From Zobellia uliginosa (GTDB taxonomy: Bacteria; Bacteroidota; Bacteroidia; Flavobacteriales; Flavobacteriaceae), in the NCBI RefSeq assembly GCF_900156625.1, contig NZ_FTOB01000001.1, positions 62,001 through 126,000 on the forward strand: DNA of 64,000 bases. Direction: 5' to 3'. Made by a program: the position numbers and the translations under genes. A model generated the notes under the pieces. That model was not told where the DNA came from. It was given only the letters and a program-made list of their open reading frames with translations, and did not search any database. Below, piece after piece: positions 1 through 64,000 of this stretch (its first letter is position 1; every line of letters begins with the position of its first letter).

Positions 1-253
1 AGCCTACCGTAAAAAACATGATAGTCGTCATGTATACAAAAATCGAATGGGCAGAAACCGTAATTTACCTTACCCTTTATTAAAAAGGGCCATAAAGGTC
101 AAATGGGTCTTGAAGAAAAATGCTTATCGGGAGCGGAAGCCCTCCCTAGACAGGACAAAAAAAACTTTACAGTTCCGCAAAGCCCTCCTTTTACCTCACC
201 TATTGGACCTCTCGCTATCGCGGGATAGACTCTCGCCCAAGCCCTTGACACAA
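1..253. other. Window-start region, no confident gene
   Basis: A plus-strand frame is open from the window edge to a stop at 280 and could encode a very basic C-terminus. It matches no family I recognise and is rich in Lys/Arg/Leu in the way chance frames over repeats often are. The DNA holds a small hairpin (CCCTTT at 73-78 with AAAGGG at 84-89) and a near-palindrome around CTATCGCGGGATAG near 216-230. A dispersed non-coding element next to a tRNA gene is more likely than a protein, but the end of a gene lying left of the window cannot be excluded. Confidence 0.3.
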
Positions 254-293
254 ACAAAAAAAGCCCATACATTTCTGTAAAGGCTTTCTTTTT
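254..293 (-). terminator. Intrinsic terminator after tRNA-Asn
   Basis: On the minus strand AAAGCC (287-282) and GGCTTT (265-260) can form a hairpin, followed by a T-rich run. It lies immediately 3' of the tRNA gene. The T-rich flanks on both sides would let it work in either direction. Confidence 0.6.
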
Positions 294-294
294 G

Positions 295-368
295 CTCCCC
301 CTCTTGGGCTCGAACCAAGGACCCTCTGATTAACAGTCAGATGCTCTAACCAACTGAGCTAAGGAGGA
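295..368 (-). tRNA. tRNA-Asn (anticodon GTT)
   Basis: The minus strand folds as a complete 74-base cloverleaf. It has a 7-bp acceptor stem (TCCTCCT with AGGGGGA, one G-T pair), a D arm with AGCTCAGTTGGTTAGAGC, an anticodon stem TCTGA/TCAGA around the loop CTGTTAA (anticodon GTT), and a T arm CTTGG-TTCGAGC-CCAAG. The discriminator base is G. The 3' CCA is not encoded, so it must be added after transcription. Confidence 0.95.
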
Positions 369-444
369 AAATATACCCGCTTTGTTTATCAAAGCGGGTG
401 CAAATATAATTGTTTTTTTTATTGTCCCAAATAAATTTTGCAAT

Positions 445-1803
445 CTATTTTCCGGTTAAATATCTATACAGGTCATTTCCGTTGGCAAATAGTATCAAAG
501 CAAGCAATAAAAAGAAGCCGATCATCTGTGCATATTCCAAAAATTTATCGCTTGGTTTTCGTCCGGAAACTATCTCATATAGCAAGAACATTACATGTCC
601 ACCATCTAAGGCGGGTATGGGCAAGAGGTTCAACACGCCCAACATTATCGACAAGAAAGCCGTAGTACCCCAGAACACTTCCCAGTTCCAAGTATTCGGA
701 AAAAGTCCGCCAATGGCCGCAAAACCACCTACACCTTTATATGCGCCCGTATCTGGGTTGAAAATTTTCTTCAATTGTTTTAGGTAGCCGGTAAATTTAC
801 TCACCCCTTTATTGATTCCTGCAGGAATAGACTGTGCAAAAGTGTATTTTTCCGTTTCCACACGTAAAAGTCCCCTTTGCTCCATATCCTTCATAGAGAG
901 CGACATCGGCCGAACACCTATTTGGGCGGAGTCATTGATCACTACAGGTATCACTTTACGTTCGTTGTTCCCACGAACAACGGTCAAATCTATTTTTTCT
1001 CCCTTATGGTTTTCCAGAATAGGTTTTACCTCATCAAAATAGGCTACCTTTTTTCCTGCGATCTCCACCACTTCGTCTTGAGGTTGAAGTCCGGCTTCTT
1101 TGTTCAACGACTCGGGCGAAACCTCCCCTATGATAAAGGGAATACGAGGTCCTAAAAACAAAGCACGGTCTTTATCCTCCATCAATGTAGCAATAAAGTC
1201 TACTGGAATGGCCTGTTCTATCGTTTGGCCGTCACGCTCTATCGTAATCGAGTTCCCCTCGATTATACTCATAAAGATTCCGTTGAAATCCTTCACTTTG
1301 TTCCCGTCAACGGCAAGAATCTTATCCCCTGTCTGAATACCCAGTTCATCACCTATCGTTTTCTCGATGACGTGAACCCCATCTTTCAAACTGTCCGCAG
1401 GAATGTATTGGTCACCATACCCATAGGCCATACCGATATAAATGACCAAGGCCAGGATAAAGTTTACCGTTACCCCGCCCAACATAATGATCAGGCGTTG
1501 CCAGGCTGGCTTACTTCTGAACTCCCATTCCTTGGGTTCTTCCTTCATTGCCTCGGTATCCATACTTTCGTCGATCATACCGGCTATTTTCACGTAGCCC
1601 CCTAACGGAAGCCAACCGATCCCGTAAACGGTCTCACCGATCTTCTTTTTAAATAGGGAAAACTTAACATCAAAGAAGAGGTAGAATTTCTCTACCCGGG
1701 TCTTAAATAATTTAGCTGGAATAAAATGCCCCATTTCGTGAAGCACTATCAATAACGAAAGGCTTAAAAGGAATTGTATAGTCTTAATAAGTAACGGACT
1801 CAT
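445..1803 (-). CDS. rseP: RIP zinc metalloprotease RseP (site-2 protease)
   Basis: Inner-membrane intramembrane protease of the M50B family. In other bacteria it cuts anti-sigma factors and remnant signal peptides inside the membrane. The 452 residues carry the zinc motif HEMGH at 22-26 in the first transmembrane helix. Two PDZ-like segments lie in the middle, roughly 125-320. The second catalytic motif, NLLPIPALDGG, is near 390-400, between the C-terminal helices. The length fits the family. It lies alone on the minus strand, divergent from the SCO1-like gene. Its substrates in this organism cannot be read from the sequence. Confidence 0.95.
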   Translation of the reverse strand: MSPLLIKTIQFLLSLSLLIVLHEMGHFIPAKLFKTRVEKFYLFFDVKFSLFKKKIGETVYGIGWLPLGGYVKIAGMIDESMDTEAMKEEPKEWEFRSKPAWQRLIIMLGGVTVNFILALVIYIGMAYGYGDQYIPADSLKDGVHVIEKTIGDELGIQTGDKILAVDGNKVKDFNGIFMSIIEGNSITIERDGQTIEQAIPVDFIATLMEDKDRALFLGPRIPFIIGEVSPESLNKEAGLQPQDEVVEIAGKKVAYFDEVKPILENHKGEKIDLTVVRGNNERKVIPVVINDSAQIGVRPMSLSMKDMEQRGLLRVETEKYTFAQSIPAGINKGVSKFTGYLKQLKKIFNPDTGAYKGVGGFAAIGGLFPNTWNWEVFWGTTAFLSIMLGVLNLLPIPALDGGHVMFLLYEIVSGRKPSDKFLEYAQMIGFFLLLALILFANGNDLYRYLTGK

Positions 1804-1940
1804 CTATAGTTTTCTATAATTAAAGAACTCATCTTGAATTCAGCCGACAAAAGTACACTTTTACGGCCGCTTAAAAAAAATTACTAGTCAACCTCAATTA
1901 TTTTTAAGAAAGATTTAGCAGCACTCCGAGGGGTCTAGTG

Positions 1941-1971
1941 TTGAATGCTCGTAATGTCTAACGTATCTTTG
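1941..1971 (+). promoter_or_regulatory. Bacteroidota-type promoter for the SCO1-like gene
   Basis: TTG at 1941-1943, 20 bases, then TATCTTTG at 1964-1971, a full match to the TTG/TAnnTTTG consensus of Bacteroidota housekeeping promoters. The start codon follows 11 bases later, so the 5' leader must be very short. Confidence 0.65.
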
Positions 1972-1982
1972 CTAAAAAGATT

Positions 1983-2660
1983 ATGCGCTCTTTTTTCGCC
2001 AAATACAAATTTTTCGGCCTTGTACTCTTAGGGATTTCATCCGTAATCGTTTATCTTTTCTACAACGCCCTACAACCCACCAAAATCTTAACGATCTACC
2101 AGCCCACCATGGTCAACCCCGAGCTCGTTGACAGCACCCTTCAATACAAAAGAAAATACCATACCATTGCCGATTTTGCACTGACCAATCAAAATGGCGA
2201 AACCATTACACAAGATGATTACGCCGATAAAATTTATATCGCCGACTTTTTCTTTACCACCTGCCCTACCATTTGCCCCATCATGACCAAGAATATGGCC
2301 GGCATACAGGAACGCATCAAAAATTTTGACGATGTACTGCTTTTGTCGCATTCGGTAACCCCAGAAATCGATTCCGTGGCCCAATTAAAAAAATACGCCA
2401 TAGAAAAAGGCGTTGACGATGCCAAATGGAATTTGGTAACGGGCGATAAAAAGCAGATATACGAATTGGCCAGAAAATCATATTTAGCGGTCAAAGACGA
2501 TGGCGACGGCGGACCTTTTGACATGATCCATACCGAAAACTTTATTTTGGTCGACAAGAAAAAACGCATTCGCGGATTTTACGACGGAACCAATCCTGAA
2601 GAGATAGAAAAGCTAATGGGCGACCTAGAAATCCTTAGGGCATCGTACGAAAAGAAATAG
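1983..2660 (+). CDS. SCO1/SenC family copper chaperone
   Basis: Membrane-anchored thioredoxin-fold protein of the SCO family, which delivers copper to the CuA centre of cytochrome c oxidase or acts as a thiol reductase. The 225 residues start with one N-terminal membrane helix (about 11-30), followed by a periplasmic domain. The copper ligands are visible as Cys94 and Cys98 in CPTIC and the distal His183 in the segment DMIHTENF. All three needed ligands are present, which supports a copper-binding role. The ATG is preferred because a consensus promoter ends 11 bases upstream. No oxidase genes are adjacent. Confidence 0.9.
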   Translation: MRSFFAKYKFFGLVLLGISSVIVYLFYNALQPTKILTIYQPTMVNPELVDSTLQYKRKYHTIADFALTNQNGETITQDDYADKIYIADFFFTTCPTICPIMTKNMAGIQERIKNFDDVLLLSHSVTPEIDSVAQLKKYAIEKGVDDAKWNLVTGDKKQIYELARKSYLAVKDDGDGGPFDMIHTENFILVDKKKRIRGFYDGTNPEEIEKLMGDLEILRASYEKK

Positions 2661-2749
2661 ATTCCCGGCCGAGCCAGTATACGCCAATTTTACTCCCTCT
2701 TTCATATCCCTTGTGCTACCGCAGCTTTAAAGAGCGGAAACTTCCCGAT

Positions 2750-2806
2750 TTTTAGGATTTTTTGGGATTACGGAGCCTCATTTTAGGATAAATTATGCTA
2801 CTTTTG
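2750..2806 (+). promoter_or_regulatory. feo promoter region with repeated TTTTAGGAT
   Basis: A consensus -7 element TACTTTTG lies at 2799-2806, 29 bases before the feoA start. There is no TTG at the usual -33 spacing. Two exact copies of TTTTAGGAT occur at 2750-2758 and 2781-2789. They are 31 bases apart start to start, about three helical turns, with the second just upstream of the -7 element. They could be activator or repressor half-sites. Iron-dependent control is expected for feo, but the binding protein is not known. Confidence 0.45.
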
Positions 2807-2835
2807 TCCTTACTTATAATCAATCTAAATAAACA

Positions 2836-3081
2836 TTGATAACTACGGTCGCGCAACTTAAAAAAGGACAAAAAGGAATCATCAAAGAATTCTCAGATGA
2901 TTCGCTCCCCATAAAACTATTGGAATTGGGTTGTTTGCCCGGAAACGAAATAGAGTTAATTCAAATTGCGCCTTTCAAAGACCCCATCTACATCAATGTC
3001 AACGGTTCACATATTGCCATTAGGCGCGAAACGGCCCAGCTTATTGAACTCGATATTATAGATGATACCCCGGCGCTATGA
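2836..3081 (+). CDS. feoA: FeoA, ferrous iron transport accessory protein
   Basis: Small cytosolic SH3-like protein that supports the FeoB iron channel. The 81 residues show the FeoA pattern: a Gly-rich turn after an early hydrophobic strand, the central LELGCLPGNEIELI segment, and a final strand ending near IAIRRETAQLIEL. Translation appears to start at TTG, since no ATG or GTG fits the frame and the -7 promoter element lies just upstream. The stop overlaps the feoB start as ATGA, indicating coupled translation. Confidence 0.9.
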   Translation: MITTVAQLKKGQKGIIKEFSDDSLPIKLLELGCLPGNEIELIQIAPFKDPIYINVNGSHIAIRRETAQLIELDIIDDTPAL

Positions 3082-5315
3082 GCAAACAAATCAATGTTGC
3101 CCTTATAGGCAACCCTAACACAGGTAAAACTTCCGTTTTCAACCAACTGACGGGATTGAAACAAAAGGTTGGCAATTACCCCGGCATTACCGTTGAAAAA
3201 AAAGAAGGTATTTGCAAATTACCCCGTGGCGTAAAAGCCCATATTCTTGATTTGCCCGGCACCTACAGCCTTAATACGACCTCTTTGGACGAGAGCGTTG
3301 CCGTTGAGCTTTTACTGAACAAAAACGACAAGAACCATCCCGACGTGGCCATAGTGGTTTCAGATGTTGAAAACCTGAAGCGAAACCTTTTGCTGTTCAC
3401 ACAGATCAAAGACCTTAAAATACCGGCCATTCTTGTCATTAACATGGCCGACCGCATGTCGCGCAAGGGAATTTCGGTAGATATTGCACTCCTAGAACAA
3501 AAATTGAATACCAAAATCGCCTTGGTCAGTACAAGAAAAGGGGTGGGTATCGACCGTATAAAGGAGCTCATCACCGATTACAAAAACCTCTCTACCGAAC
3601 AGAACGTTGACATTACGGTAATTTCACCTGAATATTTTGACAAACTCAGGTCGGCATTCCCTAACGAAGACCTCTATAAGTTGTGGCTTGTGATCACGCA
3701 AGACGTCAACTTCATGCCCATTGAAAAAAAGCTGTTCAAAGATGCTACATCCTTCGCTACCAAATCAAAATCGGAGCTGAAGCGATTACAGCAAAAAGAA
3801 ACCATTCTAAGATATCAGTTTATCAACGGCATCCTAAAGGAAACCTACAAAGTCGATTTGGCCGCGGCCAAAGGCTTAAGGGCTTCTTTTGACAAAATAC
3901 TGACGCATAAAGTATTCGGCTACGTCATTTTCTTTGCCATACTGCTTACCATATTTCAAGCCATATACGATTGGAGTGGATATCCACAAGACTTGATAGA
4001 AACCTTCTTTGCGAACGCAAGCGGATGGGTCAAAGATACCCTGCCTCCCGGGGTGTTCACCAACCTCATTGCCGAAGGGGTCTTAACAGGTATCGGCGGC
4101 ATTGTCATGTTCATTCCGCAAATTGCCTTTTTATTCCTCTTTATATCGCTTTTAGAAGAAACGGGCTATATGAGCCGTGTAGTGTTCTTAATGGACCGCC
4201 TAATGCGCCCTTTCGGCCTGAGCGGCAAGAGTGTCGTCCCCCTAATGTCGGGTACCGCCTGCGCCATCCCTGCGGTAATGGCCACCCGTACCATTGAAAA
4301 TTGGAAGGAACGGCTGATTACCATACTCGTTACGCCTTTTACCACCTGCTCGGCGCGATTGCCGATTTACATCATTATCATCGCCTTGGTCATTCCCGAA
4401 GGCAGTATTCTTGGACTGAGCTACAAAGCCTTGACCTTAATGCTCCTATACCTGATCGGTTTTGCGGCGGCCATTCTTTCGGCCATGGTATTGAATAAGA
4501 TATTGAAAATCAAAGGTCGATCCTTTTTTGTGGTCGAAATGCCCAACTACAAATTACCACTACCCAAAAACGTGGCCTACACGGTATGGGAGAAAACCAG
4601 AAGTTTTGTTTTAGGGGCAGGAAAGATCATCTTGGCCATTTCCGTGGTGCTTTGGTTCCTAGGCTCGAATGGTTATGCCGACGATTTTAAGAATGCCGAT
4701 GAAATCGTAACCAACCGAATCAAGAAAGAAGGGTTTTCCGATTTTAACCAGGCCAATATCCAAAACGAACTATCGGCCTATAAATCGGCCTTAAAAGACA
4801 GCATAAGCAACAATATATATACCATTGATGCCGCGGCCCTCTCCGATTCCATAGCACTAAAAAAGACCTTTCTCGAAGAAAGGGCCTTGCACCAAGAGAT
4901 TTCGAGCTACAAATTAGAGAATTCCTATATGGGCTATATGGGCAAGGCCATCGAGCCAGTGGTCCATCCCTTGGGCTACGATTGGAAAATAGGTATTGCC
5001 GTACTCACTTCATTTGCCGCACGTGAAGTATTCGTGGGTACCTTGGCCACCATATACAGCGTGGGCAGTGACGAGGAGCAGACCATTCAAAACCGGATGG
5101 CCGCCGAAATCAACCCCAAGACCAAAAAACCATTGTTCAACTTGGCTTCCGGCATTTCGCTCCTGCTATTTTATGCCTTCGCCATGCAATGTATGAGTAC
5201 GTTGGCAGTGGTCAAACGAGAGACAAACACATGGAAATGGCCCGCCGCACAATTGGTATTTATGAGTTCTTTTGCCTATATTGTTGCTCTGGTCGCCTAT
5301 CAAATACTAAAATAA
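3078..5315 (+). CDS. feoB: FeoB, ferrous iron transporter
   Basis: Inner-membrane GTP-dependent Fe(II) uptake protein of 745 residues. The N-terminal G domain shows G1 GNPNTGKT (11-18), G3 DLPG (58-61) and G4 NMAD (122-125). A helical spacer domain follows. The membrane part starts near 275 and contains the two Gate-type segments, including the conserved PLMSGTACAIPAVMATR stretch. A hydrophilic loop of roughly 90 residues (about 530-620) precedes the last helices. It is the second gene of a three-gene feo operon. The length is typical for Bacteroidota FeoB, without a fused FeoA. Confidence 0.97.
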   Translation: MSKQINVALIGNPNTGKTSVFNQLTGLKQKVGNYPGITVEKKEGICKLPRGVKAHILDLPGTYSLNTTSLDESVAVELLLNKNDKNHPDVAIVVSDVENLKRNLLLFTQIKDLKIPAILVINMADRMSRKGISVDIALLEQKLNTKIALVSTRKGVGIDRIKELITDYKNLSTEQNVDITVISPEYFDKLRSAFPNEDLYKLWLVITQDVNFMPIEKKLFKDATSFATKSKSELKRLQQKETILRYQFINGILKETYKVDLAAAKGLRASFDKILTHKVFGYVIFFAILLTIFQAIYDWSGYPQDLIETFFANASGWVKDTLPPGVFTNLIAEGVLTGIGGIVMFIPQIAFLFLFISLLEETGYMSRVVFLMDRLMRPFGLSGKSVVPLMSGTACAIPAVMATRTIENWKERLITILVTPFTTCSARLPIYIIIIALVIPEGSILGLSYKALTLMLLYLIGFAAAILSAMVLNKILKIKGRSFFVVEMPNYKLPLPKNVAYTVWEKTRSFVLGAGKIILAISVVLWFLGSNGYADDFKNADEIVTNRIKKEGFSDFNQANIQNELSAYKSALKDSISNNIYTIDAAALSDSIALKKTFLEERALHQEISSYKLENSYMGYMGKAIEPVVHPLGYDWKIGIAVLTSFAAREVFVGTLATIYSVGSDEEQTIQNRMAAEINPKTKKPLFNLASGISLLLFYAFAMQCMSTLAVVKRETNTWKWPAAQLVFMSSFAYIVALVAYQILK

Positions 5316-5316
5316 A

Positions 5317-5466
5317 ATGGGCGTACTTCAACCCATATTGGTTTATATCGTAGTTGCTATTTCCGCAGCTTATTTAGTGAAGAAATTCCTTTTGCCCAAA
5401 ACATTGTTCTCCAACAAAAAAGGCAGTAGCAAAGCTTGTGGGCAAGATGGCTGTGGCTGTCATTAA
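5317..5466 (+). CDS. FeoB-associated Cys-rich membrane protein
   Basis: A 49-codon gene starting one base after the feoB stop. It has one N-terminal membrane helix (about 6-26), a basic stretch, and a C-terminus with three cysteines and a final histidine (ACGQDGCGCH). Its position and layout match the FeoB-associated Cys-rich membrane protein family often found after feoB in Bacteroidota and Firmicutes. It probably acts with FeoB, perhaps like FeoC or as a metal or redox contact, but that role is inference. Confidence 0.8.
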   Translation: MGVLQPILVYIVVAISAAYLVKKFLLPKTLFSNKKGSSKACGQDGCGCH

Positions 5467-5599
5467 CCTTGCTACACCCTTGCCGTACCCGCTACTTATG
5501 TAAGTTAATTCGTTAACAAAAGGATAAATCGGTATTAAATAAATCAAAAAAGGCATGCTTTCCTCAATGCTATCGCTTTTTTTTGAATAGCCATTAACG

Positions 5600-7150
5600 A
5601 TGATTATGTCAAGAGCATTTGCCTTCCCGTTCGTATTTTGCCTATTATTTAGCGCGGCACAACATGCCCAAAGTTTAAGCTCAACCATTGTAGACTCCGT
5701 CTCGAAAAAGCCGGTACCCTATGCCACGGTGCAGTTGAACAACAAAGGGATGATTACCAATGAAGAGGGCAAGTTCAAGTTTTTGCTCAAAGACCGGATA
5801 GCGGCTTCCGATTCCCTTTTTATTTCCTGTATCGGATACGAATCTATAGGAAGACCAATTTCAGAATTTACCGACAGCCTGATCTATCTCAGGCCCAAGG
5901 CAATCGAACTTCGAGAAGTTATCGTATCGAACAAAAATTACGAGCCCAAGGAAATTATTGAACTCGTTGAGGAAAACATTGAAAAAAACTACAACAGCGG
6001 ACTTTCCAAAAAGCGTCTTTTCTTAAGGGAAACCTATCAGAACAGTATCATCAAGACCAACTACGAAATCAAAAAATCGACCATTGATGCCTTCAACAAA
6101 AATTTCATCGACAGCGTAATACAGACCATTCCCAAAAACAATGTGTACTATACCGAAATGTTGGGCGACCTCTATGTTTCCGACGATGCCGAAAAGCAAA
6201 AACTAGACCTTATAAAGGCTTCCGAACTGTACGACAAGAGCAAAGACCTCGATATAGAAATGCTCGAAAAAAAGTTTAATAAAATTGCCAAGGAAAATAT
6301 TAAAACCGACTCCTACTTTAAGATAAAATCAGGACTCTTCGGGACCAAGGTAGATGCCGAAGACATAGGCGATGTTTTTAAGGAGGAAGTTGATTCTACC
6401 GATGTTGCCGCCCTAAACAAACATATTGAGGAAGAGAAGAAAAACAAAGAGGAAAGACGTGAATTTTTTCTTGAATACAAACGGAAAACCTTGGGCAATC
6501 TTTTTCAGAACCTTCCCATTTTTAAGGATAGCGACTACAACGTTATTTACAAGCCCAGGCGTTACGAACTCACGCTTGAAAACCACACTTACATTGGCGA
6601 CCAGGCCGTATATGTCATTCGCTTTGTGCCCGATGGCTCCCCTGAATTTGAAGGCGTGCTCTACATCAACTCCGATGACTTCGCCTTGATTCGAATGGAC
6701 TTCGAGAATACAAAACCCCTACGCGATTTTAAATTGCTCGGTATTTCGGTGAACGAATATCTGGCCAAAGGAAGCATTCTGTTCGACAAGGGCCCCGACC
6801 AAAAATACTACTTACGCTACTACAACATTATAAAAGGCGTTCGCGCTGGAATTAAAAGGCCCTTGACCATTATCGAAAAGAACAAACACGTTAAGGGAAG
6901 GCGAAAACAGAACGAACTGGCCCTAAAGATCGATGCCTCCTTTGGCAATATCAACCGATACGAGCTGGTGGTTTTTGATGAAGAACCCATCAATTCGGGC
7001 CAATTTGATGCCTTTAAAGAAAAAACAGACGTACTTCCCACCTATATGCCCGACTATGACCCCAACTTTTGGAAAGGTTACGACATTATAGAGCCTAATC
7101 AGGCCATTAAGGAGTTTACTTCAGAAGTACAATCGGAGTCGGAGTACTAG
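5600..7150 (+). CDS. Carboxypeptidase-regulatory-like domain envelope protein (DUF5686-like)
   Basis: Exported protein of 516 residues. After a signal peptide (about 1-23) comes a carboxypeptidase-D regulatory-like beta sandwich (about 27-100), seen in the VPYATVQLNNKGMITNEEGKF segment. A long region follows with the shape of Bacteroidota DUF5686-type outer-surface proteins: a Lys/Glu-rich helical part near 270-295, then beta-rich sequence. The function is unknown, and outer-membrane or surface location is inferred. The stop codon overlaps the convergent DUF423 gene through a shared CTAG. Confidence 0.7.
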   Translation: MIMSRAFAFPFVFCLLFSAAQHAQSLSSTIVDSVSKKPVPYATVQLNNKGMITNEEGKFKFLLKDRIAASDSLFISCIGYESIGRPISEFTDSLIYLRPKAIELREVIVSNKNYEPKEIIELVEENIEKNYNSGLSKKRLFLRETYQNSIIKTNYEIKKSTIDAFNKNFIDSVIQTIPKNNVYYTEMLGDLYVSDDAEKQKLDLIKASELYDKSKDLDIEMLEKKFNKIAKENIKTDSYFKIKSGLFGTKVDAEDIGDVFKEEVDSTDVAALNKHIEEEKKNKEERREFFLEYKRKTLGNLFQNLPIFKDSDYNVIYKPRRYELTLENHTYIGDQAVYVIRFVPDGSPEFEGVLYINSDDFALIRMDFENTKPLRDFKLLGISVNEYLAKGSILFDKGPDQKYYLRYYNIIKGVRAGIKRPLTIIEKNKHVKGRRKQNELALKIDASFGNINRYELVVFDEEPINSGQFDAFKEKTDVLPTYMPDYDPNFWKGYDIIEPNQAIKEFTSEVQSESEY

Positions 7151-7533
7151 ACCCAGTTCCGAAGAAAGCTGTACAACAACAGGGCCCAACCACACACCAA
7201 CAATAAGCCGCCAAGGGGAGTTACAGGCCCTAAAAACCGAAGTTTCCTTCCTTTGGCAGCGCTAATCACCAAAGCGTATATACTAAAGGAGAACAAGAAG
7301 GTGCCTATTACGAAACTATAGACCATATACCCCTGAAAGGCAACATCCATATTAAAGTTGAATCCGATGAGAAGCAATACTATCGCATGGTACATTTGAT
7401 ATTTCACCCCGGTCTCAAAACTTTTGAGCTGATCTTCGGAAAGCAACTTCTTAAGGGCATGGGCGCCAAAGGCACCAAACACAACCGCTAAAAGACCATA
7501 TAATGCACCAATAATTTGAGCCAGTAGAACCAT
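7147..7533 (-). CDS. DUF423 family membrane protein
   Basis: Small inner-membrane protein of 128 residues with four predicted helices. It shows the DUF423 (YgdD-like) signature: the N-terminal GALYGLLAVVFGAFGAHALK segment, a middle KYQMYHAIVLLL helix, and a C-terminal TPLGGLLLVCGWALL helix. The family is widespread but its function is not established. It is convergent with the upstream gene, and the four-base palindrome CTAG gives a TAG stop to both. Confidence 0.88.
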   Translation of the reverse strand: MVLLAQIIGALYGLLAVVFGAFGAHALKKLLSEDQLKSFETGVKYQMYHAIVLLLIGFNFNMDVAFQGYMVYSFVIGTFLFSFSIYALVISAAKGRKLRFLGPVTPLGGLLLVCGWALLLYSFLRNWV

Positions 7534-7630
7534 GAATGAATTTTAAAACAAAGATAGGCCTTAAGCCTTCTAAAAGCAAAGAGCCGCCCTACAGTAGAAC
7601 GGCTCTTGCAATATAAATTTTGAAAACTAT

Positions 7631-7999
7631 CTATCCCTTGTCATCGTAGAAGAACTGCTCTTTTACAATTTTACCTTCCTTCACTTCGTATACCGCTATT
7701 TCCGACATGCTCGAACGCTGCCCCGATGGCTTATGGGTGGTATCCATGGTAAATTTTACCGAAAACCAGTTGTCTGCCACTACCGGGTTTGAGGCCTTAC
7801 TACTGTGCACCTCAAAATTCTCGCGCCACCACTCCCCTTTTTTCTTAATGCCTTCGAAGCCTTCAACATAGGCTCCTTCGCCTTTACCATCGTTTTCTAT
7901 ACTGACGATTTTTTCACTGTACAATTCCTTGTACGGCTTTTCAAAATCACCTGAATTGCACCATGCGACCAATTTTGCCGCAATTTCATCTGTTTCCAT
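7631..7999 (-). CDS. SnoaL-like / NTF2-fold protein
   Basis: Cytosolic protein of 122 residues with a nuclear transport factor 2 (SnoaL-like) fold. It begins with an alpha helix (TDEIAAKLVAWCNSGDF), continues with the YSEKIVSIEN strand, and ends in an antiparallel sheet with a SEIAVYEVKEGKIVKEQFFY segment. Substrate and role are unknown. I use the ATG at 7999 rather than the upstream GTG at 8044, because a promoter-like TTG/TATTTTG pair overlaps the upstream stretch and the fold starts right after this Met. Confidence 0.75.
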   Translation of the reverse strand: METDEIAAKLVAWCNSGDFEKPYKELYSEKIVSIENDGKGEGAYVEGFEGIKKKGEWWRENFEVHSSKASNPVVADNWFSVKFTMDTTHKPSGQRSSMSEIAVYEVKEGKIVKEQFFYDDKG

Positions 8000-8025
8000 A
8001 ACTGTTCGTATTATTGATTCCACAA

Positions 8026-8055
8026 CAAAATACGACACATTCACCTGAATAACAA
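8026..8055 (-). promoter_or_regulatory. Possible promoter of the SnoaL-like gene
   Basis: On the minus strand, TTG (8055-8053) and TATTTTG (8032-8026) are separated by 20 bases. The -7 element is one base short of TAnnTTTG, so this is a near match only. It supports starting the downstream gene at 7999. Confidence 0.35.
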
Positions 8056-8119
8056 AACCCTGCGAACGATTTAAAGCAGACTTAATACGGAAAGCAAATA
8101 AAAAATCCTGTGCGGTAGG

Positions 8120-8551
8120 CTAATTCGGTTCTACGGGCAACTTGCTCGAAAGCAAATCGAACAATTGCTGGGTTTCTGTAGAATCTTTAAGGTTGATAAA
8201 GAGTTTTAACGAATCGTGATGTACGATCTTTATCTTTTGGTTTTCAAGGTTATCGATATATACGTATACCTTTTTATCGGTAAGCGAATCTTTAAATTCC
8301 CTAAAAACACCTTTTTCCTTTTGGAAGGCGGAAAAGCCGTTAAGCCGTACCATGGGAGGTATTCTCTCGACTAAATCAACACTGTCTAAAGCGGAAAACG
8401 GAACTTTTTGTAGATAGAAGCCAGAAACGACCCGCATTCCGGTTGCATCGGTTTTGGTCCAGTTTTTAAAATGTAAAACAAAGACCGAAAGACATACAAT
8501 TACCGTAAGTACGCCCAAAATGTTCCACAATAGATGTCCTTTTTTCTGCAT
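8120..8551 (-). CDS. Hypothetical membrane-anchored protein
   Basis: Unrecognised protein of 143 residues when started at the ATG at 8551. The frame extends upstream to 8620, but the residues added are Cys/Trp/Arg-rich and do not look like a signal. It has one N-terminal membrane helix (about 8-28). The rest is a soluble domain with alternating strands and a final helix (STETQQLFDLLSSKL), the general shape of a PH-like domain. No motif suggests a reaction. It stands alone between the SnoaL-like gene and the divergent GH63-type gene. Confidence 0.6.
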   Translation of the reverse strand: MQKKGHLLWNILGVLTVIVCLSVFVLHFKNWTKTDATGMRVVSGFYLQKVPFSALDSVDLVERIPPMVRLNGFSAFQKEKGVFREFKDSLTDKKVYVYIDNLENQKIKIVHHDSLKLFINLKDSTETQQLFDLLSSKLPVEPN

Positions 8552-8805
8552 ATTCAAGTAATTTCCCGATTTTGACCATGACCGACAAAACCATCTGCCA
8601 ATCACTCTATGAACGCACAAAATTGATGAAAATTTCCGATAGTGCTCAAAATTTTACCACACCGGTCATTTATATTTTGTGAGCAGCCGTTTATATGTCT
8701 AAATTTAAGTAAAATTATAAACTGGTTTTTATCGGGCAGACTACGGCACATTTGTACGGTAGTTCAGGTCGAAAGGGACAACTTTCCATAAGCAATAAAT
8801 ACAAT

Positions 8806-11439
8806 ATGACCCATATCACCAAAGAACACCAAAGACTTGACGACCATTACAACAAGAAGAAAGATTGGCTGAAATGGGGCCCTTACTTAAGCGAAAGGCA
8901 ATGGGGAACGGTTCGCGAAGATTACAGCCCTAACGGTGATGCATGGAACTATTTACCCCACGACCACGCCCGAAGCAGGACCTACCGCTGGGGCGAAGAC
9001 GGTATTGCCGGTATTTCGGACCGTTATTGCAATATCTGTTTTTCGGTGGCGCTTTGGAATGGCAAAGACCCTATTTTAAAAGAACGCCTCTTCGGACTTA
9101 CCGGTCCCCAAGGCAATCACGGCGAAGATGTCAAGGAACTCTATTATTACTTAGAGAACACCCCTTCACATTCGTATATGAAACACCTTTACAAATACCC
9201 TCAAAACGAATTCCCGTATAACGATTTAGTTGAAAAAAACCGAAACATAGGCAAGCATGATACGGAATACGAACTGCTAGACACGGGCATCTTTGACAAT
9301 GACGAATACTTCGATGTATTTACCGAATACGCCAAGGCGGAAAGTGAAGACCTATTGATCAAGATTTCCGTTTGTAACCGCGGACCCAAAACCGCAACGG
9401 CCCATGTATTGCCCACGCTCTGGATACGAAATTTCTGGAGCTTCACCGGTATGCCCGAAAAACCGATCATCACCCAAAAAAAGGGCAATACCTCACCTTA
9501 TATTTCCATTGACCACAGTTACGTCGGCCAATACAATCTCTATTTCGACACGCCCAAAAAAATACTGTTCACCGAAAACGAAACCAATATGGAACGGGTT
9601 TTCGATGGTACCAACGAACACCCCTTTAAAAAAGATCTATTTCACGACGCCGTAATCAATAATGACTTTACTCTGGCGGAACAGAACAAGAAAGGAACAA
9701 AGTGTGCCCCACTCTATACCCTCGAAATCGCCCCTGGCGAAACCCAAGTGATAAAACTTAGGCTAACGAAAGACAAATTAGAAGCTCCCTTATCGAATAC
9801 CTTCGACTCCACCTTCGCCCTGCGCCAAGAAGAATCGAAAAACTTTCTACATGCCATCACCGATAAATCATCGGAGGAAGAGCGGGAAATACAAAAACAG
9901 GCCTTTGCCGGTCTTCTGTGGACGAAGCAATATTACAATTACGAGGTAGACCTATGGTTAGAGGGCGACCCTGGTACGACCCCGCCCCAAGAGCGCCTAA
10001 ACGGTAGGAACAGTACATGGAAAACTTTCCGTAACCACGATATCCTATCGATGCCCGATGCTTGGGAATACCCATGGTTCGCGGCATGGGACTCGGCCTT
10101 TCATTGTGTCACTTTCTCGATGGTAGACCATGAATTCGCCAAAAAACAGCTTTTGCTCTTTACCAAAGAATGGTACATGGCGCCGAACGGTCAAATACCC
10201 GCCTATGAATGGAACTTTAGCGATGTAAACCCTCCCGTTCAAGCTTGGGCCGCCATTCAAATCTATCAAATGGAACAGCGAAAAACCGGCAAGGGCGATA
10301 TCAAGTTCTTAAAACGGATGTTCAATAAATTGGCACTCAACTTCACGTGGTGGGTAAACAGGGAAGATAGCCTAAACAACAACGTATTTGAAGGTGGATT
10401 TTTGGGCCTTGACAATATCGGGGTCTTTGACCGTAGCAACGGCGTGCCCGGAGGAGGTGTTCTTGAACAGGTAGACGGCACTTCTTGGATGGCCCTCTAC
10501 TGTCTGAACATGCTGGAAATAGCACTAGAGATCGCACAAGACGACGACACCTTTGAAGACATGGCCCTAAAGTATTTTGGCCACTTCGTTTTCATTGCCG
10601 AAGCACTCAACAAAATTACCAAAGACTCCATGAATTCATGGGACGAAAAGGAAGGCTTCTTCTATGACACGCTTATCTTGCCCAATGGCCAAAAAATCCC
10701 CATTAAGGTAAGGTCTATTTCCGGGCTACTTTCGTTGACCGCCGTGCTCAATATAAGAAAAGGATGCCTCGAGAAGTTGCCCCGGTTCAAGGCCAGTATG
10801 GAATGGTACCGAAAATACCGTATAGAACGCCAACAGTACCAAGTAATTGAAGAATACGGCCCCGACAACGATGTTCTGCTCTCATTGGTACCGAGGAAAA
10901 GGCTCGATATCTTGATCCATAGTATACTCGACGAATCGGAGTTCTTGGCCGAGTACGGCATTCGTTCGCTATCAAAAGAACACGAAAACAGGTATGAAGT
11001 AGAAATCAACGGAGCTACGTATGGAATCGAATATGAACCTGCCGAATCATCTACAGATTTGTTCGGAGGAAATTCAAATTGGCGCGGGCCCATATGGATG
11101 CCCATGAACTACCTATTTATCAGCACCTTTAAAGAATACCACAATTATTTTGGCGACAACTTGAAGTATGCTTATCCATCAGGAAGCGACAATCAACTCA
11201 ATTTAAAAGAGATAGCCTTTGAGATAAGCAAAAGACTCATCGGTATTTTTCAGAAAGACGAAAATGGAAAACGTCCGGTAAACCTCTTGCACGATAAAAA
11301 ATATACCGACAAGTATTTTAAAGACCTTATTCTGTTCTATGAGTACTTCGATGGTAACAACGGACGTGGCGTGGGTGCTTCCCACCAAACCGGTTGGACG
11401 GCCCTAGTGGCAAATCTTATAGAGGAAATCAATCGATGA
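8806..11439 (+). CDS. GH63/MGH1-like glycosidase (glucosidase family)
   Basis: Large enzyme of about 877 residues from the ATG at 8806. An upstream TTG at 8752 adds 18 unlikely residues. It resembles the GH63 / mannosylglycerate-hydrolase-like proteins with an (alpha/alpha)6 barrel. The N-terminal part has LSERQWGTVREDYSPNGD and RSRTYRWGEDGIAG. The barrel part has PWFAAWDSAFHCVTFS, PAYEWNFSDVNPPVQAW and a late NWRGPIWMPMNYL segment, where family members carry catalytic acids. No signal peptide is visible, so it is probably cytosolic. The substrate may be a glucosylated or mannosylated compatible solute or storage glucan, but this cannot be decided here. No CAZyme genes are adjacent. Confidence 0.85.
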   Translation: MTHITKEHQRLDDHYNKKKDWLKWGPYLSERQWGTVREDYSPNGDAWNYLPHDHARSRTYRWGEDGIAGISDRYCNICFSVALWNGKDPILKERLFGLTGPQGNHGEDVKELYYYLENTPSHSYMKHLYKYPQNEFPYNDLVEKNRNIGKHDTEYELLDTGIFDNDEYFDVFTEYAKAESEDLLIKISVCNRGPKTATAHVLPTLWIRNFWSFTGMPEKPIITQKKGNTSPYISIDHSYVGQYNLYFDTPKKILFTENETNMERVFDGTNEHPFKKDLFHDAVINNDFTLAEQNKKGTKCAPLYTLEIAPGETQVIKLRLTKDKLEAPLSNTFDSTFALRQEESKNFLHAITDKSSEEEREIQKQAFAGLLWTKQYYNYEVDLWLEGDPGTTPPQERLNGRNSTWKTFRNHDILSMPDAWEYPWFAAWDSAFHCVTFSMVDHEFAKKQLLLFTKEWYMAPNGQIPAYEWNFSDVNPPVQAWAAIQIYQMEQRKTGKGDIKFLKRMFNKLALNFTWWVNREDSLNNNVFEGGFLGLDNIGVFDRSNGVPGGGVLEQVDGTSWMALYCLNMLEIALEIAQDDDTFEDMALKYFGHFVFIAEALNKITKDSMNSWDEKEGFFYDTLILPNGQKIPIKVRSISGLLSLTAVLNIRKGCLEKLPRFKASMEWYRKYRIERQQYQVIEEYGPDNDVLLSLVPRKRLDILIHSILDESEFLAEYGIRSLSKEHENRYEVEINGATYGIEYEPAESSTDLFGGNSNWRGPIWMPMNYLFISTFKEYHNYFGDNLKYAYPSGSDNQLNLKEIAFEISKRLIGIFQKDENGKRPVNLLHDKKYTDKYFKDLILFYEYFDGNNGRGVGASHQTGWTALVANLIEEINR

Positions 11440-11467
11440 CACCTATAGCCTTACCTTTTTAGGTTAA

Positions 11468-12697
11468 TCAGGCTAGTGAAGGACTCATATGATGGGCTGC
11501 TTTTATCGTAAAGGTAAAGGTAGCACCTTCACCTACTTTTGAGCTGACCATAACTTGACCACCAAGTCCTTCCACCACTTTTTTTACGGTAGCCAGGCCT
11601 ATACCGGTACCCTTTTCGCCGAATCTGTCCTTAGGTGAAACAATCTCAAAAATTTTAAAGATTTTTTCTTGGTCTTCCTCGTTGATTCCGGGGCCGTTAT
11701 CCCTTACGGAAAACTCGTAGTGAGCGTCGTTTTCCCTGACATCGAGGTTTATTTCAATTTTGGGTTTGTCATTATACTTTATGGCATTGGCAATCAAGTT
11801 GATCAAAATCTGTTCAACCGCCACCTTATTGGCATAAATGGAATCCAACTCACTGTTTACCTGTATGGAGCATTCTTTATGGGCACCAAAAAGCTCGGTA
11901 ATATTTTTATGCAGTTCGGTCAAAGTTATACGCGTCTTATCGTGGCTATTAAACTGTCCTGATTTACTATAATCCAAGAGACCCGTTATCAGTTTTCGCA
12001 ATGTTTCCGACGAACTTCTGATAAATTCAATGATCTGCTTCCCCTCATCATCGACCAAAGGCGCATAATCTACGTACAAGCAGTTAGAGAGGGTTAAGAT
12101 ATTGTTCAAGGGCGACTTAAGGTCATGTGCGGCAATAGCGGCAAAATTGTCGAGTTCATGGTTGGTGCGGGCCAATTGTTCATTAGCCTTTTCCAATTCC
12201 ATCTTTTTCTTTCGAAGATCAAGCAAATTCATAATTTGATCCGACAATATCTTCAGTGCATTGACTTGACTTTTTGTAAGGGCCCTAGGTTTGGTATCTA
12301 TGACACAGAGGGTACCTAAAGGCAGTCCGCCCGCACCTTTGAGCGGTACGCCCGCATAAAAAATAACGTTGGGATCACCTTGGACCATGGGGTTATCATG
12401 AAAACGCTCATCGATACGGGCATCTTCAATAACAAATATACTATCGGAGGCATTTATGGTATGGCCGCAAAATGAATACTCCCTTTCGGTTTCTCTAACA
12501 TCGATACCATGATAGGCCTTAAACCATTGGCGATCTTTATCTAAAAGCGTTACTACGGATATCGGGGTTCCACAAATTTCAGAGGCCAATGCTACTAGGT
12601 TTTCGTAATCTTCCTCTAAAGGAGTATCAAGAATACCATATGATTCAAGCAACGCTAGTCTTTCAGCCTCTCTCTTATGTTTTTCGGGAGCAATCAT
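11468..12697 (-). CDS. GAF-domain sensor histidine kinase
   Basis: Soluble histidine kinase of about 409 residues from the ATG at 12697. An ATG eight codons upstream at 12721 is also possible. A GAF domain comes first (about 25-165, with SFCGHTI and YAGVPLKG segments), then a short coiled-coil linker, a HisKA domain with the H-box AAHDLKSPLNN (phosphorylatable His near 191), and a HATPase domain with N-box LINLIANAIKYN, DNGPGI and GTGIGLA. No transmembrane helix is seen, so it senses a cytosolic signal. No response regulator is adjacent. Confidence 0.93.
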   Translation of the reverse strand: MIAPEKHKREAERLALLESYGILDTPLEEDYENLVALASEICGTPISVVTLLDKDRQWFKAYHGIDVRETEREYSFCGHTINASDSIFVIEDARIDERFHDNPMVQGDPNVIFYAGVPLKGAGGLPLGTLCVIDTKPRALTKSQVNALKILSDQIMNLLDLRKKKMELEKANEQLARTNHELDNFAAIAAHDLKSPLNNILTLSNCLYVDYAPLVDDEGKQIIEFIRSSSETLRKLITGLLDYSKSGQFNSHDKTRITLTELHKNITELFGAHKECSIQVNSELDSIYANKVAVEQILINLIANAIKYNDKPKIEINLDVRENDAHYEFSVRDNGPGINEEDQEKIFKIFEIVSPKDRFGEKGTGIGLATVKKVVEGLGGQVMVSSKVGEGATFTFTIKAAHHMSPSLA

Positions 12698-12903
12698 AAA
12701 ATATAGTTTTGAGATAGCCATAGGTATTTACACTTCTATTGGCTTGCTGTACTACAACGCTAAAGCATCTAATATCTTGTATTCCAAAGGTTAAAACTTT
12801 GGCTATGCTATTCTTGATCACCCACTAAGATCCATCACGAAAAACAAGTACAAACCCTTGTTTATCAGATCTCAATATATTGCCGAACAGTATTGTGTAC
12901 CGC

Positions 12904-13725
12904 TTATCCCAAACCTACATCAAGGGTCATCATAATAATAAATCCACCTATAAAACCCATGGTGGCAATATCGGTGTATTTGTCTTGCTGTGTTTCGGGT
13001 ATTACCTCCTCTACCACGACAAATATCATGGCACCGGCGGCAAACGACAGGGCATAAGGTAAAATCGGCTGAAAGGTCATGACCGCCCAGGCTCCCAAAA
13101 CCGCAGCTATAGGCTCTACAATTGCCGAGGCTTGGCCATACATAAAGCTTTTATAACGGCTAAGCCCCTGCCTTCTAAGCGGCATAGCCACGGCAAATCC
13201 TTCCGGAAAATTCTGAAGACCGATACCTAAGGCCAAAGCTACGGCCCCACCGATACTCGCCCCTTCAAATCCGGCGGCCACACCTCCAAAAAGAACCCCT
13301 ACGGCGAGCCCTTCGGGAATGTTGTGAAGCGTAATGGCCAAGGTCAGCAAGGTGGTGCGGTGCCAAGGGGTTTTAATCCCTTCCTTTTCGCTTTCCTTAA
13401 AATTGATATGGAGATGGGGCAACACCTTGTCCAATCCGAAAATGAACAACGAGCCCATAAGAAAGCCAACTGCGGCGGGAATTACTTTAACAAAACCTTC
13501 TCCCGGGCTCATTTCTATGCCCGGGGCCAAGAGGCTCCAAAAACTGGCCGCCACCATTACACCGCCGGTAAACCCCAGCATACCATCTAAAAGCGCCCGG
13601 TTCATACCCTTAAAGAAGAAAACCAATGCAGCCCCTGCAGCCGTAAGGCCCCACGTAAACAATGTGGCATAAAAAGCCGCCAAAACCGGATCTATCGATT
13701 CAAAATAGTCAATTATCTCTTGCAT
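12904..13725 (-). CDS. ZIP family divalent metal transporter
   Basis: Inner-membrane transporter of 273 residues with about eight helices, of the GufA-like ZIP branch, importing zinc, iron or manganese. The metal-binding motifs are clear: LHNIPEG in the fourth helix, LQNFPEG in the fifth, and VVEEVIPE near 238-245. A His-containing loop (LPHLHINF) lies between helices 3 and 4. The gene starts one base after the stop of the DtxR/MntR-type regulator and is surely cotranscribed with it. That suggests metal-dependent control of uptake. Confidence 0.92.
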   Translation of the reverse strand: MQEIIDYFESIDPVLAAFYATLFTWGLTAAGAALVFFFKGMNRALLDGMLGFTGGVMVAASFWSLLAPGIEMSPGEGFVKVIPAAVGFLMGSLFIFGLDKVLPHLHINFKESEKEGIKTPWHRTTLLTLAITLHNIPEGLAVGVLFGGVAAGFEGASIGGAVALALGIGLQNFPEGFAVAMPLRRQGLSRYKSFMYGQASAIVEPIAAVLGAWAVMTFQPILPYALSFAAGAMIFVVVEEVIPETQQDKYTDIATMGFIGGFIIMMTLDVGLG

Positions 13726-13726
13726 A

Positions 13727-14383
13727 TCATTCGGTTATTTTAAGATACAAATTGGCCGCTATTTGATTAGAGATGTGAATACTCTTCCCTTTCACCTCAA
13801 TATGTAACGACCCGTCAAATTCTTCTTTTTCCAATACCGTTATAGCATCGCCCAAGGCAATTTTATTCTTATCGAGAAATTTCAAGAAAGGCGCCGAAGA
13901 ATCCTTGACCCCAACACATGTACCACTGGCCCCTACCGGCACCTCGTTCAGTAATTTTTTTACCGCTTTTTTAAACTCGCCGGTTTTAGACGGTATGGGA
14001 TCGCCGTGCGGGTCGACCTCAGGATACCCGAGTAGTTTATCAAGCCTATCCGTCAATTTTTCGCTCTTAATATGCTCTAACTGCTCGGCTACCTCATGGA
14101 CTTCATCCCAAGCAAAGTTGAGCTTGTCGACCAAGAATACCTCCCATAACCTATGCTTTCTGACCAAGGTCAAGGCTAGTTTTTGGCCGTGTTCAGTAAG
14201 GCACACGCCCTTGTATTTTCTATAGTTGGCCACCCCTTTTTCCGATAGTTTTTTAATCATATCGGTTACCGACGAAGGCTTCGTACGCATCTGCTCCGCT
14301 ACCTCGTTGGTCGAGACCATGCTATTCTCACCCTTTCCTAGATGATAAATGGCCTTTATATAATCTTCTTCTGAAAGTGTCAT
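13727..14383 (-). CDS. DtxR/MntR family metal-dependent repressor
   Basis: Transcription regulator of 218 residues. It has a winged HTH (about 1-62, with STNEVAEQMRTKPSSVTDMIKKLSEKG as the helix-turn-helix), a metal-binding dimerisation domain (about 63-140, with His residues in RKHRLWE, EVHEVAEQLEHI and DPHGDPIP), and a C-terminal FeoA/SH3-like domain. The family binds Fe(II) or Mn(II) and represses uptake genes. It is the first gene of an operon with the ZIP transporter. It faces a TonB-dependent receptor across an 80-base gap holding a palindrome that looks like a DtxR-type box. Confidence 0.93.
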   Translation of the reverse strand: MTLSEEDYIKAIYHLGKGENSMVSTNEVAEQMRTKPSSVTDMIKKLSEKGVANYRKYKGVCLTEHGQKLALTLVRKHRLWEVFLVDKLNFAWDEVHEVAEQLEHIKSEKLTDRLDKLLGYPEVDPHGDPIPSKTGEFKKAVKKLLNEVPVGASGTCVGVKDSSAPFLKFLDKNKIALGDAITVLEKEEFDGSLHIEVKGKSIHISNQIAANLYLKITE

Positions 14384-14428
14384 AAAAAATTTGAGTTACG
14401 CAAAAATACGTTTTTATATCTAGAAACA

Positions 14429-14452
14429 AATATTTAGATTTGCCTAAATTTT
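14429..14452. promoter_or_regulatory. Probable DtxR-type operator
   Basis: ATTTAG at 14432-14437 and CTAAAT at 14444-14449 form a perfect 6-bp inverted repeat around six bases. It extends to nine bases per arm with one mismatch. The TTTAG...CTAAA pattern resembles operators of the DtxR/IdeR/MntR family. It lies between the divergent dtxR-type gene and the TonB-dependent receptor, 12-35 bases from the receptor start, so one bound repressor could control both directions. Confidence 0.6.
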
Positions 14453-14463
14453 AATTTACTCCA

Positions 14464-16737
14464 ATGAAAATAAATTTAAAGGCTAACCTACATTTACTCA
14501 TATGTGTTTTAGGCACAACATTGAGCAACGCCCAGAACAATCAAATTAGCGGCACCATCACCGATAAAAATGGCTCCGTTCCCTTCGCTAATATTTATCT
14601 AAAAGACACAAAAATTGGCACCTCGGCATTAGACGATGGATCTTATATTTTGAAAAACATACCTTCCGGCACCTATAAATTGCAGGTTTCCGTACTAGGA
14701 TATCAAGATTTCTCCACTAAAATCACTTTGAAAGGAAGCGAGAACAAAGCGCTTGACATCACGATTATTCCAGCTTCGGAACAATTGGAGGAAATGGTAG
14801 TTACCGGAACCTTAAAAGCGGTCAGTCGCTCGGACAGTCCGGTCCCAGTTGAAGTATATAGTCCTACTTTTTTAAAAAAGAACCCTACTGCCAGCATATT
14901 TGAAGCGTTACAAAACGTAAACGGCGTACGACCACAGATCAATTGCAACGTTTGCAATACGGGCGACATTCATATTAACGGGCTCGAAGGCCCATACACC
15001 TTGGTCTTGATAGACGGAATGCCCATTGTTAGCGGATTGGGAACCGTTTACGGCCTTTCGGGAATACCCAATTCCCTCATAGAGCAGATTGAAATTATAA
15101 AAGGCCCGGCCTCCACGCTTTACGGTAGTGAGGCTGTAGGCGGATTGATCAACATTATTACCAAAAATACTTTAGACGCCCCTGATTTCTTTGCGGATAC
15201 CTTTGTCAGCGGTTGGGGGGAATACAATATCGATCTTGGCACAAAAATCAATGTAGGCCAAAAGGCGGATATGCTTTTGGGCCTCAACTACTTTAACTAT
15301 GACCATCCTATTGACAACAACGGCGACAACTTTACCGACCTCACCCTCCAGAACCGTATTTCGGTGTTTCAAAAATGGAATTTTCAGCGAGAAAACAATC
15401 GCATACTTTCACTGGCAGGGCGATTTTTCTACGAAGATCGTTGGGGCGGGGAAATGCAATGGACCCCAGAGTTTAGGGGTGGAAACGAAATTTATGGAGA
15501 AAGCATATATACCCGTAGATGGGAAATTTTAGGCAAATACCAATTGCCCATTGAAGAAAACGTCTTGTTTTCATTCTCGTACAACGACCACAGCCAAAAC
15601 TCGGTATACGGAGATGTGCCCTACATTGCCGATCAGCGTATAGGTTTCGGACAGTTTACTTGGGATAAATCCCTCGAACACCACGACCTTCTCATCGGTA
15701 CCGCCCTTCGGTACAATTACTATGATGACAACACTACAGCAACCGCTTCGGCAGACGAAGTCGTCATACCAAGCCTATTCGTTCAAGACGAGATCGCCTT
15801 GGCCGACAAACATTCCTTATTGCTTGGCATGCGCTATGACTACGACAAAAGGCACGGCAGTATCTACACCCCTAGAATGGCCTATAGGTATAAAATGGCG
15901 GACAACGATATTATCCGCCTTAACGCGGGTACCGGGTTTAGGGTAGTAAACCTATTTACCGAAGAACACGCCGCCTTGACCGGAGCTCGTGATGTTGTCG
16001 TAACCGAAGAACTCAAACCTGAGCAGTCGTTCAACATAAACCTAAATTACCTTAAAAAAATATATGCCGACAATGGCACCTTTGTCAGTATAGACGCTTC
16101 ACTTTTTTACACCAATTTTAGCAATGCCATCTTACCCGATTACGATACGGACCCAAATAAGATCATCTATGACAACCTAAATGGCAAGTCCGTTTCAAAA
16201 GGCGTTAGTGCCAATGTCGACTTTTCTTTTCCTAGCGGGTTTAAATTTTTGATCGGGGCTACCTTACAAGATGTGAGCCAAACCGAAAATGGTGTTACCG
16301 AACGCCAAATACTAACGGAAAGCTTCACGGGTACCTGGAATGCATCGTACGAAATCAAAAAAATCGACTTATCAATAGATTACACAGGGAACATTTACGG
16401 CCCAATGCGTTTGCCGACCCTTGGCGAAAGCGACCCTAGAAGCGATTTCTCACCTACTTGGAGCATTCAAAACATTCAGTTTACCTGGAAAGGTCTCGAA
16501 CGGTTTGAATTCTACGGAGGCATCAAAAACCTGTTGAATTGGACCCCCAACCGCGGAAATCCTTTTATCATTGCCCGTGCCAACGATCCTTTCGACAAGA
16601 ACGTAACTTTTGACACCGATGGAAGCGTAGTAGCCACCCCGAATAACCCCAATGCCCTAACCTTTGACCCATCATACGTGTATGGCCCCAATCAAGGCAT
16701 TCGCGGTTTCCTAGGGCTTCGCTATCGCATCAATTAA
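14464..16737 (+). CDS. TonB-dependent receptor, probable metal-chelate uptake
   Basis: Outer-membrane receptor of 757 residues. It has a signal peptide (about 1-23, NAQ cleavage), a carboxypeptidase-regulatory domain (about 28-105), a plug (about 115-235, with LVLIDGMPIVSG and IEIIKGPASTLYGSEAVGG) and a beta-barrel ending in an aromatic-rich strand (GLRYRIN). The plug contains an unusual CNVC pair at the start of the NTGDIHINGLEG segment. It is divergent from the DtxR-type regulator and shares its operator region. This suggests metal-starvation induction and transport of a metal complex. The exact ligand is unknown. Confidence 0.9.
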   Translation: MKINLKANLHLLICVLGTTLSNAQNNQISGTITDKNGSVPFANIYLKDTKIGTSALDDGSYILKNIPSGTYKLQVSVLGYQDFSTKITLKGSENKALDITIIPASEQLEEMVVTGTLKAVSRSDSPVPVEVYSPTFLKKNPTASIFEALQNVNGVRPQINCNVCNTGDIHINGLEGPYTLVLIDGMPIVSGLGTVYGLSGIPNSLIEQIEIIKGPASTLYGSEAVGGLINIITKNTLDAPDFFADTFVSGWGEYNIDLGTKINVGQKADMLLGLNYFNYDHPIDNNGDNFTDLTLQNRISVFQKWNFQRENNRILSLAGRFFYEDRWGGEMQWTPEFRGGNEIYGESIYTRRWEILGKYQLPIEENVLFSFSYNDHSQNSVYGDVPYIADQRIGFGQFTWDKSLEHHDLLIGTALRYNYYDDNTTATASADEVVIPSLFVQDEIALADKHSLLLGMRYDYDKRHGSIYTPRMAYRYKMADNDIIRLNAGTGFRVVNLFTEEHAALTGARDVVVTEELKPEQSFNINLNYLKKIYADNGTFVSIDASLFYTNFSNAILPDYDTDPNKIIYDNLNGKSVSKGVSANVDFSFPSGFKFLIGATLQDVSQTENGVTERQILTESFTGTWNASYEIKKIDLSIDYTGNIYGPMRLPTLGESDPRSDFSPTWSIQNIQFTWKGLERFEFYGGIKNLLNWTPNRGNPFIIARANDPFDKNVTFDTDGSVVATPNNPNALTFDPSYVYGPNQGIRGFLGLRYRIN

Positions 16738-16796
16738 AAATGAAATGCGCTCAAATAGAATCGCTATTTTTGAAAAAATAACGATGCCGCAAGCCC

Positions 16797-17975
16797 TTGG
16801 AAAAAATCACACAATTTGACTATATCATAATCGGCGCCGGCGCAGCTGGTCTAATGCTCGCCAGCGCCCTCGTCAATGATGATTTTTTTAACAACACGTC
16901 TATTTTACTATTGGATAGGGATGCCAAAAGGTCTAATGACAGAACTTGGTGCTTCTGGGAAAAAGGTGAGGGAAGTTTTGAGTCTATTGTTTCCAAAACA
17001 TGGAATCATATTTATTTCGGAAGCGAAAACTTCTCAAAAGACTATTCCATTACCCCATACCAATACAAAATGGTTCGGGGAGCCAATTTTTACAAAGCTT
17101 ATTTTGACGGGTTAAAAGGCAAGTCGAATATTACCTTTCAGCAAGAAGAGGTTGCCGAGATAGTCGACATGGGTTCAAAAGTAAAGGTTACAACCCATCG
17201 TTCCACCTATTCGGCATCAAAGGTCTTTAGCAGTAGTTTCGATTATACAATGGCCACCCATCAAAAGAAATACCCTGTACTGCAACAGCATTTTCTAGGG
17301 TGGACGGTAAAAATCGAAAAGCCCGTTTTCAATCCCGACCAGGCCACTTACATGGATTTTTCCATTCCGCAGAAAGGGAATACCCGGTTTATGTACCTCC
17401 TTCCATTTTCAAAAAACGAGGCCTTAGTGGAATACACCTTATTCTCTAAAAATCGCTTGCCCAAGGAAGCATATGAAAATGCTATAATCCACTATTTGGA
17501 AAACCATCTAAAATGTGGCAGGTATAGCATCACCGAAACGGAACAAGGCAGTATACCCATGACCTGCTATGATTTTAGCGAACACCACACCGAAAACATC
17601 CGCTATATCGGAACAGCGGGTGGATGGGCCAAGCCAAGCACGGGCTACACGTTTATGAGTACGGCCAAGAAAATTCCCGTATTGGTAGATTTTATCAAAA
17701 CCGGAAAACCTCTGAATACACTAAGCTTTAAGAACAGGTTTTGGTTTTACGACCTGCTATTCTTAGACGTATTGGCCAAACACAATGACCAAGGCCACAA
17801 AATATTCGAGTCGCTCTTCAAGAAAAGCGACCCACAACTGATCTTTAGATTTTTAGACGAGAAGTCTTCCTTTAGGGAAGATATCGACTTCATTCTAAGC
17901 TGCCCTAAAAAAATATTTATTGAAGCCTTTTTCAATAGGATTTTCAAAAGATTTCGTTCCCCTAAACCTAAGTGA
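16797..17975 (+). CDS. crtY: Lycopene beta-cyclase (CrtY type)
   Basis: Flavin-dependent carotenoid cyclase of 392 residues that closes the ends of lycopene to beta-ionone rings. It shows an N-terminal dinucleotide-binding motif (IIGAGAAGL, 11-19), the DRTWCFWEK segment typical of CrtY, the internal MDFSIPQ and FMYLLPFS segments, and GTAGGWAKPSTGYTFM near the C-terminus. The only usable start in frame is TTG, because a stop lies five codons upstream. It follows the receptor gene by 59 bases and converges on a prenyl synthase gene that could supply the pathway. No phytoene synthase or desaturase is in the window. Confidence 0.88.
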   Translation: MEKITQFDYIIIGAGAAGLMLASALVNDDFFNNTSILLLDRDAKRSNDRTWCFWEKGEGSFESIVSKTWNHIYFGSENFSKDYSITPYQYKMVRGANFYKAYFDGLKGKSNITFQQEEVAEIVDMGSKVKVTTHRSTYSASKVFSSSFDYTMATHQKKYPVLQQHFLGWTVKIEKPVFNPDQATYMDFSIPQKGNTRFMYLLPFSKNEALVEYTLFSKNRLPKEAYENAIIHYLENHLKCGRYSITETEQGSIPMTCYDFSEHHTENIRYIGTAGGWAKPSTGYTFMSTAKKIPVLVDFIKTGKPLNTLSFKNRFWFYDLLFLDVLAKHNDQGHKIFESLFKKSDPQLIFRFLDEKSSFREDIDFILSCPKKIFIEAFFNRIFKRFRSPKPK

Positions 17976-17986
17976 CTTTACTTTCC

Positions 17987-18961
17987 TTAGACCTGTCGCA
18001 TCATCAGGCTACTTCCAAAATTCTCTAAAATAGCCTTTTTGTCTTCTGAAATGTTTAGTTCGGCCAATACCGAAAAGGCCTTTTCTGTATACTCGGCTAT
18101 CGCTTCCTGCGTTTTTTCCGCCGAACCGCTATCCTTAAAGATTTCCTTTATCGTATCGACTTTGGCCGAAGGGTCTTTGGGCTGTATGGAATACATATCC
18201 ATTAGCTCTTTTTTTTGTTCGGCACTACCTAACTCTAAGGCATTAAGGTATAAATAGGTCTTTTTGTTCTCTATAATATCGCCCCCCACTTGCTTACCGA
18301 AAGTTTCCGGATCACCGAAGGCATCTAGATAATCGTCTTGTAGCTGAAAGGCTATTCCCAGATTCAAGCCGAAATCATAAATAAGCTTCTGCTCCCCTTT
18401 CGACGCCATTGCGACTATGCCGCCCATTTGCAGTGCGGCAGCCACCAAAACGGCCGTCTTATATTCGATCATCTTCAGGTATTCGGACAAGGTAACGTCA
18501 TCCCTATCTTCAAAATCAATATCGTATTGCTGGCCCTCACATACTTCCAAAGCCGTCTTGCTAAAGAGCTTTGCCAAGTTTTTAAAGGTATCCCCGTCAT
18601 AATTTTCAAATAATTGGTATGCCGTTATCAGCATGGCATCCCCCGAAAGGATTCCCGTATTGATATCCCATTTTTCGTGCACCGTGGTTTTTCCCCTCCG
18701 CAATGGGGCATCGTCCATAATATCATCATGGACCAATGAAAAATTGTGAAAAGTTTCTACGGCCAAGGCTGCATCTAGGGCCTTGCGATAATCACAACCA
18801 AAAATTTCGGCCGACAATAAGGTAAGAACCGGCCTCAATCGCTTTCCTCCCAACCCTAAAATATAAGTAATCGGCTCATAAAGGTTCTTGGGCTCTTTGG
18901 TATGTTCATGCCGCTTCAAGTAATCGAGAAACTGGCTACGATAGAATTCTATAGATTGCAT
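17987..18961 (-). CDS. Polyprenyl synthetase (GGPP/FPP synthase type)
   Basis: Trans-isoprenyl diphosphate synthase of 324 residues, which extends IPP/DMAPP to C15 or longer prenyl diphosphates. The first Asp-rich motif DDIMD is at 79-83, after FHNFSLVH. The second is DDYLD near 208-212, in the FQLQDDYLDAFGDP segment. GGKRLRP at 38-44 binds diphosphate. The convergent crtY suggests GGPP supply for carotenoids, but chain length cannot be fixed by eye. A TATTTTTG -7 element lies on the minus strand at 18984-18977. Confidence 0.9.
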   Translation of the reverse strand: MQSIEFYRSQFLDYLKRHEHTKEPKNLYEPITYILGLGGKRLRPVLTLLSAEIFGCDYRKALDAALAVETFHNFSLVHDDIMDDAPLRRGKTTVHEKWDINTGILSGDAMLITAYQLFENYDGDTFKNLAKLFSKTALEVCEGQQYDIDFEDRDDVTLSEYLKMIEYKTAVLVAAALQMGGIVAMASKGEQKLIYDFGLNLGIAFQLQDDYLDAFGDPETFGKQVGGDIIENKKTYLYLNALELGSAEQKKELMDMYSIQPKDPSAKVDTIKEIFKDSGSAEKTQEAIAEYTEKAFSVLAELNISEDKKAILENFGSSLMMRQV

Positions 18962-19103
18962 TCAACAAATTTTCCCCAAAAATACATCCATTTGATCAAA
19001 ATAGGCCCCTTTCCTTCATTTTGTAAAAAAAATAACCAAGAACATGCAATAGTTTTGATTTCCTTCGTCTTTACTCTTGAAGACTTTTGACAACAGCCAC
19101 GAA

Positions 19104-19643
19104 ATGACCCCAGAAACGGATAATTACAACAAGCTTAAACTCTTTTTTGACGAAGAGTACCGTTCGCTCAAGGCTTATGCCAAATCACGTATTGACGATG
19201 CCGCCGATCGCGATGCCGAAGACGTGGTTCAAGAGGTGGCCTTAAAGATATTCTCTAGGGCCAACAACTTGTCGCCCATAGACAATATTGCGGGTTTTGT
19301 TTACAATTCTATCCGCAATAAGATTATCGACCTGATGCGCACCAAACAAAAAGGGGTACCCTTCGAGCAGGAAATGGAGGAAAAACTGATTGAGTTTACG
19401 GAGTTGGTGTATGGCAAGACGGCCAATGCGTATTCCGACACCATGAAAACGAAGCTTAAAAAGGCCATTGCCCAACTAAAACCAGTGTACCGCAACATTA
19501 TAATAGCCATTGATTTTGAAGGTTACACCTATACCGAACTGTCACGTGAGACCGGTATCCCAATGGGCACACTAATGTCAAGGCGCCACCGGGCCCTGGC
19601 CATATTATTAAAAGAACTAGAAATCAAAAAAACAGATCATTAA
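19104..19643 (+). CDS. ECF-type RNA polymerase sigma factor
   Basis: Sigma-70 family protein of about 179 residues from the ATG at 19104. An in-frame TTG at 19077 would add nine residues. Region 2 is seen in AEDVVQEVALKIFSRANNL and in FVYNSIRNKIIDLMR. Region 4 is GYTYTELSRETGIPMGTLMSRRHRALA, the HTH that reads the -35 element. It is followed after 19 bases by a small membrane protein that may be its partner. A TAGTTTTG element lies at 19050-19057. No classical zinc-type anti-sigma factor was seen nearby. Confidence 0.85.
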   Translation: MTPETDNYNKLKLFFDEEYRSLKAYAKSRIDDAADRDAEDVVQEVALKIFSRANNLSPIDNIAGFVYNSIRNKIIDLMRTKQKGVPFEQEMEEKLIEFTELVYGKTANAYSDTMKTKLKKAIAQLKPVYRNIIIAIDFEGYTYTELSRETGIPMGTLMSRRHRALAILLKELEIKKTDH

Positions 19644-19662
19644 CTAAAAAAAATCTACAATT

Positions 19663-20094
19663 ATGGAGAAACATATAGAGCATAAAGTAAAAGGCAAAGC
19701 TGAGAAGTTTATAAAGAAAACCGTAAAAATAATATTCTACGCCCTTGCCGCTATCGCCTTTTTTGTACTGTTCGCCTACATTTTTATGTATTTATGGAAT
19801 TGGTTGATGCCCGAAATATTCGGACTAACGACCTTGGACTTCTGGCAAGCGGGGGGACTTCTGGTTCTGGCCAAGATAATTTTCGGAAACTTCAGCGGCG
19901 GTAAGGACGGCGCCAACAAGGGAAAGAAAAAGAGAAAAATGCAACGCGCCTGCAAGAGCAATGGTAGTCGTATGTGCCGGGATGATTTTTCGAAATGGAA
20001 ATTCTATGACGAGTTCTGGAAGGAAGAAGGGGAACAAGCTTACAACGACTATTTGGAGCGAAAAAAAAATGATTCCGATCAGCCACAATCTTAA
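19663..20094 (+). CDS. Hypothetical membrane protein downstream of ECF sigma
   Basis: Unrecognised 143-residue protein. A Lys-rich amphipathic N-terminus (1-22) is followed by one or two membrane helices (about 23-45 and 60-76), a strongly basic linker (GKDGANKGKKKRKMQRACK) and a charged C-terminal helical part with aromatic residues (FSKWKFYDEFWKEEGEQAYNDYL). Two cysteines sit in the basic stretch. Close coupling to the sigma gene suggests an accessory or anti-sigma-like role at the membrane, but no known anti-sigma domain is visible. Confidence 0.65.
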   Translation: MEKHIEHKVKGKAEKFIKKTVKIIFYALAAIAFFVLFAYIFMYLWNWLMPEIFGLTTLDFWQAGGLLVLAKIIFGNFSGGKDGANKGKKKRKMQRACKSNGSRMCRDDFSKWKFYDEFWKEEGEQAYNDYLERKKNDSDQPQS

Positions 20095-20121
20095 AAAGAT
20101 GTTAAACTAAGGTAAAACTTT

Positions 20122-20162
20122 GGAAACTTTTAGTGTTTTTAAAGTTTCCTAGATTACATTTG
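20122..20162 (+). promoter_or_regulatory. TetR operator and promoter of the efflux operon
   Basis: A perfect inverted repeat, GGAAACTTT (20122-20130) and AAAGTTTCC (20141-20149) with a 10-base spacer, sits directly upstream of a consensus -7 element TACATTTG (20155-20162), over the place where the -33 element should be. The tetR start codon follows eight bases after the -7 element. This is the classic arrangement for autorepression by the TetR protein encoded first in the operon. Confidence 0.7.
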
Positions 20163-20170
20163 CAGTCCTT

Positions 20171-20776
20171 ATGAAGACTAAAATTCTAAACAAAGCGACG
20201 GATATGTTCCTGAACTACGGGTTTAAGAGTGTTACCATGGACGATTTGGCCAATGAAATGGGCATCTCAAAGAAAACCATATACACTCATTTCGAGAACA
20301 AGACCAAACTCGTGGAACAGTGCACCACACATCTAGCGGAAAGCATATCAAAAGGAATCAATGCTATCTGTGCCTTGAACAAAAACCCTATTGAAGAACT
20401 TTACGAGATAAAAAAATTCGTGATGATCAATCTCAAAAACGAAAAATCATCACCACAATACCAATTGCAGAAATACTATCCGAAAATACACAACTCGATT
20501 TCAGCATTTCAATTTGAAACCATGCAAGCCTGTGTAAGGGAAAATATTCAACGCGGGGTAAGCCAAGGCTTTTACAGGGACAACCTAGATATCGACTTTA
20601 TAAGCCGTATTTATTATTCGGGTATGACAAGCACGAAAGACCATCGTCTTTTCCCCCCAGACAAATTTCCGGTGACCACTTTAATGGACAATTATTTAGA
20701 ATACCATATCAGGGGGATTGTAACCCCACTAGGAAGAAAAGTATTGAACAAAATTATCAACTCAAATCCAGAATAA
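20171..20776 (+). CDS. TetR/AcrR family transcriptional regulator
   Basis: Dimeric repressor of 201 residues, first gene of an RND efflux operon. The N-terminal HTH is clear (about 17-48: VTMDDLANEMGISKKTIYTHF). The rest is the all-helical ligand-binding and dimer domain. The tolC gene starts three bases after its stop. A perfect inverted repeat over its own promoter suggests that it represses the operon until an inducing compound binds. The inducer is unknown. Confidence 0.92.
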   Translation: MKTKILNKATDMFLNYGFKSVTMDDLANEMGISKKTIYTHFENKTKLVEQCTTHLAESISKGINAICALNKNPIEELYEIKKFVMINLKNEKSSPQYQLQKYYPKIHNSISAFQFETMQACVRENIQRGVSQGFYRDNLDIDFISRIYYSGMTSTKDHRLFPPDKFPVTTLMDNYLEYHIRGIVTPLGRKVLNKIINSNPE

Positions 20777-20778
20777 CG

Positions 20779-22143
20779 ATGAGAAACCTATTTATACTAA
20801 CACTGATGCTCTTCATCACCGCACCAGTCTTTTCTCAAGATCCAAACCCCTTGAAAACCTATAGTTTTACCTTGGAAGAAGCCATAGAGTTCGCCCTTGA
20901 GAACAACTACAGCGCCATTAATGCCGAGCGCGACCTGATCGATGCCCGAAAACAAAAATGGGAGACCATTGCAGACGGTCTTCCACAGATCAATGGTTCC
21001 GTTAGCTACCAAAATCAATTAAAACAGCCGGTTTCCTTGATTCCCGCCGAATTTGCCGGAGGAACACCTGGGGAGTTTGTGCCGATCGTTTTTGGCCAAG
21101 CCCATCAAGCGACCGCTACGGCGACACTTACCCAAAAGATTTTCGACGGTTCTTATATCGTTGGTGTACAGGCAACGAAATCGTTTCTAAGCTACAGTGC
21201 CAACAACGAAGAAAAAACCGATCAAGAAGTACGTAAATCGGTGGTCGAAGCCTATGGAAACGTATTATTGGCCAAAGAAAGTGTGGCCATTTTCGAGAAG
21301 AACAAGGCCAATCTCGAAAAGAACCTATTCGAGACCAATAAACTGTATGAAAACGGATTGGCCGACGAAGAAAGTGTCGAACAACTACAAATTACCCTTT
21401 CATCCGTAGAAAATCAATTAAAAAATGCCATCCGACTAGAGAACATTACACTGCAAATGCTCAACTTGGTCATGGGTATTGCTATTGACGCCCCCACCAA
21501 ATTAGAAGACGACCTTGACCAGTTGGCCACGGCCCAGATCGACTTTTCTTTAATGGAATCGGACTTTAACATCAACAATAACGTCGATTACAAACTCGCC
21601 CTAAACTTGACCGAACAACGATTTTACGAGTGGAAATTGGCAAAAAGCCGGGCCCTCCCAACCTTAAGCAGTTTCATCAACTACGGTTCATCTGCTTTTT
21701 CCGATGACTTTAGCTTTTTTAAAAGCGACCAAGATTGGTTCGACTCATCGGTCTTAGGTTTCGACCTCAGTATTCCCCTGTTCAGCTCCGGTAAGCGTAG
21801 TGCCGGTACCGCACGGGCCAAAATCGCCATGCAAAAGGCAAAAACCCAATTATCGGAAGCCGAAGAGCAAATACGGCTTCAGCTCGAAAAGGCCAAGAGC
21901 GACTATATTCTTGCTATAGAAGAATATGAAACGGCAAAGCAAAACCTTGGTTTGGCCGAACGCATCGAAAACAAGAACCAAATTAAATACGCCGAAGGCA
22001 TTGCGAGCAGCTTTGAACTTAGGCAAGCGCAAACACAACTCTATGACGCACAACAAAGCTACCTTCAATCAATGGTCGAGGTCATCAATAAAAAGACGGA
22101 GCTCGAACTTATCATAAACGAACCCAATTCTAACCCAAAGTAA
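20779..22143 (+). CDS. TolC family outer-membrane efflux protein
   Basis: Outer-membrane channel of 454 residues for a tripartite RND pump. It has a signal peptide (1-20, ending VFSQ) and two repeats of the outer-membrane efflux domain made of long helices. The first is about 25-220 with ALENNYSAINAERDLIDARKQKWE, the second about 245-445 with LQLEKAKSDYILAIEEYETAKQNL. It is preceded by tetR and followed by the adaptor gene after 28 bases. Confidence 0.93.
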   Translation: MRNLFILTLMLFITAPVFSQDPNPLKTYSFTLEEAIEFALENNYSAINAERDLIDARKQKWETIADGLPQINGSVSYQNQLKQPVSLIPAEFAGGTPGEFVPIVFGQAHQATATATLTQKIFDGSYIVGVQATKSFLSYSANNEEKTDQEVRKSVVEAYGNVLLAKESVAIFEKNKANLEKNLFETNKLYENGLADEESVEQLQITLSSVENQLKNAIRLENITLQMLNLVMGIAIDAPTKLEDDLDQLATAQIDFSLMESDFNINNNVDYKLALNLTEQRFYEWKLAKSRALPTLSSFINYGSSAFSDDFSFFKSDQDWFDSSVLGFDLSIPLFSSGKRSAGTARAKIAMQKAKTQLSEAEEQIRLQLEKAKSDYILAIEEYETAKQNLGLAERIENKNQIKYAEGIASSFELRQAQTQLYDAQQSYLQSMVEVINKKTELELIINEPNSNPK

Positions 22144-22171
22144 TAAGGCAAACTACAAACAAACTTTTAAG

Positions 22172-23356
22172 ATGAAAAAAATACTATATCTAGCGACCTC
22201 GGCCCTACTCTTCTCCGCATGTGGAGGGAAACAGAACTCTGTGATCGATATTATTTCCGAGGGAAACATCGAAACCATACGGGCGAAGAAAACCGAACTT
22301 TCGGAAAAGCAAAGAGTCCTTGAAACCGAATTACAAAAGCTTGATTCGGCCATTAGCAGCATGAGCGGCGAAGAAAAATTGCCTCTGGTCACCACCGTCG
22401 TGGCGAAGGTCGGAAAATTCGAACACTACTTAGAACTACAGGGCGATGTCAAGACCAAGCAAAACGTTTTGATCTACCCTGAAATGTCAGGTACCCTACA
22501 GCGTGTTTATGTGAAAGAAGGACAGCGTGTGACAAAAGGCCAAGTCTTAGCAGTTATTGACGACGGAGGAAGAAGCAGCCAATTATCGCAATTAAAGTCG
22601 CAAGCCGCACTCGCCAAGACCACCTTTGAACGCAGAAAACGCCTATGGGAGCAAAAAATAGGTTCTGAAATAGAGTATTTATCGGCACAAACCAATTATC
22701 AGGCCGCCGAAGATGCCGTAAAACAAGCCGAAAGCCAACTGGGCAAATCGTCGATAAGGGCACCTTTTTCAGGTATCATAGACGACGTCATCAAAGATCA
22801 GGGAACCGTTGTATCTCCGGGCCCTGGATCTGAAGTTTTTAGGATCGTAAACCTTTCCGACATGTACATTGAGGTCGATGTACCGGAAACCTACCTAGGC
22901 GGTATAACAAAGGGCAAAGAAGCCAAGGTCTATTTTCCCGTTCTTGGCGATTCGATCTTGACCAAGGTGCGTCAGACCGGAAATTTCATCAATCCGAGCA
23001 ATCGCGCATTTAGCGCTGAGGTTCCGGTACCAAATAAAAAAGGGAATATCAAACCCAACCTTTCCGCCAAAGTAAGCATTAACGATTACACCAATGAGAA
23101 TGCCATAGTCATTCCCCAAGGTATCATTTCGGAAAACGCCGAAGGCGAGCAATACGTTTATGTAGCCGAGCCCACAGATGGCGAAAACGAGGCCTTATTG
23201 AAGAAAAGTATCATTCAAACAGGAAAGACCCAGGGCAGCCATATCGAAGTCCTCTCCGGTATATCCGACGGTGACCATATCATTGAAGAAGGCGCCAGAA
23301 GCGTAAAAGACGGCCAAAAGGTTAAAATTCTAAACGACCAGACCGATGAACAGTAA
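22172..23356 (+). CDS. RND efflux periplasmic adaptor (membrane fusion protein)
   Basis: Lipoprotein adaptor of 394 residues linking the RND pump to the TolC channel. The lipobox FSAC gives a lipidated Cys17. A coiled-coil part precedes the first beta-barrel/lipoyl half. The split lipoyl motif is seen in TLQRVYVKEGQRVTKGQVLAVID and SSIRAPFSGIIDDVIKDQGTVV, on each side of a short hairpin. The stop overlaps the RND gene start by 11 bases, so the two are translationally coupled. Confidence 0.93.
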   Translation: MKKILYLATSALLFSACGGKQNSVIDIISEGNIETIRAKKTELSEKQRVLETELQKLDSAISSMSGEEKLPLVTTVVAKVGKFEHYLELQGDVKTKQNVLIYPEMSGTLQRVYVKEGQRVTKGQVLAVIDDGGRSSQLSQLKSQAALAKTTFERRKRLWEQKIGSEIEYLSAQTNYQAAEDAVKQAESQLGKSSIRAPFSGIIDDVIKDQGTVVSPGPGSEVFRIVNLSDMYIEVDVPETYLGGITKGKEAKVYFPVLGDSILTKVRQTGNFINPSNRAFSAEVPVPNKKGNIKPNLSAKVSINDYTNENAIVIPQGIISENAEGEQYVYVAEPTDGENEALLKKSIIQTGKTQGSHIEVLSGISDGDHIIEEGARSVKDGQKVKILNDQTDEQ

Positions 23357-26300
23357 ACAACAGAAAAACGCGAATAAAGAGTTTAGCCTTGCATCGTGGG
23401 CCATTGACAATCCCTCGGTCATCTATGTGATGATCGCCATTTTTCTATGGCTGGGATTGAAGTCATATTTTGCAATGCCCCGTGAAGATTTTCCTGAAAT
23501 TGTAGAGACCAAAATCTATATCAGTACCATTTACCCAGGTAACACGGCAGAAGACGTAGAACGTTTGATTACCGACCCTCTGGAAGATCGACTTAAAAAC
23601 GTAAGTAATGTAGTTGAGATAACCTCAACTTCACAAGAAGACTATTCGATAATTACGGTCGAGTTCGATGAAGACCTAACGGTAGAACAGGCCAAACAGA
23701 AGGTCAAGGATGAGGTAGATAGCGAAAAGGCCGGAGAAGACTGGCCCACCTTTAACAATGCCAAGGTCGAACCCAATGTCTTTGACCTTAACCTGTCGGA
23801 GTCATTTCCCATCATGAACGTGAATTTCACAGGCGACTATCCCGTTGAAAAGCTAAAGGAATTTGCCGAATACCTGCAAGATGAAATTGAAGACTTGCCC
23901 GAGATTAAAGAGGTAAACATTCGCGGGGCACAGGAGAAAGAGGTAGAAGTGGCCGTAGATGTCTATAAAATGATGGCCTCAAAAGTCAGCTTTCAAGATG
24001 TTATCAATGCCATTAGCAATGGCAACTCTACCATGTCGGCCGGTAACATTCAATCGGGCGGCCAACGCCGGACCATACGTATTTTGGGTGAAATCGACGA
24101 CCCTAAGGAACTGGATGATTTTGTGGTAAAGTCCGAGAACGGTGCGGTATACCTAAAAGACATTGCCGAAGTAAGTTTTTCGGAAGAGGAGAAGACCACG
24201 TATGCCCGAGAGTTCGGTAAAAACGTGGTAATGCTCGACATCAAAAAACGATCGGGCAAAAACATGATAGAAGCGACGACCAAGGTCCGCGAAATCGTAA
24301 AAAAGGAGCAGGAAAGCTATTTCCCGGCCGACCTGAACATCACCATTGCCAATGATTCTTCAGGCAGAACACTGAACCAGGTAGATGATCTTGTCAACAA
24401 CATCATCTTTGGTATCATCTTGGTCGTAACGGTACTGATGTTCTTTTTAGGCTTTAGAAATGCCCTTTTTGTGGGCTTCGCCATTCCGATGTCAATGTTC
24501 ATGTCGTTTATGATCTTGAACAACTTGGGCTATACCTTAAATACCATGATCCTTTTCGGTATGATTATGGGACTGGGTATGATGGTCGACAATGGAATCG
24601 TGGTCGTTGAGAACGTCTATCGTTTAATGAGCGAAGGCATGTCGCGCACCGAAGCCGCCAAAAAAGGTATCGGTGAAATTGCATTTCCTATTATTATTTC
24701 AACATTGACCACCGTGGCAGCCTTTGTACCCCTCGGTCTATGGCCCGGTATATTCGGCCAGTTTATGATCTATTTCCCGATTACCTTGTCGGTCGTTCTG
24801 GGCTCGTCACTTTTCGTAGCCATCTTCATGAACTCCATGTTGGTTTCCCAATTTATGGAAATCGGTGAAAAAGAACTTACCGTCAAGCAACTCATCCGTA
24901 TTAGTACCATATTGGGCGGTTTCGGACTTTTTATCTTAATTTTCGGTGGAACCATGAGGGGCTTGGGCTCTGTAATGATCCTAACGGCACTGATGTTCTG
25001 GATATACAAATACGCGCTTAAAAAGTGGGCCATAAGCTTTCAGAACGGCGCCATGGTGCGTTTTGAGAATTGGTATGAAAAACGTATCGCACATTCCCTT
25101 AGAGGTAAAAACGTATACTGGTACTTCGGTATTACTTTCGCTCTTTTGATTGCCGTATTCATGGCTTTTGGAGCTTCGTTGGGCAGTGGACGTACGAAGG
25201 TGGAATTTTTCCCCGACAACAAACCCAATGAAATCTATGCCTATATAGAATATCCGCAGGGAACGTCTATTGAAAAGACCAATAAACTTACCAAAGAAAT
25301 CGAAAAAAGGGTATTCGAGGTGGCCAACCAAGACAAGTACACCGATGGGGAACACAACTTTTTGATTGAATCGGCGGTATCACAGGTGGGTGAAGGCGCC
25401 GGTAACCCCCAAACCGATGGAGGGTCGGCGGCAGAAATGCCACATCGAGGTAAGGTCACCTTGTCAATGCGCGAATTTAAATACAGGAACGGACTCGATA
25501 CCGAAGTACTGCGTGGTGAAATTCAAGATGCCTTGACCGGAATATTTCCCGGAGTAGCCATCTCGGTAGAAAAGGAAGCCAACGGACCACCGGCCGGATA
25601 TCCTATCAACATAGAGCTGGAAGGTAAGGATTACACCGAATTGATCAATACCGCCGAAGATATTCGAAACTTTATCAATACCAAGAACATAGCCGGTATC
25701 GAAGAGTTGAAAATCGACGTAAACAAGAGCAAGCCTTCCATGGAAGTTGTAGTGGATCGCGAAAAAGCAGGTGAGCTAGGCGTATCCGTAGGCCAAGTCG
25801 GACTACAACTGAGACGTTCGCTTTTTGGCGAAAAAGCAGGTGTATACAAATTGGATGGTGACGATTACGATATTAACGTTCGCTTTAATGAGGATATCCG
25901 GTACAATAAAAATGCCCTGTTCAACCAGAACATCATTTTTAGGGATCCCGCAAACGGCCAAATCAAGGAAATTCCTGTCTCGGCCGTAGCCAAGCAGAAA
26001 AACTCCTCAGGCTTTAGCGCCATAAAACACAAAGACAAGAAAAGGGTAGTTACCATTTACTCTCAATTGAAACCTGGTTTTAGTGATGCCGGAGCGATCG
26101 TGGCCGAGATACAGAAAGAAATGGACAATTTCAAACAGCTTCCTAAAGATGTAAGAATCGATTTCACGGGCCAGATCGAAGAACAAAACAAGCAAATGCA
26201 GTTTTTGGTCGGCGCATTTTTCTCTGGACTAGGACTGATAATGCTCATATTGGTATTTCAATTTGGCGGGGTATCCAAACCACTGATCATTATGATCGCC

Positions 26301-26852
26301 ATTTTCTTAAGCTTTATAGGGGTCTTTGGCGGATTAATGATTACCGGATGGTCTTTTGTTATTATGATGACCATGATGGGTATTATCTCCCTCGCCGGTA
26401 TCGTAGTGAACAACGGGGTTGTGCTATTAGATTACACACAGATACTTATCGACCGTAAGAAAGTGGAACTCGGACTGAGCGACAAAGACCTTATCTCATT
26501 GGAAGAAGTTACCGAAATCATTACCAAAGGAGGTAAAGCAAGGTTACGCCCTGTAATTCTAACGGCCATTACTACCGTTTTAGGACTAATTCCTTTGGCA
26601 ATAGGTCTCAATATCGATTTCTTCTCCCTGTTCTCTGAGTTTGACGCCAAAATCTATATGGGAGGAGACAACGTAGTGTTCTGGGGTCCATTGGCATGGA
26701 CGGTTATCTTCGGATTAATCGTTGCCACGTTCTTGACCTTGATTATCGTACCGGTATTGTTCAACATTACCTATCGCATAAAAATTGCGGTTTGGGGAAG
26801 AAAAAAGGAACGCCCTATAAAGGCAGAAAACCATCTGGAAGCTTCCGCTTAA
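23346..26852 (+). CDS. RND family efflux transporter permease
   Basis: Inner-membrane proton-driven pump of 1168 residues, of the AcrB-like hydrophobe/amphiphile efflux group. It has 12 predicted helices, two large periplasmic porter loops, and the N-terminal FAMPREDFPEI segment. The fourth-helix proton relay reads GMMVDNGIVVVENVYR: one Asp, with Asn where AcrB has the second Asp, a variant common in many family members. The length is above the usual 1030-1050, mainly from added residues around the central cytosolic region and the charged C-terminus. Substrates cannot be inferred. Confidence 0.93.
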   Translation: MNSKQQKNANKEFSLASWAIDNPSVIYVMIAIFLWLGLKSYFAMPREDFPEIVETKIYISTIYPGNTAEDVERLITDPLEDRLKNVSNVVEITSTSQEDYSIITVEFDEDLTVEQAKQKVKDEVDSEKAGEDWPTFNNAKVEPNVFDLNLSESFPIMNVNFTGDYPVEKLKEFAEYLQDEIEDLPEIKEVNIRGAQEKEVEVAVDVYKMMASKVSFQDVINAISNGNSTMSAGNIQSGGQRRTIRILGEIDDPKELDDFVVKSENGAVYLKDIAEVSFSEEEKTTYAREFGKNVVMLDIKKRSGKNMIEATTKVREIVKKEQESYFPADLNITIANDSSGRTLNQVDDLVNNIIFGIILVVTVLMFFLGFRNALFVGFAIPMSMFMSFMILNNLGYTLNTMILFGMIMGLGMMVDNGIVVVENVYRLMSEGMSRTEAAKKGIGEIAFPIIISTLTTVAAFVPLGLWPGIFGQFMIYFPITLSVVLGSSLFVAIFMNSMLVSQFMEIGEKELTVKQLIRISTILGGFGLFILIFGGTMRGLGSVMILTALMFWIYKYALKKWAISFQNGAMVRFENWYEKRIAHSLRGKNVYWYFGITFALLIAVFMAFGASLGSGRTKVEFFPDNKPNEIYAYIEYPQGTSIEKTNKLTKEIEKRVFEVANQDKYTDGEHNFLIESAVSQVGEGAGNPQTDGGSAAEMPHRGKVTLSMREFKYRNGLDTEVLRGEIQDALTGIFPGVAISVEKEANGPPAGYPINIELEGKDYTELINTAEDIRNFINTKNIAGIEELKIDVNKSKPSMEVVVDREKAGELGVSVGQVGLQLRRSLFGEKAGVYKLDGDDYDINVRFNEDIRYNKNALFNQNIIFRDPANGQIKEIPVSAVAKQKNSSGFSAIKHKDKKRVVTIYSQLKPGFSDAGAIVAEIQKEMDNFKQLPKDVRIDFTGQIEEQNKQMQFLVGAFFSGLGLIMLILVFQFGGVSKPLIIMIAIFLSFIGVFGGLMITGWSFVIMMTMMGIISLAGIVVNNGVVLLDYTQILIDRKKVELGLSDKDLISLEEVTEIITKGGKARLRPVILTAITTVLGLIPLAIGLNIDFFSLFSEFDAKIYMGGDNVVFWGPLAWTVIFGLIVATFLTLIIVPVLFNITYRIKIAVWGRKKERPIKAENHLEASA

Positions 26853-26882
26853 AACACCAGATCAGAAACATACCCTAATAAA

Positions 26883-26910
26883 AAACCCCGCCAATTGGCG
26901 GGGTTTCTGC
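26883..26910. terminator. Bidirectional intrinsic terminator
   Basis: AAACCCCGCC (26883-26892), a four-base loop AATT, and GGCGGGGTTT (26897-26906) form a perfect 10-bp hairpin with A/T runs on both sides. It ends the efflux operon on the plus strand and the susCD operon on the minus strand. Confidence 0.9.
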
Positions 26911-26939
26911 TTGTTATTTAAGATACAGTAAAAGAATTA

Positions 26940-28271
26940 TTACTGATTCTCGGTTAATGGAATTGGGAACATCGTCCAAACATCATCATCCGGTCTATCT
27001 TTAGGCAGTTCATCCAATCGACCATACCTTCTCATATCTATCCATCGATGTCCTTCCGCATAGAGGGAATACCTTCTTTGGTTTAGTACCTCATCGATTA
27101 AAGAAGCTGAATCGGTATTACCCGTATAGGCAGGTAAACCGGCACTTTCACGGATAAGGTCGATAGCGGCAACGGCCTCAATCGGATCTACCGTAATATT
27201 TGCCTCGGCGTACATCAAAATTAACTCCTCGTTACGAATCATCGGAATAGGATCTGTATCGGTTTTATACAAAGCCACCGCATAGCCTCCCGTTAATCCA
27301 TCCTGGGTCAAAGGTTCGCTACGCTCCGCAACCTTACTTAACCTATTGTCGCCGGCCTCGGCATCGGACAAAAAGGTCGGTTGGGCTATTCGCGCACCGG
27401 CCGCCGTTGCTTCAACAGGGAAGTACATAGGGTTAAGTGCATCTGTCTGGTCTTCGGAAAAATTATAGTAAAGACCGGTACTTAAATCATCTTGAGCAGA
27501 AGTCAAATTCATAAACGAATTCTCCAAAAAGGATAAAGTTGCCGCTGCATCCCCTTGATATGTTGCCACCCTTGCCGCAATAGCTTGGTTGGCCTCAAGA
27601 AATGTAGCCGGGGTATCAAAACCATCAAAGCCCGAAGGAAGGAAAAAAGGAAAAGCATCCCCTCCATTGCCAAGATCTGTAGCCGCTTCTTCTAAAACGG
27701 TACGAATACCGCTCAAAGCTTCGGATTTTGAAACAAAAGGTCCTAGATTCTGCTCATCGGCGACATCAAGACGGATACCGTTCTCATCGGTCAGGTTCAA
27801 ATTCAACAACAGTTCGTATGCTATAAAGGTTTTAAGAAAGCCTTTAGTAGCATTCAGTTCTTCATCGGAAAACTGGTCCGACTGATCTGGGCCATCAATA
27901 AAGCCCAAAATCAAATTCGCGTTTTTGACCGTTCTATAACGTGCGGCCCAAGGGTTTGTAATATAGAAGGTGTTATTGTCAAGAGTATTGGTTCCTCCTC
28001 CCAATAAATCCCCGGTCAAACGCGGATCAGAGGCAGAAAATCGAAAAAATTCCCTTCCGATTACTCCGGTATCATCAAAATAATTCCCCAAGTTGACTCT
28101 CGAACTGTATAGTATTCCGCCCACAAGGTCCGGTAGGTCACCCCTTGTGATATTCTCTTGAAACGCCTCTACTTCCGGGCTGTTCAAATCGGAAAACTCT
28201 TGGACTTGGCATGATCCTAGCCCTAAAAGGACCAAGGAACAAAGTAAAAATTTGTTTTTATATAATTTCAT
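26940..28271 (-). CDS. SusD/RagB family outer-membrane lipoprotein
   Basis: Surface glycan- or nutrient-binding lipoprotein of 443 residues that forms the lid on the partner SusC channel. The lipobox GLGSC places the lipidated Cys at 21. The body has the SusD helical pattern with the NAN-rich YRTVKNANLILGF segment and a C-terminal RRYSLYAEGHRWIDMRRYGR segment typical of RagB/SusD. It starts 10 bases after the susC stop and shares its operon. No glycosidase or regulator is attached, so the ligand is unknown. Confidence 0.93.
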   Translation of the reverse strand: MKLYKNKFLLCSLVLLGLGSCQVQEFSDLNSPEVEAFQENITRGDLPDLVGGILYSSRVNLGNYFDDTGVIGREFFRFSASDPRLTGDLLGGGTNTLDNNTFYITNPWAARYRTVKNANLILGFIDGPDQSDQFSDEELNATKGFLKTFIAYELLLNLNLTDENGIRLDVADEQNLGPFVSKSEALSGIRTVLEEAATDLGNGGDAFPFFLPSGFDGFDTPATFLEANQAIAARVATYQGDAAATLSFLENSFMNLTSAQDDLSTGLYYNFSEDQTDALNPMYFPVEATAAGARIAQPTFLSDAEAGDNRLSKVAERSEPLTQDGLTGGYAVALYKTDTDPIPMIRNEELILMYAEANITVDPIEAVAAIDLIRESAGLPAYTGNTDSASLIDEVLNQRRYSLYAEGHRWIDMRRYGRLDELPKDRPDDDVWTMFPIPLTENQ

Positions 28272-28281
28272 GGTTCTTCTT

Positions 28282-31200
28282 TTAAAAGTTAATCGCTACG
28301 TTGAACATATACCTTTTGGAGGAAGGAAAGGGGGTTACCTCAACTCCTGTAAAAATTGTTCCTCCACCGAAGTTGGACACCTCTGGATCATAACTATTGT
28401 AATCAAAGATATTGATCAAATTGGAACCCGAAAGACCGAACTTAACACTCTCTACATAGTCTCCAAAAACATTGGGCAAGTTCTCACTGTCTAAAGTATA
28501 GTAGAGTCCGATTTCCCTTAACCTCAAATAGGAAGCATCCTGAACAAAGACATCGGCATTCGCATCAGGCCTATATTTTCCGTTAGGAGTTACACCAGCT
28601 GGGTCTAAAGTAATATCGTCATAGTCGGCACTTGTTCCGTTCAAATCGGACAACAGGTTGGTCAGGTTGATATTATCCCCGCCCTGTTTCCATTGCCATA
28701 AGAAGGACAACTGAAGCTTTTTGTAGCTTAGGTTATTACTGAAACCCATCTGAAAGTCAGGTTCACCATCACCAATTACCCTAAGTTCATCTCCATATGA
28801 GCCTACAATTTGGGTAGCACTCTTACCTTCTTCAAGCCTGTAACTTCCTAAACCTGCACCAAAGGCCCCTGTATTATAGGCAGGTACGTCAAGTTGGGTA
28901 ACTTCGGAAGCATTCTTGAAAAAATTGACGCCCAAATCCCATTGAAAACTTTCCGTAGCAATAGGAACCGTATTCAAAGAAATCTCTATACCCTTATTAC
29001 GAAGACTTCCCGCATTAACGTATCTCTGCGTATATCCCGTAGAAGGCTCTAAGGAAGCCAACAAAATTAGATCGTCAACCATTTTGATGTAATAGGTTGC
29101 AGACAATCCTAAACGGCCATTGAAAAAATTCAGGTCAGTACCAAATTCCAATTCCTTTTGACGCTCCGATTTCAGTTCACTATCCCCTCTTCTTCCTATT
29201 AAGCTGATGCCTAAAATTCCATCTGTGGAAAAGGCGTTATAAGAAGTAAACAAGGCACCGGAAGGAGGAAAATTACCTGCCTCACCATAAGCGACCCTTA
29301 ATTTTAATTGGTTCCAAAAAGAATCTTCTTTCCAAAAATCGAATTCGTTAAGGCTAAGCGCCAAAGACGCCTTGGGATAATAGGCCATCTCATTGGCATT
29401 GCCATTGTTCGATGACTTATCTCCCCTTAAACCAACGGTGGCGATAATTTTGTCTTGAAAATTGACTTCCTCCTGTACAAAGAATCCCGCATCTTCTTGA
29501 CGCACCCGTGTTTGGTCGATCCCTGTATTGGCCGCTTGATCAACATTGGTTTCAGAAGCCACGAGACCGGTTGCCGTAATCAAGTCTGTATTTCGGTCAA
29601 AAAATTCATTGGTCAAACCTGCCTGTGTACGAAAACGAAGGTTGTTTTCAGTAAAGTAGTTATGCACTAAAAAAGCCGAAAGGTTGTAGTTTTTGTTAAT
29701 GGTTTCCCCTTGAACGGATACCCCGTTACGACCTCCATTGGAAGGCTTTTGAAACTGTAGTTCCTTAGGAAAGATGGCTCGGGTCTGCAATTGATAAAAA
29801 TCAAGACCTCCTCTTAAAATCAATTCTAAATTTGATTTTTCAGCTTTGTAAATATCAAGGTTGGCCGTACCTCCCATGATTACCCTATTAATTTTTTCAT
29901 TGTTGGTCACCTGATCACGGGTCTGCAAAATATTGGAAGCCCCAAGCGCGTAATCTGGATATACACCATCTGCATTTGGAAACAGGTCATACCACGGATA
30001 TGTGGAAACTAAACCAACCCCGATAGTTGCACCGGTGTTATCATTGTTGTAAAAACCCCTATCCGATGAAGAATAAATATAATTCGAACTCAATGCAAAT
30101 TTCAAATAGTCGGTAGCTCGATGATCGAGATTAAGTCGTATCGAAGCTTTTTCATACCCCGTATTTTTTACGATACCGTTTTCATTGTTATAGGTAATCC
30201 CAGAAAAAAACCTTGTCTTTTCGTCACCACCGCTCATACTAAAATTGGTAATACTGATAAGCCCCTTCTCTCCAAATATCTCCTTTTCATAATCAATAAG
30301 TCCCCCAGAGTTTTTTGCCTGTGAAAATAGGGCTACCTGAGCATTGGCAGCATCACGGGAAGACTGATCTTCTGAAGGATCATCACTTGGGGAGTAAAAC
30401 AAATCAAAGACCCGGTCTTCGGTATAGTTACGTAGTCCAAAAAGGCGGATGGCCTGACTAAAACCCGTCGATTGCGAAAATTTGAATTTTGTTTCTCCTG
30501 CCACCCCTTTCTTGGTAGTAATGATTACAACACCCGCGGCAGCCCTTGACCCGTATATGGCCGCAGCCGAGGCACCTTTCAATATTTCGATATTCGCTAT
30601 ATCTTCCGGATTGATATCGGCAATACGGTTCGACGGGTTATCTTGGTTGGCATCACTTCCCTGCCCTGCTGCCTCGGAGACCACATTTAATCCACCAGCA
30701 ATGGAAGAGTTGTCAATATATACACCATCAACTATATATAAGGGTTGTGTATTACCCGTTATGGAAGTTGCACCACGCAATTTCACGGAAATACCACCAC
30801 CGGGAGCACCCGAGTTAGAATTGACCACGGCACCGGCAAATTTTCCATACAAGGCTCCATCAAGGGTAGATGGAGGTGTTCTACCCGTAAGTTCCGCGGC
30901 CGAAACCGAGGCAACGGCATTGGCGGAATTCGATCGTTTTACCGAAGTGGCCAAACCTGTAACAACTACCTCATCAAGACCCGTAGCCGATTCTTTTAAG
31001 GCAACATCCAACGTTGAAGTACCGGTAACCTCAACTTCCTTATCGGCATATCCCAAGTAAGAAAAAACTAGGGTCGCAGGAAAATTATTTACCCGAATCT
31101 CATAAATACCGTCAAAATCACTAGTAGTTCCGTTCATTGTTCCTTTAACAACGACATTAACCCCAGGAAGCGGCATCCCACTCTCATCTGTAGTATTTCC

Positions 31201-31284
31201 TTTAATTGTCCCCTGCGCCAAAACCACGGTCGGCAGCACAAAAAACAGCAAGAAATACAACTTTCCAAATAAAGTTTGTTTCAT
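28282..31284 (-). CDS. SusC/RagA family TonB-linked outer-membrane protein
   Basis: TonB-dependent channel of 1000 residues that imports oligosaccharides, peptides or other nutrients with its SusD lid. The frame extends to 31437, but the start is set at the ATG at 31284, followed by a signal peptide (VLPTVVLAQ). A carboxypeptidase-regulatory domain comes next (about 28-105), then the SusC signature in the plug (LYIVDGVYIDN, IANIEILKGASAAAIYGSRAAAGVVIITTKKG) and a long beta-barrel. It is an orphan SusCD pair: no CAZyme, sulfatase, peptidase, hybrid kinase or sigma/anti-sigma gene is adjacent. Confidence 0.95.
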   Translation of the reverse strand: MKQTLFGKLYFLLFFVLPTVVLAQGTIKGNTTDESGMPLPGVNVVVKGTMNGTTSDFDGIYEIRVNNFPATLVFSYLGYADKEVEVTGTSTLDVALKESATGLDEVVVTGLATSVKRSNSANAVASVSAAELTGRTPPSTLDGALYGKFAGAVVNSNSGAPGGGISVKLRGATSITGNTQPLYIVDGVYIDNSSIAGGLNVVSEAAGQGSDANQDNPSNRIADINPEDIANIEILKGASAAAIYGSRAAAGVVIITTKKGVAGETKFKFSQSTGFSQAIRLFGLRNYTEDRVFDLFYSPSDDPSEDQSSRDAANAQVALFSQAKNSGGLIDYEKEIFGEKGLISITNFSMSGGDEKTRFFSGITYNNENGIVKNTGYEKASIRLNLDHRATDYLKFALSSNYIYSSSDRGFYNNDNTGATIGVGLVSTYPWYDLFPNADGVYPDYALGASNILQTRDQVTNNEKINRVIMGGTANLDIYKAEKSNLELILRGGLDFYQLQTRAIFPKELQFQKPSNGGRNGVSVQGETINKNYNLSAFLVHNYFTENNLRFRTQAGLTNEFFDRNTDLITATGLVASETNVDQAANTGIDQTRVRQEDAGFFVQEEVNFQDKIIATVGLRGDKSSNNGNANEMAYYPKASLALSLNEFDFWKEDSFWNQLKLRVAYGEAGNFPPSGALFTSYNAFSTDGILGISLIGRRGDSELKSERQKELEFGTDLNFFNGRLGLSATYYIKMVDDLILLASLEPSTGYTQRYVNAGSLRNKGIEISLNTVPIATESFQWDLGVNFFKNASEVTQLDVPAYNTGAFGAGLGSYRLEEGKSATQIVGSYGDELRVIGDGEPDFQMGFSNNLSYKKLQLSFLWQWKQGGDNINLTNLLSDLNGTSADYDDITLDPAGVTPNGKYRPDANADVFVQDASYLRLREIGLYYTLDSENLPNVFGDYVESVKFGLSGSNLINIFDYNSYDPEVSNFGGGTIFTGVEVTPFPSSKRYMFNVAINF

Positions 31285-31444
31285 TTTTAAAAGTTTTGAA
31301 TTAGTTATTTTAAAAGCAAGATAGTTAAGAATTATTAAATTTTTAAAATATATGTTAAATTTTAGCGTCCTTAACAAAACAGCATCTCTGGGTATACCAC
31401 AAAAAGGACACTCGAATTTTTTAGCCGTTACCATCATAACTTCT

Positions 31445-31452
31445 TACATTTG
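31445..31452 (+). promoter_or_regulatory. -7 promoter element of aspS
   Basis: TACATTTG is an exact TAnnTTTG match, 21 bases before the aspS ATG. The -33 position has only a weak TTA-like match. It overlaps the alternative TTG start at 31450 and so argues against it. Confidence 0.5.
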
Positions 31453-31473
31453 CGCTTTCAAATAGACTTATAC

Positions 31474-33228
31474 ATGTACAGAAGCCATACCTGCGGAGAA
31501 TTACGCGAATCAGATATAAATACCAAGGTTACCCTATCGGGATGGGTACAAAAAACACGTGACAAGGGTTTTGTGGTCTGGGTAGACCTGAGAGACCGTT
31601 ACGGTATAACCCAATTGGTCTTTGATGAAGACAGAACCTCTTCCAAATTACTCGAACAGGCCAGAAGTTTAGGCCGTGAGTACGTGGTTCAGGTAACTGG
31701 CGAGGTCATTGAAAGAACCTCTAAAAACCCCAATATCCCAACAGGGGGCATCGAAGTACTGGTCGAAGAGGTTATTCTCCTTAACAAGTCGAAAACCCCT
31801 CCATTCACCATTGAGAACGAAACCGACGGCGGTGAAGACCTTCGAATGAAGTACCGCTATCTTGATATTAGAAGAAACCCCGTAAAGAACAACCTTATTT
31901 TCAGAAGTAAGGTAAGTATGGAAGTACGAAAGTACCTTAGCGACCATAGCTTCGTTGAAGTCGAAACCCCATACTTAATAAAATCAACACCGGAAGGGGC
32001 CCGCGATTTTGTAGTGCCCAGCCGGATGAACGAAGGGCAGTTCTACGCCTTGCCACAATCTCCACAAACTTTTAAGCAATTGCTTATGGTTGGCGGTATG
32101 GACAAATATTTTCAAATCGTAAAGTGTTTTCGCGACGAAGACCTAAGGGCCGACCGTCAGCCAGAATTCACACAAATCGACTGCGAAATGGCCTTTGTTG
32201 AACAAGAGGACATTCTCGACACCTTTGAAGGCCTTACCAAACATTTGCTAAAGGAAATCAAGGGGGTAGAGATATCGGCCTTCCCAAGAATCACCTACGA
32301 TGACGCCATGCGCATTTACGGAAACGACAAACCCGACATTCGCTTCGGCATGGAATTTGGCGAGCTTAACGCGGTTACCCAACACAAAGACTTTGGCGTA
32401 TTCAACTCGGCAGAGCTAGTAGTGGGCATTGCCGTACCTGGTGGGGCCAGCTATACCCGTAAAGAATTGGACGCCTTGGTGAACTGGGTCAAAAGACCTC
32501 AAGTCGGCGCCAAGGGAATGGTCTACGTAAAATACAATGAAGACGGAAGCTTTAAATCTACCGTAGATAAATTTTACGACCAAGAAGACTTGGCCAAATG
32601 GGCCGAGATTACCGAGGCCAAACCGGGAGACCTTATTTGCGTGCTCTCTGGGGACGCCAACAAAACCCGAACCCAACTCAGTGCCCTAAGAATGGAACTT
32701 GCTGAAAGACTGGGCTTGCGTAACCCCAATGAGTTCGCCCCATTATGGGTTATTGATTTTCCGTTATTGGAACTCGATGAAGAAACAGGAAATTACCATG
32801 CCATGCACCACCCTTTTACCTCTCCAAAACCAGGTCAATTGGAATTACTGGAAACCGACCCTGGCGCAGTGCGTGCCAATGCCTATGATTTAGTATTGAA
32901 CGGTAATGAAATAGGAGGAGGTTCCATTCGTATTCACGACAGGGAGGTACAGAGCACAATGTTCAAACACCTTGGCTTTACCCCCGAAGAAGCACAGGCC
33001 CAATTTGGCTTTCTTATGGATGCCTTTCAGTACGGTGCTCCACCACATGGAGGTATCGCCTTTGGTCTAGACCGATTGGTATCTATTTTGGGAGGACAAG
33101 AAACGATAAGGGATTTCATTGCTTTTCCAAAGAACAACAGCGGACGTGACGTTATGATCGATGCCCCGGCGGCTATTGACCAAGAGCAACTTAATGAACT
33201 AAAGCTCAAATTAGATATTGAAGCGTAA
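31474..33228 (+). CDS. aspS: Aspartyl-tRNA synthetase
   Basis: Class IIb aminoacyl-tRNA synthetase of 584 residues from the ATG at 31474, the start expected for the family ([10 protein letters not shown]). It has an N-terminal OB-fold anticodon-binding domain (about 1-105), the class II catalytic core with motif 2 in [18 protein letters not shown], a bacterial-type insertion (GAD) domain (about 290-420), and motif 3 [15 protein letters not shown] near the end. The frame could start at TTG 31450, but a promoter element overlaps that codon. Housekeeping gene divergent from susC. Confidence 0.97.
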
Positions 33229-33235
33229 TAAAAGT

Positions 33236-33261
33236 AAATCCCGCCTTGGTGCGGGATTTTT
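33236..33261 (+). terminator. Intrinsic terminator after aspS
   Basis: AAATCCCGC (33236-33244) and GCGGGATTT (33251-33259) form a perfect 9-bp hairpin with a six-base loop, followed by T residues. It starts eight bases after the aspS stop. Confidence 0.85.
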
Positions 33262-33287
33262 CATATTTTAGATAGCAAACCTGTATA

Positions 33288-35072
33288 ATGCCCACTAAAC
33301 TACAAAGACTATCTACCAAATTTTTAAAATGGCGATATAAAAATATCTCCAACAAGACTTTTACACACATTATGAGTGTTTTGGTGGGACTTCTGGCAGG
33401 TTTAGCCTCGGTCACTCTTAAAAACATCGTGTACTTTATCGAGGTTTCCCTAGAGCAAGGCATTTTAATATCGAGCAACAGCCTGTACTTTATTTTACCT
33501 ATCATCGGACTTACCTTGGTCTACCTCTACGTGAAGTACATTCACAAAGAACAGCTTCAACATGCAGTTTCTTCCATTCTCTTTTCGCTTTCCAAAAAAA
33601 AGGGAATCATCAAACCAAAACACATTTACACCCAACTCATTGCAGCCCCTCTCACCATTGGTTTCGGGGGCTCTACAGGATTATTGGGACCCGCTGTAGC
33701 TTCGGGCGCGGCCATTAGCTCCAACATCGGGCGTTTTTTTCATATTAATGCCAAAACCCGATCGCTTTTAATCGCATGTGCGTCGGCCGGCGCCATAGCT
33801 TCCATATTTCAATCGCCCATTGCGGCCATTGTTTTTGCGGTAGAGGTCTTTAGCCTTGATTTTACCATGCTATCCATGCTCCCTCTTTTGCTCGCATCGA
33901 TATCTGGGGTACTCACCTCTTATTTCTTTTTGGGAAATGAGGTCCTGTTTAACTTTACCCTGTCGGAAAACTTTGAGGTCAAAGACACTTTTTTTTATAT
34001 CATTTTAGGTATAGGTACCGCCTTTGCATCGATTTACTTCACGCGTATGTATTTTGGTATACAGAAGTTGTTCTCCCGTCTAAAAACACCTAAATACAAG
34101 TTACTTGTAGGAGGCGCATCCATAGGCGTTATGCTCTATTTTATTCCACCCCTCTACGGTGAAGGTTTCAGCTTCATCAATGACCTCTTGCACGGAAACC
34201 ATATAAAAGCCTTAGGCAAGACACCCTTTGATTCATACATCACCAACATCTGGGTGGTCATTGCCCTATTGTTCGGTATTACCATTTTCAAGGCCGTGGC
34301 CATGACCACTACCTTGGCAGCCGGTGGTGCAGGAGGCATTTTCATTCCGACTATGGTTATGGGCAGCGCCCTCGGAAATGTCATGGCCAAGGTCATCAAT
34401 CACTCGGGCATAGGTTTTTCCGTTTCAGAAAGCAACTTTACCCTGATCGGTATGGCCGGACTTATTGCGGGTGTGTTGCACGCCCCATTGACTGCTATTT
34501 TTTTGATTGCCGAAATTACCGGAGGCTATGAGCTTTTTGTACCTCTAATGATTACATCTTCAATATCGTATCTCATTACAAGAAATGCCATTGACTATAC
34601 CATATATACCAAGGAATTGGCCCGAAGCGGATCTTTGTTGACTCACAATAAAGACCAATCGGTACTAACTTTGATGAAACTTGACGATGTCATTGAAACC
34701 AATTTTAAAACCGTATACCCAGATATGACCTTGGGCGAAATGCTTCATAAATCCGTAGCAAAATCCACGCGAAATATCTTTCCCGTAGTCGACAAAAATA
34801 AGGCCCTGGTAGGTATTGTACTCCTAGACGATATTCGCGAATTTATGTTCGACACCTCACTTTACGAAAACACCAAGGTGGAAACCTTTATGCACAATGC
34901 CCCAGAACACATATTCTACGAAAAGGACAGTATGCAGGTGGTAATGAAAAAATTTCAACACAGCGGAGCCTGGAATTTGCCCGTCATTAAAAAAGGACAG
35001 TATATCGGTTTCGTTTCCAAATCAAAATTACTGACGGCTTATCGCAGGGAACTCATTAACTTTACCGGCTAA
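33288..35072 (+). CDS. CLC family chloride channel with CBS pair
   Basis: Membrane protein of 594 residues: a CLC anion channel/transporter core (about 20-430) followed by two CBS domains (about 465-590). The third CLC motif, GGIFIP, is intact. The second, normally GREGP or GLEAP with the gating glutamate, reads GLLGP here (within GGSTGLLGPAVASGA), so the gate Glu is a Leu. The proton-pathway glutamate position after FAVE is Val. By family knowledge, loss of both acids favours a passive, uncoupled chloride channel over a proton exchanger. The CBS pair may give nucleotide control. Confidence 0.9.
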   Translation: MPTKLQRLSTKFLKWRYKNISNKTFTHIMSVLVGLLAGLASVTLKNIVYFIEVSLEQGILISSNSLYFILPIIGLTLVYLYVKYIHKEQLQHAVSSILFSLSKKKGIIKPKHIYTQLIAAPLTIGFGGSTGLLGPAVASGAAISSNIGRFFHINAKTRSLLIACASAGAIASIFQSPIAAIVFAVEVFSLDFTMLSMLPLLLASISGVLTSYFFLGNEVLFNFTLSENFEVKDTFFYIILGIGTAFASIYFTRMYFGIQKLFSRLKTPKYKLLVGGASIGVMLYFIPPLYGEGFSFINDLLHGNHIKALGKTPFDSYITNIWVVIALLFGITIFKAVAMTTTLAAGGAGGIFIPTMVMGSALGNVMAKVINHSGIGFSVSESNFTLIGMAGLIAGVLHAPLTAIFLIAEITGGYELFVPLMITSSISYLITRNAIDYTIYTKELARSGSLLTHNKDQSVLTLMKLDDVIETNFKTVYPDMTLGEMLHKSVAKSTRNIFPVVDKNKALVGIVLLDDIREFMFDTSLYENTKVETFMHNAPEHIFYEKDSMQVVMKKFQHSGAWNLPVIKKGQYIGFVSKSKLLTAYRRELINFTG

Positions 35073-35110
35073 GCTTCTGTTTCATAACCTTCTCAATCAA
35101 GATTATCAAA

Positions 35111-35362
35111 ATGAAATATCTCATCGTTTGTATTACACTAGCCTGCTTTGGGTCGATTTTCTACGGCTTTTATATTCAAGAGGAAAATTTGGCCCTTGGC
35201 CATAAATTCATCGGATCGGGTACTGTCGGACTCTTTTTGGTGGCCATGCCGCTTTTCTTATTTGTATACAGTAAAGGAAAGCAAATGAAAGACTACATGC
35301 TAACCGAGGAAAACATAAAAAAAATGCGGGAAAAAGAAATAGAAAAGACTGATAATCAATAA
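35111..35362 (+). CDS. Small two-helix membrane protein
   Basis: Unrecognised protein of 83 residues with two membrane helices (about 2-21 and 34-53), a short loop between them, and a charged Lys/Glu-rich cytosolic tail. It follows the CLC gene by 38 bases on the same strand and could be cotranscribed with it. Similar short proteins are common beside transport genes in Flavobacteriaceae. No function can be assigned. Confidence 0.65.
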
Positions 35363-35453
35363 TCTTTGTAGGATTATTTATCACATTTTAAGCCAGCCTA
35401 ATCAAAAAATTTATAAATTAGATGGAAACTTTTATCAACTAATTTCTTTTAAC

Positions 35454-35648
35454 ATGACTGGCACAGTAAAATTTTTCAATGAGTCCAAAGGCTATGGATT
35501 CATTACCAACGACGACACAGGGAAGGACATTTTTGTACACGCCACAGCACTTAACGGTACAACTCTTAATGAAGGGGACAAAGTAGAATATGAAGAGGAA
35601 GAAGGCCGTAAAGGCATTGTTGCCGCCCAAGTTCAAGTGGTAGGCTAA
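35454..35648 (+). CDS. Cold shock protein (CspA family)
   Basis: Nucleic-acid-binding OB-fold protein of 64 residues that acts as an RNA chaperone. RNP1 is visible as KGYGFI and RNP2 as DIFVH, with the family start [15 protein letters not shown]. The length is standard. A 91-base untranslated stretch after the preceding gene may hold its promoter and leader. Confidence 0.95.
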
Positions 35649-35676
35649 ATATAGACATTCAGTTATCATTACAACG

Positions 35677-35710
35677 ACCCTAGCACCTCCATGTTAGGGT
35701 TTTCTGTTTT
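35677..35710 (+). terminator. Probable terminator after the cold shock gene
   Basis: ACCCTA (35677-35682) and TAGGGT (35695-35700) can pair, followed by a T-rich run (TTTTCTGTTTT). The stem is short, so this is less certain than the other terminators. Confidence 0.5.
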
Positions 35711-35731
35711 CAAAATACCAATGACAAGACC

Positions 35732-36181
35732 TCAATTGAGGTTTCTCTTCTGAATAAAAAAACGCTTGATCAACGCACTGGCCTCTTGCTCAAGAACACC
35801 CCCTAACATTTTGGTTTTCGGATGAAGCTTGGTTCCCATAACCCCGCAGCCCCGCTGTTCATCTTTCGCCCCGTAAACTATTCTCGATATTTGGCTCCAA
35901 TACAGGGCCCCGGCACACATTTGACAAGGCTCTAGGGTCACATAGAGTGTACAGTTTTGCAAATACTTACCTCCCAAAAAATTGGCCGCTGCGGTAATTG
36001 CCTGCATTTCGGCATGGGCCGTAACATCGTTCAATTGTTCGGTAAGGTTGTGCGCCCTAGCGATGATACGGTCTTCAATAACGATTACCGCACCTATCGG
36101 CACCTCCCCTTTTTCAAAGGCGGCCTCTGCTTCTTGCAGGGCTTTTTTCATGTAATAACTATCATCAAAGGGCTCTAACAT
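35732..36181 (-). CDS. tadA: tRNA adenosine(34) deaminase TadA
   Basis: Cytidine-deaminase-fold zinc enzyme of 149 residues that converts A34 to inosine in tRNA-Arg(ACG), allowing wobble decoding. The catalytic motif HAE is at 56-58 and the zinc motif PCQMC at 85-89. The N-terminal MKKALQEAEAAFEKGEVPIGAV segment is typical. It is monocistronic and divergent from dxs. Another nucleoside deaminase function is less likely, given the length and motifs. Confidence 0.9.
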   Translation of the reverse strand: MLEPFDDSYYMKKALQEAEAAFEKGEVPIGAVIVIEDRIIARAHNLTEQLNDVTAHAEMQAITAAANFLGGKYLQNCTLYVTLEPCQMCAGALYWSQISRIVYGAKDEQRGCGVMGTKLHPKTKMLGGVLEQEASALIKRFFIQKRNLN

Positions 36182-36310
36182 GGCAATGGTTTAACACAAA
36201 TTTATGGCATACTTTATAAAAGATGTATATAATTTACACATATTACGCCTTCTTAGTGCTAAATGGCATCGAACAAACTTTATTTCAGTGCAATACATGA
36301 TCAAAAAGAA

Positions 36311-36341
36311 TTGGCCTAGCTCACTCAATCACCTATTTTTG
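36311..36341 (+). promoter_or_regulatory. Bacteroidota-type promoter of dxs
   Basis: TTG at 36311-36313, a 20-base spacer, and TATTTTTG at 36334-36341 fully match the consensus. The TTG start codon of dxs lies 17 bases downstream, which supports this otherwise unusual start. Confidence 0.65.
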
Positions 36342-36358
36342 CATTTTAAGCCACTATC

Positions 36359-38134
36359 TTGAAATCACTCTTAGACCATATTACCTATCCTGATGATTTA
36401 CGCCAGCTTGTCCTGGAGCAATTACCACAGCTTGCCAAGGAACTGAGGGAATTCATAATCGATATTGTTGCTACCAAAGAAGGCCACCTAGGCGCCAGCC
36501 TTGGGGTCGTAGAACTCACTATCGCCCTCCACTACGTATTTAACACCCCCCATGACAAGCTTATATGGGACGTGGGCCACCAAGCCTATGGCCACAAAAT
36601 ACTCACAGGAAGAAAGGAAATCTTTGAGACCAATCGTCAATTGGGTGGAATTAGTGGGTTTCCGAAACGTTCAGAAAGTGAATATGACGCCTTTGGTACA
36701 GGACACAGTTCTACTTCCATATCGGCTATTTTAGGTATGGCCATGGCCTCTCAGCTCAAAAAGAACGATCACATTCAGCACATTGCGGTAATCGGGGATG
36801 CTTCCATCGCAAGTGGCATGGCTTTTGAGGCCCTAAACCATCTGGGTTCTACAAATTCGAACGTATTGGTCATCTTAAACGACAATGCCATCGGAATCGA
36901 CCCCAGTGTAGGAGCGTTAAAAAAATATCTGACCAATGTAAAAAAGGGCACGGCCAAGGACGAGAATATCTTTGAGTGCTTAAACTTTCACTATACCGGT
37001 CCAATAGACGGGCACGACCTTGAAGCATTGATCAGCGAATTAAAGCATTTAAAATTGGTAGCAGGGCCAAAATTATTACACGTCATTACCACCAAGGGAA
37101 AAGGCCTTAAAAAGGCTGAAGAAAACCAGGTTACCTACCATGCCCCCGGTAAATTCGACAAACACACAGGTGAACTCTTAAAAAAGAGTCCGGCTGTCAA
37201 TGAGCCTCAAAAATATCAAGATATCTTCGGCCACACCTTAGTCGAGCTTGCCGATAAAAATGAGGCCATTGTTGGAATCACACCCGCCATGCCCACCGGA
37301 AGCTCCTTAAAGTATATGATGCAAAAAATGCCACATAGGGCCTTTGATGTGGGTATTGCCGAGCAACATGCGGTAACCTTGGCCGCGGGGATGGCCGCCG
37401 AAGGCCTTATCCCCTTTTGCACTATCTATTCTACTTTTCTACAAAGGGCCTACGACCAGGTCATACACGATGTAGCCCTTCAAAACCTGCCGGTAATCTT
37501 TTGCTTGGACCGAGCGGGACTTGTCGGCCAAGACGGTGCAACCCATCACGGAGTGTACGATATTGCCTATTTAAGGTGCATCCCCAACTTGTGTATTTTT
37601 GCCCCGATGAACGAAACCGAACTGCGCAACATCATGTATACCGCGCAAATGGGACTATCGCGGCCTATCGCCATCAGATATCCTAGGGGCCAAGGCGTAC
37701 AAACAAACTGGCAAACGCCTTTTGAAGCCCTAGAACTAGGCACGGCCCGCCAACTAAAGAAAGGTTTCACAATTGCGGTGTTGACCCTAGGGCACATAGG
37801 AAACGTCGTAACAGAACTCATAGACAGGATGGCCGAAGGTGAAAAAATAGGCCATTACGATATGCGATTCGTAAAGCCTTTGGACCAAAAAATGCTTGCC
37901 GAAATATTCAAACAGTACCGAACTATAGTTACCATTGAAGATGGAAGTAAAATGGGTGGTTTTGGCTCCGCTGTACTTGAATGGGCCAACGAGCACGGAC
38001 ACACCCAAAAGATCAGCATTCTAGGCCTTGACGATGTCTTTATTGAACATGGCACGGTCGAGCAGCTACACCAACAAGCAAAAATAGACACACTAAGTAT
38101 CGAGAAACACTTAAAAATGTTATTAAATGAATAA
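36359..38134 (+). CDS. dxs: 1-deoxy-D-xylulose-5-phosphate synthase
   Basis: Thiamine-diphosphate enzyme that joins pyruvate and glyceraldehyde 3-phosphate, the first step of the MEP isoprenoid pathway. The 591 residues show the ThDP-binding segment GDASIASGMAFEALNHL...NDN (about 144-180), the pyrimidine domain DVGIAEQHAVTLAAGMAAEGL with the catalytic Glu, and the C-terminal transketolase domain. The start codon is TTG, supported by the consensus promoter just upstream. The enzyme is shorter than the 620-residue E. coli form, as usual in this phylum. It could feed the carotenoid genes at 17-19 kb. The stop overlaps the next gene by eight bases. Confidence 0.95.
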   Translation: MKSLLDHITYPDDLRQLVLEQLPQLAKELREFIIDIVATKEGHLGASLGVVELTIALHYVFNTPHDKLIWDVGHQAYGHKILTGRKEIFETNRQLGGISGFPKRSESEYDAFGTGHSSTSISAILGMAMASQLKKNDHIQHIAVIGDASIASGMAFEALNHLGSTNSNVLVILNDNAIGIDPSVGALKKYLTNVKKGTAKDENIFECLNFHYTGPIDGHDLEALISELKHLKLVAGPKLLHVITTKGKGLKKAEENQVTYHAPGKFDKHTGELLKKSPAVNEPQKYQDIFGHTLVELADKNEAIVGITPAMPTGSSLKYMMQKMPHRAFDVGIAEQHAVTLAAGMAAEGLIPFCTIYSTFLQRAYDQVIHDVALQNLPVIFCLDRAGLVGQDGATHHGVYDIAYLRCIPNLCIFAPMNETELRNIMYTAQMGLSRPIAIRYPRGQGVQTNWQTPFEALELGTARQLKKGFTIAVLTLGHIGNVVTELIDRMAEGEKIGHYDMRFVKPLDQKMLAEIFKQYRTIVTIEDGSKMGGFGSAVLEWANEHGHTQKISILGLDDVFIEHGTVEQLHQQAKIDTLSIEKHLKMLLNE

Positions 38135-39263
38135 GCGCCTTACCTTTTCATGTTCCTTCGTTCTTTTCTTTAGCCTGTTCACCTGTTCACTTTTCGGCCA
38201 GGTACAAGATTCTATCCCGAGCGAGCGGGAAATTGACATCGACTCCATGATTATCGACACGACGGTGGTAGATACGGTCGTTATCAGAAAGACACAAAAG
38301 CGAATCAAATTCGTGCCCCGTGGCGTTAATTTGATGAACCCGGTAATCTCATTCAAACGCACCAAAGCGCTAAACAAGAAACCGAACCGATTTAGGGTCC
38401 CTTCTTTTTGGACGAACATTAACAAACTGGGGGCAAATTTCAACGAAGTAGCCTTTGTAAACTGGAACGCAGGGGGTAACAACTCTATTGCCGCCTTGGG
38501 AAATGCCCGGTTTGAGCGTAATTACAAATTTCGATACATACAGTGGGACAACTATATGGAAATGCGCTATGGCCTGAACGTTCAAGACGAACAGAAACTA
38601 AGAAAAACCGACGACGCCTTGCGTTTTAGCTCTACTTTCGGCTTTCAGCGCGATACCATTAGCAACTGGTACTATTCGGCAAAAGCGAATTTCAACACCC
38701 AATTCTCCAACGGTTACAAATATCCCGATAGAAGCACACCCATATCGCGCTTTATGGCACCAGGTTATTCCTTCTTGGGCGCAGGAACATCGTACATTAC
38801 AAAAGATCAAAAATTTAACCTCTACATCTCCCCTATAACACAAAAGGCCACATTTGTTCTAGACGAAGAATTGGCGAACAAGGGTGCCTTTGGGGTTAAA
38901 AAAGCGGTTCTAGATGCCGATGGAAACGTTATTGAAGAAGGAGAAAAAGTGTTTTTGGAATTCGGATTTTTAGTGACCAATAAATACGAGACGGAAATCT
39001 ATAAGAACATGAACTTAAAACACCGCCTCAGTCTCTACACCGACTACCTGCAGAAATTCGGCAATATTGATGTGGACTGGGAGCTAAACTTCGACCTAAA
39101 GGTCAACAAATACGTGGTTACCTCTATCGGCACCCACATTATTTATGATGACGACATTCTTTTTGACGAAAAAAAGGATGCCGATGGCAAAATAACCGAT
39201 TCGGGTGTCCCAAGATTGCAGTTTAAACAGCTGCTCGGGGTGGGTGTTTCCTATGCCTTCTAA
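38127..39263 (+). CDS. DUF3078 domain envelope protein
   Basis: Exported protein of 378 residues with a signal peptide (about 1-24, SLFGQ), a short acidic linker and a long beta-rich domain. That domain carries the DUF3078 signature near FNEVAFVNWNAGGNNSIAALG, and the protein ends in an aromatic strand (LLGVGVSYAF) like an outer-membrane barrel. The function is unknown. It overlaps the end of dxs by eight bases, so it is cotranscribed, and its stop overlaps the convergent dgt gene through CTAA. Confidence 0.85.
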   Translation: MNKRLTFSCSFVLFFSLFTCSLFGQVQDSIPSEREIDIDSMIIDTTVVDTVVIRKTQKRIKFVPRGVNLMNPVISFKRTKALNKKPNRFRVPSFWTNINKLGANFNEVAFVNWNAGGNNSIAALGNARFERNYKFRYIQWDNYMEMRYGLNVQDEQKLRKTDDALRFSSTFGFQRDTISNWYYSAKANFNTQFSNGYKYPDRSTPISRFMAPGYSFLGAGTSYITKDQKFNLYISPITQKATFVLDEELANKGAFGVKKAVLDADGNVIEEGEKVFLEFGFLVTNKYETEIYKNMNLKHRLSLYTDYLQKFGNIDVDWELNFDLKVNKYVVTSIGTHIIYDDDILFDEKKDADGKITDSGVPRLQFKQLLGVGVSYAF

Positions 39264-40603
39264 AGTTGCTTGCCCATAATTTTGTTGTGTATGTGAACCG
39301 CCGCACTATCGGAAAGGCTAGCTACATAACAACAGGTATTCAACAGTATATGATACACCGAATCTTCGGTATCCCTATAGAATTCAGGCAATGTCTTAAG
39401 CATTAAGGCATCGTAATTCGATGCCCGGTTTTCTTTTTTACGTATCAATGCGTTTATGTAAACATCAAGTATATCCGAAATGATCTTATAACCCGCAATT
39501 TCTTTCTCGATGACCTCTTGAGACCTATATATCTTATTGACACTTAATGAAATAATATCCTCTATCTGCGCCTTGAACACACTCCGGTCTAAAAGACTGG
39601 TATCAAATGTACCGTTCAGTATTTCATCTTCGTGCTCAACAAAAACAGAGATGGCATCCCTAATCAGGGTGTTGATAGCTAGTGCCCTTAAATAACTAAG
39701 CCGGTCTTCCTTATATTTTAGGGAATTGTATTTTTTGGTATTGATACTATCCTTGACTAATTTGATAAGGTATTCCAAGGCGAAATCTTCGGAAATAAGT
39801 CCGAGGTTAATACCATCTTCGAAGTCGATGATCGTATAACAGATATCATCTGCTGCTTCCACCAAAAACGTCAATGGATGGCGTGAGAAAGATATGTCTT
39901 CTCCATTTCGCGTCTGAATCAGACCCAAGTCTGCCGCAATTTCCTGAAAGGACGTCTTTTCGGTTTGAAAGAAGCCAAACTTCTTATCGGCAATATGCTT
40001 GGTCGGCTTCTTGGGAAGCGATTCTTTCGGGTATTTCATAAAGGCCCCTAATGTGGCATAACTTAGCCGAAGCCCCCCGGCAACCCCTTCCCTAGACTGG
40101 GTCAACAATCGAAATCCGTTGGCATTTCCCTCAAAATCAACAATATCACGAAACTCCTTATCAGAAAGAACCGATTGGTATTTTTGTCCGTTGCCCGTTA
40201 TGAAATACTCTCCTATAGCTTTCTCACCACTGTGTCCGAAAGGCGGATTACCAATATCATGGGCCAAGGCCGCTGCCGCTACGATAGCCCCAAAATCATT
40301 AAACCTATAGCCATGGATCTCGCTTAAAAACGGATGCTTTTCAAGAATCTTTTTTCCTGCAATACGCCCTAGGCTCCTTCCCACTACGGACACTTCCAAA
40401 CTGTGTGTCAGTCGGGTATGTACAAAATCGGTCTTCGACAACGGAATAACCTGTGTCTTATCCTGCAAACTCCTAAAAGCACTTGAAAATATAATTCGAT
40501 CATAATCTACTTCAAAACCCAGTCGGGTTTCGTCTTGTTCCTTTCTAAGTCTTTTATGCGTGTCGCCTTGCCGTTTTAGAGAGAGTAAATTTTCCCAGTT
40601 CAT
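39260..40603 (-). CDS. dgt: Deoxyguanosinetriphosphate triphosphohydrolase (dGTPase)
   Basis: HD-domain enzyme of 447 residues that hydrolyses dGTP, or other dNTPs, to nucleoside and triphosphate. The metal ligands are seen as RLTHSLE (His67), AHDIGNPPFGH (His115-Asp116) and a later ADDICYTIIDFEDG Asp. The length and order fit the type 1 dGTPases. It is alone on the minus strand and convergent with the DUF3078 gene. Confidence 0.93.
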   Translation of the reverse strand: MNWENLLSLKRQGDTHKRLRKEQDETRLGFEVDYDRIIFSSAFRSLQDKTQVIPLSKTDFVHTRLTHSLEVSVVGRSLGRIAGKKILEKHPFLSEIHGYRFNDFGAIVAAAALAHDIGNPPFGHSGEKAIGEYFITGNGQKYQSVLSDKEFRDIVDFEGNANGFRLLTQSREGVAGGLRLSYATLGAFMKYPKESLPKKPTKHIADKKFGFFQTEKTSFQEIAADLGLIQTRNGEDISFSRHPLTFLVEAADDICYTIIDFEDGINLGLISEDFALEYLIKLVKDSINTKKYNSLKYKEDRLSYLRALAINTLIRDAISVFVEHEDEILNGTFDTSLLDRSVFKAQIEDIISLSVNKIYRSQEVIEKEIAGYKIISDILDVYINALIRKKENRASNYDALMLKTLPEFYRDTEDSVYHILLNTCCYVASLSDSAAVHIHNKIMGKQL

Positions 40604-40737
40604 TGTGTGTTTTTAAGTCCCGCAAGTTACATTTTTTCAAGATCAAAACGCTTCAGGGCCTAAAAGAAGCCCCGATTATTTAACCTTAAGGGAATCATCT
40701 ATTAAACTTTAGATAACCCTACCTTAACACCACATGG

Positions 40738-40755
40738 TTTTCTTTGCAAAGAAAA
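40738..40755. promoter_or_regulatory. 18-bp perfect palindrome upstream of the next gene
   Basis: TTTTCTTTGCAAAGAAAA is a perfect palindrome ending nine bases before the ATG of the small regulatory-domain protein. Its left half contains CTTTG, close to a -7 element. It may be an operator that blocks transcription or translation initiation. No regulator is adjacent. Confidence 0.4.
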
Positions 40756-40764
40756 TGAGAACCC

Positions 40765-41157
40765 ATGAAAATAGCCGCTTTTTGCCTTATCCTATTCTGT
40801 ACATTTAACCTTTCCGCACAACAAGAAGTGATAATTAAAGGCAACATATTCGATATTGAGATGAACAATGAACCTCTGTTGTTCGCCGATGTCAAGGTCA
40901 AAGGTTCACAAGTAAAGACCCAGACCAATTTTAGGGGCAATTTTGAAATTAACGGACTTGAACCAGGAACCTATATTTTGAAGGTGAGCTTCCTTGGATA
41001 TGAAACAAGGGAAATTCCAGTTGAAGTCTCCGCTTCGCATACCGCATATATTTCAGAGGGACTACAAGCCGAATCCATAAGCTTGTCCGATGTGGTTATG
41101 GCAGAAGAAAACACCTTGCCAAACACGACCACCTTAGCCTCGAGTATAGAGAAATAA
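40765..41157 (+). CDS. Small exported carboxypeptidase-regulatory-like protein
   Basis: Exported protein of 130 residues with a signal peptide (1-18, NLSAQ) and one carboxypeptidase-D regulatory-like domain (about 22-100: LLFADVKVKGSQVKTQTNFRG, then YILKVSFLGYET). It ends without the plug and barrel that follow this domain in TonB receptors. It is therefore a free-standing domain, not a fragment with a visible frameshift. The role is unknown. Confidence 0.75.
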   Translation: MKIAAFCLILFCTFNLSAQQEVIIKGNIFDIEMNNEPLLFADVKVKGSQVKTQTNFRGNFEINGLEPGTYILKVSFLGYETREIPVEVSASHTAYISEGLQAESISLSDVVMAEENTLPNTTTLASSIEK

Positions 41158-41183
41158 ACGGGCAACGTTTTGTAATTAATAAA

Positions 41184-41216
41184 AAAAGGGGGACTCACCG
41201 TGTGAATCCCCCTTTT
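41184..41216. terminator. Bidirectional intrinsic terminator
   Basis: AAAAGGGGGA (41184-41193) and TCCCCCTTTT (41207-41216) form a strong hairpin between convergent genes. Confidence 0.85.
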
Positions 41217-41233
41217 CCTAATAAAATAGTATA

Positions 41234-41593
41234 TCAGTCTTTTGAAACGACGCCAGATTTTTTCTCCTTGCTGATAACGTTAGCTATTACATTGTTATCG
41301 AACTCAACTTCCTTAACGGTACCATCTGCGTAAAAATACCACTTTCCGGTTCTAACACCCTTATTGTAAGTACCTTTTGATATCTTTTGACCTGCTTCAT
41401 CAAAACTTACCCACTGACCGTGCAACTTTCCTGCAAGGTCAAAAGTCCCCTTTTGACTTACTTCCCCATTATCGTGAAAGTAGGTAGCCTCTACAAGGTT
41501 CGTTTCTTTATTCAATTTTACTTCCTTCTCCTTTTGGGCATAGCCCGCAGTAACGGATAAAGCAAGTGCTAAAAGTATGATTATATTTTTCAT
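41234..41593 (-). CDS. Exported MORN-repeat (YwqK-like) protein
   Basis: Exported protein of 119 residues with a signal peptide (1-19, AGYAQ) and several MORN-type repeats (DNGEVSQKGTFDLAGKLHGQW, DEAGQKISKGTYNKGVRTGKW, YADGTVKEVEF). Database pipelines often call this family a YwqK toxin-antitoxin antitoxin. Here there is no partner toxin, and the protein is exported, so that name should not be taken as function. Confidence 0.8.
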   Translation of the reverse strand: MKNIIILLALALSVTAGYAQKEKEVKLNKETNLVEATYFHDNGEVSQKGTFDLAGKLHGQWVSFDEAGQKISKGTYNKGVRTGKWYFYADGTVKEVEFDNNVIANVISKEKKSGVVSKD

Positions 41594-41965
41594 GTCATTT
41601 GTTTTTTAAGTGGTTTTGTGATGAATTGCTGTTTCAAATATAGTCAAAATTTACATTAAATACATGATTACTTAACATTAAATTTACATTAGAAACGATT
41701 TACGAACCACAAATATTGTTTAAGAAGGATAACTTCATATAAATATGCTGCCCTTCTTCCCATTAAATCGTAACAAAAACCTTAATTTACCATCGCTTAG
41801 ACCTTTAAAAATCAGCAGTTTTAAAGATATGGGCAAAACGTACCGTTTTTCACCGTTTTTATGGGTCAATTTCAATGCCTGAAACAACTGATAAGATCAC
41901 TTCATAACCTTATTTTAACGTGATTAATAAATTATAATACCAATTTTGTGCACATTTAAATAGCG
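41594..41965. other. 372-base AT-rich intergenic region
   Basis: No gene or RNA could be supported. It is AT-rich, with repeated TTACATTA and TTAACATTA-like words around 41650-41700, and serves the divergent MORN-protein and phosphate-transporter genes. It may hold the promoters of both. No consensus TAnnTTTG element at good spacing was found. Confidence 0.4.
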
Positions 41966-44215
41966 ATGGGCGAGAATCTTTACCTTTTCATGATTATAGC
42001 ATTGGCCGTACTAGCCATAACCGATTTGGTAGTCGGGGTAAGTAACGATGCCGTGAATTTTTTGAACTCCGCAATCGGGTCAAAAGCTATTTCTTTTAGA
42101 ACGGTCATGATCGTGGCCAGTATAGGTATAGCCTTTGGTGCCATTTCATCGAGCGGAATGATGGAGGTGGCCCGTAAAGGTATTTTCAACCCTGAACATT
42201 TTGTGTTTGCCGAAATCATGATCATTTTTATGGCGGTCATGATTACCGATATTCTCCTTCTAGATTTTTTCAACACCTTGGGTATGCCCACCTCTACTAC
42301 GGTATCTATCGTCTTCGAGCTTCTAGGGGCAGCGGTAGCCGTATCCTTGGTGAAAATTATGGGGGACGGCGAAGGCGCTTCAAGTCTTTGGATGTATATC
42401 AACACCGATAAGGCCACAGAAATTATCCTGGGCATTTTGCTTTCGGTGGTCATAGCTTTTACCGTAGGAGCCTTGGTCCAGTTTATATCGCGCTTGCTGA
42501 TTTCCTTTAAATTTGAGAACAAACCAAGTTGGGTAGGTGCCATATTCGGTGGTTTTGCCCTGACCTCGATTATCTACTTCATTCTTGTTAAGGGATTGAA
42601 GAGTGCCTCAATTTTAAGCCCTGAAATTCTTGAGACCATAGCCAACAAACAGTTTCTTTTTATTCTAAGCAACTTTGTGGTATGGACTTTACTCTCATGG
42701 ATGATTACCACCTTAACGCGTATCAGTATATACACCATAGTAATTGTCATGGGAACCTTTGCTTTGGCCATGGCCTTTGCCGGTAACGACTTGGTGAACT
42801 TTATCGGTGTACCCTTGGCCGCCTTGGAATCATATACTTCATGGAGCACTTCCGGAATAGATCCCAACGTATACACCATGGAAGGATTGTCCACTGCCGT
42901 CAAAACTCCCCAATACCTATTACTTTTATCCGGTATGATTATGGTGGTGACCCTCTGGTTTTCATCAAAAGCCAAAAACGTAGTCAAAACGAGTGTAGAC
43001 CTATCGCGACAAGATGAAGGCGATGAGCGTTTTCAACCCAACTTTCTCTCCCGTCAAATTGTTAGGTTTTCAATAAAGGCTTCAGAAAATATTGCGGCCC
43101 TTATTCCTGATATCATCGTAAGAAAGATGGACACCCGATTTGAGAAGCCTTACGTATACGTTCCCAAAAGCAGGGTTCAAGACCTTCCCGCATTCGATTT
43201 GGTACGGGCTTCCGTCAACTTAATGGTAGCGAGCGTACTTATCTCACTGGCCACCTCAATGAAACTACCGCTTTCCACTACATATGTAACCTTTATGGTC
43301 GCCATGGGCAGTTCCTTGGCCGATAGGGCGTGGGGTGCGGAAAGCGCAGTATATCGCGTGGCAGGGGTATTAAATGTAATAGGCGGATGGTTTTTTACGG
43401 CCATTAGCGCCTTTACCGCCGCAGCACTAATAGCCTATATCATTCATTTAGGAGGAATATGGGCAATTGGCGTACTACTGATCATAGCATCTTTCTTAAT
43501 CGGAAAAAACTACCTGACCCACACCAAGAAGATGAAGGAGACCAAATTGGAAGAAAAACTGGAAAGAGCTGAAAGCAATTCCATCATCGGCGTAATAGAG
43601 GAAAGCGCGGCCAACATTTCATTGGCCATAAAAAGAGCCAATAAAATATATACCCAGAGTATCGACGGCCTGGCCAAACACGATATAGAGACCTTGAGAA
43701 AAAGCAAGAAGGGAATCTCTAAATTCGATAAAGAGGTAGAAGATCTTCGCGACAATATCTTTTACTTTATCAAGAACCTAGACGAATCTAGCGTTAGCAC
43801 CAGTAACTTCTATATTGCCATACTAAGCTATCTACAAGACATGACCCAGTCTTTGGAATATATTGCCAAAGCAGGATATAAGCACGTACATAACAACCAT
43901 AAAAAATTAAGGTTCAACCAAATTAAGGACCTTAAGGAAACCGATGGTTACCTAGACCAGCTATTTACCGATATACAAACGATTTTCGAGACCAAGGATT
44001 TCTTAAAGCTTACCGAACTTATCATCGGCAAACAAGAACTCTTCAAGAAGGTAGACATGAAGATCCACAAACAAGTGGAGCGCACCCGTACCGACGAATC
44101 AAGTCCTAAAAACACGGCCCTCTATTTCAGCCTGCTCTTAGAGACCAAAGATTTATTGGTGGCTACAATGAACTTGCTGGAGACCTACGATCAACATGCC
44201 AATACTAAAATTTAG
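41966..44215 (+). CDS. PiT-type inorganic phosphate transporter with PhoU-like tail
   Basis: Inner-membrane phosphate permease of 749 residues. The two PiT repeat motifs are seen as VGVSNDAVNFLNSAIGSKA (about 23-41) and FAGNDLVNFIGVPLAALES (about 272-290), among 10-12 helices. After the last helix (near residue 515) comes a tail of about 230 mostly helical, charged residues resembling the PhoU/DUF47 domain, which is usually a separate protein. The fusion suggests built-in regulation of phosphate uptake. Single-domain PiT proteins are usually 330-500 residues. Confidence 0.9.
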   Translation: MGENLYLFMIIALAVLAITDLVVGVSNDAVNFLNSAIGSKAISFRTVMIVASIGIAFGAISSSGMMEVARKGIFNPEHFVFAEIMIIFMAVMITDILLLDFFNTLGMPTSTTVSIVFELLGAAVAVSLVKIMGDGEGASSLWMYINTDKATEIILGILLSVVIAFTVGALVQFISRLLISFKFENKPSWVGAIFGGFALTSIIYFILVKGLKSASILSPEILETIANKQFLFILSNFVVWTLLSWMITTLTRISIYTIVIVMGTFALAMAFAGNDLVNFIGVPLAALESYTSWSTSGIDPNVYTMEGLSTAVKTPQYLLLLSGMIMVVTLWFSSKAKNVVKTSVDLSRQDEGDERFQPNFLSRQIVRFSIKASENIAALIPDIIVRKMDTRFEKPYVYVPKSRVQDLPAFDLVRASVNLMVASVLISLATSMKLPLSTTYVTFMVAMGSSLADRAWGAESAVYRVAGVLNVIGGWFFTAISAFTAAALIAYIIHLGGIWAIGVLLIIASFLIGKNYLTHTKKMKETKLEEKLERAESNSIIGVIEESAANISLAIKRANKIYTQSIDGLAKHDIETLRKSKKGISKFDKEVEDLRDNIFYFIKNLDESSVSTSNFYIAILSYLQDMTQSLEYIAKAGYKHVHNNHKKLRFNQIKDLKETDGYLDQLFTDIQTIFETKDFLKLTELIIGKQELFKKVDMKIHKQVERTRTDESSPKNTALYFSLLLETKDLLVATMNLLETYDQHANTKI

Positions 44216-44328
44216 TAAAAAAAAATCGACGAACGGTAATTTTTTAAAAGCGACGTTCACTTCATCGAAAAAAATATACCTTTCCCCTGATTCATGCGTT
44301 AGCAAATAAGAATACTAAATCTTATCTA

Positions 44329-45273
44329 ATGCACTTATTACGACAAATCCTGCCTGCTGTTTGCTGTATGACCCTATTTTTTTCATGCAGTAAAGATTCA
44401 GACACCATAGAAGACGAAACCTTAACGTCACAACTTGACCCAACCGAAAGAGCGGCGGCCAAAAAACTTTACGAAGATTATTACGTAGCCTCAAAAAACG
44501 AGGCTTCGGATGTGGCTTGGTCAGGCGATGAACCAAGTTGTAACGCCGGTAGTGTTCCTGAAAATATCAGAACCAAATTAATCATGCGGATCCATTATTT
44601 CAGAAAGGCTGTGGGACTTAACAATACCATTACCGAAAACCCTGCCAAAAGTGAAAAATCACAACAGGCCGCTTTGATGATGCATGCAAACGGCACCTTG
44701 GACCATTCCCCCCCGGAAAGCTGGAAATGTTTTACCACAGAAGGAAAGGAAGGAGCCGGAAATTCACTGCTTACCTCTACAAAAAATTCCGTAGCCATTG
44801 ATTCATATATGCGCGACCAAGGTTCGGAAAACTATCCGGTAGGACATAGACGCTGGTTGCTATGGCCCAGACTACAGGAAATTGGCATTGGAAATACCAG
44901 TCAGTATAATGCTTTATGGGTTCTTGGTAATCCCGGCACTACACCTGAAGACGCCCCCGAATTTGTGGCTTGGCCACCAAAAGGCTATCTACCCAAACAC
45001 TTGGCCTATGAACGTTGGTCTTTCTCAATACCCAAGGCCGACTTCTCACAAACCAGCATCAAAATGAAAACTCTTAAGGGCACAAATATCCCTCTAGAAA
45101 TCGAGGAACTCGATGATGCTTACGGTGATAGAACCATTGTCTGGAGGCCTGATATAAACGTTTATGATACTATGGAAGATGCCACTTACAAGGTCAGTAT
45201 AGAAAATGTCCTTATAGATGACACCCCTCAAGACTACGAATATGAGGTAACTTTGTTCGACCCGGATAACTAA
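44329..45273 (+). CDS. CAP (SCP/PR1-like) domain lipoprotein
   Basis: Lipoprotein of 314 residues with lipobox LFFSC (Cys20). It carries a CAP/cysteine-rich secretory domain, recognised by MMHANGTLDHSPPESWKCFT, GKEGAGNSLL and YPVGHRRWLLWPRLQEIGIG. The two His residues of the CAP cleft appear to be present. A C-terminal beta-rich part (about 225-314) follows. CAP proteins in bacteria have no single known activity. It probably sits on the outer membrane. Confidence 0.82.
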   Translation: MHLLRQILPAVCCMTLFFSCSKDSDTIEDETLTSQLDPTERAAAKKLYEDYYVASKNEASDVAWSGDEPSCNAGSVPENIRTKLIMRIHYFRKAVGLNNTITENPAKSEKSQQAALMMHANGTLDHSPPESWKCFTTEGKEGAGNSLLTSTKNSVAIDSYMRDQGSENYPVGHRRWLLWPRLQEIGIGNTSQYNALWVLGNPGTTPEDAPEFVAWPPKGYLPKHLAYERWSFSIPKADFSQTSIKMKTLKGTNIPLEIEELDDAYGDRTIVWRPDINVYDTMEDATYKVSIENVLIDDTPQDYEYEVTLFDPDN

Positions 45274-45371
45274 CCTGAAAAAAATATAAAAAAACCCATA
45301 CTTTTGTTTTATTTATAACATCGCAATCGATTTCGAACGTTTAAATCGTATCTTGTTTAAAGAGACACTTT

Positions 45372-45797
45372 ATGGAAACAATTGTTCCTGCCAGAACCAA
45401 GCTATTGGCGCAACGTGATTTTGGCATTGCAAAGTTTTGGTACTACCCCAATTTTTTAGTGGGAGAATTTGCAGAAGGCATGCACGTAACTAAAGAGAAT
45501 GCCCTTCAACCCATTCGTTTCGCCAAACAGTTCTATGGAGACACCCCTATAATCTATATATCGCACAGACGAAATTCGTATTCCATGGATACTGTAGGTT
45601 ACAAGGATGTCGTAGACATGTTCCCCAACTTTATCGGCTTTGCCGTAGTTTCAAAAAATAAATACCAGCGAATGCTCGTCCATTTAGAAAAAATGTTCAT
45701 TAAAAGACCGATCGGTGTTTTTTTTCAGCTAGACGAAGCCTATGCCTGGGCCGAGGAAGAACTGGAAAAACATCAACATCACTCTTTTCGTCCCTAG
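45372..45797 (+). CDS. STAS/SpoIIAA-like protein, uncertain
   Basis: Soluble protein of 141 residues without signal peptide. The pattern of strand, helix (TKENALQPIRFAKQFYG), strand (TPIIYISHRRNSYSM), helix, strand (IGFAVVSKNKYQR) and helix (DEAYAWAEEELEKH) looks like the small alpha/beta SpoIIAA/STAS-like proteins of Flavobacteriaceae. No active residues can be named. It is monocistronic. Confidence 0.55.
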   Translation: METIVPARTKLLAQRDFGIAKFWYYPNFLVGEFAEGMHVTKENALQPIRFAKQFYGDTPIIYISHRRNSYSMDTVGYKDVVDMFPNFIGFAVVSKNKYQRMLVHLEKMFIKRPIGVFFQLDEAYAWAEEELEKHQHHSFRP

Positions 45798-45972
45798 TTT
45801 CAATACCACCTACTGATTCGGTCCCAAAACTAATATCAGCCTTCCTACTTCAGAGATGTCAAGCTTGACTTGAACCTTATCGACAAGCCTTCGCCCTTAA
45901 TTGCGAAAAGGGCCTATAACGCCGTTCGCTAAGGTCAAGTCGCAACCAATTGTTTCACCTAAAGCCGCTCTC

Positions 45973-47040
45973 ATGAAAAACCTGTCCTTATTTCTCCTTC
46001 TTCTATCCGTGGTACATTCCATACCCGCACAAGACGACCTATTGTTAAAAGATTTTAGGCCCGAAAGCATTTATAATACCTCCAATACCGTAATCGAACG
46101 GGCCAAATACCCTGTCATCGATTTTCATGCACACCCCAATGCCGCCACGGTCAAGGAATTGGAAGAATGGGTATCTACCATGAAAGGACACAATATTGAA
46201 AAATCGATTATTCTCACCTACTCCACAGGACGACGCTTCGATAGTATCTATGACATGTATGCCCAATACGGTGCTCAGTTCGAGCTCTGGTGCGGTTTTG
46301 ACTACACAGGGTACAATGAGCCGGGATGGACTAAAAAAGCCATTAAAGAGCTTGAAAGGTGCTTTGCCAAGGGCGCAAGGGGTGTGGGCGAATTGGGTGA
46401 CAAGGGACTAGGGCTTTTCTATTCAAAACCCTCAGAGGCTCCAGGACTACATATAGACGATCCGCGCATACAGCCCCTCTTAAAACGATGCGGCGAATTG
46501 GGCATGCCCGTAAGCGTACATGTTGCCGACCCTTATTGGATGTACCTACCCATGAATGAAAGGAACGACGGCCTAATGAACGCCTACACCTGGAAAATAG
46601 ATCAGTCGAAAAAAGGTCTTCTCTCCCATCAAGAACTACTGACTTCTTTATCGAATGCCGTCAAAAACAACCGAGGTACTACCTTTATCGCATGCCACTT
46701 GGCCAATTGCAGTCACGACCTTGAAATTTTGGGCAAGCTATTGGACGAACACCCTAATTTATATGCAGATATCTCAGCACGATATGCCGAAGTAGCACCG
46801 GTACCCAGGCGTACAAAACGCTTTTTTGAGGAATATAAAGACCGATTGGTATATGGAACGGATATGGGTATGGACGACACCATGTACCGGACTACCTTTA
46901 AAATTCTGGAAAGTGCCGATGAACATTTTTATGCCTGGGATTACTTTTCGTATCATTGGCCTTTGAACGGACTTGACCTCAACGATGAAACCCTGAAAAA
47001 GATCTATCATGAAAACGGCCGTAAGCTCCTAAAACGATAA
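45973..47040 (+). CDS. Exported amidohydrolase family protein
   Basis: Metal-dependent TIM-barrel hydrolase of about 355 residues from the ATG at 45973. The frame reaches TTG 45901, but the signal peptide (MKNLSLFLLLLSVVHSIPAQ) begins at this ATG. The metal motif HAH is at 52-54. Further likely ligands are the His in VSVHVADP, the His in IACHLANCSHD and the Asp in YGTDMGMDD. It belongs to the amidohydrolase-2 type (decarboxylase/hydrolase). The periplasmic location is inferred and the substrate is unknown. It is convergent with nadD, with one base between stops. Confidence 0.85.
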   Translation: MKNLSLFLLLLSVVHSIPAQDDLLLKDFRPESIYNTSNTVIERAKYPVIDFHAHPNAATVKELEEWVSTMKGHNIEKSIILTYSTGRRFDSIYDMYAQYGAQFELWCGFDYTGYNEPGWTKKAIKELERCFAKGARGVGELGDKGLGLFYSKPSEAPGLHIDDPRIQPLLKRCGELGMPVSVHVADPYWMYLPMNERNDGLMNAYTWKIDQSKKGLLSHQELLTSLSNAVKNNRGTTFIACHLANCSHDLEILGKLLDEHPNLYADISARYAEVAPVPRRTKRFFEEYKDRLVYGTDMGMDDTMYRTTFKILESADEHFYAWDYFSYHWPLNGLDLNDETLKKIYHENGRKLLKR

Positions 47041-47041
47041 T

Positions 47042-47626
47042 CTAACGATAAAAATTCATTTCATCCATATACTTCCATACCGAATCGGTAAGCAAGGGAC
47101 GGATATTCTTACCTTCCTTGTGGCTTTTGCGAATAAAGGTCGAAGAGATTTCCATGATAGGAGCATCTACCTTGTGAATCTTGGGATGTCCTTTAAAGCG
47201 GTGCTCAATTTCCCCTTCCGAAATTCTGGGGTATACATATACATCGTAATCGCTCAAAATAACTTCATAGTTTTTCCATTTATGGAAGCCCTTGAGGTTA
47301 TCCTCTCCCATAATCAGGCAAAATGCATGGTCTGAACCATATTTCTCGTTCAGATGAACCAAGGTATGGATGGTATAGTTCGGCTGGGGCAAGCCGAATT
47401 CTATGTTACTCGGTTTCAACTTCGGATAGTCTTTTGTAGCCTCGTACACCATCTGGTAGCGATGATTGTCGGCGAGCAAGGACTTTTTGGCCTTAAAAGG
47501 ACTCTGTGGCGTAACCACGAACCAAACCTCATCAAGGTCTGAAAATTCCACCATATGATTGGCAATGATCATATGCCCTATATGTATAGGGTTGAAGGTG
47601 CCGAAATAGAGACCTATTTTTTTCAT
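47042..47626 (-). CDS. nadD: Nicotinate-nucleotide adenylyltransferase
   Basis: Enzyme of 194 residues from the ATG at 47626 that joins nicotinate mononucleotide and ATP to deamido-NAD. The nucleotidyltransferase motif GTFNPIHIGH is at 9-18 with the HxGH histidines, and the C-terminal ISSTFIRKSHKEGKNIRPLL segment is the family ISSTxIR motif. It is the last gene of a yicC-gmk-nadD cluster. Confidence 0.94.
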   Translation of the reverse strand: MKKIGLYFGTFNPIHIGHMIIANHMVEFSDLDEVWFVVTPQSPFKAKKSLLADNHRYQMVYEATKDYPKLKPSNIEFGLPQPNYTIHTLVHLNEKYGSDHAFCLIMGEDNLKGFHKWKNYEVILSDYDVYVYPRISEGEIEHRFKGHPKIHKVDAPIMEISSTFIRKSHKEGKNIRPLLTDSVWKYMDEMNFYR

Positions 47627-47658
47627 ATTCAAGAACCGCTTCCTTTGTTTCTTTTAGC

Positions 47659-48243
47659 CTACTTCTCAATTTTCGCCCCTACAAAATCAGCCACCAACTC
47701 GTGCGCTTCCTTTAAGGCGGTATCAAGGTCATAATTCTTGATAATTTTATCGAATTGCGGAGCGGTAGCCAACTCTACCGATGCCTTCGCTATTCGCATA
47801 TTGATTTTATCCTCGCTTTCGGTGCTGCGCTTTTTAAGACGTATCTTAAGCTCATCTACACTCGGCGGCTTTACAAATACGGCCAGGGTCTCTTCCGGAA
47901 ACTTTCGTTTGATACGTAGTCCTCCTGCCACATCTATGTCAAAAATAACATTTTTGCCTTCGGCCCAAAGCCGCTCGATCTCGGTTTTTAAGGTTCCGTA
48001 GAAATTATCGCGGTACACCTCTTCCCATTCGAGAAAATCATCGTTCTTGATATGGTTTTTAAACTCTGAAATCGACATAAAATAATAATGTTCCCCTTGC
48101 TTTTCCTTGGCCCTACGCGGCCGTGAGGTGGCTGAAACCGAAAATGCAAGATTGAGTTCGGGCTGCTCTAGCAAATGTCTAACAATGGTTGTTTTACCGC
48201 TTCCCGAAGGTGCCGAGAATATAATTAATTTACCGCCTTTCAT
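47659..48243 (-). CDS. gmk: Guanylate kinase
   Basis: GMP kinase of 194 residues. The P-loop is APSGSGKTT (11-19), followed by the GMP-binding SRPRRAKEKQGEHYYF segment and DIDVAGGLRIK. The length is standard. It lies between yicC and nadD on the same strand with short spacers, a common arrangement in this family of bacteria. Confidence 0.95.
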   Translation of the reverse strand: MKGGKLIIFSAPSGSGKTTIVRHLLEQPELNLAFSVSATSRPRRAKEKQGEHYYFMSISEFKNHIKNDDFLEWEEVYRDNFYGTLKTEIERLWAEGKNVIFDIDVAGGLRIKRKFPEETLAVFVKPPSVDELKIRLKKRSTESEDKINMRIAKASVELATAPQFDKIIKNYDLDTALKEAHELVADFVGAKIEK

Positions 48244-48270
48244 GATTTGACTGATTTTGAATTGCCTTGC

Positions 48271-49128
48271 CTAGAGCACATTAAGCATTTGCTCTTTTAT
48301 TTTTTCGAGTTCATCTTTCATCTGCACTACCAATTGCTGCATGGGCGCATAATTGGCCTTCGAGCCTATGGTATTGATTTCACGCCCGATCTCTTGTGCT
48401 ATAAAGCCCAGTTTTTTACCGTTGGAATCATCTGATTTTAATGTACTCGTAAAATAGTCAAGATGATTGGCCAGACGTACTTTCTCTTCCGTGATATCGT
48501 ATTTTTCCAAGTAGTAGATAAGCTCTTGTTCAAAACGGTTGGCGTCAAGGTCGGCCTTGAGGTCGCTAACAGCCTTGTTCAACCGTTCGCGAACATCGGT
48601 CTGACGGTCGGGATCCATAACCACAACCTGCTCCAATAACTGCTGCAAATTCTCAATACGTTGAAGAAAATCTTTCTCGAGTACCTCTCCCTCTTCCGAA
48701 CGAAATTTATTTATCTCTTTTAGGGCCTCTTGAACCGCAAGTTTTATCGATTCATATTCGTCCTCATCGATATCTTCACGTTCCGTCTTTAGGGCATCGG
48801 GCATTCTAAGTGCCATATCAAGCAACTTTAGGTCGTCGCCATCGGCAATGGCCTTTAGTTGTTTCATGTAGTTTTTTACGGCAGCCTCGTTCACCTCGGC
48901 CGAAGTCTCACCGCTGGTAAGTTCAATATATAGTCCGAAATCGACTTTACCGCGCATCAACGCACTTGCAATAGTTTTGCGTAGTTCTAGCTCTTTTTCA
49001 CGATATGCGGAAGGCATACGTGCATTTAAATCAAGACTTTTACTGTTTAGGGATTTGAGCTCTACGGTAATCTTTTTTGTCGAAAGCTGAATAACATGCT
49101 TACCGAAACCGGTCATGGACTGAATCAT
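48271..49128 (-). CDS. yicC: YicC/YloC family endoribonuclease
   Basis: Protein of 285 residues of the YicC family, recently recognised as endoribonucleases. The N-terminal signature MIQSMTGFGK is intact. The C-terminal domain has ANHLDYFTSTLKSDDSNGKKLGFIAQEIGREINTIGSKAN, where the conserved acids and the ENTIGSKA-like motif lie. It is the first gene of the yicC-gmk-nadD operon. Confidence 0.92.
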   Translation of the reverse strand: MIQSMTGFGKHVIQLSTKKITVELKSLNSKSLDLNARMPSAYREKELELRKTIASALMRGKVDFGLYIELTSGETSAEVNEAAVKNYMKQLKAIADGDDLKLLDMALRMPDALKTEREDIDEDEYESIKLAVQEALKEINKFRSEEGEVLEKDFLQRIENLQQLLEQVVVMDPDRQTDVRERLNKAVSDLKADLDANRFEQELIYYLEKYDITEEKVRLANHLDYFTSTLKSDDSNGKKLGFIAQEIGREINTIGSKANYAPMQQLVVQMKDELEKIKEQMLNVL

Positions 49129-49349
49129 AAATTGCTGCGAATTTTGGCAAATATAACGTAATTACAGAAAGTAGAAGCCCCTACCCTCCATTACTGCCCT
49201 CCTTAATCCACAAACATCGCGCCTAGGAAACACGGAATGATTTCAAAAATGGCCCTCTTGGCTGAAATTAGTTCGCATTACAAGTTAAAAAACACCATTC
49301 CTTCCCCAAAAAAAGCAAGGTATACAATGAATAACCTAGAGCGCAACTA

Positions 49350-50105
49350 CTATAGTTCCCTGATTTTTATATTCCTGAAAGCCACTTGGTCTCCATGGTC
49401 TTGCAAGCCGATCTTTCCTGTAGTGAATTTTCCGAAATACTCCCAGTCAGCAAACTTCGATTTTGACACCATTTCCTTCCACATTTCATTTCCCACAGGA
49501 AACTCAACGATAAGCTTTCCATTCATGGCAATACTTCCTTTTTCCTCTTTATGGTTTATGGTAATCACCATCGTGTTCCATTCCCCTACGGCATTGGTCA
49601 CATCTTCCGAAGGCGCCACCATATCGTATAGGGACCCCGCTTGGTGGGTCGTACCGTTTTTGGCATCGGGATGTTTCTCGTTATCCAAGACCTGCACTTC
49701 AGGTCCGGTCTGATATGCTTCCGAAAGTTCAGGATTTTCACTTACGCCCCAAAATACCCCACTGTTACCCCCTTCGGAAATTTTCCATTCCAAAGACAAC
49801 ACAAAATCGGTGTATTCCTTTTCAGTGACCAAATTAAAAGCCTCCCCTTTTTTTCTGTCCTTTGGAGGATAGAAAACCATGGCCCCATCTTCCAATTTCC
49901 AATTCTCGGAAACTCCTTCTTTATTGTATTCCTTCCAACCGTCAAACGAAGAACCGTCAAAAAGAACCGTCCACTCTTGAACCGGCTTCTCCACCTCGGT
50001 CTCAGCTACGACTTCGGCTTCCGTTTCCGCTTGTTTTTTTTCGGCCTTTTCCTTACATCCAAAGGCAACAACTGCGGTAAAAAGGATAAGTAACAGATTC
50101 TTCAT
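49350..50105 (-). CDS. DUF1080 (3-keto-disaccharide hydrolase family) lipoprotein
   Basis: Lipoprotein of 251 residues from the ATG at 50105. The frame extends to 50174. Lipobox VAFGC is followed by a Lys/Glu-rich linker and a concanavalin-like beta sandwich of the DUF1080 family (about 45-251), with WTVLFDGSSFDGWKEY, SGNSGVFWG-type and GPEVQVLDN segments and the ending GKIGLQDHGDQVAFRNIKI. Some members of this family cleave 3-keto glycosides. It follows the TIM-barrel gene on the same strand after 122 bases, which fits a keto-sugar pathway. Confidence 0.88.
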   Translation of the reverse strand: MKNLLLILFTAVVAFGCKEKAEKKQAETEAEVVAETEVEKPVQEWTVLFDGSSFDGWKEYNKEGVSENWKLEDGAMVFYPPKDRKKGEAFNLVTEKEYTDFVLSLEWKISEGGNSGVFWGVSENPELSEAYQTGPEVQVLDNEKHPDAKNGTTHQAGSLYDMVAPSEDVTNAVGEWNTMVITINHKEEKGSIAMNGKLIVEFPVGNEMWKEMVSKSKFADWEYFGKFTTGKIGLQDHGDQVAFRNIKIREL

Positions 50106-50227
50106 AGGTCTTGATAATTTATGTGTTAGTTTTTCGAATACGGAAGAAAAAATGTTTCTCTTGCCAGAAGACAAGAGAAAACATTCTTCATTATTTTAAA
50201 AAAATATGTCCACTACTCAATTTTGGA

Positions 50228-51280
50228 CTAAAGCCCTAAAATTTTCTTGAGCATTTCCTTATCTACAGCTGCACCGGCAAAATCGTCAAAGGTCTTTTCC
50301 GTAGCTTCGATAATATGATCTTGAATAAAGACCGCTCCTTCACGGGCCCCTTGTTCAGGACTCTTAATACAGCATTCCCATTCCATTACGGCCCAAACAT
50401 CGCAACCGTACTGGGTAAGTTTAGAGAAAATAGTTTTGAAATCGATTTGGCCATCGCCCAAAGAACGGTACCTACCGGCACGATCACCCCAATCATTATA
50501 ACCACCAAAGGCCCCTTTCTTACCTGTTGGATTGAACTCGGAATCCTTCACGTGAAACGACTTGATGAACTCATGGTAGTGGTCTATATATTCAATATAA
50601 TCCAGTTGTTGCAATACAAAATGACTTGGATCGTAAAGGATATTTACACGCTTATGGTTTCCTGTAGCGGCAAGAAAACGCTCAAAGGTATCCCCGTCGT
50701 GCAAGTCTTCTCCCGGATGTATTTCGTAACACACATCAACACCTTGTTCGTCAAAATGGTTCAGAATGGGCATCCATCTTTTGGCCAATTCCTCAAAACC
50801 CATTTCAACCAAGCCTGCTGGTCGTTGAGGCCATGGGTGCCATGTATGCCAAAGTAATGCCCCTGAAAAGGTAGCATGGGCATTAAGACCTAACCTTCTA
50901 CTGGCCGTAGCGGCTTTTTTAACTACGTCTACCGCCCATTCGGTACGGGCTTTCGGATTGTTCTTTACGGCATCGGGAGCAAAACTATCGAACATAAGGT
51001 CATAGGCCGGATGAACCGCGACCAATTGACCTTGGAGATGTGTAGAAAGCTCAGTGATCTCAAGGCCGTATGAATTTACTTTTCCCTTAAGCTCGTCACA
51101 GTAATCCTGGCTTTCGGCAGCCTTGTCCAAGTCTATTAAAAAACTCTCCCATGTAGGTATCTGAATACCCTTGTACCCTAAATCTGCAGCCCATTTACAC
51201 ATGCCGTCCAATGTATTGAACGGTGCTTTACTGTCTACAAATTGCGCTAAAAATACGCCGGGTCCTTTAATTGTTTTCAT
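50228..51280 (-). CDS. Sugar phosphate isomerase/epimerase-like TIM-barrel protein (cytosolic)
   Basis: Xylose-isomerase-like TIM-barrel protein of 350 residues. No signal peptide is present. Metal-ligand segments are seen in VCYEIHPGEDLHDG, NILYDPSHFVLQQ, SFHVKDSEF and AVMEWECC. The family acts on sugars and keto sugars as isomerases, epimerases or lyases. It is divergent from a GMC oxidoreductase and upstream of the DUF1080 lipoprotein, so I infer a role in processing an oxidised sugar after import. Confidence 0.88.
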   Translation of the reverse strand: MKTIKGPGVFLAQFVDSKAPFNTLDGMCKWAADLGYKGIQIPTWESFLIDLDKAAESQDYCDELKGKVNSYGLEITELSTHLQGQLVAVHPAYDLMFDSFAPDAVKNNPKARTEWAVDVVKKAATASRRLGLNAHATFSGALLWHTWHPWPQRPAGLVEMGFEELAKRWMPILNHFDEQGVDVCYEIHPGEDLHDGDTFERFLAATGNHKRVNILYDPSHFVLQQLDYIEYIDHYHEFIKSFHVKDSEFNPTGKKGAFGGYNDWGDRAGRYRSLGDGQIDFKTIFSKLTQYGCDVWAVMEWECCIKSPEQGAREGAVFIQDHIIEATEKTFDDFAGAAVDKEMLKKILGL

Positions 51281-51435
51281 ACTTTTATTGTTTGTATTAG
51301 TAACAGGTTTCTTCCTTTTGTATATCCTTATAAAGAAAAACCCTATATTTAATTCTCGTAAATAGTCAAAACGACTTGCCTTAGGAAAGTTATAAATATA
51401 GGCATTACATCAGGTTTAAAACAAGAAATACTATT

Positions 51436-53139
51436 GTGAATAAAGAAGAAATATTCGATGCCATTGTTGTCGGAACAGGAATTAGCGGTGGTTGGGCCGC
51501 TAAAGAATTATGTGAGAACGGATTAAAAACTTTAGTACTTGAACGAGGACCTATGGTGCGGCATATCGAAGATTACCCCACCATGCACGATGACCCTTGG
51601 GACTACCCCCTAAAAGGCGAGCTCTCAAAGGCCGACAAAGAGAAATACCACATCCAATCTCGAGTAGGCTGGGCCCCAAAGGAAGATTCAAAGCATTTCT
51701 TCGTGAACGACCTTGACCATCCCTACGTAGAAACCAAGCGTTTTGATTGGATCAGGGGCTACCAAGTCGGTGGCCGCTCCTTGACCTGGGGCAAGCAGAG
51801 CTACCGTTGGAGCGACCTTGATTTTGAAGCCAATAAAAAAGAAGGTATAGGCGTAGACTGGCCCGTACGCTATAAAGATATTTCACCTTGGTACGATAAG
51901 GTGGAAAAATATATTGGAGTAAGTGGAGAAAATCTGGGTCTACCCCACTTGCCCGATGGTATCTTTCAGCCCAAAATGGACCTGAACTGTGTTGAAGAGG
52001 AATTTAAGGCCTCAGTGGCCGAAAAATTTGACGATGGCCGTTTGATCACCATCGGTCGTGCGGCACATATCACCGACCCCAATGCCGATTTTGAAGGCAG
52101 GGGAACATGCCAAAATAGAAATAGATGCTGGAGAGGCTGCCCATTTGGGGGATACTTTAGCAGTAATTCTTCTACCTTGCCCGCTGCGGAACGTACCGGA
52201 AATATGACACTACGGCCTAATTCCATCGTATATGAAGTGATATATGACGACACTACCAAAAAGGCTACTGGCGTGAAGATTATCGATGCCGAAACCAACG
52301 AGAAGATTGAATTTAAGGCGAAAGTGATTTTTCTATGTGCCTCATCAATGGCATCGGTCGGTATCCTTTTGCAATCGAAGAGCGAGCGTTTCCCCAATGG
52401 CTTGGGCAACGACTCCGACGCACTTGGCCGTGGCATTATGGACCACCATTACAAATTAGGTGCCTCGGCAAAAGTAGACGGTTATTTAGACAAGTACTAC
52501 AAAGGACGAAGACCCAACGGATTCTACATTCCCAGATTTGTCAATTTAAACGAAGAGACCAGACGCGAAGGCTACCTGCGCGGCTTTGGCTACCAAGGCA
52601 GCGCCAGCAGACAAGACTGGTCGGCCTCAATCGGAGAAATGGGATACGGAAAAGACCTAAAAGAATCTATTCTAAAACCCGGGCATTGGCAAATTGGCGT
52701 TACCGGTTTTGGCGAATTTTTACCCTATGACGATAATCGCGTAACCCTTAGCCGAACCAAAAAAGACAAATGGGGACTACCCCAACTGGATTTTGACGTT
52801 GAGTTCAAGGAAAACGAATATAATATGCGCGAGGACATTAAAAAGGAAATCGTTGCCATGTTCAAAGCGGCGGGCTTCAAAGATGTACAGCCTTATGACG
52901 AAGTAACCGGTCCGGGCTTGGGCATTCATGAAATGGGAGGCGCACGTATGGGGCATAACCCCAAAACGTCAATAGTGAACAAACACAACCAATTACATAC
53001 CGTTCCCAACGTATATGTAACGGACGGGGCTTTCATGTCATCGTCAAGTTGTGTCAACCCTTCGTTGACCTATATGGCGTTTACGGCAAGGGCCGCTAAC
53101 CATGCCGCCGAACAATTAAAGTCCGGAAAACTTTCATAA
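51436..53139 (+). CDS. GMC family oxidoreductase, glucoside-3-dehydrogenase-like
   Basis: FAD-dependent oxidoreductase of 567 residues. The N-terminal FAD motif is GTGISGG (13-19), with further GMC segments GYQVGGRSLTWGKQSYRWSD and GAFMSSSSCVNPSLTY-type C-terminal motif. Cys225, Cys231 and Cys235 (CQNRNRCWRGCP) resemble the Fe-S-binding cysteines of bacterial FAD sugar dehydrogenases. No signal peptide is present. Relatives are exported with a Tat-type small subunit, but no such gene is adjacent here. The start is GTG. It is divergent from a TIM-barrel gene, and a paralogue lies at the window end. Confidence 0.9.
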   Translation: MNKEEIFDAIVVGTGISGGWAAKELCENGLKTLVLERGPMVRHIEDYPTMHDDPWDYPLKGELSKADKEKYHIQSRVGWAPKEDSKHFFVNDLDHPYVETKRFDWIRGYQVGGRSLTWGKQSYRWSDLDFEANKKEGIGVDWPVRYKDISPWYDKVEKYIGVSGENLGLPHLPDGIFQPKMDLNCVEEEFKASVAEKFDDGRLITIGRAAHITDPNADFEGRGTCQNRNRCWRGCPFGGYFSSNSSTLPAAERTGNMTLRPNSIVYEVIYDDTTKKATGVKIIDAETNEKIEFKAKVIFLCASSMASVGILLQSKSERFPNGLGNDSDALGRGIMDHHYKLGASAKVDGYLDKYYKGRRPNGFYIPRFVNLNEETRREGYLRGFGYQGSASRQDWSASIGEMGYGKDLKESILKPGHWQIGVTGFGEFLPYDDNRVTLSRTKKDKWGLPQLDFDVEFKENEYNMREDIKKEIVAMFKAAGFKDVQPYDEVTGPGLGIHEMGGARMGHNPKTSIVNKHNQLHTVPNVYVTDGAFMSSSSCVNPSLTYMAFTARAANHAAEQLKSGKLS

Positions 53140-53267
53140 TCATGTATAACGACCGATAAATCAATCTGATATTCTAAAATATCACCTAATATTGTTCGCT
53201 CGTTTGTATATTGTTAACCTAAATTTTTCGCTAATACCGTGAAAAACTAGCTAACCGCAATAACTAT

Positions 53268-53732
53268 ATGGAAAACGCTTCAGCCCGAAATTTGTGGGGA
53301 GATTACCTTGACAAACATTTAGAACATGCTTTTGTCGATGCCCCGCAAGTCGTTCATTTCTGCAATAACGAACAAGATGCCAACGAATGCGCGGCACTGG
53401 TCAAAAAAGGCATCAAACGCGCCACCTCCCACTCGTTGTTAGGTCTGCAGTACCGCAAACAGCCATTGCCCAAGATTGGCGATTTTATGATCGTAACCAA
53501 TTGGGAAGGCGAGGCACAGTGCATCGTTAGAACTACCGCCGTAAAATTAAGGCCCTATTTCAGTATAGACGAGGCCTATGCCCAACGCGAAGGTGAGGGC
53601 GATAAAAGCTTGGCCTATTGGAAAAAGGTGCATTGGGACTACTTTACCAAAGAACTGGCCGCTTTCAACCGCAAGCCAAACGAGAGCATGATCATTGTCT
53701 GTCAAGAGTTCGAAAAAATATTCGACCGTTAA
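53268..53732 (+). CDS. ASCH domain protein
   Basis: Cytosolic protein of 154 residues with an ASCH domain, a PUA-like fold linked to RNA binding. It shows GIKRATSHS early, IVTNWEGEAQCIVRTT in the middle and the family ending motif EGEGDKSLAYWKKVHWDYFTKEL. The function is unknown. It lies in the same direction as the GMC gene, 128 bases away, and is probably independent of the sugar pathway. Confidence 0.88.
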   Translation: MENASARNLWGDYLDKHLEHAFVDAPQVVHFCNNEQDANECAALVKKGIKRATSHSLLGLQYRKQPLPKIGDFMIVTNWEGEAQCIVRTTAVKLRPYFSIDEAYAQREGEGDKSLAYWKKVHWDYFTKELAAFNRKPNESMIIVCQEFEKIFDR

Positions 53733-53829
53733 CCGGTTTTTATAGGAATTGAAAAGCTGTGCTATTTTGTGATACCACAGAAGCCCCATTTATTGCAAAG
53801 TTTTTTTACCTTGTACGGTATCAACGTAA

Positions 53830-57054
<3,225 letters not shown>

Positions 57055-57081
57055 GTTTGTATCAACTTTACAAGTAAACTA

Positions 57082-57120
57082 AAAATCTCCCTGAAAGTAT
57101 TTTACTTTCAGGGAGATTTT
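57082..57120. terminator. Strong bidirectional terminator
   Basis: Arms of 18 bases (57082-57099 and 57103-57120), containing AATCTCCCTGAAAGT and its complement, pair perfectly around a 3-base loop with A/T runs at both ends. It separates the GH2 gene from the convergent AT-rich gene pair. Confidence 0.92.
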
Positions 57121-57125
57121 TAGTT

Positions 57126-57653
57126 TTAGTTATAGATTTTATTAGCAAATCGTACATACATTCTATTGTTATTGTGACCAAAGTGTAATTGTATTTGAAA
57201 ATCATCTTTATCCCAAAGGACATGGTCAATTTCTTTATGCTCTATACTGCCCTTTTTTAATGACGTAATACGCTCTTTAATATTTGATGTAAAGTTTTCA
57301 TCATTTGTTTTTTCAGAAGATTCTTCTTGTAATATTTCATCAACGACCAAGATGTTACTAGTGTAGCCATAATACTCACTAATTATTTTGTAATATGACG
57401 TATCCACAATTTCTGGAAAGAAAATGGTTATACTGTTTATAGTATTATCTTCAGAAGTCTCAACTCCAATTTGACCAATTGACTTTCCAAAAAAATCTAC
57501 CTTTGGTTCCAATATCATGTATAAATTGTCCATTGCAGTAACTTGCGTCACACCTATTGACAATGCTTCACTAATATCTTTACCCAACAATGTATCAAAA
57601 AAGGGAACCTTCATAAATAAATTCGATAAAACTAAAACAATTATTATTCTCAT
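57126..57653 (-). CDS. Hypothetical protein in AT-rich insert
   Basis: Unrecognised protein of 175 residues. The first 14 residues are hydrophobic and could be a short signal or anchor. The remainder is acidic and mixed alpha/beta (VTAMDNLYMILEP, INSITIFFPEIVDTSYYKIISEYYG), ending in a beta strand (RMYVRFANKIYN). It starts four bases after the stop of the preceding lipoprotein gene, so the two form an operon. The DNA is visibly richer in A and T than the flanks, suggesting recent acquisition. No homology-based function. Confidence 0.6.
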   Translation of the reverse strand: MRIIIVLVLSNLFMKVPFFDTLLGKDISEALSIGVTQVTAMDNLYMILEPKVDFFGKSIGQIGVETSEDNTINSITIFFPEIVDTSYYKIISEYYGYTSNILVVDEILQEESSEKTNDENFTSNIKERITSLKKGSIEHKEIDHVLWDKDDFQIQLHFGHNNNRMYVRFANKIYN

Positions 57654-57657
57654 AAAC

Positions 57658-58980
57658 TTAATCGCAATCGCCGGTAGTTAACAAACTAGTTTGATATATC
57701 CCCGCATTTTTCATTTTAAAAGGTTCAACATAAGATATTTGACCTCCTCGAAATTTCATTGCTGCCTTTAAGCTTTTAATCCATGTATCATTAACATCTT
57801 CTTTTGTTGCATCAAAGTTAGTTAAATACCATAATTCTACGGCACGATTTGCAGCAGTTACGGCTTCAGCAGTTATATTAGATGCTTCTCCGTTGCGCCT
57901 CCACGAAGGAAGTGTAAAATATACTCGATTTAATTTAACGTACACTTCTTTAGTGTCAACTCTACCATTTACAAGTCGATAAGAATGAAATGTTTCCTCC
58001 ATATTATCTACTGCCGCTGCGGTAACCGCAGACCCAGGTGGCTTATAAAACTCAAAACTCCCACAATTCACAAAAAAGATAGGATTTCCCGGCTCATTAA
58101 TAGGAAAAACCAATTCCTCTTCCGGACAATCATTACTTAAATACTTACAAGCCCCACTTTGGACTTTACCTTCAGTACAACCGGAATCGCCTCCACCACC
58201 ATCTGTACCAAATTGCCCAAAACTTCCTATACCCACTTCTACACTTGGTGTAGGTGCAGGTGTAGTACTTGGCGCACTATCAATTGCTACGTAAACATAA
58301 CTTGGTGTTGAAATATTTGTATAATTATCTCCTTCAGTTGAGGTGGAGCCACCACCACTACCACTACCACTACCACTACCACTACTACCATTACTATTAT
58401 TACCAGATGTTCCGGCAACAGAAATACTACCACATGGAACTGGGGCAGCCTCTTTTCCAGAAATAGAACTACTTGCAAAACTACCAAGATTGTAATAAGC
58501 TATATCTCCTCGGAAAGGAGCTTCTTTTCGATCGCTACTAGAATAAGTAGGGTAATAGCTTTCATCAACCTCATAACGCAACACTATTGGTTGTTTAAAA
58601 TTTCCATGATTGTCCTCTTTTACGACAACATTATAAAATACATTATATGGACTATTAGGAACATACATTCTAACCGCATAAGAATAATTTCCAATTGAAT
58701 CCAGAACTTGTAAAATACCCTGACTATCTAAAACAATGTTTTCCGAATTAGCTGACTGACCCCAAGATATAGAACTGTTTTGAATACTATACTCAATATT
58801 CTCTTTCAAAGAAGGAATATCATCAATTGTCCATGATTGTAATTCAAAATTATTGGGCTCTTGATCTGTTATATCTGCAGCGACAGTCGAAATTTCTTGA
58901 TCTTCTGATAAGTTTTCATTTTGGCAACTTTGAAATACAAAAAGAAAAATCAGGAGAACTGAGTAGATAAGCTTTTTCAC
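57658..58980 (-). CDS. Hypothetical Gly/Ser-repeat lipoprotein
   Basis: Lipoprotein of 440 residues with lipobox VFQSC (Cys19). The N-terminal domain (about 25-190) has a secretory beta-rich look. A low-complexity Gly/Ser linker (about 200-215, SGSGSGSGSGGGS) coded by tandem hexamers leads to a C-terminal region (about 260-440) with five further cysteines and an ending ICQTS-like tail (GIYQTSLLTTGDCD). It is the first gene of a two-gene operon. Base composition is unlike the neighbouring sugar genes. Function unknown; surface display is plausible. Confidence 0.65.
   Translation of the reverse strand: MKKLIYSVLLIFLFVFQSCQNENLSEDQEISTVAADITDQEPNNFELQSWTIDDIPSLKENIEYSIQNSSISWGQSANSENIVLDSQGILQVLDSIGNYSYAVRMYVPNSPYNVFYNVVVKEDNHGNFKQPIVLRYEVDESYYPTYSSSDRKEAPFRGDIAYYNLGSFASSSISGKEAAPVPCGSISVAGTSGNNSNGSSGSGSGSGSGGGSTSTEGDNYTNISTPSYVYVAIDSAPSTTPAPTPSVEVGIGSFGQFGTDGGGGDSGCTEGKVQSGACKYLSNDCPEEELVFPINEPGNPIFFVNCGSFEFYKPPGSAVTAAAVDNMEETFHSYRLVNGRVDTKEVYVKLNRVYFTLPSWRRNGEASNITAEAVTAANRAVELWYLTNFDATKEDVNDTWIKSLKAAMKFRGGQISYVEPFKMKNAGIYQTSLLTTGDCD
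58355..58384. repeat. Tandem hexanucleotide repeat (CCACTA)5
   Basis: Five perfect copies of CCACTA, with degenerate copies on both sides, lie in the frame of the lipoprotein gene and encode Gly-Ser pairs on the minus strand. Since the unit is six bases, copy-number change would alter the linker length without a frameshift. Confidence 0.85.
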
Positions 58981-59093
58981 ACGTGTTAAATTTAAATTTT
59001 CAGGTTAATATTCTGATATGAAAGTAAGAATTTAAGTGTTAACTGAAAACTAAATTTAGAATAATTAAAAAATTCCATATTTAGAAAAACAAA

Positions 59094-59130
59094 AACCCCC
59101 GAAAGCAAAATACTTTCGGGGGTTCTTATT
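59094..59130. terminator. Bidirectional intrinsic terminator
   Basis: AACCCCCGAAAG (59094-59105) and CTTTCGGGGGTT (59113-59124) form a perfect 12-bp hairpin with a seven-base loop. It ends the minus-strand sugar operon that begins near 63083. No plus-strand gene runs into it. Confidence 0.88.
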
Positions 59131-59153
59131 TATTGCGGATTTTCTTTAGACTA

Positions 59154-60293
59154 TCAGTCTTCTAGTTCTACCCACGTATTACCGTTTTTATGCGATTCTA
59201 CAGTAGCTTCGATAAAGTTCATACCCCGGACACCATCGGTCATGGTTGGGTATTCCGCGCTATCGTATTGCTCACCCCTAATGGCTTTGGCCACACCTAA
59301 ATAGATGTTCGCCATAGAATCAAAAATACCTTCAGGGTGTCCTGGAGGAAGTTTGGTTCCGCCTAATGAAAGTTCACTGTTATAGGCATGCCCAGGCTTA
59401 TACACCTGTGTAGGTTTGGTATCGCTCAGAACATACAGGTAATTAGGATTCTCTTGCTCCCATCTGAAAGCCCCTTTTTCGCCGTAAATAGCTATTCCAA
59501 GACCATTTTCCTCACCAGTAGCTACTTGACTACTTCGAATAACCCCTTTAACATGGTCACTCATTCTGATAAGAACCGTTCCATCAACATCCATCTGGTT
59601 GTCTTCGTACAAATAGTTGAAGTCGCTCAAAATAGACTTGATCTTTAAACCTGTGGTGTACTCTACCATATTGAAGGCATGTACCCCGATATCTCCGATA
59701 CAAGAACTGATTCCTGCCTTTTTGGGGTCTAAACGCCAAACCGAAGAACGTTTCTCTTGATCGTGGATTATCTCGTTGATCCATCCTTGATAATACACAG
59801 CGTCTACTTTGTGGATCCTTCCTAACTCTCCATTCTTGATCATTTCACGCATTTGGCGTACCATAGGGTAACCGGTATAGGTATGGGTCAATGCAAAAAC
59901 GGTACCCGCCTTTTCATGGGCGGCCTGTAGTTTTTTAGCTTCCTCCAATGAGGTGGTCATAGGTTTTTCACAAATCACGTGAAACCCGTTTTCCAACAGT
60001 TTCAATGCCATAGGAAAATGAAGAAAGTTCGGGGTCAACACCGAACAAACCTGTATACGCTCGTCTTCAGGAAGCTTCATTTCTTCTTCGATCATCGTAT
60101 CAAAATCTTTATAGATACGGTCGGTAGGCACGTCAATCTCCTTGGCAAAAGCCATATTTTGCTCAAAATCAGGGTTGAATACCGCTCCTACTATTTGATA
60201 GTTGTCATTAATATGCGATGCTACACGATGTAGTACACCTATTAGAGAGTCTCCTCCTCCACCTAAAATTCCAAGTCTGATTTTTTTTGGCAT
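59154..60293 (-). CDS. Gfo/Idh/MocA family NAD(P)-dependent oxidoreductase
   Basis: Soluble sugar dehydrogenase/reductase of 379 residues. The Rossmann segment GILGGGGDSLIG is at 8-19, the family EKP motif at 109-111 (ICEKPMTTS), and the catalytic Asp/His appear in CIGDIGVHAFNMVEYTTG (about 193-210). No signal peptide is present. It is the last gene of the operon with a TIM-barrel epimerase, a DinB-like protein and an MFS transporter. I infer oxidation or reduction of a keto sugar in the cytosol. Confidence 0.92.
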   Translation of the reverse strand: MPKKIRLGILGGGGDSLIGVLHRVASHINDNYQIVGAVFNPDFEQNMAFAKEIDVPTDRIYKDFDTMIEEEMKLPEDERIQVCSVLTPNFLHFPMALKLLENGFHVICEKPMTTSLEEAKKLQAAHEKAGTVFALTHTYTGYPMVRQMREMIKNGELGRIHKVDAVYYQGWINEIIHDQEKRSSVWRLDPKKAGISSCIGDIGVHAFNMVEYTTGLKIKSILSDFNYLYEDNQMDVDGTVLIRMSDHVKGVIRSSQVATGEENGLGIAIYGEKGAFRWEQENPNYLYVLSDTKPTQVYKPGHAYNSELSLGGTKLPPGHPEGIFDSMANIYLGVAKAIRGEQYDSAEYPTMTDGVRGMNFIEATVESHKNGNTWVELED

Positions 60294-60378
60294 TTTGTAA
60301 TCCTTTTAATTAGTAAAAAGTCGCTATTTGAACCTTTTGCGTTCGTTATTTTTTAAGAGTTTGAATTTAATAAAATAA

Positions 60379-61605
60379 CTATGATTTATAGGCTATTTTT
60401 TCATTTTTGAACAAAATGGAGAACAGTAGTAGCACTAGAAACGCAAAAGCGGAAGGATACAACCAAATCGTACTCCAATCGTGTTGTCCGCCATCCAACA
60501 CATAGGTATCCGTAATGGCTCCGGCTATCCAGAAACCTATGAGCATACCAACGCCATAGGTCGCTAAAGTAATTAGGCCCTGAGCTGCGCTTTTGTATTT
60601 TACCCCTGCTTTACTATCCGTATATATCTGTCCGGAAACAAAGAAAAAATCGTAACAAACACCATGTAAGGCTATACCCGTTATTAACATGAATACAAGC
60701 TCGCCCGTATCTCCATATGCAAACATCAGGTACCTAAGTCCCCAAGCCAACATAGCCGCTACGATAGTCATTTTAAAACCGAACCGTTTAAAAAAGAAGG
60801 GCAGGAGCAAGAGAAAAAGAATCTCGGAAATTTGCCCGATAGTCATTTTTCCCGCAGGGTTGGCTACTCCGATTTCCCCCAAAAACTGCCCCGCATGCTG
60901 ATAATAGAAGGCCAAGGGAATACAGATGAATACCGATGCCAAAAAGAATATCAAGAAATTACGGTCTTTTAACAATGCCAAAGCGTCTAATCCTAAAATA
61001 TCGGACAGTTTTATTTTTTGGCTTCTATCAGCGGTCGGCGGTGTGTTGGGCAGTGTAAAACTGAACACCCCCAAGAGCGCCGATGACACAGCGGCCATTA
61101 AAAAAGTATTGCGCAAAAACCCTTCGGTAATACCTTCTTGTGAATCCCAATTAAAAAAACTGATGAGCAATCCGGCGGTAATCCACCCTATAGTTCCAAA
61201 AACACGTACGAAGGAAAACTCTTTGGCCGGGTCTTTCATCTGATTAAATGAAACGGAATTCACCAAGGCCAAAGTTGACATATACATAATCATATAAGCC
61301 AGCAGAAATGGAAAAAATCCAGAAAAATCCGTCGCTTGGTACATGGCGTACATAAGTGTTGCTCCGATTAAGTGCAGCACCCCCAAAATGCGTTCCGCAT
61401 TAAAATATCTATCGGCAATGAGTCCAATAATAAAGGGCGCTAAAATAGCGCCCCAAGATTGTGTTGAATAAGCTAGGGCGATTTCACTGCCTGTAGAGCC
61501 TAAACTATTTGGAAGATATATACCCAAGGTCACGAACCAGCCTCCCCAGATAAAGAACTCCAAAAACATCATTAATGAAAGCTGTGCCTTAATCTTTATC
61601 GTCAT
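60379..61605 (-). CDS. NupG-like MFS transporter
   Basis: Inner-membrane transporter of 408 residues with about 12 helices. It resembles the nucleoside:H+ symporter (NupG/Nuc_H_symport) branch of the MFS, seen in the N-terminal LSLMMFLEFFIWGGWFVTLGIYL helix and in GIALHGVCYDFFFVSGQIYTD, which is typical of the group. In Bacteroidota these transporters often sit with sugar dehydrogenases and epimerases. Here it probably imports the oxidised sugar product. Confidence 0.88.
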   Translation of the reverse strand: MTIKIKAQLSLMMFLEFFIWGGWFVTLGIYLPNSLGSTGSEIALAYSTQSWGAILAPFIIGLIADRYFNAERILGVLHLIGATLMYAMYQATDFSGFFPFLLAYMIMYMSTLALVNSVSFNQMKDPAKEFSFVRVFGTIGWITAGLLISFFNWDSQEGITEGFLRNTFLMAAVSSALLGVFSFTLPNTPPTADRSQKIKLSDILGLDALALLKDRNFLIFFLASVFICIPLAFYYQHAGQFLGEIGVANPAGKMTIGQISEILFLLLLPFFFKRFGFKMTIVAAMLAWGLRYLMFAYGDTGELVFMLITGIALHGVCYDFFFVSGQIYTDSKAGVKYKSAAQGLITLATYGVGMLIGFWIAGAITDTYVLDGGQHDWSTIWLYPSAFAFLVLLLFSILFKNEKIAYKS

Positions 61606-61614
61606 TGCGAAGCC

Positions 61615-62058
61615 TTACTTTTTATAAGTCATATAATCCGTTCGAAAGAGCTCCAACCCATTCGCCTTAAAATCCACCTCTATAAGACTTCTATAATAAG
61701 CCGACTCATTAATGATGTGAAAAAGTAGGTCTTGCACCGTATGGATCAACAGTTTCCCTTCGGCATCCTCATAATCTATACGTTTATCAAAATCATCTGT
61801 GGCCGAGGTAATCTCAAAAGAGTTACGTTGGTTTTCGTAATGAACGTCGCCCCATGTACTTAAATCGTGCAACTGCCCCATCTGATAGGTAGGTTGCCCC
61901 TTACCGATATACTCGTTATAGATATGATGCATGTTCAAAACATCACTAAAGAGCGCCATACTTTTTGGAGGAACACTTTCCAGTGCCGTGCAAGCTTCAA
62001 TGAGCTTTTTGTTACAGTAGAAATTATAGTCGAACAGCTGATTGAAAAATACTTTCAC
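61615..62058 (-). CDS. DinB-like four-helix protein
   Basis: Soluble protein of 147 residues with the helical layout and likely metal His residues of the DinB superfamily: an N-terminal FNQLFDYNFYCNKKLIEACTAL helix, NMHHIYNEYIG near 42-52 and LLFHIINESAYYRSLIEVDF near 111-130. Members are thiol or metal-dependent enzymes of mixed function. It lies inside the sugar operon with only 9 and 23 bases to its neighbours, which suggests a pathway or housekeeping link that is not yet clear. Confidence 0.7.
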   Translation of the reverse strand: MKVFFNQLFDYNFYCNKKLIEACTALESVPPKSMALFSDVLNMHHIYNEYIGKGQPTYQMGQLHDLSTWGDVHYENQRNSFEITSATDDFDKRIDYEDAEGKLLIHTVQDLLFHIINESAYYRSLIEVDFKANGLELFRTDYMTYKK

Positions 62059-62081
62059 GGTAACGGATATCTATTTTAAGT

Positions 62082-63083
62082 TTATTTGATTTCTTTCGAT
62101 GCTTTTAGCAACAGTTCTTTGGTTGCTATAATTCCTTCTTCCTCGCTCAGGCCGTTTCCTTCATATTCGACCCCCACAAAACCTGTATACCCATGGTCTT
62201 TTACCATTTGAAGCATTTTTACGTAGTCAATTTCGGTTTCATTACCCTCTGCATCGAAATCATGCGATTTGGCACTGACCGCCTTGGCATATGGCATCAA
62301 CTCTTTTACGCCTTTATATTTATCGTACATAAGCTCACACTCACGGGTACCCTTTTTGCGGGTAATACAAAAATTTCCGAAATCGGGCAAGGTACCGCAA
62401 TTGTCCATTGCCACGGCCTTCATGACCTCGGCGTGCATGGCCCCATTGGAAGATAGCCCCCCATGGTTTTCTACAAGAATATTAATATTTTTTCCCTTTG
62501 CGTAGGTACACAACTTTGTAAGACCATCTATAGAATTCTTTTTCCACTCTTCTGGGTCATTGCTTCCGCTCAGATTAACACGAATAGAATGGCACCCCAT
62601 TGCAGCTGCGGCATCCACCCATTTCTTATGTTTTTCTACGGTCTCGTCCCTTTCCTTTTCATCACTAACGGCCAGGTTGCCTTGACCATCTATCATGATC
62701 AAAACATTCTGCAGCCCATGCTTTTTGGCCTCGGCATTCGATTTCTCTACAAAAGCCGCCATGGCCTCTTCCGAATAACCCGCATCGGACAACTCGGGGT
62801 TGTACAATTGACTGACATATTCCAAACCAGAAAAGCCCCATTTTTTGGCCTTTTCCGCAAACGTATATGGGTCTACCCCATCCTCTCGGACCATTCTATG
62901 TATAGACCATTGTGCTAAAGATAATTTAAAGAAAGGTTCTATTTCGACTTCGACTTCCTCAGTTTCCGATGAAGCCTCTGTCTGTTTTTCCTCTTTTTTG
63001 GTTCCCTTGCAAGCCGCAAGACCTAAAATTGAAAGGGCCAAACCGGCATTAGAGCTATTTCTTATAAAGTTTCTTCTTTTCAT
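62082..63083 (-). CDS. Sugar phosphate isomerase/epimerase-like TIM-barrel protein, exported
   Basis: Xylose-isomerase-like TIM-barrel protein of 333 residues. The N-terminus has a Tat-like twin arginine (RRNFIRNSSNAG) and a lipobox LAAC (Cys25), followed by an acidic linker, so it is predicted to be a periplasmic lipoprotein. The body shows INILVENHGGLS, CGTLPDFGNFCI, KAVSAKSHDFDAEG and FVGVEYEG, the metal-ligand segments of the family. It is the first gene of the operon running to the Gfo/Idh/MocA gene and is divergent from a GMC oxidoreductase. Confidence 0.88.
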   Translation of the reverse strand: MKRRNFIRNSSNAGLALSILGLAACKGTKKEEKQTEASSETEEVEVEIEPFFKLSLAQWSIHRMVREDGVDPYTFAEKAKKWGFSGLEYVSQLYNPELSDAGYSEEAMAAFVEKSNAEAKKHGLQNVLIMIDGQGNLAVSDEKERDETVEKHKKWVDAAAAMGCHSIRVNLSGSNDPEEWKKNSIDGLTKLCTYAKGKNINILVENHGGLSSNGAMHAEVMKAVAMDNCGTLPDFGNFCITRKKGTRECELMYDKYKGVKELMPYAKAVSAKSHDFDAEGNETEIDYVKMLQMVKDHGYTGFVGVEYEGNGLSEEEGIIATKELLLKASKEIK

Positions 63084-63223
63084 TATTTACGATTAGTTTA
63101 TTGAATTTTAAGGATTTGGGGGCAGATTACCCTTTAATGTATGACCTTAACAAGATGTATAGCGAATAAATGTAGAAAATTAATTTAATATTTAATAAAT
63201 TTATGGACTAAACAATTTTGTAC

Positions 63224-64000
63224 ATGAGCAAATTTTATTACAACGAAGAGCAAGAATCATATGACGCGATTGTAGTAGGTACAGGTATAAGTGGTGGCTG
63301 GGCAGCAAAAGAGCTTTGCGAAGCCGGACTAAAGACCTTGGTGCTGGAGCGCGGACGTATGGTGAAGCACATCGAAGACTATGAAACTGCGAACATGGAC
63401 CCCTGGGATTTTCCTAACGGAGGAAAGCCAACAAAAGAGGACATCGCAAAACAACCGAAACAGAACCGAACAGGCTATACGACCAATGCCGCAAGTAAGA
63501 TGTGGTTCGTAAACGACCTTGAACATCCGTATAATGAAATACAGCGTTTCGACTGGATGCGTGGTTACCACGTTGGTGGGCGTTCCTTACAATGGGGTCG
63601 ACAGAGCTACCGCTGGAGCGATATTGATTTTGAAGCGAACAAAAACGAGGGTATTGCCGTTGATTGGCCGGTTCGATATAAGGACATTGCCCCTTGGTAC
63701 GCCAAAGTAGAAGATTATATAGGTGTTAGTGGCGAGGCATTGAATTTGCCACAATTGCCCGACAGCAATTTCCTTCCCCAAATGGAACTCAACTGCGTTG
63801 AAGAACATTTTAAGGAAAAAGTAGCGGAGTCTTTTGACGGCCGCGCCGTAACCGTCGGTAGGGTAGCCCATATCACGGGAACCAAAAACTTTGATGGTCG
63901 CTCAAAATGTCAATTTAGAAATAGATGTATAAGAGGGTGTCCTTTTGGAGCATATTTCAGCAGCCTTTCATCGACCTTACCTGCGGCAGAAGCTACTGGA
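63224..64000 (+). CDS. GMC family oxidoreductase, partial (second copy)
   Basis: The N-terminal 259 residues of a flavin oxidoreductase that continues past the window. The FAD motif GTGISGGWAAKELCE is nearly identical to that of the copy at 51.4 kb, as are GGRSLQWGRQSYRWSD and the Cys cluster at 229, 235 and 239 (CQFRNRCIRGCP). It is divergent from the exported TIM-barrel gene across 140 bases. A small Tat-type subunit might lie downstream outside the window. The start is the ATG at 63224. Confidence 0.9.
   Translation, partial: MSKFYYNEEQESYDAIVVGTGISGGWAAKELCEAGLKTLVLERGRMVKHIEDYETANMDPWDFPNGGKPTKEDIAKQPKQNRTGYTTNAASKMWFVNDLEHPYNEIQRFDWMRGYHVGGRSLQWGRQSYRWSDIDFEANKNEGIAVDWPVRYKDIAPWYAKVEDYIGVSGEALNLPQLPDSNFLPQMELNCVEEHFKEKVAESFDGRAVTVGRVAHITGTKNFDGRSKCQFRNRCIRGCPFGAYFSSLSSTLPAAEATG

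Follow-up and report, generated by a model that had tools for sequence, protein, structure and literature searches.

The whole stretch of DNA analysed here (64,000 nucleotides of a Zobellia uliginosa contig, hereafter the window) contains two arrangements in which a TIM barrel gene on the minus strand stands divergently from a GMC oxidoreductase gene on the plus strand. The question raised by this locus is whether these are duplicated modules of an oxidative keto-sugar glycoside pathway, as a preliminary description had proposed, or parts of one system. The best explanation of the whole is, with good confidence, a single conserved cluster for non-hydrolytic glycoside breakdown by oxidation. 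The pathway looks like a type already known, in which one enzyme copy, GMC1, stands without its usual partner gene.

Cluster organization and recurrence

The cluster genes within the window, with identities assigned by homology, are as follows.

49350..50105, minus strand: DUF1080 / 3-keto-disaccharide hydrolase family lipoprotein (PF06439, 167 bits)
50228..51280, minus strand: TIM1, 2-hydroxy-3-keto-glucal hydratase homologue, no signal peptide
51436..53139, plus strand: GMC1, glycoside 3-dehydrogenase-type catalytic subunit, own small-subunit gene absent
53268..53732, plus strand: ASCH-domain protein (PF04266, 79.9 bits)
53842..57054, plus strand: GH2 LacZ-type beta-galactosidase (NF052611, 1089 bits against a cut-off of 999)
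59154..60293, minus strand: Gfo/Idh/MocA dehydrogenase (PF01408, PF22725, PF02894), proposed 3-keto-hexose reductase
60379..61605, minus strand: NupG-like MFS transporter (Nuc_H_symport, PF03825, 387 bits)
61615..62058, minus strand: putative DinB-superfamily protein, assigned by family alignment, NHxxxH motif lost
62082..63083, minus strand: TIM2, candidate 3-keto-glycoside eliminase; a TIM barrel bearing a Tat-type RR and a lipoprotein-like Cys
63218..64000, continuing to about 64936 outside the window, plus strand: GMC2, glycoside 3-dehydrogenase-type catalytic subunit (L001:1219-2937)

The cluster extends beyond the window edge to about 66.6 kb, and the outside part holds the remainder of GMC2, its Tat-type small subunit (PF13618) and then a third TIM barrel, TIM3. 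The full order is DUF1080, TIM1, a segment with GMC1, ASCH and GH2, then Gfo, NupG-like MFS, DinB-like and TIM2, followed across the second divergent junction by GMC2, small subunit and TIM3. The preliminary description had passed over the ASCH gene and everything past the edge; all of the genes that it did name are present and were placed in the right families, including the two AP_endonuc_2 TIM barrels (128 and 93 bits in a Pfam profile search), and the divergent layout does occur twice.

Both the gene set and its order are recurrent. Among 79 related loci, TIM1 and Gfo were each found in 72, TIM2, the small subunit and DUF1080 in 71, GMC2 in 70, the MFS gene in 60, ASCH in 55 and GH2 in 2. 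The core lies on a single strand and lacks GMC1 in 11 Aquimarina-type loci, and where TIM1 and Gfo are both present (70 loci), no recognised gene separates the two in 17 and ASCH is the only one to do so in 5. The genomic site is often shared, with yicC on the same stretch in 54 of the 79 loci and nrdA in 27. Of 149 Flavobacteriaceae genomes sampled, 71 contain TIM1, and a non-hydrolytic route of sugar cleavage would be retained in many marine members of this family, which are important degraders of algal sugars.

GMC catalytic subunits and the small subunit

GMC1 and GMC2 are 68 % identical and, by all-against-all BLASTP (E<=1), are the only paralogues. They fall into separate clades, and GMC1 forms a single clade (100/99) in a tree of 57 rows, hand-picked from 141 collected and rooted on plasmid homologues, for which the program warned of a long branch (L118). 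An earlier tree that included BetA of E. coli and the fructose dehydrogenase of Gluconobacter was discarded as unusable because both of these branches reached length 10. Values of dN/dS, available for one GMC1 pair and two GMC2 pairs alone, were left out.

The best solved relatives of the two proteins are the catalytic subunits of fructose and glucose dehydrogenases (about 152 and 132-137 bits), and choline or alcohol oxidases are absent among the 14 and 8 solved GMC matches listed. Choline dehydrogenase models reach 36-59 bits against cut-offs above 600 (PRK02106, 47.6 and 58.8 bits against 605), and the top curated model, cholesterol oxidase, reaches 65-68 bits, far under its cut-off of 850. 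The placement with choline or alcohol oxidases that had been named beforehand as contradicting a glycoside-oxidizing role was thus not what emerged. GMC2 also aligns with the His and Asn mutated in fructose dehydrogenase entries, and with three Cys.

The small subunit encoded after GMC2 matches PF13618 with 99.8 bits, and RR lies among the first 8 residues in every one of its 72 relatives, so that a GMC-type glycoside dehydrogenase with a Tat-type small subunit appears to be present as GMC2 plus the PF13618 protein. A subunit of this type adjoins GMC in all six of the annotated plasmid loci examined that have GMC. The small-subunit gene was found adjoining none of the 55 judgeable TIM1-linked or tandem GMC1 genes.

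GMC1 most likely borrows a small subunit, and that of GMC2 is probably the one. The other way to read the missing gene is that GMC1 is a cytosolic oxidoreductase of glycosides or keto-sugars that functions without any small subunit; besides the 0 of 55 count, such a role would suit the position of GMC1 beside a cytosolic hydratase gene and the fact that none of 58 GMC1 rows shows an RR signal up to residue 12, as is also true of the GMC2 genes. It is nevertheless unlikely, given that the CX5CX3C segment is kept in 55 of the 58 rows, that a small subunit goes with both the sister clade of GMC1 and the tree's outgroup rows, and that GMC2 and its small subunit are also carried by 43 of 51 GMC1 loci, the stretch ending first in the remaining 8. 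For the borrowed subunit, that of GMC2 is not the sole possible partner, because further small subunits occur in this genome (C6, and pieces at C15:1 and C27:1). It is proposed only tentatively that the GMC1 clade has permanently lost its own small subunit and uses that of GMC2, so that one partner for Tat export and electron transfer would serve two catalytic subunits with different substrate ranges. If true, such sharing would add a small new principle to what is known of exported dehydrogenase complexes, and it could be tested easily.

TIM barrel proteins

TIM1 matches PDB 8ro4, labelled 2-hydroxy-3-keto-glucal hydratase, with an E value of 4.5e-164 over 350 residues (549 bits); over the full length 230 of 349 positions are identical (65.9 %), and the two share four motif segments, which contain E/H, D, H and E. 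The hydratase of the non-hydrolytic 3-keto-glycoside pathway thus appears to be present as TIM1, and the earlier description of TIM1 as isomerase- or lyase-like finds no support. Of 72 relatives, 71 share its unsignalled start, MKTIKGP. The gene is not confined to loci with GMC genes, since neither of two Rhizobium TIM1 loci gives a match to GMC2.

TIM2 has its best profile match in 4ovx (3.9e-112), and C-glycoside deglycosidase subunits make up 8 of its 11 further profile matches. An E-x-H motif is invariant across 36 TIM2 rows, whereas the strand-7 segment reads AVSAK in TIM2 against HFHFK in DgpC1, both His being missing from TIM2. A fold search with the TIM2 model gave Z scores of 29.1 for the isomerase Art22, 26.8 for an epimerase-like protein, 24.7-26.4 for C-glycoside deglycosidases and 24-25 for epimerases, so that isomerases and epimerases rank level with the deglycosidases or above them. 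Export signals were read from the sequences of several cluster proteins: in TIM2, a Cys lies within residues 9-45 in 68 of 70 relatives and RR is found in 23 of 70, and TIM3 has an RR signal in 37 of 39.

Duplication of modules was rejected because the GMC genes alone are paralogous, TIM1 and TIM2 giving no BLASTP match to each other at E<=1, and because loci free of GMC1 exist. The same comparison bears on the idea of two independent parallel pathways, with GMC1, TIM1 and DUF1080 serving one glycoside class and GMC2 and TIM2 another. Each GMC gene does adjoin a different TIM barrel, and the two GMC proteins, which belong to separate clades, have different residues at roughly one position in three. 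This arrangement is nonetheless improbable, since the two barrels resemble different enzyme types, no small subunit adjoins GMC1, and loci without GMC1 still combine TIM1, Gfo and TIM2.

Proposed pathway

The single cluster most likely carries out oxidation at C3 and cleavage in the periplasm, then import, hydration and reduction in the cytosol; how these steps are ordered across the membrane is deduced from signal peptides as read in the sequences. GMC2 would cross the inner membrane with its Tat-signal small subunit and, once in the periplasm, oxidize a glycoside at its C3 hydroxyl; GMC1 would be a second catalytic subunit. TIM2, the DUF1080 lipoprotein or both, each with an export signal, would split the 3-keto-glycoside, through either elimination or hydrolysis, into an aglycone or reducing-end sugar and a 2-hydroxy-3-keto-glycal or 3-keto-hexose. 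The cleavage product would be taken up by the NupG-like MFS transporter, after which TIM1, to judge from its solved homologue, would convert 2-hydroxy-3-keto-glycal to 3-keto-hexose in the cytosol and the Gfo/Idh/MocA enzyme would reduce this to hexose. The oxidative keto-sugar route of the preliminary description is upheld to this extent, without its duplicated modules.

The Gfo protein has no signal peptide and matches PDB 3v5n (2.6e-91). In 6 of the 8 plasmid loci, the Gfo protein that adjoins the TIM1 homologue is 35-41 % identical to the Zobellia protein; the figure is 27 % in a seventh, and Catenovulum has none. A cluster for a cyclitol or other polyol, suggested by the myo-inosose dehydratase model IolE on TIM1 (58.8 bits) and the inositol dehydrogenase model IolG on Gfo (57.3 bits), is very improbable, as both scores lie far under their curated cut-offs (290 and 355 bits), the hydratase match of TIM1 scores 549 bits and DUF1080 is kept in 71 of 79 loci.

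Comparison with known systems

Bacteroides thetaiotaomicron BT2156-BT2159 form a keto-glycan pathway in which Gfo-type enzymes carry out C3 oxidation. The Zobellia cluster shares its DUF1080, TIM barrel and Gfo steps, but GMC is proposed for C3 oxidation here, and this Gfo reaches 43 bits with the BT_2158 model (cut-off 750) and 23 bits with that of BT_2159 (cut-off 650).

One Lac component of Caulobacter LacABC is a cytochrome c. In contrast to that system, no cytochrome c gene was recognised among the listed ORFs of the Zobellia cluster, and GMC1, ASCH and DinB-like genes are extra. The Hymenobacter and Xanthomonas plasmid clusters, which also hold a NupG-like permease, Gfo, a TIM1 homologue and DUF1080, do have a cytochrome c gene, unlike the cluster here; the nearest homologues of the Hymenobacter cytochrome sit elsewhere in this genome. 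In the part of the LacABC study available, the lactose 3-dehydrogenase cluster comprises LacABC and DUF1080 with a transporter, two epimerases and a reductase, Bacteroidetes examples are included, and BT2157 is named 3-ketotrehalose hydrolase (PMC9007349). The likeness extends to a periplasmic sugar 3-dehydrogenase with DUF1080 beside it (PF06439), a transporter, two sugar epimerases and a reductase (PMC9007349).

The Agrobacterium tumefaciens four-enzyme pathway, in the accessible part of its description, consists of GlycDH, co-expressed with a TAT-pathway protein, AtOGE, AtHYD and Gfo (PMC10628242); PDB 8ro4 is presumably AtHYD itself. Both systems have a GMC-type dehydrogenase with a TAT partner, two TIM barrels and a Gfo reductase, whereas the cluster here differs by its MFS gene, DUF1080, a TIM2 and a TIM3 that bear export signals, and a second GMC without a partner. 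The eliminase candidate TIM2 differs in resembling C-glycoside deglycosidases, and AtOGE is not among its matches listed, which excludes nothing.

The GlycDH of Rhizobium GIN611 is termed a GMC oxidoreductase, and the Zobellia clade A (AA3) GMC proteins group in a tree with characterised FAD-dependent glycoside oxidoreductases at 53-58 % identity; gene neighbourhood and small subunit are not dealt with in the available portion of that study (PMC6950322). GMC1 and GMC2 presumably belong to this clade. Beyond what is accessible of PMC10628242, PMC9007349 and PMC6950322, no description of the cluster in Flavobacteriaceae was found in a literature search of titles and abstract openings. The cluster looks like an addition to a known pathway type, and GMC1 without a partner like a modest twist.

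Other genes of the cluster

GH2, which the preliminary description listed next to the two modules, is present at the cluster in only 2 of the 79 loci, which marks it as a local passenger. The DinB-like protein is a putative member of its superfamily: PF05163 is matched by 35 of 37 scanned members of the family alignment, although the protein of the window itself has no Pfam match above cut-off and lacks the NHxxxH motif that 46 of 47 relatives have. A PADLOC search of two unknown ORFs gave weak matches only. The PDB relatives of the DUF1080 protein are labelled putative glycosyl or sugar hydrolase or 3-keto-disaccharide hydrolase domain; its likely start, judged by eye, is MKNLLLILFTAVVAFGC, the mechanical ORF reaching 50174. 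The ASCH gene comes after GMC1 in 46 of the 48 relatives that have GMC1 between TIM1 and Gfo.

Gene content and conservation of the cluster

The stretch analysed (G000:C16:62001-126000) lies in the 5.30 Mb genome of Zobellia uliginosa. The genes named in the preliminary description were confirmed as real by family-level profile searches. The cluster extends beyond the window edge; the second GMC oxidoreductase gene (GMC2) ends at about 64936, and its stop codon overlaps the start of a small-subunit gene by one base. Two further genes lie outside the window:

Directly after GMC2: small subunit (PF13618, 99.8 bits), with a Tat-type RR signal
After the small subunit, ending at about 66599: TIM3, a TIM barrel with an RR signal

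Conservation was assessed in 79 named loci from the best 80 of 529 confirmed relatives, in which close relatives are over-represented, with presence scored by tblastn (E<=1e-8, query coverage at least 35 %). Locus counts are lower bounds because many stretches stop at contig or flank limits: the TIM barrel TIM1 and the Gfo/Idh/MocA dehydrogenase (Gfo) were each found in at least 72 loci, TIM2, the DUF1080 lipoprotein and the small subunit in at least 71, GMC2 in at least 70, the NupG-like MFS transporter in at least 60, an ASCH-domain gene in at least 55, GMC1 in at least 53, the DinB-like gene in at least 48, TIM3 in at least 43 and the LacZ-type GH2 gene in at least 2. The proposal of duplicated TIM/GMC modules was not borne out: BLASTP at E<=1 did not pair TIM1 with TIM2, and in the 70 loci with both TIM1 and Gfo the interval between these two genes holds GMC1 in 48 cases, no recognised gene in 17 and ASCH alone in 5. 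Eleven loci, labelled Aquimarina in all but one or two cases, carry GMC2, small subunit, TIM2, MFS, Gfo, TIM1 and DUF1080 in that order and on a single strand throughout, and their Gfo is 42-45 % identical to that of the window. The doubled divergent layout is read as a GMC paralogue placed between TIM1 and Gfo. We infer gain of GMC1 here, not loss elsewhere; the 5 loci with ASCH but lacking GMC1 suggest some losses.

Among named relatives in the scan, from which records closest to the window's own genome may be missing, Zobellia russellii is nearest (GMC1 93 %, GMC2 97 % identity). Between GH2 and Gfo (57126-58980) are two adjoining ORFs, a small one and a larger, lipoprotein-like one that includes a Ser/Gly-rich stretch; the larger has no Pfam match and the smaller no NCBIfam match. 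The Z. russellii locus leaves no space for these ORFs, which are perhaps a recent insertion.

TIM-barrel and accessory proteins

TIM1 had been described as isomerase/lyase-like, but is better regarded as a hydratase homologue because it matches PDB 8ro4, deposited as a 2-hydroxy-3-keto-glucal hydratase (phmmer E 4.5e-164, residues 1-350 on 1-349), with 230 of 349 aligned residues identical. Of the 149 Flavobacteriaceae genomes sampled, 71 encode it at E<=1e-60. In the related loci the protein begins with MKTIKGP and has no signal peptide in 71 of 72 cases.

The top TIM2 profile match is 4ovx (3.9e-112), an entry giving no function; the 11 others comprise eight C-glycoside deglycosidase subunits, the isomerase Art22 and two tagatose epimerases. 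PMC10628242 places the catalytic His of AtOGE two residues after a metal ligand, the ligand position being Glu in C-glycoside enzymes. At this position TIM2 has E-N-H, invariant in 36 rows, which a weak (13.8-bit) segment aligns with the DgpC1 residues EIH; speaking against this similarity, TIM2 lacks both His that DgpC1 has in the aligned strand-7 segment. Foldseek with the AlphaFold2 model (pLDDT 90.5) placed deglycosidases at ranks 2 to 10 behind 4ovx, whereas ranking by Z put Art22 (29.1) ahead of them, together with an epimerase-like protein (26.8). TIM3 resembles hydroxypyruvate isomerase and sugar epimerases. The DUF1080 protein, whose family has 17 matches in this genome, could act by hydrolysis or elimination. 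The DinB-like gene (61615-62058) remains in position but has lost NHxxxH (NESAYYR here, NESTHYR in Z. russellii), a motif kept in 46 of 47 relatives.

Comparison with other loci

The pathway type is already published (PMC10628242, PMC9007349), and Zobellia GMCs were earlier proposed as glycoside oxidoreductases (PMC6950322); new here are the anatomy of the cluster, the reading of compartments and a GMC1 clade without a partner gene. Comparators were hand-picked from the best 25 of 329 and best 30 of 406 records. Plasmids of Hymenobacter and Xanthomonas sacchari combine GMC, a PF13618-type subunit, NupG-like permease, Gfo, a TIM1 homologue, DUF1080 and cytochrome c. In Pseudoalteromonas the GMC, just 31 % identical to GMC2, is accompanied by the subunit, DUF1080, Gfo and a TIM1 homologue; an MFS transporter is also present but does not match that of the window. 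In Croceicoccus and Ketogulonicigenium, GMC and subunit occur together with Gfo and a TIM1 homologue, and DUF1080 is not annotated. The Catenovulum locus combines GMC and subunit with DUF1080 and a TIM barrel near sulfatase and glycosidase genes; nothing there matches TIM1. Two Rhizobium loci contain TIM1 and Gfo, and neither gives a match to GMC2.

GMC oxidoreductases and the small subunit

GMC1 and GMC2 are 68 % identical. Their nearest solved structures are catalytic subunits, of fructose dehydrogenase (about 152 bits) and of FAD glucose dehydrogenase (132 and 137 bits). In the fructose dehydrogenase entries that are mutants, a His and an Asn are replaced; GMC2 aligns with both residues and also with three Cys, which we take to hold an iron-sulfur cluster. 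All best NCBIfam models for the pair scored far under their own cut-offs (cholesterol oxidase, 68 and 65 bits against 850; pyranose oxidase, 52 and 63 against 545; followed by choline dehydrogenase, 48 and 59 against 605). A study of Zobellia genomes (PMC6950322) groups the clade A GMCs of this genus with characterised glycoside oxidoreductases, to which they are 53-58 % identical.

GMC1 is the best-matching query for 58 genes. Of these, 56 lack a small subunit alongside (50 after TIM1, five second tandem copies and one at a contig start), although one of the 56 lies too close to a contig end for judgement, and two (Joostella, Galbibacter) have one; among the other GMC genes, 70 of 72 have one alongside. 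In a 57-row tree, outside which GMC1 genes were assigned by best match, 24 partner-less genes form one clade (support 100/99); its sister is the pair of partnered genes, and both groups are nested in partnered GMCs. Because the partner-less genes form one clade inside partnered GMCs, the sequences argue for a single loss of the GMC1 small subunit. GMC2 and its small subunit are also present in 43 of 51 GMC1 loci, the stretch stopping earlier in the other 8. GMC1 may use this subunit in common with GMC2. In five loci (L041, L044, L046, L066, L081) GMC1 occurs in two tandem copies, the second copies forming their own clade.

Further small subunits in this genome, on contig C6 and as pieces at C15 and C27, are other possible partners for GMC1. 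The latter contigs both start (G000:C15:1, G000:C27:1) within near-identical small-subunit-like genes, and therefore another dehydrogenase gene may have been lost in an assembly gap there. A third trio of GMC, small subunit and TIM3-like genes lies at L006:1099-18973 (in G000:C6:28000-47000); with its presumably SusC/SusD-like, sulfatase-like and glycosidase-like neighbours, it looks like an oxidative module within a sulfated-polysaccharide utilisation locus.
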